DNA of 46,214 nt. Source: Acanthamoeba castellanii str. Neff. Its lineage: Eukaryota; Discosea; Longamoebia; Acanthamoebidae. Made by a program: the position numbers and the translations under genes. Where the stretch lies: NCBI RefSeq assembly GCF_000313135.1, contig NW_004457518.1:378286-424499 (forward strand), given 5' to 3'. Shown here in pieces: positions 1 through 46,214 of the stretch (position 1 is the first letter of the stretch; each line of letters begins with the position of its first letter). The notes beneath the pieces were generated by a model. It saw nothing but the letters and a program-made list of their open reading frames with translations. It made no database searches and was not told the origin of the DNA.

Positions 1-2382
1 AACGCAGAACTCACTGCGGACCCGCATGCCGTGATGACCCTCATCCTACACCAGCTTGCCACGTGCGAGGTGCGACCCACCACCGCCATCTCCCCCACCC
101 CACCGCCCTTGCCGGCTCCGCGTTGAACTTAGTGGTCGAGGAAATGCAGGTGATCGAGGACAGTGCGGCGCTCTTTCGCCGGTGCGGGGTCTCGATCGGG
201 TTCCGCACACTGGCGGAGGAAGTGCTCTCTCCGCTGCAGAAGAGCGGACAGATCCGCAGCGAGAACCTGCACGCCAACCGCTACACCCTCGCCGGCAGCC
301 CCGCCTCCGCTGCTGCCGCTGCCGCCGCGACCGACGGTGGTGCCGGCAAGGCCCAGAGCAAGGCCAAGGCCAAGGCCAAGGGCAACAAGAAGGACGCGGC
401 GGCGGTGGACGAAGCGGCGTGGCGGCGGGCGCTCGAGGAGTGCCTCGCGCTGGGGTCGCCCGAGGCCCGCATCTGGCGCATGGTGGGCGGAGGCTGCGAC
501 CAGCCGACGCCGCTCACCGTCGAGGAAGTCGGGGTACAGACCACCTCGTTGCCCAGCGCACGCTCAATTCACATTGTCTGATTCGTGCGTGTGTGCGTGT
601 GCGTGTGCGTGTGCGTGCGCGCGCGTGTGCGGGCGGGCGGGCGGGCGGTGGTGCGTGTTGTGTGGTGTTGCTGGTGACAGATGCGAACGGTAGAGCCCAT
701 ATTCAAGGGCGCCATGATGGAAGCCAAGAAGAACGGCTGGGTGGAGGTGACCAAAGACAAAGCCACAGGTGCACACACACACACTGCGAACACACATCAT
801 ATGTAGGACCTGCAACCATCTCACAACCCACTTTCTTTCTGGTGTCTGTCCAGGGCAAGTGACGGTGCAAGTGACAGCCAAGCACCAGCAGCACATCACC
901 GATCGGGTCCAGGACATTCTGCGATTTGTATCTGAGGCCGGAGTCAACGATGGCGGGTACTGCTACTACTTGCTCTCTGCTTGGGTCTTCTTCTTCCCAT
1001 TCTTCTTCGTTCTTCGTTCTTCGTTCTTCGGTTTATGTGTCATGCCCTCACCTTGGGTTGCCGACGGCGGCAGGGAAGACGCGGTGGTGAAGGCCTTCTC
1101 GAAGGAGGAGGTCGCCGCGCTGAAGAAGCGACGCTTCATCGAGCAGACCTCGTTCACGTTCCATCGCATCAGCCGCGGGCCTCGCTTCACCCCCGAGTGG
1201 GCCTCGCAGGCCGACGATCTCACCGCCCAACACATCGCCAGGTACCCACCGCTCACCCACTCGGAGCCCCCGAGTGAAGTGTAGCCCGGCCGACTGACGC
1301 ATATGCGGCGCGGGGGCTTGTGGACGCAGCGGGTCGTGGGCAGACGTGGAGCTCAAGCGCTATGACTTTGACCGGCAGGTCAGGCCGGCCGTGGTGGCGG
1401 GCGGCTTCCATCCCATGTACCGCCTGCAGGCCCTGGCGCGGGCAGCGATGCTGGAGATGGGGTACGCGCCGCCCATTCTTACATTGGTGGGCGCCGAACT
1501 AAACTTTAGAGACAGGTTCGAGGAGCTGCCCCGTGGCACGGGCTACGTCGAATCGGTCGCGTCGGCGTCGCTCGGCCGCGAAGAGTTTTACGCGGAGGAG
1601 GAGCGCGAGGCGACGTTGGGCGTCAAGCAGGCGGCGGTCATAATCGCCGAAGATGGCACGGGCGACGACGCGCTCATCCTGCGCAACAGCCACTATTCGC
1701 TGTTGGCCCGCGTGCTCTCTTCGATGAGGCCCGGAGGCGTCGATGGCTCGCTCAAGCTCTTCGTGGTGGAGCGCGCCTTCGTTCGCCAGGCCAAGACCAA
1801 GCGGAAGGACAGGACGGCCCGAGCGGACCCCTCGTCTCCCCGACAGACGCAGCGACGGGTGCTCCGCCGGAAGGCGCAGCAAGCCGAACAGCTCCGCCTG
1901 TCGGGCTTTGTCGTCGTGGCCGACGGTGAGCCGACCCTGCCCGATCTGCTGGGCACCCTGCACACCGTCTGCGCCAAGCTAGGTAAGGCCCTAGCCCTTC
2001 TCCATCATCAATTAGGAAGTCAATGATGAGCGTTGGTGTCTAACCAAAGTTGTGCGTGCGTGCGTGTTTTTACATGTCAGGGCTGGAGAGTGACCGGTAT
2101 CGGGTGCGGCCGTGCCCGATCGAGGGTAGCTCATGCGGAGCCAAGCTCCTCTTTGAGGGAGCCCTCAAGACAGGACAGCCCGCGTTGCACCTGGGCCGGG
2201 CCGGGCTTCTCCACCCACTTATTGTCGCGCGGCTGCTGGTTCCTCGGGAGCCGCAAGCACCGTCACCATCACCTACAACTCTAAGTGGTGTGATGTGGTG
2301 GGAGTTCTCGCTGGAAGCGCTCGGCGAGGCTCTTGGCCACTCCGCCTCTTCTTCTGTCTTCGAATGGTTGGGTGCTACCTAA
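1..2382 (+). CDS. Phenylalanyl-tRNA synthetase alpha-like protein, catalytically degenerate, 5' partial
   Basis: Exons join in phase at introns 70-149, about 538-689, about 772-854, 963-1073, 1242-1330 and 1983-2080, and the frame stops at TAA 2380-2382. The order of conserved blocks follows eukaryotic PheRS alpha. First comes SPEARIWRMV (usual SHEARVFRSI), then KKNGWVEVTKDKATG, then LKKRRFIEQTSF. After these come ASGSWADVELKRYDF (usual SSGSWRDRPFKPYNF) and GGFHPMYRLQ (usual GHLHPLLKVR). The C-terminal half resembles the class II synthetase core but the signatures have decayed. The motif 2 FRNE position reads AFVRQ, the FHQ.EG segment reads LRLSGF, and the motif 3 LERP arginine is replaced (SLEAL). 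True PheRS charges tRNA-Phe as an alpha2-beta2 enzyme in the cytosol. This copy should not do so, and an accessory or regulatory role is only an inference. An Ala/Lys-rich insert lies near codons 75-110. The start is left of the window. It could also be a decaying paralogue. Confidence 0.72.
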
Positions 2383-2526
2383 AACAATGTTCCGGAGTGG
2401 GGCACCTGCTCACGAAGAGGAGGACATCTCTTTCCCAATCCCCTGCGTGTGGAGCGCATCACGATGTGTTGATGTAAGGTGCTTGTCACACTCTTCAGGC
2501 AGACGCTTCGATTCGGAACATCCAAC

Positions 2527-3235
2527 TAAACTCCCCACCAACGCGTTCATTCTTCTCGGACAACTTTCTCCTCGACGAGATGCTGCTCCACTTCCTGCTG
2601 GAGGAGCTCAAGAAGAAGAAGATGAAGGGCGTGGACCTGCCGCAGGACGCACTCGCCGTGCAGCGCCTGCGGGACGGCGCCGAGGCGGCCAAGAAGGTGC
2701 TCGATCACCAGCCGGCTTGTGAGATCGCCCTGCTGCCGCCCTCCATCGCCGCACAACATGACGTCATCATACTTCATCTACCGCCTCACCAGGGACACCT
2801 ACGACGACGCGCTCACCCAGCCCCTCGTCGACCGCATCGTCGCGCCCTGCGAGTCGGTCCTCCAGGTGAGTCCTCCATGCCACAGGAAGCTCGAAGAGCT
2901 GCGCGTTGTTGGTGGCTCACCGGCCGGCTTCGTGGTGCTGGTGGTCGTCGGCTGATCGATCCACGCTGTTGGCCCGGAGAAAGGTGCGCCCCCGTGCTCC
3001 TGGTGGGCGGCATGAGCCGCTGTGCGCCAGCCGTCGTGAAGAAGGTGAAGAGGTGTTCGGGCTCGACCCCCAGCGGGTGGCCAACCCTGCCGAAATTCGT
3101 CCGGCCTCCGCTGTGAAAGCCCGCAGTGGCACGCACACTCACTCGCGTGTCAACCATGTTTGTCGCGCAGCCATGGGCGCGGCCATCCAGGGCGGCGTGA
3201 GGTGGGGTACCGCGTGGCGACCGCAGTTTAACTGA
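2527..3235 (+). pseudogene. Broken Hsp70 (DnaK / mitochondrial type) fragment
   Basis: The forward strand carries pieces of the second half of an Hsp70 ATPase domain in three frames. From about 2548 the read-out DNFLLDEMLLHFLLEELKK continues into GVDLPQDALAVQRLRDGAE, the position of [32 protein letters not shown] in DnaK. After a one-base frame change near 2750 it continues with FIYRLTRDTYDDALTQPLV and a possible donor at 2863. VLLVGGMSRCAPAVVKKV (from about 2995) is followed by another frame change to EEVFGLDPQRVANPAE, and AMGAAIQGGV lies near 3170. The AIQGGV ending favours the bacterial/mitochondrial class over cytosolic Hsp70. The N-terminal phosphate-binding motifs and the substrate-binding domain are absent. 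Frameshifts and missing ends indicate a pseudogene. Indels in a poor assembly are the alternative explanation. Confidence 0.7.
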
Positions 3236-3301
3236 ACAGTAACGCTTTCTTCTTCGTCTATGTGTACCACCAATGACCTTCTTTCACAAACCATCTGGCG
3301 T

Positions 3302-6234
3302 TTATCCACGGTCTCGGTTCTCCCCGCTCTGCGCATGTGAGAATCGTGCGGTGCGTGAGTTCAGCTTCCCAGAAGAATGAGGTGTAAGGGGACGTACGTC
3401 GAAGGATGGCTTGAAGAAAGGGTCCACGTCCATGGGTTCGTCGTCGGCTGGATTAAGCAGCAGTGAGATTGCGGCCGACGACGTAGAGAGTCCCGCAGAG
3501 GAAACGGTAGCGTCGTTGCCGCCCGAGAGAGCTTCCGGAGCCGGAGGCTGCGACACTGGTGGTGCCGTAGTTGGTGCTGCTGCTTGGCCCTGGCTAACGT
3601 CCATCGCGGTGGACGCTGGTGAAGTGTAGGATGACGACGATGTTGTGGAGGGGTACGGCGATGCCGGCTGGCCGGCGGGGGCGTAAGGCGTCGAGCTGGC
3701 AGCATGTGCCTGTGAGTAGTCCATCTCGTCGGCCTTGAGCTGCGCCGCAGCTGCTTCGGTCAAGGCTGCCTCCTCGGCGGCCTTGGTGGCAGCGATGGCG
3801 GCCGCGGCCTCCGCTTCGGCCTTGCGCTTTTCCTGGAGTTCGTCAAACACCTGCACCAAGCGAGTGCACGGCATGAATGTGCCCACGTCCATCGGCGAGT
3901 ACTTGAAGTCGGGTCCGAAGTTGAACGTCACCGAAGCCGAGTTGTACATGGACGCCGCCGGGTAGTAGGTGCCTGCACGTGTGCAATTCCCAGACAGCGT
4001 AAGGGTTTGCCGGTACATGTGATGGTGGAAGCTCGCGTACCAGCGGGGAGCATATCGACAAAGACCGGCCCCTGCGACCTCCCGTTCTTGTAGAACCGAA
4101 TTTCTGTGTGCCGAAGCGGCGGACCGGGTTTGGGTGGCTCCTCCGGGCCAGGAACGGGAGCGGTCGCGCGCGGCGACGTATCGCCCGGACCCACCGTCGC
4201 GGAGTCGGCACCGGCGTTGAGCTTGGCAGGGCTCGCGGCACCGCCAGCAGCAGCAGTGCCCGAATTGCTGGCCTCCGGTACTGAAGTCGGTGCAGCTGGC
4301 GGTGGTGGTGCGGGCGTAGGTTCTGGTTTGATCGCGCTCTCGACTGAAAGTTGCCGTCATGCGCATGCAGGGGGTTCAATGAGAACTCCCGCATTATTCT
4401 GACCGAAGACATGGGGCGAGTGTACCTGGTTCTTGTTCACCGATTGGTGGCAGCCGTATGTAGAACCCAATGACATCGCCCGGCCCTTTTGAGACACACC
4501 AACGTCGATTAGCCGACACACAAAGCGGAGTAGGTGCATGCCTGCTGGCGCGATGAAAGGAATGGTACCGTAAGGCTCCAGGTGTGTGCGCCCTCGAGAC
4601 TGGTGGAAAATGGTCCCTTCCTTATCGCGGTAGGCGAAGCTGAAGCCATCATACCCCACAGGAGCCTGCAGGTCTCCCTTCTCTGTCGACCATCCCAGTC
4701 TGCGCACAACGTCCTCCGTTAACACAAAGGGAACTATCGAGCCACCATAGGGCGTCCCACGCACCGTGTGTTGCCCGAGTGCTGGTTGATGACCACCTCA
4801 AAGAACCAGCAGCCCTCATGAGCTCCATAGGCCGCGCGCACCATCCTATATCCCTGCATTGCATCGAACGCAGCACCAAAAAGTAAGCGTTCGGGTCTCA
4901 CTTAGGAAAGGAAACGTGCGTGCATGTTTTGCAAGGAACTGACCTTCTCGTTCTCCACGGTGAGCAGGTCAGCTCCTATCTTCGCCTGCCTCGCCGAGTT
5001 TTCCTTGGCCATACACATCTTTCGATACTTGCCATCGGGTTCTGCGTAGGCCAGGCTTTGGGGTGAGTATCGAGGGGAGCGGCGGCAACGATCGTTGAGG
5101 CGACGAGCTCGTACCATAAAACAAAGGCCCGGCGAAGAAGACCGGCGGAGCGGCCTTGGGTATCTTGTTCTTTTTCTTCTTGGGCTTGGCCTTTGCTCTC
5201 TTGTCGACCCAGGGATTGACCTCGGTTGGTCGCCGCTTCTTCTTCGACGAGGGTTTGCGTTCCTTCGTAGAATCAGTCGCCTTCCTCTCCTTGAGCCGCT
5301 TCGATCGATCTACACTCACTCCGCCTGAGGCACGGCAAATGATTGCTTAGGTCAACCGGCGACGATCTAGCTCACATAGGAGAAGGTGTGCGCACCAGCA
5401 CCAATGGTTGGGTTGTTGGGGCTAACAGTGGACCAGAAGCCCGACTGCTTGTAGTAATTGTAGCCGGACACGAACAGCTCAGGGTGTGAGGACAGCGAGC
5501 TGCCGATGGTGTTGTTCCACGTTACCGTGCCTGATCGCATTCAAGCAAGGTTAACCGCGGGCACGACGGGAGAGAGACTGGAGTGTACAGAACAAAGGGA
5601 AAGAAGAACGTACGAGACTTGCCAAAGCAGACACGGCCCCAGTTCTTGTCGATGAAGTAGCATATGTCCTCCTTGAACCGAAAGAACATCTTGTCCTTGG
5701 CCACTTCCTTCCCTTCGGCCAACAGCTCATCCTCCCGCCGCAGACGAAGGTTATAGATAACAATCTGTACAATGTCCATCCTGCACAGAGATTGAGGTGT
5801 GAGTTCTTATGTCAGAGAAATGCAGGCAGCAGGCAAATGATTACGAACCAACTGCGAGGCAGAAACTCAAACGTTTCTGTGCCACCCGTGCAATCGCTAC
5901 ACTTGAAGGCATAGCACCAATCCCCAGCTAATGGCAGATCTCTTGTGACCACCACATCGCCTGGAAGATTGGTTAATCATAATGGGAAGCACGCTGCTGG
6001 ACAGAGGGAATGTACTCTTGGGCTTCCATAGCTTGCAAGCGTTGCACTTGAGGTGTGTGTCATCTCTAAAATCGGATAAGATGAGCCCCTCAATGAGATT
6101 AACGTATAAATTTGTGTGGATGGATTTTGGGGGGCGCACAGCCAGGTCTTTGTATCCACTTCCGTTTCCTGCATCAGGAATAGATCTTGGGGCTGATGTA
6201 GTGCCGACTGGCCTCCTTCGTCCTGGACCTCCAT
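3302..6234 (-). CDS. ash2: ASH2-type COMPASS subunit (PHD-like, winged helix, SPRY)
   Basis: ASH2 scaffolds the SET1/MLL complexes that methylate histone H3 lysine 4 in the nucleus. The predicted protein is about 660 aa in about a dozen exons. The first in-frame ATG after an AT-rich leader is at 6234. A PHD-like segment ([20 protein letters not shown]) comes first, followed by the ASH2 winged helix ([18 protein letters not shown], then [19 protein letters not shown]). A lysine-rich linker follows, then a long SPRY domain with [63 protein letters not shown] and [13 protein letters not shown]. Introns at 4700-4764 and 4486-4568 restore these blocks exactly. About 85 Pro/Ala-rich residues interrupt the SPRY domain before EIRFYKNG, where human ASH2L has an acidic insert. 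A tail of roughly 200 residues, Ala/Glu- then Ser/Pro-rich, follows the SPRY domain. The junction near 5320-5390 is uncertain, and two donors (4440 or 4425) are possible in the SPRY region. Confidence 0.9.
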
Positions 6235-6430
6235 TGCATCCGACAAGAAATGTCTGTTTGATTGTGAAAGAAAATAAATTCGAGGAAGAGGGTAGAGAAG
6301 GGGGAAGCGGGGCGAGCTCTCTTTGTTGTTTGCGTTTGAGCAGAGGTAGACTATAAACAAGGTGAAAGAGGATAGAGATGACATAGAGAACACTCTCGCG
6401 CTCTCGGGCGTTCATAGCGGGCTTGTGAGC

Positions 6431-7924
6431 TTAGAGGGAGACGGTGTCCTGGGGCTTGGCCGGGGCAGGTGCCTCCGACGCCTCGGGCTGGGCCTCCGTC
6501 GCGGCGGGTCGCTGCTCGTCGATGCCATCGAAGGGACCGGCCTTCTTGGCCTGGTCCCTCTCGCGGATGAGTCGCGTCGTCTCGTCGGCCACGCCCTTGA
6601 CCTCGCTGCTCATGGCGTTGGTGGTCTCCTGGATCTTGGTGGAGGCGGCCTTGAGCGCGGGCTGCTCGTCGATGAAGCGGGTCGTGCTGGTCTTAACGGC
6701 ATCGGCAGCACCGACGATGGCCTCCTTGGCGACCTCCAGCGTCTCACCGGCAGCCTGGGCCGCCTCGCTCTCGCTGATCTGTTATCGCCGGGCGGGGGGG
6801 GAGCAAGCAGCTGTGAGACACCATGGCGTGGTAAGCTGGCGCGAGGAAGAGTGTAGGACGTACCGCTCGGGCAGCGGCAGCGCTGCTCTGCTTGATGGCG
6901 GTGGCCGTCTGAGAGATGCCAAGGGCCTGATCGACACCAGACCACCAACCGTAGGCGGCGTTACCCCAAGCCGACGCGGTCTCGCCGATCTTGTACTGCT
7001 CGTTGATCTGCTGAGCCTTGGCCTTCAGGGCCTCGGTCTGGGCGTGAATGGTCTGCGTGATGCCCTGTTGCTCTGTGATGGTGAACACACACAAAAAGTG
7101 AGTCTACTACGCCACAACCGGCTGAAGGGCCATGCGAAAGTGCTTCTTACCATCATAAGCACGGGCCTTGTCGACAGCGTCAGCACCCATGCTATAGCCG
7201 GCAGCAATCATAGACGCAATGACAGACGTCTGAGACTGGAAAGGCGTCAGCACGAGCGCTACTCAATTCTCAAAAGGGAATGTCACGCACACGAGGCGCC
7301 GAGCTAGATGGTACCCGCTGCTGGTCGGGCACGCTGTGCTCCTGGTGCTTGATCTGGTCGCCGGAGACCTTAGTCTCGTGCTCGACCTTCTCCTCGCTGA
7401 TCTTCTGAAGGGGCGCACCAGTGTACGGGGCAACGGTGATGGGCCTGCAGAGCACAAAACCAGACAGGAAATGGTCATTATCCCAGCCTGTTTCTTCTAG
7501 CTAGCTAGCTAGATCAGCAAGTCTTGGCGTACCTGTCCACGATCAAGGCGTTGGTGAGCAAAAGAGCGGTCTTGGCGGCGGCATCAGTCTGGAACTCGAT
7601 GACGGCTTCCTTAGCGCCACCCTCAAGCCTGAAGAGGAATCAAAGATGAGACGTGCGAAAACGTAAGCGAAAATCAATGCATGTGTCGACAATTCGAACG
7701 AAGAAGAACGGATCGCCGGGAAGACGTACGTGCGCAGGGTCATGGAGTTAATCTTGCCGCAGAAGGAGAAGAAATCGGTGACGGTCTTCTCGCTCGCGCT
7801 GGCCGAAATGTTGGTGACGTAAACCTGGGTGTTGGGCTGTTGCCAACAGTTTATACACAAATGAGACAAGATGCCAAAATAATCTTCACCAATTACTTCG
7901 GCACCCGCGACATACCGTTTCCAT
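6431..7924 (-). CDS. VIP1-like RRM protein
   Basis: Seven exons give about 330 aa. A nine-base first exon (ATG at 7924) splices in phase to the RNP2-like strand TQVYVTNISASASEKTV. DFFSFCGKINSMTLR and KEAVIEFQTDAAAKTALLL follow, then NALIVDRPITV, which is the full RRM core (about residues 7-75). This combination is characteristic of fission yeast Vip1 and the plant BPL/ACD11-partner RRM family. The remaining 250 residues are helical and rich in Ala, Gln and Glu. They include a segment with GYSMGADAVDKARAYD and one with WGNAAYGWWSGVDQALG, and end in a proline/alanine tail. An RNA-binding or lipid/stress-linked role is known only loosely for the family. Upstream (7925-8294) is spacer, and the gene lies head to tail with the minus-strand gene ending at 8295. 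Confidence 0.85.
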
Positions 7925-8294
7925 TGTGAAGTTGTGGATTTGGGGTTGAGGAAGGTTGTTAGGGGAGATATGGGCAGTTGATGCGTTGCTTGTGTTGAAG
8001 TAAAAGAAACGATCCAGAAGCGCGCTTTTTTCTATCGTCGACCCGAGGTGGCGATGCGTGTTGGCCTTTCTGCGGCAAACACCGCCAGAATTCACTTCGC
8101 TTTTCCGTCTACTTTACATTGCTCGCCTCTCACGCTTGGCCTCCCGGCTCAAAGTAAAGGGGCCGAAGGAGGAGAAGCGATCCCTTGAGTATTCTATCCT
8201 TGGGCTACCTGGTGGACCACCTGATTCATGCTCTCTCTCACCAGCTGGTGGTTAGCGTTATCATATTTCTCACGGGAAAATGAGTTGGCGCTGA
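7925..8294. other. Spacer between two minus-strand genes
   Basis: This 370-bp stretch separates the VIP1-like start codon from the stop of the gene at 8295. It must hold the promoter and leader of the first and the 3' end of the second. The short ORFs in it have no family resemblance and I see no conserved element. Confidence 0.5.
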
Positions 8295-9471
8295 CTACGA
8301 GGATATCTTCATCTTGCGAAGTAGCATCTTGAGTCCCTGAGCTGGGGGAGCTGCCTCTCCTCCGCCGGATGAAGCGGGAGGCAACCTTCGCTGCACGTCG
8401 CTAACGGCGACGGTGCCCGTTGGTGAACCGGGCATCTTCTTCAGGCTGTTGTTGGTCAGGCCGGCGCGAAGGAGGCTCGTGATGTCCTTGTCGCTCAAGT
8501 CGGCGCACATTCGCCAGGTCACACTCACCATTCCATCTGTTGATGAGCGGTCAGTTTTTGAGCCTGCAGGCTCAACACTGATGAAAGCAGGGATGGTGAT
8601 GAGAACCGTCAATGTGAACGAGCTTCAACGGCCGAAATCGAAGGACGTGCATGAGTGCAAGTGCCTCGGAGAGAAATGCCGGCCCGCCACTCTCCGTGAA
8701 CACGCTGATGGCGAGCGTCCATTGCAGCGCAACGGTCTGTCCCACCTGCTGCTCCAAGATTCGCCGTAGTCCCTTCAAGAAGGGCGTCGTGCCCACCACC
8801 TGCACGCCGTGAATGGGCCGAACGATCAGGACTGCGCAGAAGATCGATAGGAGAATGGATGAGTGACGGACCTTGTGATACTTTTGTACAAACGCTGCAA
8901 CGGAGGCCTTTGCTTGAGGCAAGGGCGACGAAGTCCGGCGGTGTTCTTCCCCGTCGTCCTCTTCTTCGGGGAAGAACAGGGTCTCGTGCGGATTGTCGTC
9001 GTTGCAAACGATGTGTCGCATATCGAAGATACCAGCGAGCTCTCCCATGAAGTCGGCCTCGTGCTGCTGTGCCCTCTTGGCGTGGTACTCGCTTCGCGCA
9101 CGGCTCTTGGCGCTTTCGTACGCCGCCAGGTGCTCGTGGTAGACCAGCCTCATGCTCTTGCCCTCTGGGCTCGTAAGCGGCACAAATCCGATCCGCTGCA
9201 GGTGCTCCCGCCCACTCCGCCCTGCAGCCGCGGCACCCACAACGACCACCCCTCCGGCCGTGCCCTTGCACTGCTCGTAGACATCCAAGACCGCCTGCAG
9301 CAGGGCGTGCGGCTCATCTTCCTGCTTTGCTCCAGAAGAGGAGAGGGCGGTTGAATCGTAGTAGACCTCCACCAGGTGGGCGAAGTGCTGGAGGGCCTCC
9401 TCGAGGTCCGGAACCACCCCGAGGTCTTGCTTGTGCTGGCCCGCCCCCTCAGTGTTGGTCGGCTGCTCCAT
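8295..9471 (-). CDS. Unrecognised protein
   Basis: I do not recognise this family. The ATG at 9471 begins MEQPTNTEGAGQHKQDLG, and a single open frame runs to about 8575. A last exon (VSVTWRMCADLSDKDITSLL to the stop at 8295) must be joined by an intron. The best in-phase join I found is a GTCCTT donor near 8647 with a CAG acceptor near 8536, which gives SEALALMHHGMVSVTWRM. The middle holds a small glycine-rich hydrophobic strand (GGVVVVGAAAAG), an arginine/lysine-rich helix, an acidic run (PEEEDDGEE) and a beta-rich region (VRPIHGVQVVGTTPFLKGL). No signal peptide or membrane segment is visible. The start is 91 bp from the divergent gene at 9563, so the two probably share a promoter region. 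Confidence 0.55.
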
Positions 9472-9562
9472 GCCAATTTCTTCTCACACGAATAGCCATT
9501 TATTTTGATTTTCCCACAGGACCAACGGCTACCCGGGGCACATTTGCAACATTGTACAAAGA
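9472..9562. promoter_or_regulatory. Short divergent intergenic region, probable bidirectional promoter
   Basis: Only 91 bp separate the opposed start codons at 9471 (-) and 9563 (+). The segment is AT-richer than the flanks in its left half (around 9480-9515). Both transcription starts and both leaders must fit here or inside the neighbouring coding regions. No individual TATA or factor site is claimed. Confidence 0.5.
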
Positions 9563-11011
9563 ATGAACGCCGACGATGACCTGGGGGCCATCTTTGGCAA
9601 CCCCAAGGAGGACAGTAGCGAGGACGAGGAGGAAGTGGAGGCCGCGGCACCCTCGGTGAAGATCGTGCCGGTGACGACGGCTCAGGCCAAGACCAAGCCT
9701 GCCGCGGCATTCGACACGCCCGAGCCCAGCAGCCCCAAGGGGGGAGTCCATCAGTTGCGAAAGCGAGGGAAGAGCGTGAGCCCCAAGAGGAAGCTCCAAT
9801 TTGGCAGTGATTCCGAAGAGGAGAAGAAGGCCGAAGATGCCGCACCCAAACCGAAGCGAATCGCCAAGCGCAAGAGGAGGGGCACATCCCTTCCCACTGC
9901 CCCCGTCTTGACCGTAACGGCTCCTTCTTCTGAAGATGACGATGCTGGCGCTGGCGAGACACCTCGAAGATCGCCTCGCAAGCCGCCGCCCACCAGGCGC
10001 TTCGACCCAGCCAAGGCCGCTAAGAAGACGCGAGGGAGGCTCGCAGCCAAGCGCGAAGAAGAAGACGAGGAAGAAGAGGAGGAGGATGAACGACGCAGCC
10101 GAAAGAAGCAGAAGCAGGCAAAAGCGAAGCCGAAGAAGGGAAAGAAAGCCGACACGAAGAAGAAGAAGAGTGGCAAGGCGAAGAAGGAAAGCGATGAAGA
10201 GGAGGCGGAGGCAGACAGCGACGAGAAGGATGAGGACTTCGGGGATCGGGGTGTGCAGACGAAGAAGCGAAAGACCAGCGGCAACGCCAAGTCGCCCAAG
10301 AAGAGGTCTCCCAAAAAGGTGAAAGCTGACGAGAACGCGATCAACGTGCGCCACCTCTCTCTCTCTCTCTCTCTTTGTGTGTCGTGTGTCGTGTGTCGTG
10401 TGTCGTGTGTCGTGTGTCGTGTGTCGTGTGTGTGGTGTTGTGTGCGCACTGCAAATCTGCTGACGCTCGCTCTCTGCGATCCCTTGAATCAATCGGCTGC
10501 AGACCAAGGTTGAGCAGGAGGTGGAGGCGCTAAGCGAGTACTTTGCCGACATTGATGATACGCCCCTGGAGGAAGAGGAACCGCCCGGCACGAAGTGGGT
10601 CTCCATGGTACACTCTACATTCTATTCACTACACTTGCCCACCCACTCCCGCCAGCGAAGAAGACCTATACTTCATCTAACGCGTTTACATTGCTTTCCC
10701 GACTCACGACGATCTCGTAGCCCACGCTCAAGAGCCCTCAGCGCCTTGAGCGGCTGTCTAAGTATCCCACCATCGCCAAAGACTATGACGAGTACAAGAA
10801 AGGTGCGCTGGATGCTCCAAGGGTGGTCCTTTCCATCCACCGATCACATGGATGGCCATTTGATGAACACCACGGCTGATACCAACGCGCCTCTGGCTCG
10901 TCTCTTGTTGCTAATGCAGCTCTCACCGAGGCGCAGGTGAGCCCGGCTCCGATCACGGAGTTCGTCAAGGACCTGGAGGACAAGCGCCTTGAAGCTGTCA
11001 TCCAGCCGTAG
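9563..11011 (+). CDS. Charged KEKE-type, probably nuclear protein
   Basis: Four exons (9563-10345, 10503-10607, 10721-10802, 10920-11011) give 353 aa ending at TAG 11009-11011. The first 261 residues are low-complexity, with alternating acidic runs (EEEDEEEEEEDE), lysine-rich runs (KKGKKADTKKKKSGKAKK), SP-type phospho-sites and several basic clusters that would act as nuclear signals. The C-terminal 90 residues look folded and helical: VEQEVEALSEYFADIDDTP, TLKSPQRLERLSKYPTIA, ITEFVKDLEDKRLEAVIQ. I do not recognise the family, and a chromatin or nucleolar role is only suggested by composition. The first intron carries CT and GTGTC microsatellites. Exons 2-4 recur after the assembly gap with only synonymous differences. 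Confidence 0.72.
10362..10440. repeat. Intronic microsatellites (CT)n then (GTGTC)n
   Basis: A CT tract is followed by about six direct units of the form GTGTCGT inside the first intron of the charged-protein gene. It lies between donor 10346 and acceptor 10502, so it does not alter the protein. Such tracts are prone to length change and misassembly, and the assembly gap lies 570 bp downstream. Confidence 0.85.
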
Positions 11012-11012
11012 A
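10457..11012 (+). repeat. Copy 1 of a 556-bp duplication ending at the assembly gap
   Basis: This segment matches 11757-12312 base for base at a constant offset of 1300, with about eleven substitutions and no indels that I can see. It holds the last three exons of the charged-protein gene. The right end is exactly the first N. The three exon differences (GTT/GTC, TCT/TCC, TAT/TAC) are all synonymous. Confidence 0.9.
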
Positions 11013-11756
11013 NNNNNNNNNNNNNNNNNNNNNNNNNNNNNNNNNNNNNNNNNNNNNNNNNNNNNNNNNNNNNNNNNNNNNNNNNNNNNNNNNNNNNNNN
11101 NNNNNNNNNNNNNNNNNNNNNNNNNNNNNNNNNNNNNNNNNNNNNNNNNNNNNNNNNNNNNNNNNNNNNNNNNNNNNNNNNNNNNNNNNNNNNNNNNNNN
11201 NNNNNNNNNNNNNNNNNNNNNNNNNNNNNNNNNNNNNNNNNNNNNNNNNNNNNNNNNNNNNNNNNNNNNNNNNNNNNNNNNNNNNNNNNNNNNNNNNNNN
11301 NNNNNNNNNNNNNNNNNNNNNNNNNNNNNNNNNNNNNNNNNNNNNNNNNNNNNNNNNNNNNNNNNNNNNNNNNNNNNNNNNNNNNNNNNNNNNNNNNNNN
11401 NNNNNNNNNNNNNNNNNNNNNNNNNNNNNNNNNNNNNNNNNNNNNNNNNNNNNNNNNNNNNNNNNNNNNNNNNNNNNNNNNNNNNNNNNNNNNNNNNNNN
11501 NNNNNNNNNNNNNNNNNNNNNNNNNNNNNNNNNNNNNNNNNNNNNNNNNNNNNNNNNNNNNNNNNNNNNNNNNNNNNNNNNNNNNNNNNNNNNNNNNNNN
11601 NNNNNNNNNNNNNNNNNNNNNNNNNNNNNNNNNNNNNNNNNNNNNNNNNNNNNNNNNNNNNNNNNNNNNNNNNNNNNNNNNNNNNNNNNNNNNNNNNNNN
11701 NNNNNNNNNNNNNNNNNNNNNNNNNNNNNNNNNNNNNNNNNNNNNNNNNNNNNNNN
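11013..11756. other. Assembly gap (744 N)
   Basis: A run of undetermined bases joins two contigs. Both flanks are the same 556-bp sequence, so the gap may be an artefact of two haplotype contigs that should overlap. Nothing can be said about its contents. Confidence 0.95.
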
Positions 11757-12312
11757 CTGCTGACGCTCGCTCTCTGCGATCCCTTGAATCAATCGGCTGC
11801 AGACCAAGGTCGAGCAGGAGGTGGAGGCGCTAAGCGAGTACTTTGCCGACATTGATGATACGCCCCTGGAGGAAGAGGAACCGCCCGGCACGAAGTGGGT
11901 CTCCATGGTACACTCTACAGTCTATTCACTACACTTGCCCACCCACTCCCGCCAGCGAAGAAGACCTATACTTCATCTGACGCGTTTACATTGCTTTCCC
12001 GACTCACGATGATCTCGCAGCCCACGCTCAAGAGCCCTCAGCGCCTTGAGCGGCTGTCCAAGTATCCCACCATCGCCAAAGACTACGACGAGTACAAGAA
12101 AGGTGCGCTGGGTGCTCCAAGGGTTATCCTTTCCATCCACCGATCAAATGGATGGCCATTTGATGAACACCACGGCTGATACCAACGCGCCTCTGGCTCG
12201 TCTCTTGTTGCTAATGCAGCTCTCACCGAGGCGCAGGTGAGCCCGGCTCCGATCACGGAGTTCGTCAAGGACCTGGAGGACAAGCGCCTTGAAGCTGTCA
12301 TCCAGCCGTAGA
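11757..12312 (+). repeat. Copy 2 of the 556-bp duplication, starting at the assembly gap
   Basis: This copy begins at the first base after the Ns and repeats exons 2-4 of the charged-protein gene (11803-11907, 12021-12102, 12220-12311) with its stop at 12309-12311. It lacks the first exon in this assembly. It is either the second allele or the surviving 3' end of a tandem copy whose 5' part lies in the gap. The unbroken frame and purely synonymous exon changes favour an allele. Confidence 0.88.
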
Positions 12313-12514
12313 GCTGCTCAGCGTCCTCCCGTGTGTACAAAAGCAAAGCGGACAACTAACGACCTGTTTCCTTTCCACACTCTTTCGTCTTTATTTCGTT
12401 TCGCGTTTGGTTTGCGTTTGGTTTGCGTTTGCGTTTCCTTTTACAGTTTGGTTTTCCTTTTTCAGGGCCGGTCTCTTCGACGGACTAGTCTGTCGAGAGC
12501 TGTTCGTACACGCC

Positions 12515-15500
12515 ATGCGGGACAAGTACAGGACGAGGTCGGCCTCTCGCCTCCCCTCAGCCTTGCTCGCCTGGGCAGTGCTGCTCCTCAGCTCCCTGTA
12601 CACATGCTCCAGCTTGGGTGCCGTGCCACCGCAGCACGGCCCCTTGTGCCCGTTTCACGCCACCTCTTTCGACGACGACTCGGACCTCTACTTCCAGCCC
12701 CAGCCTGTTCGTGCCCTCCTCGCCCAAGGCATTTTTTTTCCAGTGACGTAGCTGCGGCACGGTGTAACACATGGCCACGGCAGGTTAATGCCAGCTCGCT
12801 CGACAACGCGTGTGGCGTTTCGAGCGCCTCGTGCTGTTCATCTGCCTATCTGGCAAAGGTAGCGCGGCTGCAGGACAACATCAGCAAGCAGCTGGCGGTA
12901 AATCTGCGCGTGCCCGAGAGTGTCGAGGGCAAGGACTGCCAGACAGAGCTGAACCAGCTCCGGTGCCTGCCGTGCGCGGCCGACATGAAGGGGCGAGCGC
13001 GTCTATGGCCGCCCCTGTCGGACGGCAAGCCCGACCGAAGAAAGAGCGGCGTCGAGGACGTGGAACTCGAGCTTTGTCCCGACTACTGCGCCCGTCTGTA
13101 CAGCGCGTGCAAGGAAGCTCTGGTGGTCACGAGCGGCGTGAAGGTGCGGCAGCACTACCCGTCATCGTCCGTGTTCTGTCGGCAGCACTTTCGAGAACTT
13201 TTCGATGTACGCCTGCAAACGGAAGCCGGGCTCTGCTACCCTGTCGCCCCAGGTCTGCTCCCATTCCCCTGGAGCTCAATCTGGTCGCCACCTTATCTGC
13301 TCATTCAACCGTCGCGGCTTGTCCAGGCTGCGAGTATGCGTCACTGGGGCGCCAGTACACGCCGTGCGTAGAGCACAGCGGTACCAGGTCGCTAGTGTTC
13401 TTCCCACAGACTTCCGAGTGTCACAATCTACCTCCGCCCATACCCGCCCTGCCATGTCGTGCGTTACCCACACAATGCCACTCACAACTGACAACCAGAT
13501 GTGGATGCTGACCAACAATCACGGCAGGCGTTGAGTGTGGAAGGGGCAAGTACCTGCCCTGGGGCGCATCCGAGTGCAGCACCTGCGCGCCCGGCACCTT
13601 CAGCTCTGGCTGGCCGCTGCGTCTCGCCCAGTGGGACCCGAGAGACTACCTCAACGCATCACTGCCCTTCGTCACCTACTGCGCCGACCCAAAAGGTCGT
13701 CGACTACCTCCGAGCTCTTCATGCACTGGGTACGCAGTCCTGGTGGAGAGCCCTGCAGGTGATTCCTGACAGGAGAGGCCTGGTTTTCCACCGCCAGGTG
13801 GGTTGTTGATGCTGAGGGCTTCGTTGATTCGGGCAAGACGGCTCACTCGCGACAGTCTGCCCTCGAGGCAAGTCTCAACGTAACGTCTCCCTCGTTCGCC
13901 TTTGCGCGCCACATCTGCTGCTGATTTCGTTCCTGGACCCAGTTTATTGAGGCTGGGGACGTCACGTTCACCTTTCAAGTGAGCTCGGAAGCCGGAGCCG
14001 ATGTGCTCCGGTTCTTCGTCGACGGGGTCATGTTGATGGACCTGCAAAGCGATGTCACGCGATTCACCACGCGCACCTTCAGCGTCTCCCGTGGCAACCA
14101 CCTGCTCTTGTGGACCTACGCCAAAGACGAGGGCCAGAGCAAGGGCCTCGACAAAGCCGTCCTCTCTGTACGTGAGCCACCGCCACCGCTCCTGCACTGT
14201 AACTTGCAGTGCCCGGAGTGGTGTTGACCAGAGAGAGCAGGTAATCGAGATCAAGGGCCTGCGGTATGCACAAGACGGCGAATGCAGCAAGTGTCCGCCC
14301 GGCACCACCTCACAGGCGGGCGCCGGTGACTGCGAGATGTGCCCCGCCAACTACGTGGCGGCGGAGGCGGGTAGCAGCGCCTGCGAGCCCTGTCCCAGCG
14401 ACGAATACGCCCTTCCAGGCTCCACCTATTGCTGGCCTCGAGCGCGTACGCTCGCACCAACTCACCGCCTTTGCGGGTCTCTTCTTGCTCTTGGTCAAGA
14501 GGCTGACAAAGGTTTTGGCTGCTCGCTGCAGCCTGCCACGAGCACTCCTATCACTACGTTTACTCCGAGTGTGTAAATGGGTCACGGTCCAAGGTCTTGG
14601 AGTGGTTCCAGCCGGTGATCTGCAACACATCGAGCATCGACCCGCCATTGCGAGTTGATGGCCTGCCGTGTGGTACGTACACACGATCTCACTCGCCCTG
14701 TTACCGCACCTCGGCTAACCTTGGGGCTCGGTCGCACAGTCACCAAGTGTCCAGCGGGCGAACACAAACCCGAGGGAAGCGACACGTGCCGGGCGTGTGC
14801 GGACGGGTATTACAGCCGAAGCGGCGGTCGGTGTGAAGCCTGTCGGCCGGGCGAAGTGGCACTGCGCTCGCTGCACTTCAAGAACTTTACGCGATGGGAA
14901 GACCTCCCTGGTCTCTCCACCTACTGTTCCGGTCGCTGCACCTCGTACGCCCCCCCCTCGTTCCTAAACTTGCTGGTGGCCCATCACTGACCCAACGGCT
15001 GACAGTGGCTGGCTGCTGCACGACACGCATGCCGAGTCGGGGCATGGACACGGCCGCTACGCGCAGTCTACTCTGCAACTGGTGGTGCAAGTGGGTCCGT
15101 TGGGAGGCAAGCTGACATTCGGCTTCTCGCTGGTCTGCAGCGAGCGCTGCCGCTTCGAGTTCGCCTCCTCGGGTCGGGTGATGGGCGAGTTCTTCACCGG
15201 CGACGCCGACGATAAGGAGTACAGCCTGCCCCAAGGAAACTACACCTTCACGTGGACGTTCACCACCCACCGATCGGGCGACATGCCGTCCAACGATCAC
15301 GCCACCATCTGGGTACGTGGCACTTACCGTCACACCGCACAGCACGGCATCGAGATTTTCGCGCAGGTTGAAGGAGCCGAACTATGTGGCGTAGTTTATC
15401 AGGGCGGTTGGTACGGAGACGGGAGGAGCTGGCAACTGCATGCCGTGCCAGGAGGGGACGTACAGCCCTTCGGTGGGGTCCAGCTGTGTGCCATGCTCTG

Positions 15501-18500
15501 CCGGCTCGTCCAGGTGAGACCTTCCCGCACTCCACGCCGGACGCATCGTCTGGTGTTACTTACGTGCGCACAGTCGGAGAGGGTCGACGGGGTGCGAGCT
15601 CTGTCAAGCTGGTACGTTCAGCCCCGTGGCAGGGTCAAAGTGCTTGGCCTGCGGCAATGGTGTGGCGAGCGTCGATGGCGCCACCAACTGCTCTATCTCT
15701 CTCACCTACACCACCACGTAAGCAGCCCCTACCATTCGACCATCAGGCGATTAGTTCGCCCGCACCACTTACGCCTCACTGTCATCAGACTGGCGCTGCC
15801 CTCGCGTCCGAACCGAGCCATCACCTTCGACCTGACCGCACTGGTCCAGCGTAACAAGCCGTACGGGCCGGTGCTGGGCGCTCGCGGTATCAAGTACTAC
15901 ATCAACGTGGGCACCCGCGAGGTGGCCCGCGGCCCCTGTCCGCCCGGCTTCGGGTGCGTCGTGTACGCCAACGGCAGCGTAGCGAGTCTGGGCTATGAGA
16001 TGAGCTACGACGATAACATCATCGACAGCCTGTCGCCAGACAGCGAAGCCACTGGTGCCGTTTCCGCGTTCATCTCTTCATCTTCCCCCTGCATGGCCTT
16101 GTCGACTGACCCTGGCACGCGCCGATACCCGCAGAGGTGTCCCGCGAGGCGGCGATCGCGGAGGGCCTGCGGCTGAATTTCACGCGCGGTGATTGCGGTG
16201 GCGAGGTCAGGACCACCACTATCGCGTTCATATGCGACCCCAGAGCCGGGAAGGGCACCCCCGAGTTCGTCCACGAGAACCCCGCCTGCCACCACCAGTT
16301 CCGCTGGCGGTCCCTCTTCGCGGCACGTCGAACGAGCAACCAAACATGCCTTTTATGAGCGCGCTGAGGGTGGTGCTAACTGTAAGCAATATCACAGTGC
16401 CCGCTGTGCGCGAAAGACGACATGGTGTTCGACTACGGCAAGTGCGATAACGGCACCCGGCCCAAGGTGTGGAGCTGGCTGGAGGAACCTCGACAGCAGC
16501 GCTGCCACGGCGGCCTCCCACTGCCGCCCACGAGCGCTGAACCCTGCGGTGCGTTGTTGTGTTTTGCTGGGCCGCGGCTTCTTTAGTCCGTTGCTTGCTT
16601 TTCTTGTCGACCGGGCCTCACTCCACCTTCGATCAGGCCTACTCGACCTGCAGACGTGTTCGCCTGGCGAGTACCTGCCGGCGGACAGCGCCGAGTGCCT
16701 GCCATGTGCGCCGGGCCACTACAGCGTGGGCGCCGGCGTGATCTACTCAGCGTGGGACCCACTGCCGTCCGTGTTCAACGCATCATGCGCTGAATGCCCG
16801 GGCTGGAGCTCGCCGTCGGCAGGGGCGACGCTACGGAGCGGGGAGGGCACCTCGACCCTGAGCGCCCGGTTCAACTTCTTCGTGGAGGGCACGATCGAAT
16901 TCTCCTACAAGGTGCATTCAAGCTCGCCACGCAGCGTCTTCAAGTTCTTCATCGACGCCGAGGAGGAGCTCTCGCTCAACTCCACAAGCTCTTTATCATG
17001 GTGCAACACGCACACGCACACGCACCACCACACACGCTCAACGCCATCAGAAACATAGCTGCCGATTCATCACTGCTGCTGCCTCACCACCACCGTTGCT
17101 GCAGGGAGACTGTGGTCTTTCCCATGGGTCACGGCACCCACGTGTTTCGATGGACATTCACCTCAGGCAGCACTACAACTCCCACGTACGCTGCACCTGG
17201 CTCCACGAGCTTTCTCCGTCAGGTCCGCTGAATGAGCATCTACCACGCGCAGGACTCGAGGAAACGCGGCGGAGCTGTCGTGGGTGAGGCTGTGGGGCAC
17301 GGACTATGCGGAGACGTGGTGCCGGTCCTGCCCTCTCGGCACGGCGGCGCAGCGGTTCGGATCGACCGAGTGCTCGCGGTGCGGGCTCCACCACCACACC
17401 CTGCACGAGCAGTCGTCGGAATGCGCGCCCTGCCCGGCCGATGAATACTCGCTCACCGGGCTCACCTGCACACCTCGGCCCAACTGTACGTGAACGCTTA
17501 CATGCACCACCGCACCCGGTCCGTTCATTAGATATAACAGAGATACCCGCAGGCACGGCCGAGGACTACCTGGAGGTAGACGGCCCGTGCGTCGGCGGCA
17601 GGCGAGAGAGGACTCTCGCCCCGCTGCAGCCCCAGATCTGCCTCGATCGTGGCGCCGTCTTTGCCAATACCACCGTGCTGCCGTGCGCCGCCTGTCGGCC
17701 CGGGTTCCACCCAACAGGTGCGTCCCGCATGGACTGTGTGTGTGCACTCGCCTTAGTGAGCTCGTCTGCTCACGTCATGAGCAGGTTCAGACTGTGCCAG
17801 TGCGCGAGCGGGCAGTTCTACAGTGCGAGTACGTCGGCTTGCGAGGTGGCGCCGGCCGGGTACGCCGCGGTGAAGCTGCGGACGTACTTCTATCCCGACC
17901 ACCCGAGCCTGGACCCCGCTCAGCAGGCACTGCAGATATCGACCTCGGCCTGGGGCGATGGCTGGAGCACCAACTGCAGCGCCGTCGGTGTGTGTGGTTC
18001 TGGGTACGTCGTGTTACACACACACGCACCACGCACGCACGCACACACGCACACGCACACACTGACGTGTTTGATTCCCCACGTAGCGGCTGGCGTTTGC
18101 GGGGCAACTACATGGACTCAGGTGTAAATATCGGGAACGTGGATTCATATGTCACGCTGAACCTCACTGTACGTCTCCACACGCGAAGCTGCTGGCGATT
18201 GATCGATGGTTGCTCACCCGTGCTGTGTCTATGATAGATGGAGACGGAGGGACAGCTGAGCTTCGAGTACGCGGGCGAGGACACGACGCCCGTGGAGGAG
18301 GGGAACGGGCTGCTCCTGTTCGTGAACGGCGAGTTCACGGACTTGCCCTACGTCAGCCACTCCTCCGCGGACGCCACCGCCGCTACCACCACCACCACCA
18401 CTAAGGAGGCCTGGCAGTGGCGCGCCTATTCGCGGTTCCTCCCGGCCGGCGAGTTGCTGCTCGTGTGGAGCTATCACCAGGACAACGGGACTGCCGGAGC

Positions 18501-20170
18501 CAGCCGAGTACGTGCCATTCGCACCATCGAGCACGATCGCACGCACAACACGCACAACACGCGCGTATCTAACCGACGGCGGGCGGGCGTTGTTGCAGGC
18601 GATGGTGAGACGGATTCAGATACTGGGCGCGAGCAGCGGGGGAGGGGTCGACTGGAGCCTCAAGACGTGCGGCGAGGGAACGTTTAGTGCGTCGCCCGGC
18701 AGCACCGGCTGCCAGCCCTGTCCGCCCGGCCATGCCAACCCCAACCTGGAGCCCTCCCTCTCGGTTCGATCCCTCGCATCCAGTCCTGCCCTCCCGTTCA
18801 GTGATGTGGCTGACACACGACACACACGACACGCATCACACGCACACACGGCACGGTACGTAACTGAGTACAGTGTGAGCCGTGCGAGGCGGGCCACTTT
18901 GCGCAGGCGGGAAGCAAGGCGTGCCTGCCGTGCGGACAGGGCACGGTGAGCCGTACGGGCGCCGCCTACTGCTCGGCGCCCGACCACTGCACCTTCACCG
19001 CGGTGCCCTCCGGCAGCCAGTACCGCCTCGGCGCCCTCCAGCACAGGTGGTCCCCCGCCACCCACCGTCTGCTCGCTCAGCCCTGAGCTGCATAGCTAAC
19101 CCTCATCGCGACAGGGGAGGCGTTGGGCCGCTGGCGGAGGCGAACGAGAAGACGGAGGTGCTGATGTCGCTGTGTGAGCCCCTGACGGACAACGTGTGCC
19201 GGGAGAGCTCCGGCCGCTACATCCACCCGTATGTGTGCGAGCGCGAGCGATCGGGCCTGGGCAATGGCAGCGACGCCGGGAGCGTGCTGGCCTTCGAGGA
19301 GCTGGCCGTCGGCAGCTTCCGGCTGGTCTTCACGCCCCAGAGCCAATCGATCGTCGACGCCACCTGCCCCGATGGCCTGCCGCCGTCCACGTACGCTGGC
19401 CCCACCCAAACCCTGATCGTGATCGCATTGTTGACGTCGTGAGGGATCGACACTGTGTTGTGGGGTCACTGCGTCGTGTCGTGTCGTGCGTAGGATCATC
19501 AATTTCCAATGTGGCGCCAAGGAGCACGGTCGAGGAGCGCCCGTGCGGATGAGCGCTGCGGAGGACGCGCTGGCCGACTGTCATCGGATGTACAAGTGGC
19601 TCAGCATCTACGCCTGCCACCTCTGCGATGCCGGTACGGCCTCACACCTGTTGTGCACAGCGTGCGGGAGTGAGTGAGTGAGAGCTGAGTGGGCGGGCCG
19701 GCGGGCGGGCCGTCGATCAGATGACTACCGCAAGGTGGTGGGCTTATGCGACGAGGGGAAGCGGCTGACGACGTGGGTGCCCCTCGACGACCGAAGCTGC
19801 TTCGAGACCAACCCCAAGCCCTTCACCGACATCCTCGACAACTGCGGTTTGCTCTCTATCGATATCACACACACACGCGCGCGCGCGCACCACACACACC
19901 GCACGCACACCACGAATCTCATGATGGCTGGGTGCAGTGGAGGAAATCCGGTTTCCGGCCTACACGCTGGCGCTGGTGAGCGTGGGCGGTGCGGTGCTGC
20001 TGGCCGTGATGGCGCTGGTGAGCGTGCGCAACCGCATGCTCCAGCGGCGGTACGACCTCATCGCCGGCTCTGTCAAGGCCGCCAACGACAACGAGATCGA
20101 GATGCAGTTCGCGAGCACCGACCAGATGCTCGCGCCCGAGGACTTTGACCGCCTCTACAAGCGTGAGTGA
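12515..20170 (+). CDS. Type I membrane protein: folate-receptor-like domain fused to an ELAPOR/EIG121-like ectodomain
   Basis: The ATG at 12515 starts a signal peptide (ALLAWAVLLLSSLYTCSS). About 27 exons encode roughly 1850 aa. Residues about 40-220 resemble the folate receptor / HHIP cysteine domain (GPLCPFHATSF, ASCCSSAYLAKV, LRCLPC, LELCPDYCARLYSACKEA). In-phase introns (about 13255-13320 and 13381-13527) join this to GCC2/GCC3-type modules (CPPGTTSQAGAGDCEMCP, CPAGEHKPEGSDTC). These alternate with lectin-like beta segments (GADVLRFFVDGVM, RFNFFVEGTIEFSYKV) and mannose-6-phosphate-receptor-like pieces (YSECVNGSRSKVLEWFQP, CDNGTRPKVWSW, TDILDNCVEEI). The order matches human ELAPOR1/2, endosome-lysosome proteins. 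One transmembrane helix (TLALVSVGGAVLLAVMALVS) precedes a cytosolic tail of about 50 residues. The junctions around 15315-15440 and 17710-17790 are unresolved. Ligand and role are unknown. The folate-receptor-like part could instead be a distantly related frizzled-like cysteine domain. Confidence 0.85.
16995..17040. repeat. Intronic CA-rich microsatellite
   Basis: A CACACG/CACCAC run lies just after the donor near 17001 (exon ending ...LSLNSTSSLSW) and before the CAG acceptor near 17103. Similar CA tracts sit in other introns of the same gene, near 18016-18064, 18817-18855 and 19866-19915. Confidence 0.75.
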
Positions 20171-20230
20171 GCAAACGAAACTCTCTATTTATTTATTTTT
20201 ATTTATTTATCATATTTAAATCAAGGCACT
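20171..20230. terminator. AT-rich shared 3' region of two convergent genes
   Basis: Between and across the two opposed stop codons lies a run of TTTATT units. On the minus strand these read as repeated AATAAA, starting within the last codons of the nuclease-like gene. It is the most AT-rich stretch for several kilobases. It is the likely 3'-end processing zone of the minus gene and perhaps of both. Confidence 0.5.
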
Positions 20231-21026
20231 TGATGTTGCTCTGGCACCGGCACCGGTCGCCTCCGGGACACACGGCGAAATCGCGGCTCCGGTTGACGCG
20301 GTTCGACTCCCACACGATGTGCTGGTGGCTGATGCACCACTTGTTCTTGCAGAGGTGCGAGGCGACGTAAAAGGGCTTGTCGACGGGCGCGAGGTGACCC
20401 AGGGCGAGGGCCATCACGTGGTGGGCGTTGATCTTGGCGGGCAGGTTAGGGTGGACGGAGCGCCACTTCTTGGGGACCGTGATGCGTCCGTAGCCGCCGC
20501 TGCCGCTGCCGGTGAACCGCGTGCAGAAGAGCGTTGGGTTGTCCTGTCCATGCTTCTCGAGCTCGCACTGGCTGTGCACCCGGCTGACGAGGTGATCGCG
20601 CAGGCCCGGTGGGATGGTGCGCAGGTAGCTGAGGTCCTTGGGCATGCGCGGTCGCTGTTGTTGTTGTGCAGCCACCGTGACAGCGGCCGTCTCCTCGTCA
20701 GTGCTGGCGGCGTTGTCGTCCTCCATGACGACGGGGGCGTGGTGGTGGTGTGGGTGGTCAGCGGCATCATCGTAGAGCGGATCGGGGGATCCGGGGACAG
20801 CGCACGCCGAGTCAAGGATGGAGAGTTCTTCCGTCGCTAGTGCGTACTCGGTTGGCGGCAGAGACCATCGGGTGGCAGATTGTGGGCGATCGATCGCCAC
20901 ATAATAATACTCATCATCATCATCATGTTGGTGTTGGTGTTGTTGTTGATGCAACACTTCAATTGCCGCCTCTGCTGCCACACGCCTCTTCCTTTTGTTG
21001 TAGTTATTGTTGATGCCCAAGTGCAT
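20199..21026 (-). CDS. His-Me finger (I-PpoI-like) nuclease homologue
   Basis: A single exon encodes 275 aa. The N-terminal half is low-complexity (Gln/His, Asp and His runs). The C-terminal third carries the I-PpoI-type zinc-loop signature: the catalytic-His segment VASHLCKNKWCISHQHIVWE, then SNRVNRSRD with the Asn/Arg of the active site. A second zinc cluster follows (VCPGGDRCRCQSNIKC), where Cys replaces the usual His. In I-PpoI these residues bind zinc and a metal ion to cleave rDNA. Many amoebozoan genomes carry free-standing relatives without an intron host, and this one is not inside a group I intron. An ancestral homing nuclease turned into a DNA-binding or nuclease protein is an inference. 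The 3' end converges on the ELAPOR-like gene with only 28 bp between stop codons. The final codons AAT AAA overlap a poly(A)-signal-like run. Confidence 0.82.
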   Translation of the reverse strand: MHLGINNNYNKRKRRVAAEAAIEVLHQQQHQHQHDDDDEYYYVAIDRPQSATRWSLPPTEYALATEELSILDSACAVPGSPDPLYDDAADHPHHHHAPVVMEDDNAASTDEETAAVTVAAQQQQRPRMPKDLSYLRTIPPGLRDHLVSRVHSQCELEKHGQDNPTLFCTRFTGSGSGGYGRITVPKKWRSVHPNLPAKINAHHVMALALGHLAPVDKPFYVASHLCKNKWCISHQHIVWESNRVNRSRDFAVCPGGDRCRCQSNIKCLDLNMINK

Positions 21027-21261
21027 CTTTTGTTATTATTGTGTGAAAAATGGGAAGCAAGGGAAAGCGGCCAAACGGCCGGATGAACGACGGTGTTGCT
21101 GGCTGTGCTCATTTGGGGTTGGTATGTGTTGTCTGTGGTGCGGCGCAATGGCGGCCTAGCCCCCCTTGCTTGCACTGCAACCACTGCACGACTCCGAAAA
21201 ATATTCAGCAACGTGTATTCTTTTCATTGAGGGCCGCAAGGTGGTGATGTAGGCCTTCCTC

Positions 21262-22967
21262 CTAGGCTAGGTGCACAACGTAGTAGTACGGGAACCACCC
21301 GGTCTTGCCGGTCTTGATCAGTGTACCGAAGTAGAGGCCGTCCTCCGTGTTCACTGCACACATTGCCAGCAGGTGGTGATGAGCACGCCGTATGAGCTTT
21401 CAGACACCTTCAATCAATCAAACTCACCTGAGGTGACCTGGATGACGTCGTGGAGCTTGAAACGGAGCTGCCTGCGCTTTCTATTCCCTTTCGTCTCGTG
21501 CTCGAACCGCATGTTGCCCTTGAAGTGGTCCAGGGCGCGCACCAGGAAGACCCCTTCCTGCCTCGGGGTCTCCCTTGTGTCTCCCTGGCGGTCACTGGCT
21601 TTGCTCGTGTGGCGGGCGGCGGGCATTGACGAGCTTCGAGGCGTTACTCCGCCCCCATGGGGATGCCGCATGCCGAGCGCTTCGACATTGGCTGTCCGTG
21701 CGGGCTTGCCCTGCGCCCGCTGCCGCTCGATGGCTTTCCACCTCTCCGATTCACGCAACTGTCGGAGCTACGCAGTGGCCAGGCTTGTTAACAACCCACC
21801 CAGGCACGCATCACGCACGCACCACACACGCACACGCACACGCATACACGCAAGCCAAGGGCGCACCTCTTCGAGGCTGGCTTCGATTTGCTTCTGGCGC
21901 TCTAGGTCCGCATGGAAGGAGTCGGATCCAAGCAGCTGTGGCCCGAACACGGCGAGCGGTTCTTGCACTTCGTGCTGCACCGCTTCGACGTGTGGTTGCG
22001 GCTGCCGCTCTTGACGGCGGGTCGTGGTCGCCGCTTCTTCTTCTTCTTCTTCTTCGATGTCTCGATCGGTCAGCTTGGCTTTTCCCTTGAGCTCGCGCTG
22101 CGCCTCCTTGCGTCGTACCTCCTCCGCCAGTGAGCTTCGCTTTTGCTCCTCTTCGCGCATGGCCGCTTCACGCTTGCCATCTCGACACACGCCGCCGAGC
22201 TCGTCCGCCTCTCCTCGCTTGGCGTGGGTCTGGCCCATCCTCTGCATCGGCAACCGCGGCCGCGGAGGCACCTCGATGCGGCCCGGAGCACTCGAGGCCG
22301 GCGCCGGTGCCTTGCGCCCCCTTGCCAACACCGGTCGTGGAGGCACCCGAATGACCGCGGTCTCCTGGACCGGTGCGGCGCGCTGGGGTGATGGACTCGC
22401 CCTGTTGCGTCGAGGCAGCACTGGACGCGGAGGCACCGGGATGGGAGTCCTTGGCACAAAGGCGGACACAGCAGCGACGGGCACGACGTCGTCCTGCCGG
22501 TGGCCATCGTCGTCCCACTCGTCGTCGTCATCGTCGTCACATCCGTCCTCCTCCAGCGGCCTTCGCCGCGGCTGGTTGCCGCCGCTCACGCGAGCGGGTT
22601 GGGGTGGAGTGGGAAGAGGTGGCAGGGGATAGGGCGGCGGAGGCCGTCGCCGTGGCCGAGCTGGGCAGGGGCGGAGCGGCTGCACTGGGGCAGGTGCAGG
22701 TGCGGGCGCAGGAGCCCGATTCGACTCTGGAGCAGCAGGCCTGCACGGGGTGATGGTCCTCTCCAGCCGACCGGGGAGCTGCCGCGCGGCAGGGGGCTTC
22801 CTCCTCTTTCTATTGCCCTCGCCCACGCACAGCCACAGCGGAGGTGGCATTTTAGAAGTTTGGTTTGACGGTCGCGGTTCGCGCTCGGTTCGGAACCCTG
22901 GTGTCCGTGTAGCGAGCTCCGACCTTCGTTTGCCCGGTGACTCGACTGACCAATCCACACCTGCCAT
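21262..22967 (-). CDS. SH3-domain protein with internal proline-rich ligand repeats
   Basis: Three exons. The first ATG in the open frame is at 22967 (MAGVDWSV); 22850 (MPPPLW) is a possible alternative start. The N-terminal 180 residues are proline-, alanine- and arginine-rich. Three copies of a motif follow: PIPVPPRPVLPR, VIRVPPRPVLAR and IEVPPRPRLPMQ. Next is a charged coiled-coil-like segment (AAMREEEQKRSSLAEEVRRK, EEEEEEE). Two spliced exons (joins LEE-LRQLRESERW and VTS-VNTEDGLY) complete a C-terminal SH3 fold: VFLVRALDHF, QLRFKLHDVIQVTS, LYFGTLIKTGKTGWFPYYYV. SH3 domains bind PxxP ligands, so the VPPRP repeats may bind it in cis or recruit other SH3 proteins. The architecture suggests a cytoskeletal or endocytic adaptor. 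The stop is at 21262. Confidence 0.78.
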
Positions 22968-23827
22968 CGCTGTCTTTTCCTCGCTTGACTTGCAACCACC
23001 AAGTGAGCTGTAGCGATGAAGGTAAACAAAACAACTGTTTATTTCGAGGGCTGATGCGCGCAAGCAACACGGCTGGGCACCACGCAGGATGACCCGGGAC
23101 GGCAGTGCGCGGCGGGATCTCGATCTCGAAATCGCTGCCTGCTAGCTGAGAAAATGAGAGAGCAAGAGTTAGAGCGGGGATTGAACGGTGGCACAGATGT
23201 GTTCGTTTGTTTGTTGTTGGTGGTGGGTCAGGAAATTGGCTTGATGATCAAGAATTTTTGAGTTCATAGTCGTTCATACGGGAAAAGAATGTGTCATCAC
23301 TCCGCGGTTGGTGGGCGGGGGAGCTGAGGAGAAGCTTACCAGCTACCTTGGTCAGCGATCAACTCGCGTAGGCTGGCCGATGGCACAATCGCTGCTAATC
23401 TCGCTCCGGAGTGATCCGGCACGAGATTGGAGAACGCTCTCCGACTGAGCGCGGCTCCTGAGAAGTGAAGAGTGTTGTGAGTGAACTGTGTGTGGCGCAG
23501 CATTAACATTCTAAGCTCCGGAGAAGATTTGGTGATCAGAGAATCGCAATTTACTCTTCAACAGCATTGTTATGAAATCTGAGGTTCATCATCTTCACCA
23601 GATGAGAGTGTGCCGAGAGAGTGCAACGTACCGCATGCGTTCTGTATACTTTCGCGCTCGTACTGAGCGGCTGTAGTTTCTCAGGCCATGGTGCTTGTGG
23701 TTGTGGGTGAACAAAAGACGAAGAAATAGAGAACACACAATAAAAGCCAAAAAAACATGGTCGACATTTACAAAAACCGGGAAAATGTCCGGCAAGAAGG
23801 TGACACCTTGCTCTGCTCCACGTGGGC
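22968..23827. other. Spacer of about 860 bp
   Basis: This region lies upstream of the SH3 gene and downstream of the OTU-PFU-PUL gene. It contains a minus-strand AATAAA near 23040, a splice-like acceptor (TTTTCTCAG on minus, near 23145) and the small ORF listed separately. It is less GC-rich than the genes. Apart from that possible small gene I see nothing structured. Confidence 0.5.
23336..23509 (-). CDS. Possible 57-aa protein with presequence-like N terminus
   Basis: The ATG at 23509 opens a 57-codon frame that starts MLMLRHTQFTHNTLHF and continues SGAALSRRAFSNLVP. It has few acidic residues in the first half, several Arg, and an RAF-S pattern like mitochondrial presequence cleavage sites. 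A GTAGCT donor three codons before the TAA, used with the acceptor near 23145, could extend it. A minus-strand AATAAA near 23040 would suit its 3' end. No family is recognised. It may be only a chance ORF in a spacer, but composition and flanking signals make it worth recording. Confidence 0.3.
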   Translation of the reverse strand: MLMLRHTQFTHNTLHFSGAALSRRAFSNLVPDHSGARLAAIVPSASLRELIADQGSW

Positions 23828-25553
23828 TCACCACTCGAGGAGGTCGAGCACGTCCTGGGCCACCGCGGCGATCTTGGCGTTGGCGGACGCGCGGTGACGA
23901 TGCACGAGCTTCTCCAGCGCCATCTCCGTCACGAACGTGGTCGACTCTCGGTCACCGTACATCTGTTGTCAGCGCCGCAAGAGAGAATTGTGTCAGACTC
24001 CGCCTGGGAGACGCTGGGCGGGATTATACCAGTGTGCCCAGCGAGATGAGCAGCGGGTAGAGCGTCTCGGGGTCCTCCTCACCCTGTAGCATCTGCAGCG
24101 GGAGGCATGTCAACACAATCGATTGCGCGCGCATCAGAGAAGAAGGTGGTGCGGCTCGCAGGTACCTGCTTGATGAGGGCCAGGGCGCATCGTTTGCCGC
24201 TGGTCATCGTCGTATCATCGCACAGGATAGAGGAGAAGCTGCCACGACGAAGGAGTAAAGGCGCGAAGGTTGTGATTAGCCGAAGGACCAATCGCGTCGC
24301 AGTGGAGTGGAGTGGGCGGAGGGTGTACTTGAGCACGACGTTGGCGACGGGCAGTTTGATGCGTTGGTCCTTGGTGTCGGCCAGCGGCGTGAGGGAGTCC
24401 AGGATCTTGGCGGCGTTCTGCGCTGCGACGTTCTCGCAGGCCGGGTGGGCGAACATGTTGGCGAAGAACTTGAGCGCGATCATGCAGTTGGCCTGCGGGT
24501 TCTGTGCCGAAATCTGCGAACGAACGCGCAAAACAATAACAACAGCGACAACCACAACAGCACAATCAGCATGCGCGAACAAGGCCAAATGTGGGCGATG
24601 ATGATGACGACGATGATGGTTGATGATGTGTCTCACCTGCAGGCGCGCGAGAAGGTCGTCCAGGAAGCGCGGGCTTCGGCTGTGCGCGGTCACGTAGTGC
24701 TCGGCGGCTCGTGGGTGCAGGATGAGCAGTCGGTGAATGTCCAGCACCGGGAACAGCTTGGCGGCGGGCCAGCCCAGGAATTTGTCGATGAGCGTGAACT
24801 CGGATTCGCTGAAATTTGTGGTGGCGTACGCCGCCGTATCGCGGAGAGTGTTCAGCGTTCTGCTGATCAGTTCGAGCTCCGCCGCACTGGCGCTGTGCTT
24901 GCCCATAGCCTGCGTGTGTCGGTGGTGTGTGTGTGTTGTGTGTGTTGCGTGTGTGTGTGTAGTGTGTGCGTGCAGGTCACCGGACACGATGATCAGTTCG
25001 CCGACACTGTGAAACTGCAGAAGAGGAGAATCGCGCGTACCGCGTCCCCGAGGAACTCGGTGTTGAACTGTAGTAGCTTCTTGTGGATGCCGTCCAATTG
25101 TCCCTGCGCATAAAGCACCGGCGCTCCTCGCTGTCCGCGCGAGCCAAGAGAAGGAGTGGTGAGCGCCAGCAGTGGTTGCTCGTGTGTCGTGTGTGTCGTG
25201 TCTAACGTGAACTGTACCCTCTTGGGGACGTGCTGGCAGATGGGCAGTGGGGCGACCGACGGCGTGACGGGCAGCTCTGCCGCCGATGCATCCACTCGGG
25301 GGCTCTTCTGCTTCTGCTTTTGCTTTTGCTTCTTCCCCTCCTCGTCGTCTTCCTCGCCGTCGCCCTCTTCGTTGTCGTCCTCCACGCCGTACTGACTCCG
25401 GGCCAGCTCCTCCATGATAAACCGCAGCGTCTTCTTGGCCAAGAGCTCCACCAGCTGGTCATGCTTGTCGTATCCCACGCCCTGCTCATCAAGGAACGCC
25501 TTCACCACCGTCGGAATGTCATCTGCAGGTGTGTTGTGTGTGTTGTGTGTGTG

Positions 25554-25602
<49 letters not shown>

Positions 25603-27433
25603 GTGACGCCATGTGTGAGTGGCACGGGAGAACGATGGTTGACAGCTTTCTGAGAAAGAGAGGCGCAGTCGTACCTTGCTTGTTCCAGGCGATGATGCGC
25701 GGAATGGAGTCGCCGAGGTCGGCGTAGCACATGATGTCCCAGACCTTGCCCCGCCACACGAGCTTCTCGGTGCGGGGTCGCTTGGCCAGGTCGCGCTTGA
25801 TCTGCTCCTCGCGCTCCCTCTTCATCCTGTCAACCAGCTCCAGGATCTTCTTACGCTGGGCGTCCTCCTCCTTTTGCTGCTCCTTCTTCTTGTCCCTGGA
25901 AATTAAATGAATTAATCATATTTTGGCCATGCGCAACACACACGACACACGACACACATGACACACACGACACATGACACACATGACACGACACACACAA
26001 CACGATCTCGCATCATTTGAGATGTGGGAGGCAAGCGTACTCGATGTACTTCTTGAGTTGGGTCAGCGCCTCTCGCTGATCTCTGGTGCTGTCTTCGCCG
26101 TACTCTCCCTCCTCTTCTTCGTCCATTTCATCTTCATCTGCGACGAGCAACAACAGAAAGACATTTCTTACAAGTCAGCACTAACACCGTGGTGGCTTCA
26201 TCATCCGCTCAACACCGGTGATCAGCCCGCGTACCGTCCAGCTTCTTCTCCTTCCCCTTCCCTCGGGGGCTCTTGGCGGCTTGCCCTGCGACAGCCCCAA
26301 CATATGAGGAATTAGTCACTATTAATAAATATAAATATAAATAATAAGCATACCGGTGAAGGCGCGGGACATGAGCTGGATGAGCTCCTCCTTCTTCTGG
26401 CGCTCGATGCGCTGCTCCTCGAGCTTCTTGAGCAGCGGCGGGTCGATAACGGGCGCGTCGAAATGGAGGTAGTCGGCGTAGGTCTCCCCGGCGGCGAGCG
26501 AATTGGGGAAGGCGGGCGCGAGCGCGGGCCACTGGACCGCATCGCGGTCGGCGATCTGGACCAGCGGCACGTAGTGGTTCTTGGCGCGGCTCTGCCAGGC
26601 CAGGATCAGCGGCCGGTGCCGGCACCTGGCGCGGCCCACGCGCGACGGCACAAAGGTGGCCGCCACGCCCGACTCGCCCTGGCCGAACTTGTCCATATCG
26701 CCGTCGTTGGCGTAGATGACGATGGGCCGCGCGATCACGTTGGACAGGGCGAAGATGTGCATGAACTCCAGGTAGGACCCCGACTTGCCGGCGTTGTCCA
26801 GGATGCGCTTCCAGTCCTCCTCCCCGAACTGCGGAGCCACCTTGCAGTACCACTCCGCGTTCGCCCGCAGCTCCTCGTGCATGCGCTTGCGCAGCAGCTC
26901 GTTGAACACCTGGCGGGGGCAAAGGTGTGGTGTGAGAATTATGTTATCTATCAATCTATTTATTTATTTTGTTAATTTCATTTATTGTTATTTATTACGA
27001 TTTCTTCTTCAGTTTGTATTCGAAGAAATGGAAAAGAGGAAAGAGAGTGGAAAAGGTGAGCGAGTAGAGGGGGGGGGCGGTACCTCAACGCCAAAGAGGG
27101 CGCGGGAGATGGCGTGGAGGAGGCAGTTGCCGTCGCCGGTGGTTCGGAGCGGGATGAGGTTGGAAGGGAACTGCTCCGCCAGGCTCTGGGGCAGGTTCTC
27201 AGCCTGTGTAATAATAATAATATAAAGAATATTAATAAAAATAAATACACTAATCAAAAAAGATGGATCCACCCCCATGACAGTACCGTTTCCCAGTCGA
27301 CCAGCTTGTTGAGGGCATCGTCGTCCATGTAGCTGATAGGAACAAGGAAGGTGGTGTCGCACGACGGAAGCGCTTCCTCCTTCTTCCCGAACAGCATGCA
27401 CCACTGACAGTTGCACGTGGTGTCGTCCATCAT
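23828..27433 (-). CDS. OTU deubiquitinase fused to PFU-like and PUL domains (PLAA/Doa1-type C terminus)
   Basis: Fourteen exons, nearly all joining in phase, give 780 aa (ATG 27433, stop 23828). Residues about 50-250 form an OTU cysteine protease domain. GDGNCLLHAISRALFG carries the catalytic Asp/Cys motif, FMHIFALSNVIARPIVIY is the middle strand, and LAWQSRAKNHYVPLV carries the catalytic His in NHYVPL, as in A20/VCIP135-type OTUs. A charged linker follows. Next is a PFU-like block (GDSIPRIIAWNKQ, DDIPTVVKAFLDEQG, QLVELLAKKT) and then a PUL armadillo domain: LYAQGQLDGIHKKLLQFN, FLGWPAAKLFPVLDIHRLL, NPQANCMIALKFFANMF, LYPLLISLGTL. In PLAA/Doa1 the PFU domain binds ubiquitin and PUL binds the tail of Cdc48/p97. 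Here the WD40 propeller is absent and an OTU domain takes its place. Role inferred: a Cdc48-docked deubiquitinase. The exon 9/10 donor (GTGTCC, near 24987) is less certain. Confidence 0.85.
25540..25602. repeat. Long intronic (GT)n / (CA)n microsatellite
   Basis: More than 20 GT dinucleotides with occasional TT interruptions lie inside the intron between the WNKQ and DDIPTVV exons of the minus-strand OTU-PFU-PUL gene. In the transcript the tract reads (CA)n a short distance downstream of the donor. Related TGTGTT tracts occur in the intron near 24915-24970 and ACACGAC repeats near 25934-26005. Confidence 0.88.
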
Positions 27434-27652
27434 GATGGCCTCAAGTGTTTCTTCTCTCCTTCTCCTTTCCTTCTTTGTGGATTTGAGATGACGTGCGGCC
27501 TGCAATACGCGTCTTCCTCCCCTTTTCGTGCTTTTTCACTTTCACAGAATTTGAGCAAAAAGGAAGAAATCAGCAAAAAATAAAGCTTGGCGAATGCAAC
27601 CTCTCGTTGTTTGGATCCAGCTTGCTGTACAGAGGAGAGAGAGGAAGGATCA

Positions 27653-30600
27653 TCAGAGGCGAACAACCGTCACCGTCACGTTATCTTTACATTCTTTGTT
27701 GTGGAGCGCCACCTTCAGCAGGTGCGCCGCCGCCTCTGCCGCCGGTCGCGTTCGCACCAGGTCGAGCGCTCTCCTCCCCGATATCACGTCCCATAACTGT
27801 AACAGAGTCATGGGTGGTGTGCGTGATGTTGATATGATGTTGTTGATGTTGTTGGTGTTGGTTAGCCTGGTTAATAGCGATGAAGGCTTCGACGTCGAGG
27901 TGCACGTACCCCGTCCGAGGCGAGGATAAGGTGGGTATCGTCGGGGGTGAGCTTGATGGCTTCCGAGATGTAGGGGACGGCGATCATGCCCGACTCGTTG
28001 TCCTTCGCAAAGTGATCGCCGAGCGCTCGCGTGATGGCGATGCCGCCGCCTATCCGCGTCTGCCCTTCGTTCACGTCCACGCCCGTCCTCGTCATGCGCT
28101 CCCGCTCCTCCTCGTAGGCCAGCTTGTGGTCCCGCGTCAAGGCCACCACCTTGTTCCCGCAGCTGCGCAGGTGACCAAGGAATCAACCAATGGTCAGGCA
28201 TTGGTCTGGGTGGGCGGGGGTCTAGTCATCATGAGTGTTGGGGCAAGGGGTACGCACTTCATGAAGGCCGACGAGTCGCCCGCGTTGGCGGCCTGCACGT
28301 ATCGATCGCTGCCGTACCGCCAGACGAGCACGACGGTGGCCGTGCAGCCCTCGTACTCGAACTGCGACATCTTGTTGTCCACGCTCATGAACGCCAAGTG
28401 CAGCAGCTCCGTGGCATCTTCCTGGGGCTCTCCGAGCCGCTTCATATGCGCCGTGATTTGCTGTGTGCCCATGACGTTGCGCAATGTCAGCCACATATCG
28501 CCATGGAGCAGACGACATCATGCATGAGGAGGAGAAGCGGCTTTACCTGGGGCATGAGGCCAATAGCGGCGTTGGAGGCCTCTTTGCCACCGTGACCATC
28601 AAAAACGCAGAACAGGGCGTGCTCCGGCTTGTCACCCAGGGGCACATGTTCGCAGTGCGCGTCCTGGGTCGGGGCGAGGGGGCGATACCAGCCGTCAGCT
28701 CCGAAGCACGCACCGTAGCTGTGATGGGAGGGAGGAGCACCTCTTGTTGTATGGCGTCCTTCTTGGCCCGCTGTAGACCGGGTTTGTTCAGGTCCTCCAC
28801 GGCACAGTACTCCTGGATCAGCAGGCTGCTGTCCCGAGGCAGCACCTCGTTGTCCTCCAGCTCTCGAAGGAACTCTTCCTCGTCTCCGTCTTCGCTCACC
28901 ACGGACAGCCTCGTCGACGACGCGACGTCGCTACCGGACGACTCCAGGTCCACCTTCTCCTTGCCCGGCTCCGTCAGCTGCAGGCCCTTGGCCGCGTCGT
29001 CCAGCTGCTTGAGCAGCTCGTCCTTGGCGGTTTCCGTGTGCCCCATCGTTCGGAACATGTCGAACGTGTTGCCCTCCGTGGCCGGAGGCGCCGCACTCGG
29101 CAATCCGATATTTCCATTTCCGTCTGTACACCCAGCCGCCCACCGCACTAAAGATCAGCGCGCCGACAGGGTCGGAGAGGGAGGAAGGGGTTGAACGCAC
29201 TTGAATGGACGCCCTTGATTCGGGCTCGCCTGCCCAAGGAGCCATTGGGAATTTGGAAGTGCTCCTCGTCCTTCCCCTCTGTGTACAAAGTGACGACGGG
29301 GCGTTTGAATGGTGTATGCGAGTCTCGAATGAAAGTGGTGGATGGGGGTACCTTCGCCGCCCGGCGCCAGGTGGCCATAGTTTTCCTTGGGTTTGATGAG
29401 GACCTTGGCCTTCTGTCCGGGGGCCGCTCCCGTGAGGAGCGTCTTCAGGGACGTGAGCTCCACGAGCACCTTCTTCCACTCACCTTGGCCTGTACAGCGC
29501 CAACGTTGTGGGAAAGTGTGAGCGGGATGGTATATCGGTTGTGTAGAAGTGTGCGCGTGGGGAATAGTGGGTACCGAAGCCGAGCTGCCCGAGAGGATTG
29601 CCGCGCATGTCGAGTTCGTCGAGGTTCTTGAGTAATCGGAAGTGATCGGGAAGATCCACCAGGCGGTTCGACATCAGGTGGAGCTTCTTGAGACTGGGTG
29701 CGAGGTTGGTGATGGACTGGGGGATCTCCGTGAGGTTGTTGCACTCGACCGACAGCACCTCGACCTTGGGCAGCGTGGTGAGCCCTTCGGGGAAGCTTGT
29801 GAACTTGTTGTAGCCAATGCAGAGCTCGATCACATTCTTGAGTCGGCTCAGATCCGTGGGGATGTTCGTGAGCAGATTGTTACTGACATCCACCTTCTCC
29901 AGTTGCTCGAACTCCCAGAACTGCGCCGTTCATAGAACATCGATGCAAGTGAGTACTCATTCATAGCCCGTCAGTGGTGGGTAGGACATACCTCGGGAGG
30001 CAGCGTTCGAATGAAGTTGCCGGCGAGTCGCACCATCTTGAGACTGCGCATACGGCACAGGTCGGAAGGGACGCTGGCGATGAAGTTGTAGGAGAGATTG
30101 AGTGTGTGGAGCTCGTGCATGCCCACGACGGCAGTCGGGAATTGGGCGAGGCGGTTGCTGTTGAGGAACAGCTTGGAGACGGCCTTGAGCTTGGCGATGG
30201 ACTTGGGCAGCTTGGTGAGGCGATTGTTCTGGACGTCGAGGATGATCAGCTTGGAAAGCTTGTCGATGCTCTTGGGGAGCTTGGTGAGCAGGTTGTGGCT
30301 CGCCACCAGCACCGTCAGGTTCGTAAGCTTGACTGCGCGCGAGGCAACACGATTCGTATGAGCGTGGCACGCAATGCAAAGTGGTCCAGCGCGGCTAGAG
30401 AAGTGGAAGAGGAAGAGGAAGGGGAGAGGCGGGTTGGCGGTACCAACGTCGGACGTGAGCGAGGTCAGCTTGTTGGCGTGAACGTCGAGGATTTGGAGCG
30501 TGTTGCGCGAGAAGAGCGATTCCGGCAGTTCGGTGAGGTCCTGACGGCTCATATCGGCCTGGAAGGAGCTGTCGCCCATCATCGACCACATGGGAGTCTC

Positions 30601-30983
30601 CTCATCATTTCGAACATCGCTGAAGATGTAAAATGTCGTTGTCAGCAAGAAATGGTGTAGGCCATTGGTACCAGGGGAACTCACCTTCGCCAGACGTGAA
30701 GTGATTGACTGCGTACGAGCTCGGGTCGAGAGTTGACCCCCTTGAGAGATGTCGATCGTGGAAGCTCGGCTGGTCTGGAGGGGCCTCCCTGAATGGTGGT
30801 GCCCGTGCGATTTTGTCGGGTGATGGGCTGGGGGGCGGCGTGGCTGCTCTTGCTCTTGTCCTTGAGTCGCTTCATCCCTCTCAACAGATCCAGTTTCTGA
30901 AGGAGGGCGTGCTTCTTGTCGTGCGAGCCCTCATCTTTCTTTTTCTTTCCATTCTCCTTCGAACCCTCTCCCAGGTCGCTCAT
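27653..30983 (-). CDS. Leucine-rich repeat / PP2C-type protein phosphatase
   Basis: About ten exons give roughly 790 aa, from ATG 30983 to a stop at 27653. The first 100 residues are basic and Ser/Arg-rich (HALLQKLDLLRGMKRLKDK, SRPAELPRSTSLKG). About ten LRRs follow (for example LTVLVASHNLLTKLPKSI, LHTLNLSYNFIASVPSDL, VEVLSVECNNLTEIPQSI). After an acidic linker comes a PP2C domain whose metal ligands are intact: FCVFDGHGG, ANAGDSSAF, GIAITRALGDHF, LILASDG and KDNVTVTVV. The arrangement matches PHLPP phosphatases and the LRR-PP2C half of fungal adenylate cyclase, but no PH or cyclase domain is present. A Mn/Mg-dependent Ser/Thr phosphatase guided by LRRs is expected. The join IQ-DYGACFGADGW skips about 95 nt and was chosen by phase. 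The start faces the small gene at 31261. Confidence 0.87.
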
Positions 30984-31260
30984 CGTGCTGGAGGCGAGAA
31001 TGTGTTGGAAGTGGATAGCAGATACAATCTATGAATTGGGCAAACCCGATTGTCGAGATCCCCACCGCAAGGTGCAGCTTGTCGCGTGCCCCCCAGGCTA
31101 AAATGAACAGCAACACAGAAGAGCCTCTTGTTGCGGGTTGCGCCAACGCCTCGCTCCACAACTTCAAGCTCCGTTAAGAAGGCGGTCGACGGAGCACTTC
31201 ATTTCTCTTTTCTTTTCCCTGTTTCCCGATTCAATCTTCGATCAATCGAGATTCCAGCAA
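30984..31260. promoter_or_regulatory. Divergent promoter region
   Basis: The region holds 277 bp between the start codons of the LRR-PP2C gene (-) and the small charged-protein gene (+). It is AT-rich and pyrimidine-rich on its right side (31200-31255), which may be the leader of the plus-strand gene. No specific motif is claimed. Confidence 0.4.
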
Positions 31261-31999
31261 TGTCATTTCTAGGGGGGCTTCCATCCGAGAACAAAAGCAA
31301 CTTCTCGGTGGTGGCCGCGAGGAAGCCTGGCGCCAGCAACAAGATCAAGCCTTCTTCGAAGGTGCGCTTCTGCAAATTTAATCTTTTTATTATTATTCTG
31401 TTGTTTCTTGTGATTTTTACAATCCCGCAGGCACCGGCTCTTTACACAGCCACGCATGACACCGCCCCGCCCTCTAATCAAGGTTCGACCTGCCGCTCAA
31501 CCCTTGCCTTTCTTGTAATCTCACTTTGTGTTTTCTCCTGTACCTGCAGTCATCGCCACGGAGAAGACGGACCTGCTGTTCCGCAAGCTGATGCAGAAGC
31601 AGGAGGGCCTGGTACGTGCACGCCGCTCTTGTACCCTGATGGACATGGAAAGTGGTGATGGGATGATCTGACACCCGGTTGCGCTCTCGGCAGAGCGGTG
31701 GTCACAAGCGGGAAGCGGACGACAAGGTCGAGGTGCAGGAACGACGCGCGAAGCAGATCAAGACCTCTCGGGGAAGTGAAAAGGGCAAGGAGCGCCTGGA
31801 CAAGGAAGAGGAGGAGAACGCCGCCGAAGACGAGGAAGAGGAGGAAGAGAAGACCCAAGCCGCCGTCGTGACGGCGCAGGACGACGAGGCAGAGCAAGAG
31901 GAAGAAGAAGCAGAGGTCACAACACAAGGGAAGAAGAACAGAAGGAAGAAGCCCGCCCGTTCCACCACACCAAAGAAGAAGAGAAAGACGGAGGACTAG
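31261..31999 (+). CDS. Small Lys/Glu-rich, probably nuclear protein
   Basis: Four exons join in phase. The ATG at 31261 starts MSFLGGLPSENKSNFSVVAA; the second exon begins APALYTATHDTAPP, the third carries TEKTDLLFRKLMQKQEGL, and the fourth opens SGGHKREADDKVEVQERR. The last 80 residues alternate acidic runs with lysine runs and end KKKRKTED, with clear nuclear localisation clusters. The only ordered-looking part is about residues 35-80. I do not recognise a family. The stop TAG is at 31997-31999. MRG15 follows on the same strand after 233 bp. Confidence 0.68.
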
Positions 32000-32232
32000 A
32001 CCTTCCTTCTGTTCTTCTTCTTCTTCTTGCTCTGCCTCGTCGTCCCAACTCTTCTTCTTTGCTGTGGGCCTGTTCTGCTTTTGTGGGCGAGCCGCCACCT
32101 TACAAAAGGGCGGTTGGCGCAAAACACAGGCCACTCCCGTTCCGGCCCCATTGCGCAAGAGTCTGGCCCAAAACACGCAAACCACACACAACGCACGACA
32201 TACAACGCACACAGCACAGCACGCAGCAGGCA

Positions 32233-34046
32233 ATGGCCACCCACACCATCAAGCAGCTCTACAAAGTGGGCGAGCTCATATTCGCGTTCCACCACTCCTT
32301 CCTCTACGAGGCCAAGGTGAGGAGTAGAGGCCTCGTTGTTGGCTTGGGCATTCCCTTGACCTGGGCGCACCTCACCGCACTGACTCTCCTACTCGGTGTG
32401 CCGTTGTGTTTGGGGGGGGGGGCAGATACTCGAGACCGAGGTGCGGGCAGAGACCGATAAGAGCACAGGCGTCACCGTGAACAAACCCTACTACAACATC
32501 CATTACCAAGGATGGAAGGACAGGTGCCGCTCTCCTCATCATCCTCATCCTCATCATCACCTTCACCTTCATCTTCACCCCCTTTTTGCCCCCACAACCC
32601 GCTGGGGTCTTCCTCCTTTTTTCTAATCCCCAGCCGCTCGCCCAAGCAAGCAAAAAACCAAAAAGATTGACCTCCGCCCACACCCCTCGCCGGCCTCGAT
32701 GACCGTTTGGCTGGTGCCGATGCTAACGATGACGTGTACCTCGGGCTTGTTCTTCTTCTCTTCCACGGGTACGTGTCACAGGTGGGACGAGTGGGTGGAC
32801 CACTCGCGGATGCTCAAGCACAACCCGTCCAGCGTGCTGATGCGTAACAAGCTGCTGGAAGAGGTGATCAACAACAAGACCGCCGCCAAGAAGGGCAAGT
32901 GTACGGAGACTCACACTCCCCAACGGCGTCGCTCCTCCTCCTGCCTTTGTCTCTCACAACTTTGTTATTAATCTTTTGTGGCACACCCTCCGCAGCCAGG
33001 AGTAAGCGAAAGGCCGCCGAGTTGGTATGCATACCTCCCCCCTTGCTGCCGTGGCCGACGACGTGTCACCGACTACAACTTGGAAGCTAACTTCGATGCT
33101 CTCCGGCATGATGCGCAGCGGCACAAGAATGTGACGCCCATCGACATGCCGGCCAAGCTGCAGAAGAGGCTCGTCCGCGATCAGCGCTTAGTCGCCAGCA
33201 AATGCGTACGCCCAGCCCAAGCACACATGCACACACGCACAGACTTGCTCCTGAACCGCACGCGGTACTCGGTGCTGACCTTCAAGACGAACGTGTGTGT
33301 GTGTGTGTGTGTGGTGTGTTCCCTCGTCACCAGTTGGTCCCGCTGCCGAGGGAGCCCACCGTTGCCCAGATCCTCAGCGGCTACAAGGCGCAGCTCAAGG
33401 AAGGAGAGCAGCAGGAAGGCGAAAGGCGCGTAGATCGCCCATCTACATCGGTTCTCTTCTGGGTGGTGCTCTGCGGCGGAAGTGGCTCATTCCCGGGTAT
33501 GTGTGGGTGGATGGCTACAGGGAGGTCGAGGTGGTCGATGGGATCCAGAAGTACTTTGACGCGGCCCTGGGCAGTTTGTTGCTCTATCGATTCGAGCGGA
33601 TCCAGTACGCCGAGGCCATCAAGTCGTTCGCCGGCAAGCGCATGTCCGAGGTCTACGGCGCCGAGCATCTCCTGCGACTCTTCGGTACCCACCACACCGC
33701 GCTGCTTCGCTACGTCGTCCGGCAGGTCGCCGAGTCTCTGATGCCTCCTCTTCTCTTTCCTGGGCGCGAACAGCCCAACTTCCTGAGCTCGTGGCGGAGG
33801 CGGGCATTGACGAAGAAGGCCGCCTGTACATCAAGGAAAAGGGAGAGGCCATTCTGGAGTACCCCCTCCCCTTTTCACTTCTCCATCTCTTGGTTTCCTT
33901 CCCCTTGAGGGCAGCTGCCTGACGAGGACGCGTGCGGTGGTGGTTGCTCTCCTGTGGCGCACAGCTACATCAAGGAGAACAGGAAAACGATGCTGCTCAA
34001 GGACTACGAGGAATCCTCCCCGGTCTATCGGCGCATGGCCCATTGA
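32233..34046 (+). CDS. MRG15/Eaf3-type chromodomain and MRG-domain protein
   Basis: The ATG at 32233 gives MATHTIKQLYKVGELIFAF. A chromo-barrel follows (FHHSFLYEAKILETEV, YYNIHYQGWKDRWDEWVDHS) with the aromatic residues that in MRG15 hold methylated H3K36. A basic linker with KSRSKRKAAEL leads to the MRG domain: MPAKLQKRLVRDQRLV, LVPLPREPTVAQILSGYKAQ, VEVVDGIQKYFDAALGSLLL, RFERIQYAEAIKSF, EVYGAEHLLRLF, LPELVAEAGIDEEG, YEESSPVYRRMAH, stop at 34044-34046. Family members sit in NuA4 acetyltransferase and Sin3/Rpd3S deacetylase complexes. The acceptors used at 33008-33110 and about 33520 are those that keep phase. The final junction around 33860-33915 (AILE to LPDED) is one base out for every canonical site I tried, so its exact boundaries or the sequence there are uncertain. 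The predicted length is about 330 aa. Confidence 0.87.
33295..33318. repeat. Intronic (GT)n microsatellite
   Basis: A run of about ten GT units lies in the MRG-gene intron that starts with GTACGC after VASKC and ends at the CAG before LVPLPREP. Confidence 0.8.
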
Positions 34047-34336
34047 CAGTCGTCATCATGCCAAGTCCAAGAGCCAAGACAGATAGGCTTTTGAAGGTGT
34101 GCGTGTGTGCACAATACAAGCTTGTGTGGGCTTCAATTGATTGCAGCTTACCGCATGGCACAACCGCCATCCACGGGCCGACGATGAAGCAGCAGGTGGT
34201 CTAGTGTGTGTGTGTGGGTGTGTGTACCACCGTTAAATAAGACATGATGGAGGGCTGGTCGAAGAGGAGAGGGCCGTGCAGACGAAGTAGGAAGAAGAAG
34301 CAGAGAAAGAGGAAACGGAGGAGGAAGAGGGCCGAG

Positions 34337-35473
34337 TTATTGTGTGGGAGGGGCCTGCTGCTGTGGTGGCGGACCCTGCGGCGGGAAGGCGGGAGGGCCG
34401 CCCATGGGCGGGAACCCCTGCGGGGCAAAGCCCTGCGGCGGGAACGGAGGCGGGAAGGCCCGCGGGGGTCCGCCCATGGGCGGGAAGCCCATCGGCATTG
34501 GCATCGACATCGGCGCGCCTCGGCCGAAGCCGCCCGGCGGGAACTGGGGCGCGAACTGGGGCGGCATGTGCTGCGGAGGCATGAAGCCGCCCATGGCGCC
34601 CATACCACCCATGGCGCCCATGCCGGGGAGACCGCCACCGGCCGGCGCCGCGAACATCGTGTTGGGCCTGGTCTGGGTGACGAATCGAGCGGGGTTGTTG
34701 GCGGCCAGGAGGCGCTCGGCGGCGGAGCCGTGGCGCTCGCCGGTCTTGGAGTCCTTCTTGATGGCGTAGGAGACGGTGATGGCGCGGTTGCACAGGTACT
34801 GGTTGTTCATCGACTCGATCGCCGCGTCGGACGATTCGAAGCTGTCGAAGCTCACGAAGCCAAAGCCTCGGCTCTCGCCCGTCTCCGGGTCCCGCATGAT
34901 CTGTGTGCGCACACCACAACTGTGTGAGCCCAAGCAAGCCCAGCGCTGAAGACGATGTAGAGGGATGGGAGGGCGGGGTACCTTGGGGGTTGTGATGATG
35001 ACGCCAAAGGCGGAGAAGGTGTCGTAGAGCAGCTTCTCGTCGACCTCGGCGTCGAGGTTGCCGATGAAGAGGTTGGCACCCACGTCCACGGTCTTGCCGT
35101 CGCGCTTGGCCTTGTTGACGCGCAGCGGCTTGCCGTAGAGCTTGATCATGTTCATGATCTTGATGGCGTACTCGGCGTCCTCCTCGGTGGCGAACTCGAC
35201 GAAGCCATAGCCCTGGTGCAGGTTCGTGAGCTTGTCCTTGGGGATGTACACGTTCACTGCATCCCACCATTTTATCAATTAAATCAGTGAGATGTTTCTA
35301 ATAGGCAGCAAAACGGCATAGAATGAATGAAATCGCGGGGGGAGCGATGATGATGATTTACCAACGGGACCGGACTGCAGCATGAGCTCCCACAGCAGGG
35401 CCTCTGACACCCGCGAATCGAGCTCGCCTACATATACAGTGGCATCCTGATTCCGCTCCTCCCTGGCGTACAT
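34337..35473 (-). CDS. sf3b4: Splicing factor 3b subunit 4 (two RRMs, proline-rich tail)
   Basis: Three exons (35473-35362, 35256-34982, 34900-34337) give 316 aa. RRM1 runs from [20 protein letters not shown] through [19 protein letters not shown] and RRM2 from [20 protein letters not shown] through [18 protein letters not shown], followed by the family hallmark [20 protein letters not shown]. The last 110 residues are a Pro/Gly/Met repeat tail ([13 protein letters not shown]). SF3B4 (SAP49/Hsh49) binds SF3B2 and intron RNA near the branch site within the U2 snRNP. This is the orthologue with high confidence. It converges with the MRG15-type gene across 290 bp. Confidence 0.95.
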
Positions 35474-36149
35474 CGTCTGCTCTTTTGTTCAATCCAGCCA
35501 GCCCGCCACAATCTCTTCTTTTTTCTTTAGCGTCCAGGAAAAAGTAAAGAAAAAGAATTAATAAATAAATTGCATTTGATTTTATTTTTATCTTCATTTT
35601 TATTCTCTCTGTTCGTAGGCGGTGGCAGCTGAACCAGGGTCGTTGATGTGTTTCTTTTCTGCTATTCTTTTCTTTTCTTGGTTGGTTTGGGTATAGAAGA
35701 GGAGATGTGCGCCAGCTTTAGTAGAGAAGCAATCACGTCGTCCCCGAGGGGAGAAAGCAGCTCCGTGGAGATAGCGCTACTATCACTCTTGCATGTCCCA
35801 CCGTTCTCACCCCGCCGTGTACGCAAAGCGTGAAGCCTCCGGGCAGGGGAGGGCAATGGTGGCCCGCTTGGGTGTAAATTCCACCCTTCGCTCTTCCTTC
35901 GTCTCATACCCCGACCTCGGCGCTCACTATTATGGTATCTGCTCTAACCCCGATGCTGAGGAAGACGACCAGAATCAATCCACATTCGCCCAAGAACCAG
36001 AAGAAGAACAGGATAACCAAAGGTGTAGTTGATGCTGTGGTCGGGTTGTGTTATGTGTTGTGTGATGTGTGCAAGGAGTTAAAAGCACAAAAAACGATTT
36101 AATAGTATTATCTCTCTTTTGGTGATGGTTTTGGTTGGCCCCTGGGGCT
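35474..36149. other. Spacer upstream of SF3B4
   Basis: 676 bp between the SF3B4 start and the POL5 stop. The left part (35520-35610) is AT-rich with repeated AATAAA/TTTATT. Overlapping ORFs occur on both strands around 35660-36030 but none resembles a family or has convincing splice partners. No RNA gene seen. Confidence 0.5.
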
Positions 36150-39100
36150 TTAGGCCTGCTTCTTCTTGTTGATCTTGCTCCCGCCCTTCTTCTTGGCGCC
36201 GCCGCCGTTGCTCTTCTTGGCCTTCTTGCCGCCACCGTTGGCCGCCGCGGCGTCCTTTCGCGGCGTCGTGGGCGTGGAGGTTGGCGTGGCGCTGGCGCTG
36301 GTGCTCTCGGTGTCCATGGCGTCCTTGGCGGCCTCGGTGGGTGCGGCGCCACCACCGGCGGCCTCCTGCTGGGCGAGGAGCTGGTACTTGAGCTTCTTCT
36401 GGGCCAGCTTCTCGAAGCGCTTGCGGTCGCGCTCCTCCTGTCGCTTCTTCTTCTCCTCCCGTCGCTGCTTCTTGCGGTCCTGCTTGGAGAGCTGGCTCTT
36501 CTGCAGCTCGTTGGGCAGCGCGAGCGCGAGGGCGTGGTAGAGCTTGGAGGCGTGGCCGCAGATGGCCTGCGACGCGCGCCGCGCCTCGATGAGGGCATCG
36601 AGCACCTCCTGCAGGCTCTTCCGCGCCTGTTCGGGCACGCGCGGCTTCTTGCTCTCCTTCGGGGCGAACAGCTCGGCCTTGACCTTGGCCGGCTCCTGCT
36701 TGGCCTTCTCCAGCAGCACGTCCACCACCTGCTTCAAGCACTGCAGCATCGCCACCACGTAGTCCGGCTTCAACTTCTTCTGGTCCTGTTGAGTTGCATC
36801 GCGTGCCAAGGCCACGGCGACAGTCAGTACGTGGAGACCATGAACATGACAGAGGCGCAGGGCGGTGTGGGGCGGTGCCTTCAAAATTGCGACGAACGCC
36901 TCGCGGATCTGCGGGAGCACGCTCACGACGCCCTCGCCGTTCTCTCCGATGGCCTCCGGCCTCTTGAGGAGGTCCGAGAGGATCACGAAGATGTGCTGCT
37001 TGAGGAACGCCGACCGCGCCAGAGTGACGTAGCTCAGGTAGTCTACACACGCACGAGCGACAACAACAGCGTAAGACGGGGACCCTAAGGTGCTCAATTA
37101 ACCAAGAAAGGGGGGGTAGGTAGCATTTCTGTACCGGGCATGAGCATCCACGACAGCTTGGGGAAGTTCTGGGAGAAGTGGAGGAAGAAGTGGGGCTCGA
37201 TGCGGGTGCTGTTCCGCGTCATAAAGTCCCGCATGGCGATGCGGAGGAGGTACATGGCGCGGTCCACGTCCAAACCGCCCAGCTGTCCAAGAGAGAGAGA
37301 GAGAGAGAGAGAATGACCACAACATGAGAACACTCAAACGCTGCCTTGGCTGTGCACACAACACGCGTAATAATAATAATAAATAAATAATAAATAATGA
37401 AGGTGTAGGGCGAGCGCACCATTTTGTTGGTGGTGTCCTTGGGGAGACTGTTCTTCCTGTATCGTCGGACGATGGTCTTGCGGAGGAGCGTGGCCTCGTC
37501 GAGCTCCTCGTCCTTCTTGCCCTTCTTGCCCCCCGCCTTGGCGGCGGTCTTGGTGTCGCCCCTCTTTCGCTTCTTCTGTCCCTCCTCCTTCTTCTCCGGC
37601 TCGCCTGCGGCGGCCCGCTTCTCCTTCTCCTCGGCCGCCTTCTTGGCCCGCTCCGCCTCCTCTTCCTCGTGCGCGGCCTTGACCCGCTCAAAGAAGCTCG
37701 ACGTCTTGTAGTCGCGCGAGGGCTTGCCGGCCAGCAGGACTGCACACCACCGCCACCACCACCGCGGTCAGCGCCCGCCCGCACGCTTCGAATTTGTGAA
37801 TGGGAAGAGAGGGCAGCACGCACTCTTGACGATGTAGAAGATGCCGCCCGAGAAGAGGTCGGCCGAGAGGCTCTTGGTGTGCATGGCGCGCTCCACGAAG
37901 GTACCGAGCAGGTCGTGCAGGTACTCCGTCTGCGCCACGCCCTTCGGGTAGCTGTTGTGTGCGGCGTGCGTCATCGGTCAGCTGAAGAGTTCTCAGAGGC
38001 GGCAATGTGTGGTGGTGTGGGGGGGGGCAAACGTACTGCTTGCTCTTGAACAGGCGCTTGAGGAAGCCGGCCAGCTTGGTGGAGAGCTCCTGCTGGTGCT
38101 TGCTCTGGGCGGAGTCCCTCACGGCCGCGGCCAGGGGTCCGATCATCTCGGGGATGAGGTGTGAGTCGTGCTGCCTCTTCACGAAGATCTCGAGCAGGTC
38201 CAGCACGCGGCACTTGAAGTGCTTGACGCTCTCGCGCGCGTCCCGCTCGTTGGTCTTCTTCTCCTTCATGTTCTTCAGCACGGCCACGATCTTCTCGTCC
38301 ATCTTGAACATGGCGGCGTCATCGAGCAGTTCTTCCTCTTCCTCCTCCTCCTCCTCCTCACTGTCGCTCGACTTGTGCTTGCTGGTGTCCAGCGATGTGT
38401 CGGCCTTGCTCTCCTCCTCCTCCTCATCGTCGTCGTCATCACTGCTCTCCTCTTCGTCTTCATCATCGCTTTCCTCGTCGTCGTCATCGTCGTCGTGTTC
38501 ATCTTCGTCCTCCTCTACCTCCTCCTCATCGTCTTCGTCTTCGATGCCGAAGAGGGTGGAGTCCCGCTTGCCGGTGACGACCTCGACCAGCGCTTGGCAC
38601 GAGGACGACGTCATCTGCGAGGCGAAGAGGCGGAAGGTGCGGGTCACCAGGTCGCGCAGCTGCGACGAGGCCTTGGTGAGGAAGCTGATGAGGATGTCCA
38701 CCAGCACGGCCATCGGCTCGGGCTCCTCCCCCTGCTCGACCTCCATGGCGTCCTTGCTCTTCCGCTTGTCCTTCGTGCTGCTGCTGCTGCCTTTGGCCGG
38801 GGCCTGGGCGGCGTCGATCCGCTTCCAGCACTCGAGCAGGTCCTCGAGCGCACCGACGAGCTCGTTGTCGTGGATGACGTAGGTGTGGAGGAACAGCAGG
38901 AGGATCGCGAAGCCGCGCGCGCGAGCCGCGTTGGCGTCCTTCTCGATGGCCTCGCCCTTCTTGAGGCGCTGCTGCTCGGACTTGTGGATGGCCTGGGCCA
39001 CGTCGAGGATCTGGACCTGGAGCTGCTTGGCCTCCTTGCTCAGCTGCGGCACGAACCGCAGCGCCGCCGAGGCGCTGAGCTGCGTGTGGAAGTGCGCAAT

Positions 39101-41689
39101 CTTCCACACCCACAGCTCGCCGTCCGCGCATTGACCTGTGTGCGCGCGATTGTGAGCGTAAATACGATGGCAGCGAGTGAGAGAGGGAGGGGCGGTGAGT
39201 CGCGCACCATCGAAGAAGGGGTTGCGGTGGTGGTCCTTGTCCTCCTCTTCTTCATCGGCATCCTGGTCGGCCTTGTCCTCCTGGGCCGCGGCCTTGCGGT
39301 TCTCCCTCTGGCCCAGCGGGGGCAGGGTGGCGACTTCGCCCAGCAGCACCAGGAATCGCTCGCCGCAGAGCGATCGGGTCTTGCCGGAGAGCGGCGGCGA
39401 CGGCACGCGCAGCAGCCCCTCCTCCTTGAGCAGGCCGGCGACGGGGCCGTCGATCTTGTCGACGCTCTGTGGCGCGTAGAAGGCGTGGTAGAAGCAGAAG
39501 CGGAGCAGGGAGAGGAACCACTTCTCGTCCTTGTGCACGCCCCGGGCGCGGGCCATTTCGTTGAGCTTGTTGAGCGCCCACAGGCGCGAGGACTCGGCGC
39601 CGCCGGCCTCCTTCTCCTTGCGCTTCTCGGCCTTTTGCTTGTCGCCGTAGAACATGTCCTTCAGGTATTCGGTGAATGTGTGCACCTCCTTGACATCGAG
39701 CGCCTTCATCAAGTCGGTCGTCGTTCCTGATAATATTACGTTGTGGGCGGGGGCTCATGAGCTCTCTGGCGGTTCTCGCCAACTGACGGCCCATGCCAAA
39801 CACCTGGGTGTCTAAGGGAGACGTACGGGTCTTGGTGAAGAAATCGAATTGCTTGCTGGCCGCAGCGAGCTGCATGAGCACCGCGAGGCTCACCTCGGAG
39901 CCTCTTCGGGCCAGCGGTGCGAGGGCAGTGACCTGTGCATCGGAAAAAAGAAAAGCAAAGCAAAGAAAAGAAAAGAAACCGTGCGTCACAGGTTACTAAC
40001 TCTCTCGTCAAGAGCGAGAAAGAAGACCGGGGTGAGGCGCGTACGGTTTGCTTGGCGACGGCCTGGAGGTGGATGCTGCCGGACGACTCCTTGAGCATGC
40101 GTCGGATGAACGCTCGCGTGAGTACGACGGGGACCTGTTCGGCCGAGGCATGAGCCAGCACCTGCTCCACCAGCTGGTAGGCCAGGTACTGCGTGTTGTG
40201 GGTGGCGGTGAAGAGCTCGCCTGTGGTGGTGGTGGTGCGTTAGTTTCAGTGCCCGCACAATTGATCGCAGTGAATGAGCAACGCACCCTCGACCACTTCG
40301 TTCCAGAACTTGCTCAGCACGTCCTTCTCGGACTTCTCGGAACACAGACGGGGCAGCAGCGTGTCCCAGAGGGAGTGAATCTGAACGAATATTGAAAGCG
40401 TGTGTGAGCGATTCTGTCACACAAACAAAACAACAACAACGACAGCGCAACTCCATGGAGCATAGCACTATACCTTGGGGTGGACATAGACGCTCTGCTT
40501 GCAGATTTGCTTGAGATGCTTGATGTTGTCGACCTGGACGATCCTGCCACCGTTCTTGGAGGACCACTTGCCGTTGTGTTCGCTCACGTTGAGCTGGAAG
40601 AGTTCGTTGAGGTGGATGACGAGGGTGAGGAGCTCCGGCGACCACGAGTTGGCGTCGGCCTTGACGCGCTCCAGGATGACGGGCAAAATGTGCTCCTCGA
40701 AAAACTTCTTCTCAATCTGCCGTTGGTGCGGGCACGAGCTTGCACGGTGAGACTCTCACGAGCGAACGGCTTCAAGTGGGTCCAGAGAAGAAGAAGAAGA
40801 AAGAGAGAAAGAGGCGGAGGAGTCAGCGCACCTGAGAGAGGAACGTGATGATGGCCTGGTGGGCAATCTCGGCAAGGAACGACTTCTTGTCAGCGAGTTG
40901 GAGGAGGCGCTGCACGACGTCGGCCGCCGCGTCCGACTCGACGGCCGTCTTGGATCCCTTGGTGGCGGGTGTCGCAGCAGCAGCAGCGCGAGAACCGGGC
41001 TGCACGAGCCTGCCGGAGCGGATGATGGCCAGGAGTCCGAAGACCTGTCCGAACAAAACATCCCTCTCCTCCTACCGGGCGCCAACGAAAAGAAAGAGGC
41101 GATGAGAGGGAGCCCACGACGCAGCGAGAAGAGGAGGGGGGTGAAGCTATTGTGTGCTGGTGGCGAAAAAGAAAGATGGACGACGTACGGGGCCGGTAGC
41201 GGAACCCGGCACGGTGAGGTTGTCCTTGATGAGTGTGAGGACTTCCCGGACCGACACGACGGCGAATGTGTGGAGCACCTGTCAACCCACAGCCCATCTC
41301 AAAGATCAGCTTCCAAAACGATGCGGGCAGATTTTATGGATCGGGGTTGGAGATTAAATCTTCTCTCGCAAATTGCGACTAATTGAAGGAGATGAAAGGA
41401 GGGGATGCAGGGGTGGCTTTTCATAGGAGAGAGAAATGAAGACAGCGAGTCGAAGGTGTACCTCCGTGAGGCCAAGTGCGAAGCCCTGGCGCGCACCATC
41501 GCGGTAGGAGCTGAGGCCCCGCACCAATCGCTTCAGGGCGTAATTGAGGTCCTCAGAGGGCGTCTGCTGGCCCTGCTGCTTGGCCTGTAGGGCCTTTATG
41601 AGCTGCGTGGTGGTCTTCACGCGCGTCGCCACATCCAGGTCGCCCAGCGAGCCGAACAGTTCCAGAATACCGCTATCTCTCTTCGTCAT
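36150..41689 (-). CDS. POL5 / MYBBP1A family (DNA polymerase phi type)
   Basis: Fourteen exons, all in phase, give 1407 aa (ATG 41689, stop 36150). Exon 1 starts MTKRDSGILELFGSLGDLD and contains LKRLVRGLSSYRDGARQGF, the typical N-terminal signature of yeast Pol5 and MYBBP1A. A long ARM/HEAT-like helical body follows, then a strongly acidic stretch (about residues 680-760, DDDDDEESDDEDEEESSDDD). After it come MFKMDEKIVAVLKNMKEKK and VKHFKCRVLDLLEIFVKRQH, which are conserved in the family. The C terminus is lysine-rich (RKKQRREEKKKRQEERDRKR, KKKGGSKINKKKQA). The name 'polymerase phi' is historical: the proteins lack a working polymerase site and act in the nucleolus in rRNA synthesis and 60S maturation. 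I see no polymerase catalytic motif here. Confidence 0.92.
37289..37314. repeat. Intronic (GA)n microsatellite
   Basis: About twelve GA units lie directly upstream of the acceptor of POL5 exon 12. In the transcript they form a CT-rich polypyrimidine tract (CTCTCT) just before TTGGACAG, so this repeat may also serve splicing. Confidence 0.8.
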
Positions 41690-41944
41690 TTTACTTCAAT
41701 TCTCTTCTCCGTATTCTACTTCCGGTGTTTGAGATACTGTGATATTGCCCTCTTAGGATCAAGAATGGCAGAGCAGCAAGATGAGGGTCGAGATGGGCCT
41801 GGCCCGAGCAATCGATCCGGAATCAATCAAAGAGAGGCAAAGGGAAAGAACGGAGAAAACGGACTTGGCCTTGCCCGACGCGCCACCGAACAAAGAAAGG
41901 AAATAGAAGAGAAATTCATTTTGTGGCCGCTGCAGCTTGACAGC

Positions 41945-44620
41945 TCACTTGCCACGACTCGACGACTTCTTCGTCTTCAGGATCCTGGCGGCTGCGCGGC
42001 TGCCGGCCGACTGCGCGACAGTCCGCTTGGCGGTTCTCCTGGCCTTCTTGGCTGGCTGCTTTTCTTCCTCTTCTCCCTCTTCTTCCTCGTCCTCGTCCTC
42101 GTCCTCTTCCGCTTCGTTGGTCTCTTCCTCCTTTTCCTTCTCCTTCTTTCCCTCCTTATCTTTCCTCTTTCGAGACACGGCAGAGGCCTCGGTCTTCTTC
42201 TGCATATCGACGAACATCAATGGGGGGTCAATGTCATGTCCGGAAAGCTCTCAACGCGTTGGTTTAGGGTCCGTACCGTGCCGGTGGGCTCCGACATGAA
42301 CTTGGCCATCTTCCGCACGTAGGCATCGACGTCGAACTTGCGCTTGCACCCCGCGTAGTTCATATACCGCACCTGCGTTGGTGGCGAGGGCAGCGCCGTG
42401 AGCTCAACAACCAAAAGAAAAGCTGGAGAGGGTCTTGGCGTGTTCACACCTTGCCGAACACTGGCCTTTCCTTCCACCCCTGGTCGTGCACGCCGCCAAT
42501 GGCCCAGGCACAGCCCACATACCCGTTGGGATCGCGCCCGTCTGCAATGTGTCCGTTGTTGGCATCAATGATCGCTTGGCCGCTAGCATGGTCAGCAAGA
42601 GGATGCAGGCGCACCGATTTCGTAGTGGTCGTTGAGCTTCACCGCAAACTGCATCGCCTGCTGCGGGCTCTCGGTCCATTCGAGAATCTTCTTTGCCCAG
42701 TACATCCGCATGAAGCCGTGCATCTTGCCCAAGTGGACCATCTGCTCTCGCCACACGCGACCGATGAATCAGCCAATGGCCTGGCACCTACAACGGCCAG
42801 AGCGCGTGGCGGCATAGTTGCATACCTCCATCTGTGCGGCATTCCACAGCTCGTCGTGAGTCTTGCCGCGCTCGAGCTCCTCATACGTGTAGAGCGACGA
42901 CCTGCGCAACGAAGAGTGTCAACAGCGTGTCAAGCGCATGCGAGAGCGATGTGAAGTTGCGCACCTCTTGTCCGCGGCGTGTTCTTCCAGGCTCTTTCTC
43001 GCCCAATCGGGGAATCCCTCGAACTGGTCGTAGTGCTGGTTGTAGTAGCAGAAGTTGTCGGCCAGCTCACGGCGCACGATAAGCTCCTCGAAGTAGGCCT
43101 CGTAGCTCTCCTTGGCCTTGGCTTTGTGCTATGAGTATGAGACGCGAATGTCGAGGAGAGGTAAGTTCCTTTAGAAGGACGACCGCAGGAATTCATCCAG
43201 TCCGAGCGCACCTTCATGGCCTCCAGTATGATCCGCTGAGCGCTTAGCTGTCCGTAGTGCAGGTAGGCACTGAGATTCGACTGTGGTGTGGTTTGATGCA
43301 TGTCAGTTCACTACACTCCAGCATTGAGCGTGCGCGTTGCTCCTACCTGGCCGTCCTCCACAGGGGTGTTCCTCTTGCTGTTGTAGTCTTTGAGTTTCTT
43401 GGTGAGGAAGAGATCGAGCATCCTGCGCCCCTCCTTCTCCTACGTTGCGAGTAAGCCGTTAGTTGGGTCAATAATCGCGAATACATCCGAGGCAAGCTTG
43501 CCGCGTACCCCAGGCTTGAGCCAATCCAGCTCGGGAACGCTGTCATCGACGTGTTCTCGGACGTAGGACCACACCGAGTCCCAGTTCACCTCGGGAATGG
43601 CGGGCGACCATTTGTTGCCACCGTTTCTCTTGCTGTGATCGCGCAGCGCGGGGAACTCGTGCAGGTATTCTACACACAGGCAGAACGCAGTACGTCAGAG
43701 CTAGCCCGCGGCCAATACACAATGCATTCCATCATGACAACGTACTGGGTACTTGTTTGTGGATCTTGGGCCTGATGGTGCGGGCAGCGTACTCCTGCTT
43801 GGGCGACACCTCCCAGAGGGGCACCAAGTTGTGGGCATCCACTTAAAAGTGAAGGTACGACGAAGAGTTCGTGAGTGGCCGATGGCTTGGACTGGCGGAG
43901 AGAGGGAAGTACCCTCATAGACAAAGGCGTTGGTGGCTTCCGCCACCTCCTCGCGCCACTTACGGCCGATGCGGAGCGGCGAGAAGTCGCAAACGAGATG
44001 GGAGGCCCCGTAGGTCTTGAGCGCCTTGGGGAGCTCGTCTTGTGGGAGGCCCTTGAGCAGCAGCATGGGGATGCCGCGCGAGTTGAGAGTCTTCTCCACC
44101 TCCGTAAGGCCCCGCACCATGAACCCAAAGTGCCTGCACGTGTGGCCTGCGGTTAGCCCCCCCCCAACGCAAAGCAGAGACTGAGGTGGTGAGGGCAGAT
44201 ACCGGATGCTGGCACCCTTGAACGAAGGCAGCAGACAGAACGCCACAGCTAGTGGGACACCCGACTTGACCGCCAGTTCTGCGTGTGGGTCACCAGACCA
44301 ACATGCATGAGTGGTGAAGGGCGCTTGCCGAGTAGCGGGGGGGGGCAGTTACGTTGTGCGTAGAGGAGAGCCCAGTTGTCATTGGCACGCTGGTCGCGGC
44401 TCATCCAGTAGACCACTCCAGTGGCCTTCCTGCCTTCCTTGCCTTTGGGTTCGTGCAACACCCGCACGCGCTCCTTGGCCACCTTTGCTCTTCCCTGTTC
44501 CTCTTCTTGCTCTACCTCGAAGTCTTCATCTCTTGATTCTGCTGGTAGATTTGATGGAGGATTGTCCACCATCCAAAGTGAGGCAGGGAGGCAGGTACCT
44601 GAAGCGGAAGGTGCGTCCAT
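41945..44620 (-). CDS. phr: Class II CPD photolyase with charged C-terminal tail
   Basis: Thirteen exons, all in phase, give 597 aa (ATG 44620, stop 41945). The N-terminal antenna domain carries [20 protein letters not shown], typical of class II enzymes, and [20 protein letters not shown]. The FAD/DNA domain contains [76 protein letters not shown] and [20 protein letters not shown]. The enzyme uses FADH- and blue light to split cyclobutane pyrimidine dimers. An 85-residue tail encoded by the last exon is rich in Lys/Glu ([12 protein letters not shown]), probably a nuclear targeting or DNA-contact extension. In exon 1 a 57-base GT...CAG segment right after MDAPSAS is a multiple of three and could be an optional intron (578 aa if removed). 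Confidence 0.94.
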
Positions 44621-44923
44621 GCTGTGTTGGGCTGTGTGGGTGTATGCCGCGTTGGGCGTGCGTCTTCTACTCGCCACCGGCACCTGGCAGCCAGGTGAGT
44701 CATGATCGCCGCAGCACGCGTGGCCTTTGTTTCTTTTTTACGCCCCGATGACGCACTCGCCGCTCATCACGGCCTCTTGGCGCCAACAGTTCCACATCAA
44801 GAAGACTGACGCTTTGGGCTCACAATGAGGTGACCTTCTTTGTTTTCTACATTTATACACAACGTAACGTCTATGCGGACGGGCTCAGAGTGAGCCAACT
44901 CTTCCTCTTCTTCTCCCCGTCCG
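44621..44923. other. Spacer between RapGAP and photolyase
   Basis: 303 bp that must contain the photolyase promoter and the RapGAP 3' end. No ORF with family resemblance and no repeat stands out. A light-response element would be expected only by analogy and is not identified. Confidence 0.45.
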
Positions 44924-46177
44924 CTATTCACCAGCGTTGGGGAGGAATTCTTTGATGATGTACTCGAGCTGCATCTGCCTGCTCTTCTTCATCTTCGTGG
45001 CGATGAAGGGAGAGTGCAGCGCCGCTCGCTCGCCGTTCATCACTGTGGTGATTCCAGATGTGCGCAAGGGTAAGCCTCAAAGACAGGGAGACAAGGCACA
45101 TCATATGAGGGGTTAGATGGACGCACGTTTGGTGAGTAGGAAGTCCCTGAAGTATTCGTTGTGCTTGAATGTCGGTGGGTTAGGAATGGGCGGTCCGAAT
45201 TGGGGCACACCCTTTCGTGAGCACACGGCCAACTTGTACCCATCTGCAGATGCATCATATATCAGCAAACGCCCGTGGCCGCGTGAACCGCCAGAAGCCA
45301 GCGGGCTCGAGAATTTGGGGGGAGGGTAGGGGATGTGTACCTTCACCGTCCTCTGTCTTGCACGGCTGTACGACACCAAAAACGTGGAGAAAATCGCCAG
45401 ACACGCACGGCGGATGAAAGGAGTCTCCTTCCCTAGAGTCGCGAGCCAGAGGGATAGGTCAGCACTTGCCGGGGCGCAACGCACGGTATGGATTTATGCG
45501 GCAAGGAGGCGAGCACGTACAGGAAGACGATGGTCACCAGGTCATTTCCGATGTATTTCTTTCTTGGGATCTGCTGTGGGTCGTAGGCGTCGTAGGGGAG
45601 GTAGGTCGACACGTGGAACATCACCTGCGGGGAATACCAACAGCCAACCGTTAGCATCGATGGCTTGCTGTGCGTGCGTGTGTGAATAAAAAGCAACGCG
45701 GAGGCAGAAGCACCTCGATTTCATTGTGTAGTTTTGTGTAGACCGAGTATTCGCCGTTCTTGTTTTGGTTGACGTCCAAGTCGCCTCGATAGCCCTTCCA
45801 TCCTTCGAGCGTTACCTTGTCGCCCAAGAGTTCCAGAAACCGATCGAACGCCTCGCTTGACTCCTCTGTTTGATGTGGTTCATCCCGTGAGGTCAGCAAT
45901 TGTTTGAGCCACTCTCATTGTGTACGTACGATTTCCAAGGATCTCCTCTTCTGACTTCTGTCCTTCTTTCGCGTAGAGCACACCTACATGCACGAGATTT
46001 AGATGATGACGTTGATTGCACGGGGGGGGGTACAAGGCGTATCATACCAATCTTGTAGCATCGGACCTCGCGTTTCTTGAGGTCTTCGTGGTGCAGCAGT
46101 TCCTTGGATAGCTTGGGGTCGGTGACATGCCACAACTTCAGAACGGGCATCGACGCCTTGAGGAGCTTGATGACTTT
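44924..46177 (-). CDS. RapGAP-domain protein, 5' partial
   Basis: The visible 3' exons encode a Rap/Ran-GAP domain reaching the C terminus (stop TAG 44924-44926). In order: [134 protein letters not shown], then [19 protein letters not shown]. RapGAPs speed GTP hydrolysis on Rap1 with an asparagine thumb, and the IGND motif that carries it is intact. Only about 20 residues follow the domain, with the end [14 protein letters not shown]. An acceptor at 46178 shows that the gene continues beyond the right edge, so upstream domains are unknown. In amoebae such proteins act in cytoskeleton and adhesion signalling. Confidence 0.9.
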
Positions 46178-46214
46178 CTGTAATCGGCGGACGGTGAGCG
46201 GGCGGTCACAATAA

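Follow-up and report, generated by a model that had tools for sequence, protein, structure and literature searches.

Organisation of the gene

The window, a stretch of 46,214 nucleotides from Acanthamoeba castellanii str. Neff (assembly GCF_000313135.1, contig NW_004457518.1, positions 378,286 to 424,499), carries on its minus strand a single gene that unites an OTU domain, a PFU-like block and a PUL domain. This had been proposed in an initial annotation of the DNA, and it is borne out by the spliced frame, by Pfam and by a coding test of the junction. The gene model was assembled manually from the splice sites read on the minus strand and, once translated, comprises 13 exons and 12 introns, all of the GT-AG type, with a single frame of 771 amino acids. 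The start and stop, previously placed at 27433 and 23828 on the same strand, match exactly, and the introns expected near 26300 and 25520-25675 were found as 26353-26286 and 25674-25523. The model gives one spliced product, as annotated, but its size is 771 and not 780 amino acids; likewise, the introns that had been called in-phase do keep the frame throughout, but their phases are mixed and eight of the 12 have lengths that are not divisible by three. The main features are as follows.

27433 (ATG) to 23828 (end of stop codon), minus strand: OTU-PFU-PUL gene (spliced frame and Pfam)
26667..27137, minus strand: OTU domain, residues 72-170 by Pfam (4.8e-12; coordinates derived from exons)
26553..26579, minus strand: end of the OTU, with His201 in NHYVPLVQI, residues 200-208 (sequence)
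25825..26353, minus strand: OTU-PFU bridge, a charged, coiled-coil-like linker (coding score +55)
25428..25774, minus strand: PFU-like core, residues 365-429 (Pfam, shuffles and a shared intron)
23852..25121, minus strand: PUL domain, residues 503-764, exons 8-13 (Pfam 4e-41, model positions 6-277 of 277)

Upstream lies a PP2C-like gene, with 219 bases between its stop and the start of the OTU-PFU-PUL gene.

A Pfam scan of the 771-residue protein yielded PUL (4e-41), OTU (4.8e-12), PFU (0.026) and a chance-like Neur_chan_memb (0.45). An HMM search of the spliced protein had been suggested as a check on the domain assignments, and it places OTU and PUL well beyond chance but leaves PFU below its cut-off. 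The same scan revealed no WD40 propeller and, at E up to 1, no UBX or UBX-like domain, and the protein has no match to VIM, VBM or SHP patterns. Thus, unless its PUL domain binds, the protein has no visible tether.

One gene or two

We give very little credence to the possibility that two adjacent genes, one for the OTU and one for PFU-PUL, have been joined in error. The bridge consists of exons 26285-26235 and 26137-26041 and the initial part of 25895-25675, interrupted by introns 26353-26286, 26234-26138 and 26040-25896, all three GT-AG, which preserve the frame between OTU and PFU; left unspliced, the region 26353-25896 contains five to seven stops in every frame. The encoded linker, residues 216-362, is 46% charged. 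The 73 junction codons (exons 4 and 5, and exon 6 before its first methionine) score +55 in the frame that links OTU to PFU, and the maximum among 20000 non-coding draws was -15; the draws overlap and were taken from a 1.7 kb pool, including the intergenic gap upstream of the gene, that also trained the coding-score background, so that +55 against -15 is a ranking and not a probability. All 13 exons have a positive score in the linking frame; off-frame, only exon 4 gives anything above zero (+1.4, with -2.9 in its remaining frame), and the rest are negative in both. In the linking frame, then, the exons that connect OTU with PFU are coding, and it was mainly this junction test that led us to reject a two-gene artefact. 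In addition, the best split would leave 28 bases between the two genes, compared with the 219 that follow the PP2C-like stop, and a gene finder with other training placed its best cut at 26130.

The simple gene finder itself is of little help here. Its joined-versus-split difference was 13.1 at the test junction, 13.2 and 4.4 at true gene boundaries and 29.8 and 15.2 within genes and, since joining was preferred at the two true boundaries as well, this score was dropped as evidence and does not speak against two genes. Retention of either intron 3 or intron 5, moreover, is followed by a stop, as two separate genes might lead one to expect. A gene model trained without the codons and splice sites of this gene recovers 12 of its 12 donors and nine of its 12 acceptors, having been bootstrapped from loci parsed by a model that had used both. 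In addition, the gene finder merged the OTU-PFU-PUL gene with its PP2C-like neighbour and, elsewhere in the genome, Doa1 with a proteasome subunit.

The OTU domain

The OTU domain is interrupted by intron 27083-26910, and the codon for Cys76 lies at 27125-27123. On inspection, the catalytic residues Asp73, Cys76 and His201 are all present, in GDGNC and NHYVPL, where the aspartate presumably has its catalytic role, in agreement with the earlier description of the domain as intact. The domain is predicted to be enzymatically active on ubiquitin.

Searching the 771-residue protein against PDB sequences gave 19 matches at E up to 1 (values are the best per protein). VCPIP1 matches the OTU best, at 67.9 bits and 4.8e-18 over residues 43-210, followed by OTUD7B (61.4 bits, 4.5e-16), the lead of 6.5 bits being a modest one between pairwise scores. 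Further matches were to PLAA (2.9e-15), A20 (4e-10), ZRANB1 (7.6e-9) and OTUD5 (0.01). Cys76 aligns with VCPIP1 Cys219 and the alignment continues through the histidine stretch NHY[VI]PLV.I. Otu1/YOD1 was not among the 19, although PDB entries for it exist. By sequence, the OTU of the fusion groups with VCPIP1, OTUD7B and A20, and it is VCPIP1-like rather than Otu1-like. The original comparison with yeast Otu1 and Doa1 thus drew on the wrong OTU subtype.

Genome searches covered the assembly of 38.4 Mb in 250 contigs, in which an Acanthamoeba profilin I sequence has a match at 98%, and were run exon by exon, such that a heavily split YOD1 gene could escape them. A 489-residue human VCPIP1 query found the OTU-PFU-PUL gene as its sole match in the whole genome, with two exon matches, both confined to OTU stretches; the stalk and VCPID contained in that query had no match. 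Human YOD1 produced no convincing gene, the best E being 0.08 (at C94). An OTU family search gave five matches of seven candidates, with the OTU-PFU-PUL gene among them, and the other four predicted OTU genes appear, by eye only, to be OTUD5-like or unassigned. The OTU of the fusion, used as a query, recovered its own two exons and a weak match at C169 (E 0.04). Two scans of viral contigs and one of prokaryote contigs, collections that say little about other amoebae, yielded 409, 221 and 286 pattern matches, respectively, and none was confirmed as a relative. The initial annotation knew of no named family with this domain order, and among the matches listed from the openly licensed PMC literature we likewise found no description of it.

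The PFU-like core

The block before the PUL domain is taken as a diverged PFU core, on the following evidence. Pfam PFU scores 15.2 bits (0.026) in the whole protein and 19.9 bits (8.4e-4) on the 82-residue segment alone, in each case under the cut-off of 26.2; the match covers the second half of the model, and about the first 43 positions are unmatched. A small PFU model was therefore made from three sequences, those of yeast Doa1, human PLAA and the Doa1 of the A. castellanii genome. With this model the segment scores 12.4 bits, which none of 2000 shuffles reached (1577 gave any score), and the whole protein scores 6.4 bits, reached by one of 2000. Moreover, the phase-1 intron 25674-25523 splits the PFU-like core at column 37, identical in column and phase to an intron of the genome's Doa1 PFU, in an alignment that was built without regard to introns. 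By our arithmetic, with one intron in each sequence and about 57 aligned codons, an exact coincidence would occur by chance about once in 170.

Other comparisons were negative: BLASTP of the segment against the PFU of the genome's own Doa1 gave no match, no PFU chain was found for it in the PDB, and searching the genome with the PFU family recovered, at E up to 1, the Doa1 locus only. The earlier designation of the block as PFU-like is supported by the shuffles and the shared intron and not by the Pfam cut-off or BLASTP.

It seems very unlikely that the middle block is instead a charged coil or a counterpart of the VCPID of VCPIP1. Such an origin would accord with the sub-threshold Pfam score and the empty BLASTP result, and VCPID likewise consists, according to a passage of its structural description, of two helices preceded by a hairpin (PMC12394548). 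However, the score of the block on the three-sequence model exceeds all the shuffles, whereas the score of VCPID on that model was reached by 518 of 2000, as shuffled sequences behave; VCPID gives no PFU match in Pfam; and a coil or VCPID counterpart leaves the intron shared with Doa1 in column and phase unexplained. The related idea that VCPID is itself a PFU relative, and could account for the block in that way, was also considered and is unsupported. Taken as a diverged PFU core, the block is predicted to bind ubiquitin.

The PUL domain and its origin

The Pfam match extends over nearly the whole PUL model, in accordance with the original assignment, and the nearest PDB match is PLAA (3EBB), over residues 565-769. 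A PUL search of the genome gave four matches at three places: the OTU-PFU-PUL gene (C99), a Doa1 of WD40-PFU-PUL organisation (C146) and a thioredoxin-PUL protein (C75, L018), hereafter Trx-PUL. The latter two proteins are gene-finder predictions with starts picked by eye. In Pfam, Trx-PUL has thioredoxin at 2.1e-22 and PUL at 9.4e-28, with no PFU found. Since the genome contains a separate Doa1 complete with its propeller, the suggestion that the WD40 propeller is replaced does not stand for the organism.

In alignment A1, the PUL domain of the fusion is 30.7% identical to that of the genome's Doa1, 23.2% to that of Trx-PUL and 23.0% to that of human PLAA. At column 340 the fusion, Doa1 and Trx-PUL all carry a phase-2 intron in exactly the same place, and two further phase-0 sites agree to within two and within four columns, near alignment gaps. 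Three other PUL introns of the fusion gene are unshared, and a phase-1 intron at column 242 is common to Doa1 and Trx-PUL and absent from the fusion. With the PFU and PUL parts taken together, a Doa1-like gene is the most likely ancestor of the C-terminal half of the protein.

Putative docking residues and the probable Cdc48 partner

In yeast Doa1, Arg541 and Arg669 were reportedly identified as Cdc48-binding residues by Zhao in 2009. With a chain-numbering offset that we take to be 290, they fall in the DIVRL and YRL motifs, respectively. The first of these positions, PLAA Arg618, is kept in the fusion as Arg589. At the second, PLAA Arg744, the arginine is replaced by Pro719, a change unique to this PUL among the four compared; the genome's Doa1 and Trx-PUL carry arginine at both positions. 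Sixteen columns are invariant across the four aligned PULs, including Lys517 and Arg589, and the FPxLD motif is retained. Lys517 is the counterpart of PLAA Lys554, conserved in all four, and in a passage of one review PLAA Lys554 is likened in position to PNGase Arg55 and HOIP Lys99 (PMC5389986), which suggests that all three residues touch the p97 tail. Only 10 of the 27 basic positions of the PLAA PUL are basic in the fusion and, together with the loss of the arginine at Pro719, this forms the main point against docking.

Two matches to the Cdc48 family were obtained in the genome; the stronger (C78) encodes a predicted protein ending in NDEDLYGN. For human p97, a passage of the same review attributes the key contacts with PUB and PUL domains to Leu804 and to Tyr805, the last residue but one (PMC5389986). 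The tyrosine of the amoebal tail is third from the end, as against penultimate in human p97, and to judge from these residues the tail resembles the one that PUL binds and appears suitable for it.

It is plausible, from these residues and this tail, that the fusion docks on Cdc48 through its PUL domain. Alternatively, though we think it unlikely, the same single protein could carry a PUL domain that no longer binds Cdc48, and act as a free deubiquitinase or with some other PUL partner. The proline in place of the second conserved arginine, in this PUL alone of the four, would fit such a loss, as would the divergence of the domain (31% identity to the genome's Doa1); set against them are the nearly full-length Pfam match, the retention of Lys517, Arg589 and FPxLD together, and the existence of a suitable Cdc48 tail in the genome.

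Comparison with known p97 cofactors

Most p97 cofactors reach the motor via its N domain, as stated in part of a review (PMC5389986). VCPIP1 (VCIP135), a p97-associated OTU deubiquitinase of animals, shares the OTU subtype of the fusion, as its best PDB match, and lies at the C-terminal end of p97, where the fusion is expected too. The two differ in that VCPIP1 has a UBX and a VCPID, neither of which is detectable in the fusion, where PUL would serve as the anchor instead. From the passages available, VCPIP1 binds VCP by its UBX to the N domain and by its VCPID to two D2 domains (PMC12394548; PMC11538695), its catalytic domain lies close to the pore end of VCP, and the VCPID supports its activity (PMC12394548).

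PLAA/Doa1/Ufd3 has in common with the fusion a full PUL domain, a PFU-like core ahead of it and intron sites, but bears a WD40 propeller at the front where the fusion has an OTU, and the fusion has a strongly diverged PFU and has lost the counterpart of Arg744. Trx-PUL similarly places an enzyme-like domain on a PUL, with three intron sites at most two columns from those of the fusion and one of them exact; it differs in having thioredoxin instead of the OTU and in lacking a detectable PFU. Otu1/YOD1, like the fusion, is an OTU enzyme and works with p97 and PLAA, as an excerpt of one study describes (PMC5559722), but it belongs to another OTU subtype and has a UBX-like domain that is absent from the fusion. 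In that excerpt, PLAA, YOD1, UBXD1 and p97 act together on damaged lysosomes and clear them (PMC5559722), so that an OTU joined to the PLAA half would make functional sense.

Proposed function

The interpretation that we favour, with somewhat more confidence than doubt, is that the fusion is a deubiquitinase of the p97 exit, consisting of a VCPIP1-like OTU, a charged linker and a divergent PFU core, with PUL and not UBX as its anchor. The gene and its domain content are directly observed, as is the presence of a Cdc48 whose tail is suitable. PUL would hold the protein on the C-terminal tail of Cdc48, beside the pore exit; the PFU core would grip the ubiquitin chain; the OTU would trim or remove ubiquitin from clients leaving the motor; and the long charged linker would give it reach. 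The PUL anchor may then do here what the UBX anchor and VCPID do for VCPIP1 in animals. As the p97 tail bound by PUL is at the same end as the OTU of VCPIP1, the OTU of the fusion is expected, by analogy, in about the same place at the p97 exit.

More tentatively, the protein could be the Acanthamoeba counterpart of VCPIP1, with the same OTU subtype and with a p97-exit anchor, PUL, taken from a Doa1-like gene; a single protein would then replace a separate VCPIP1 and Otu1 in this genome, and evolution would have used different anchors to bring a deubiquitinase to the p97 exit. This further step we consider possible but rather doubtful.

The fusion would also link VCPIP1-type OTUs with PLAA, two kinds of cofactor that are kept apart in the review passages covering them, and, with a deubiquitinase and a domain for docking on the C-terminal tail in one chain, it would offer a ready-made system for testing whether removal of ubiquitin at the p97 exit suffices for function. 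The genome also contains two PUB-domain loci, so that the Cdc48 tail is probably shared among cofactors.

Surroundings of the OTU-PFU-PUL gene and other PUL genes of the genome

At the N-terminus of the OTU-PFU-PUL fusion protein (window 27359-27433, minus strand) several cysteines lie close together, CNCQWC being followed by one further Cys, and this cluster is possibly metal-binding. The gene start is separated by 219 bases from the end of an upstream PP2C-like phosphatase gene, and another PUL-bearing gene is predicted elsewhere in the assembly, at L018 (G000:C75):

window 27653-28182, minus strand, C-terminus of the PP2C-like phosphatase, identified by eye only
L018, 2998 to about 5194, minus strand, predicted thioredoxin-PUL gene

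The latter provides a second case, within the same genome, of an enzyme domain borne by PUL. At L017 (G000:C146), the WD40-PFU-PUL Doa1 gene is adjoined on the same strand by a proteasome beta-subunit-like gene, the subunit being named by eye.

Gene models and local assembly

At L023 (G000:C34) a single gene-finder model carries an OTUD5-like OTU and a calponin-homology-like region, both named by eye, and it may represent two genes because the gene finder merges neighbours.

Within window 10500-12350, the same coding stretches occur to the left and to the right of a run of N (about 11000-11700), and the two ORFs that begin on the minus strand at 10606 and at 11906 are identical over their first 50 residues. 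The recurrence of the same coding stretches on either side suggests that this region is a local assembly duplication at the gap.
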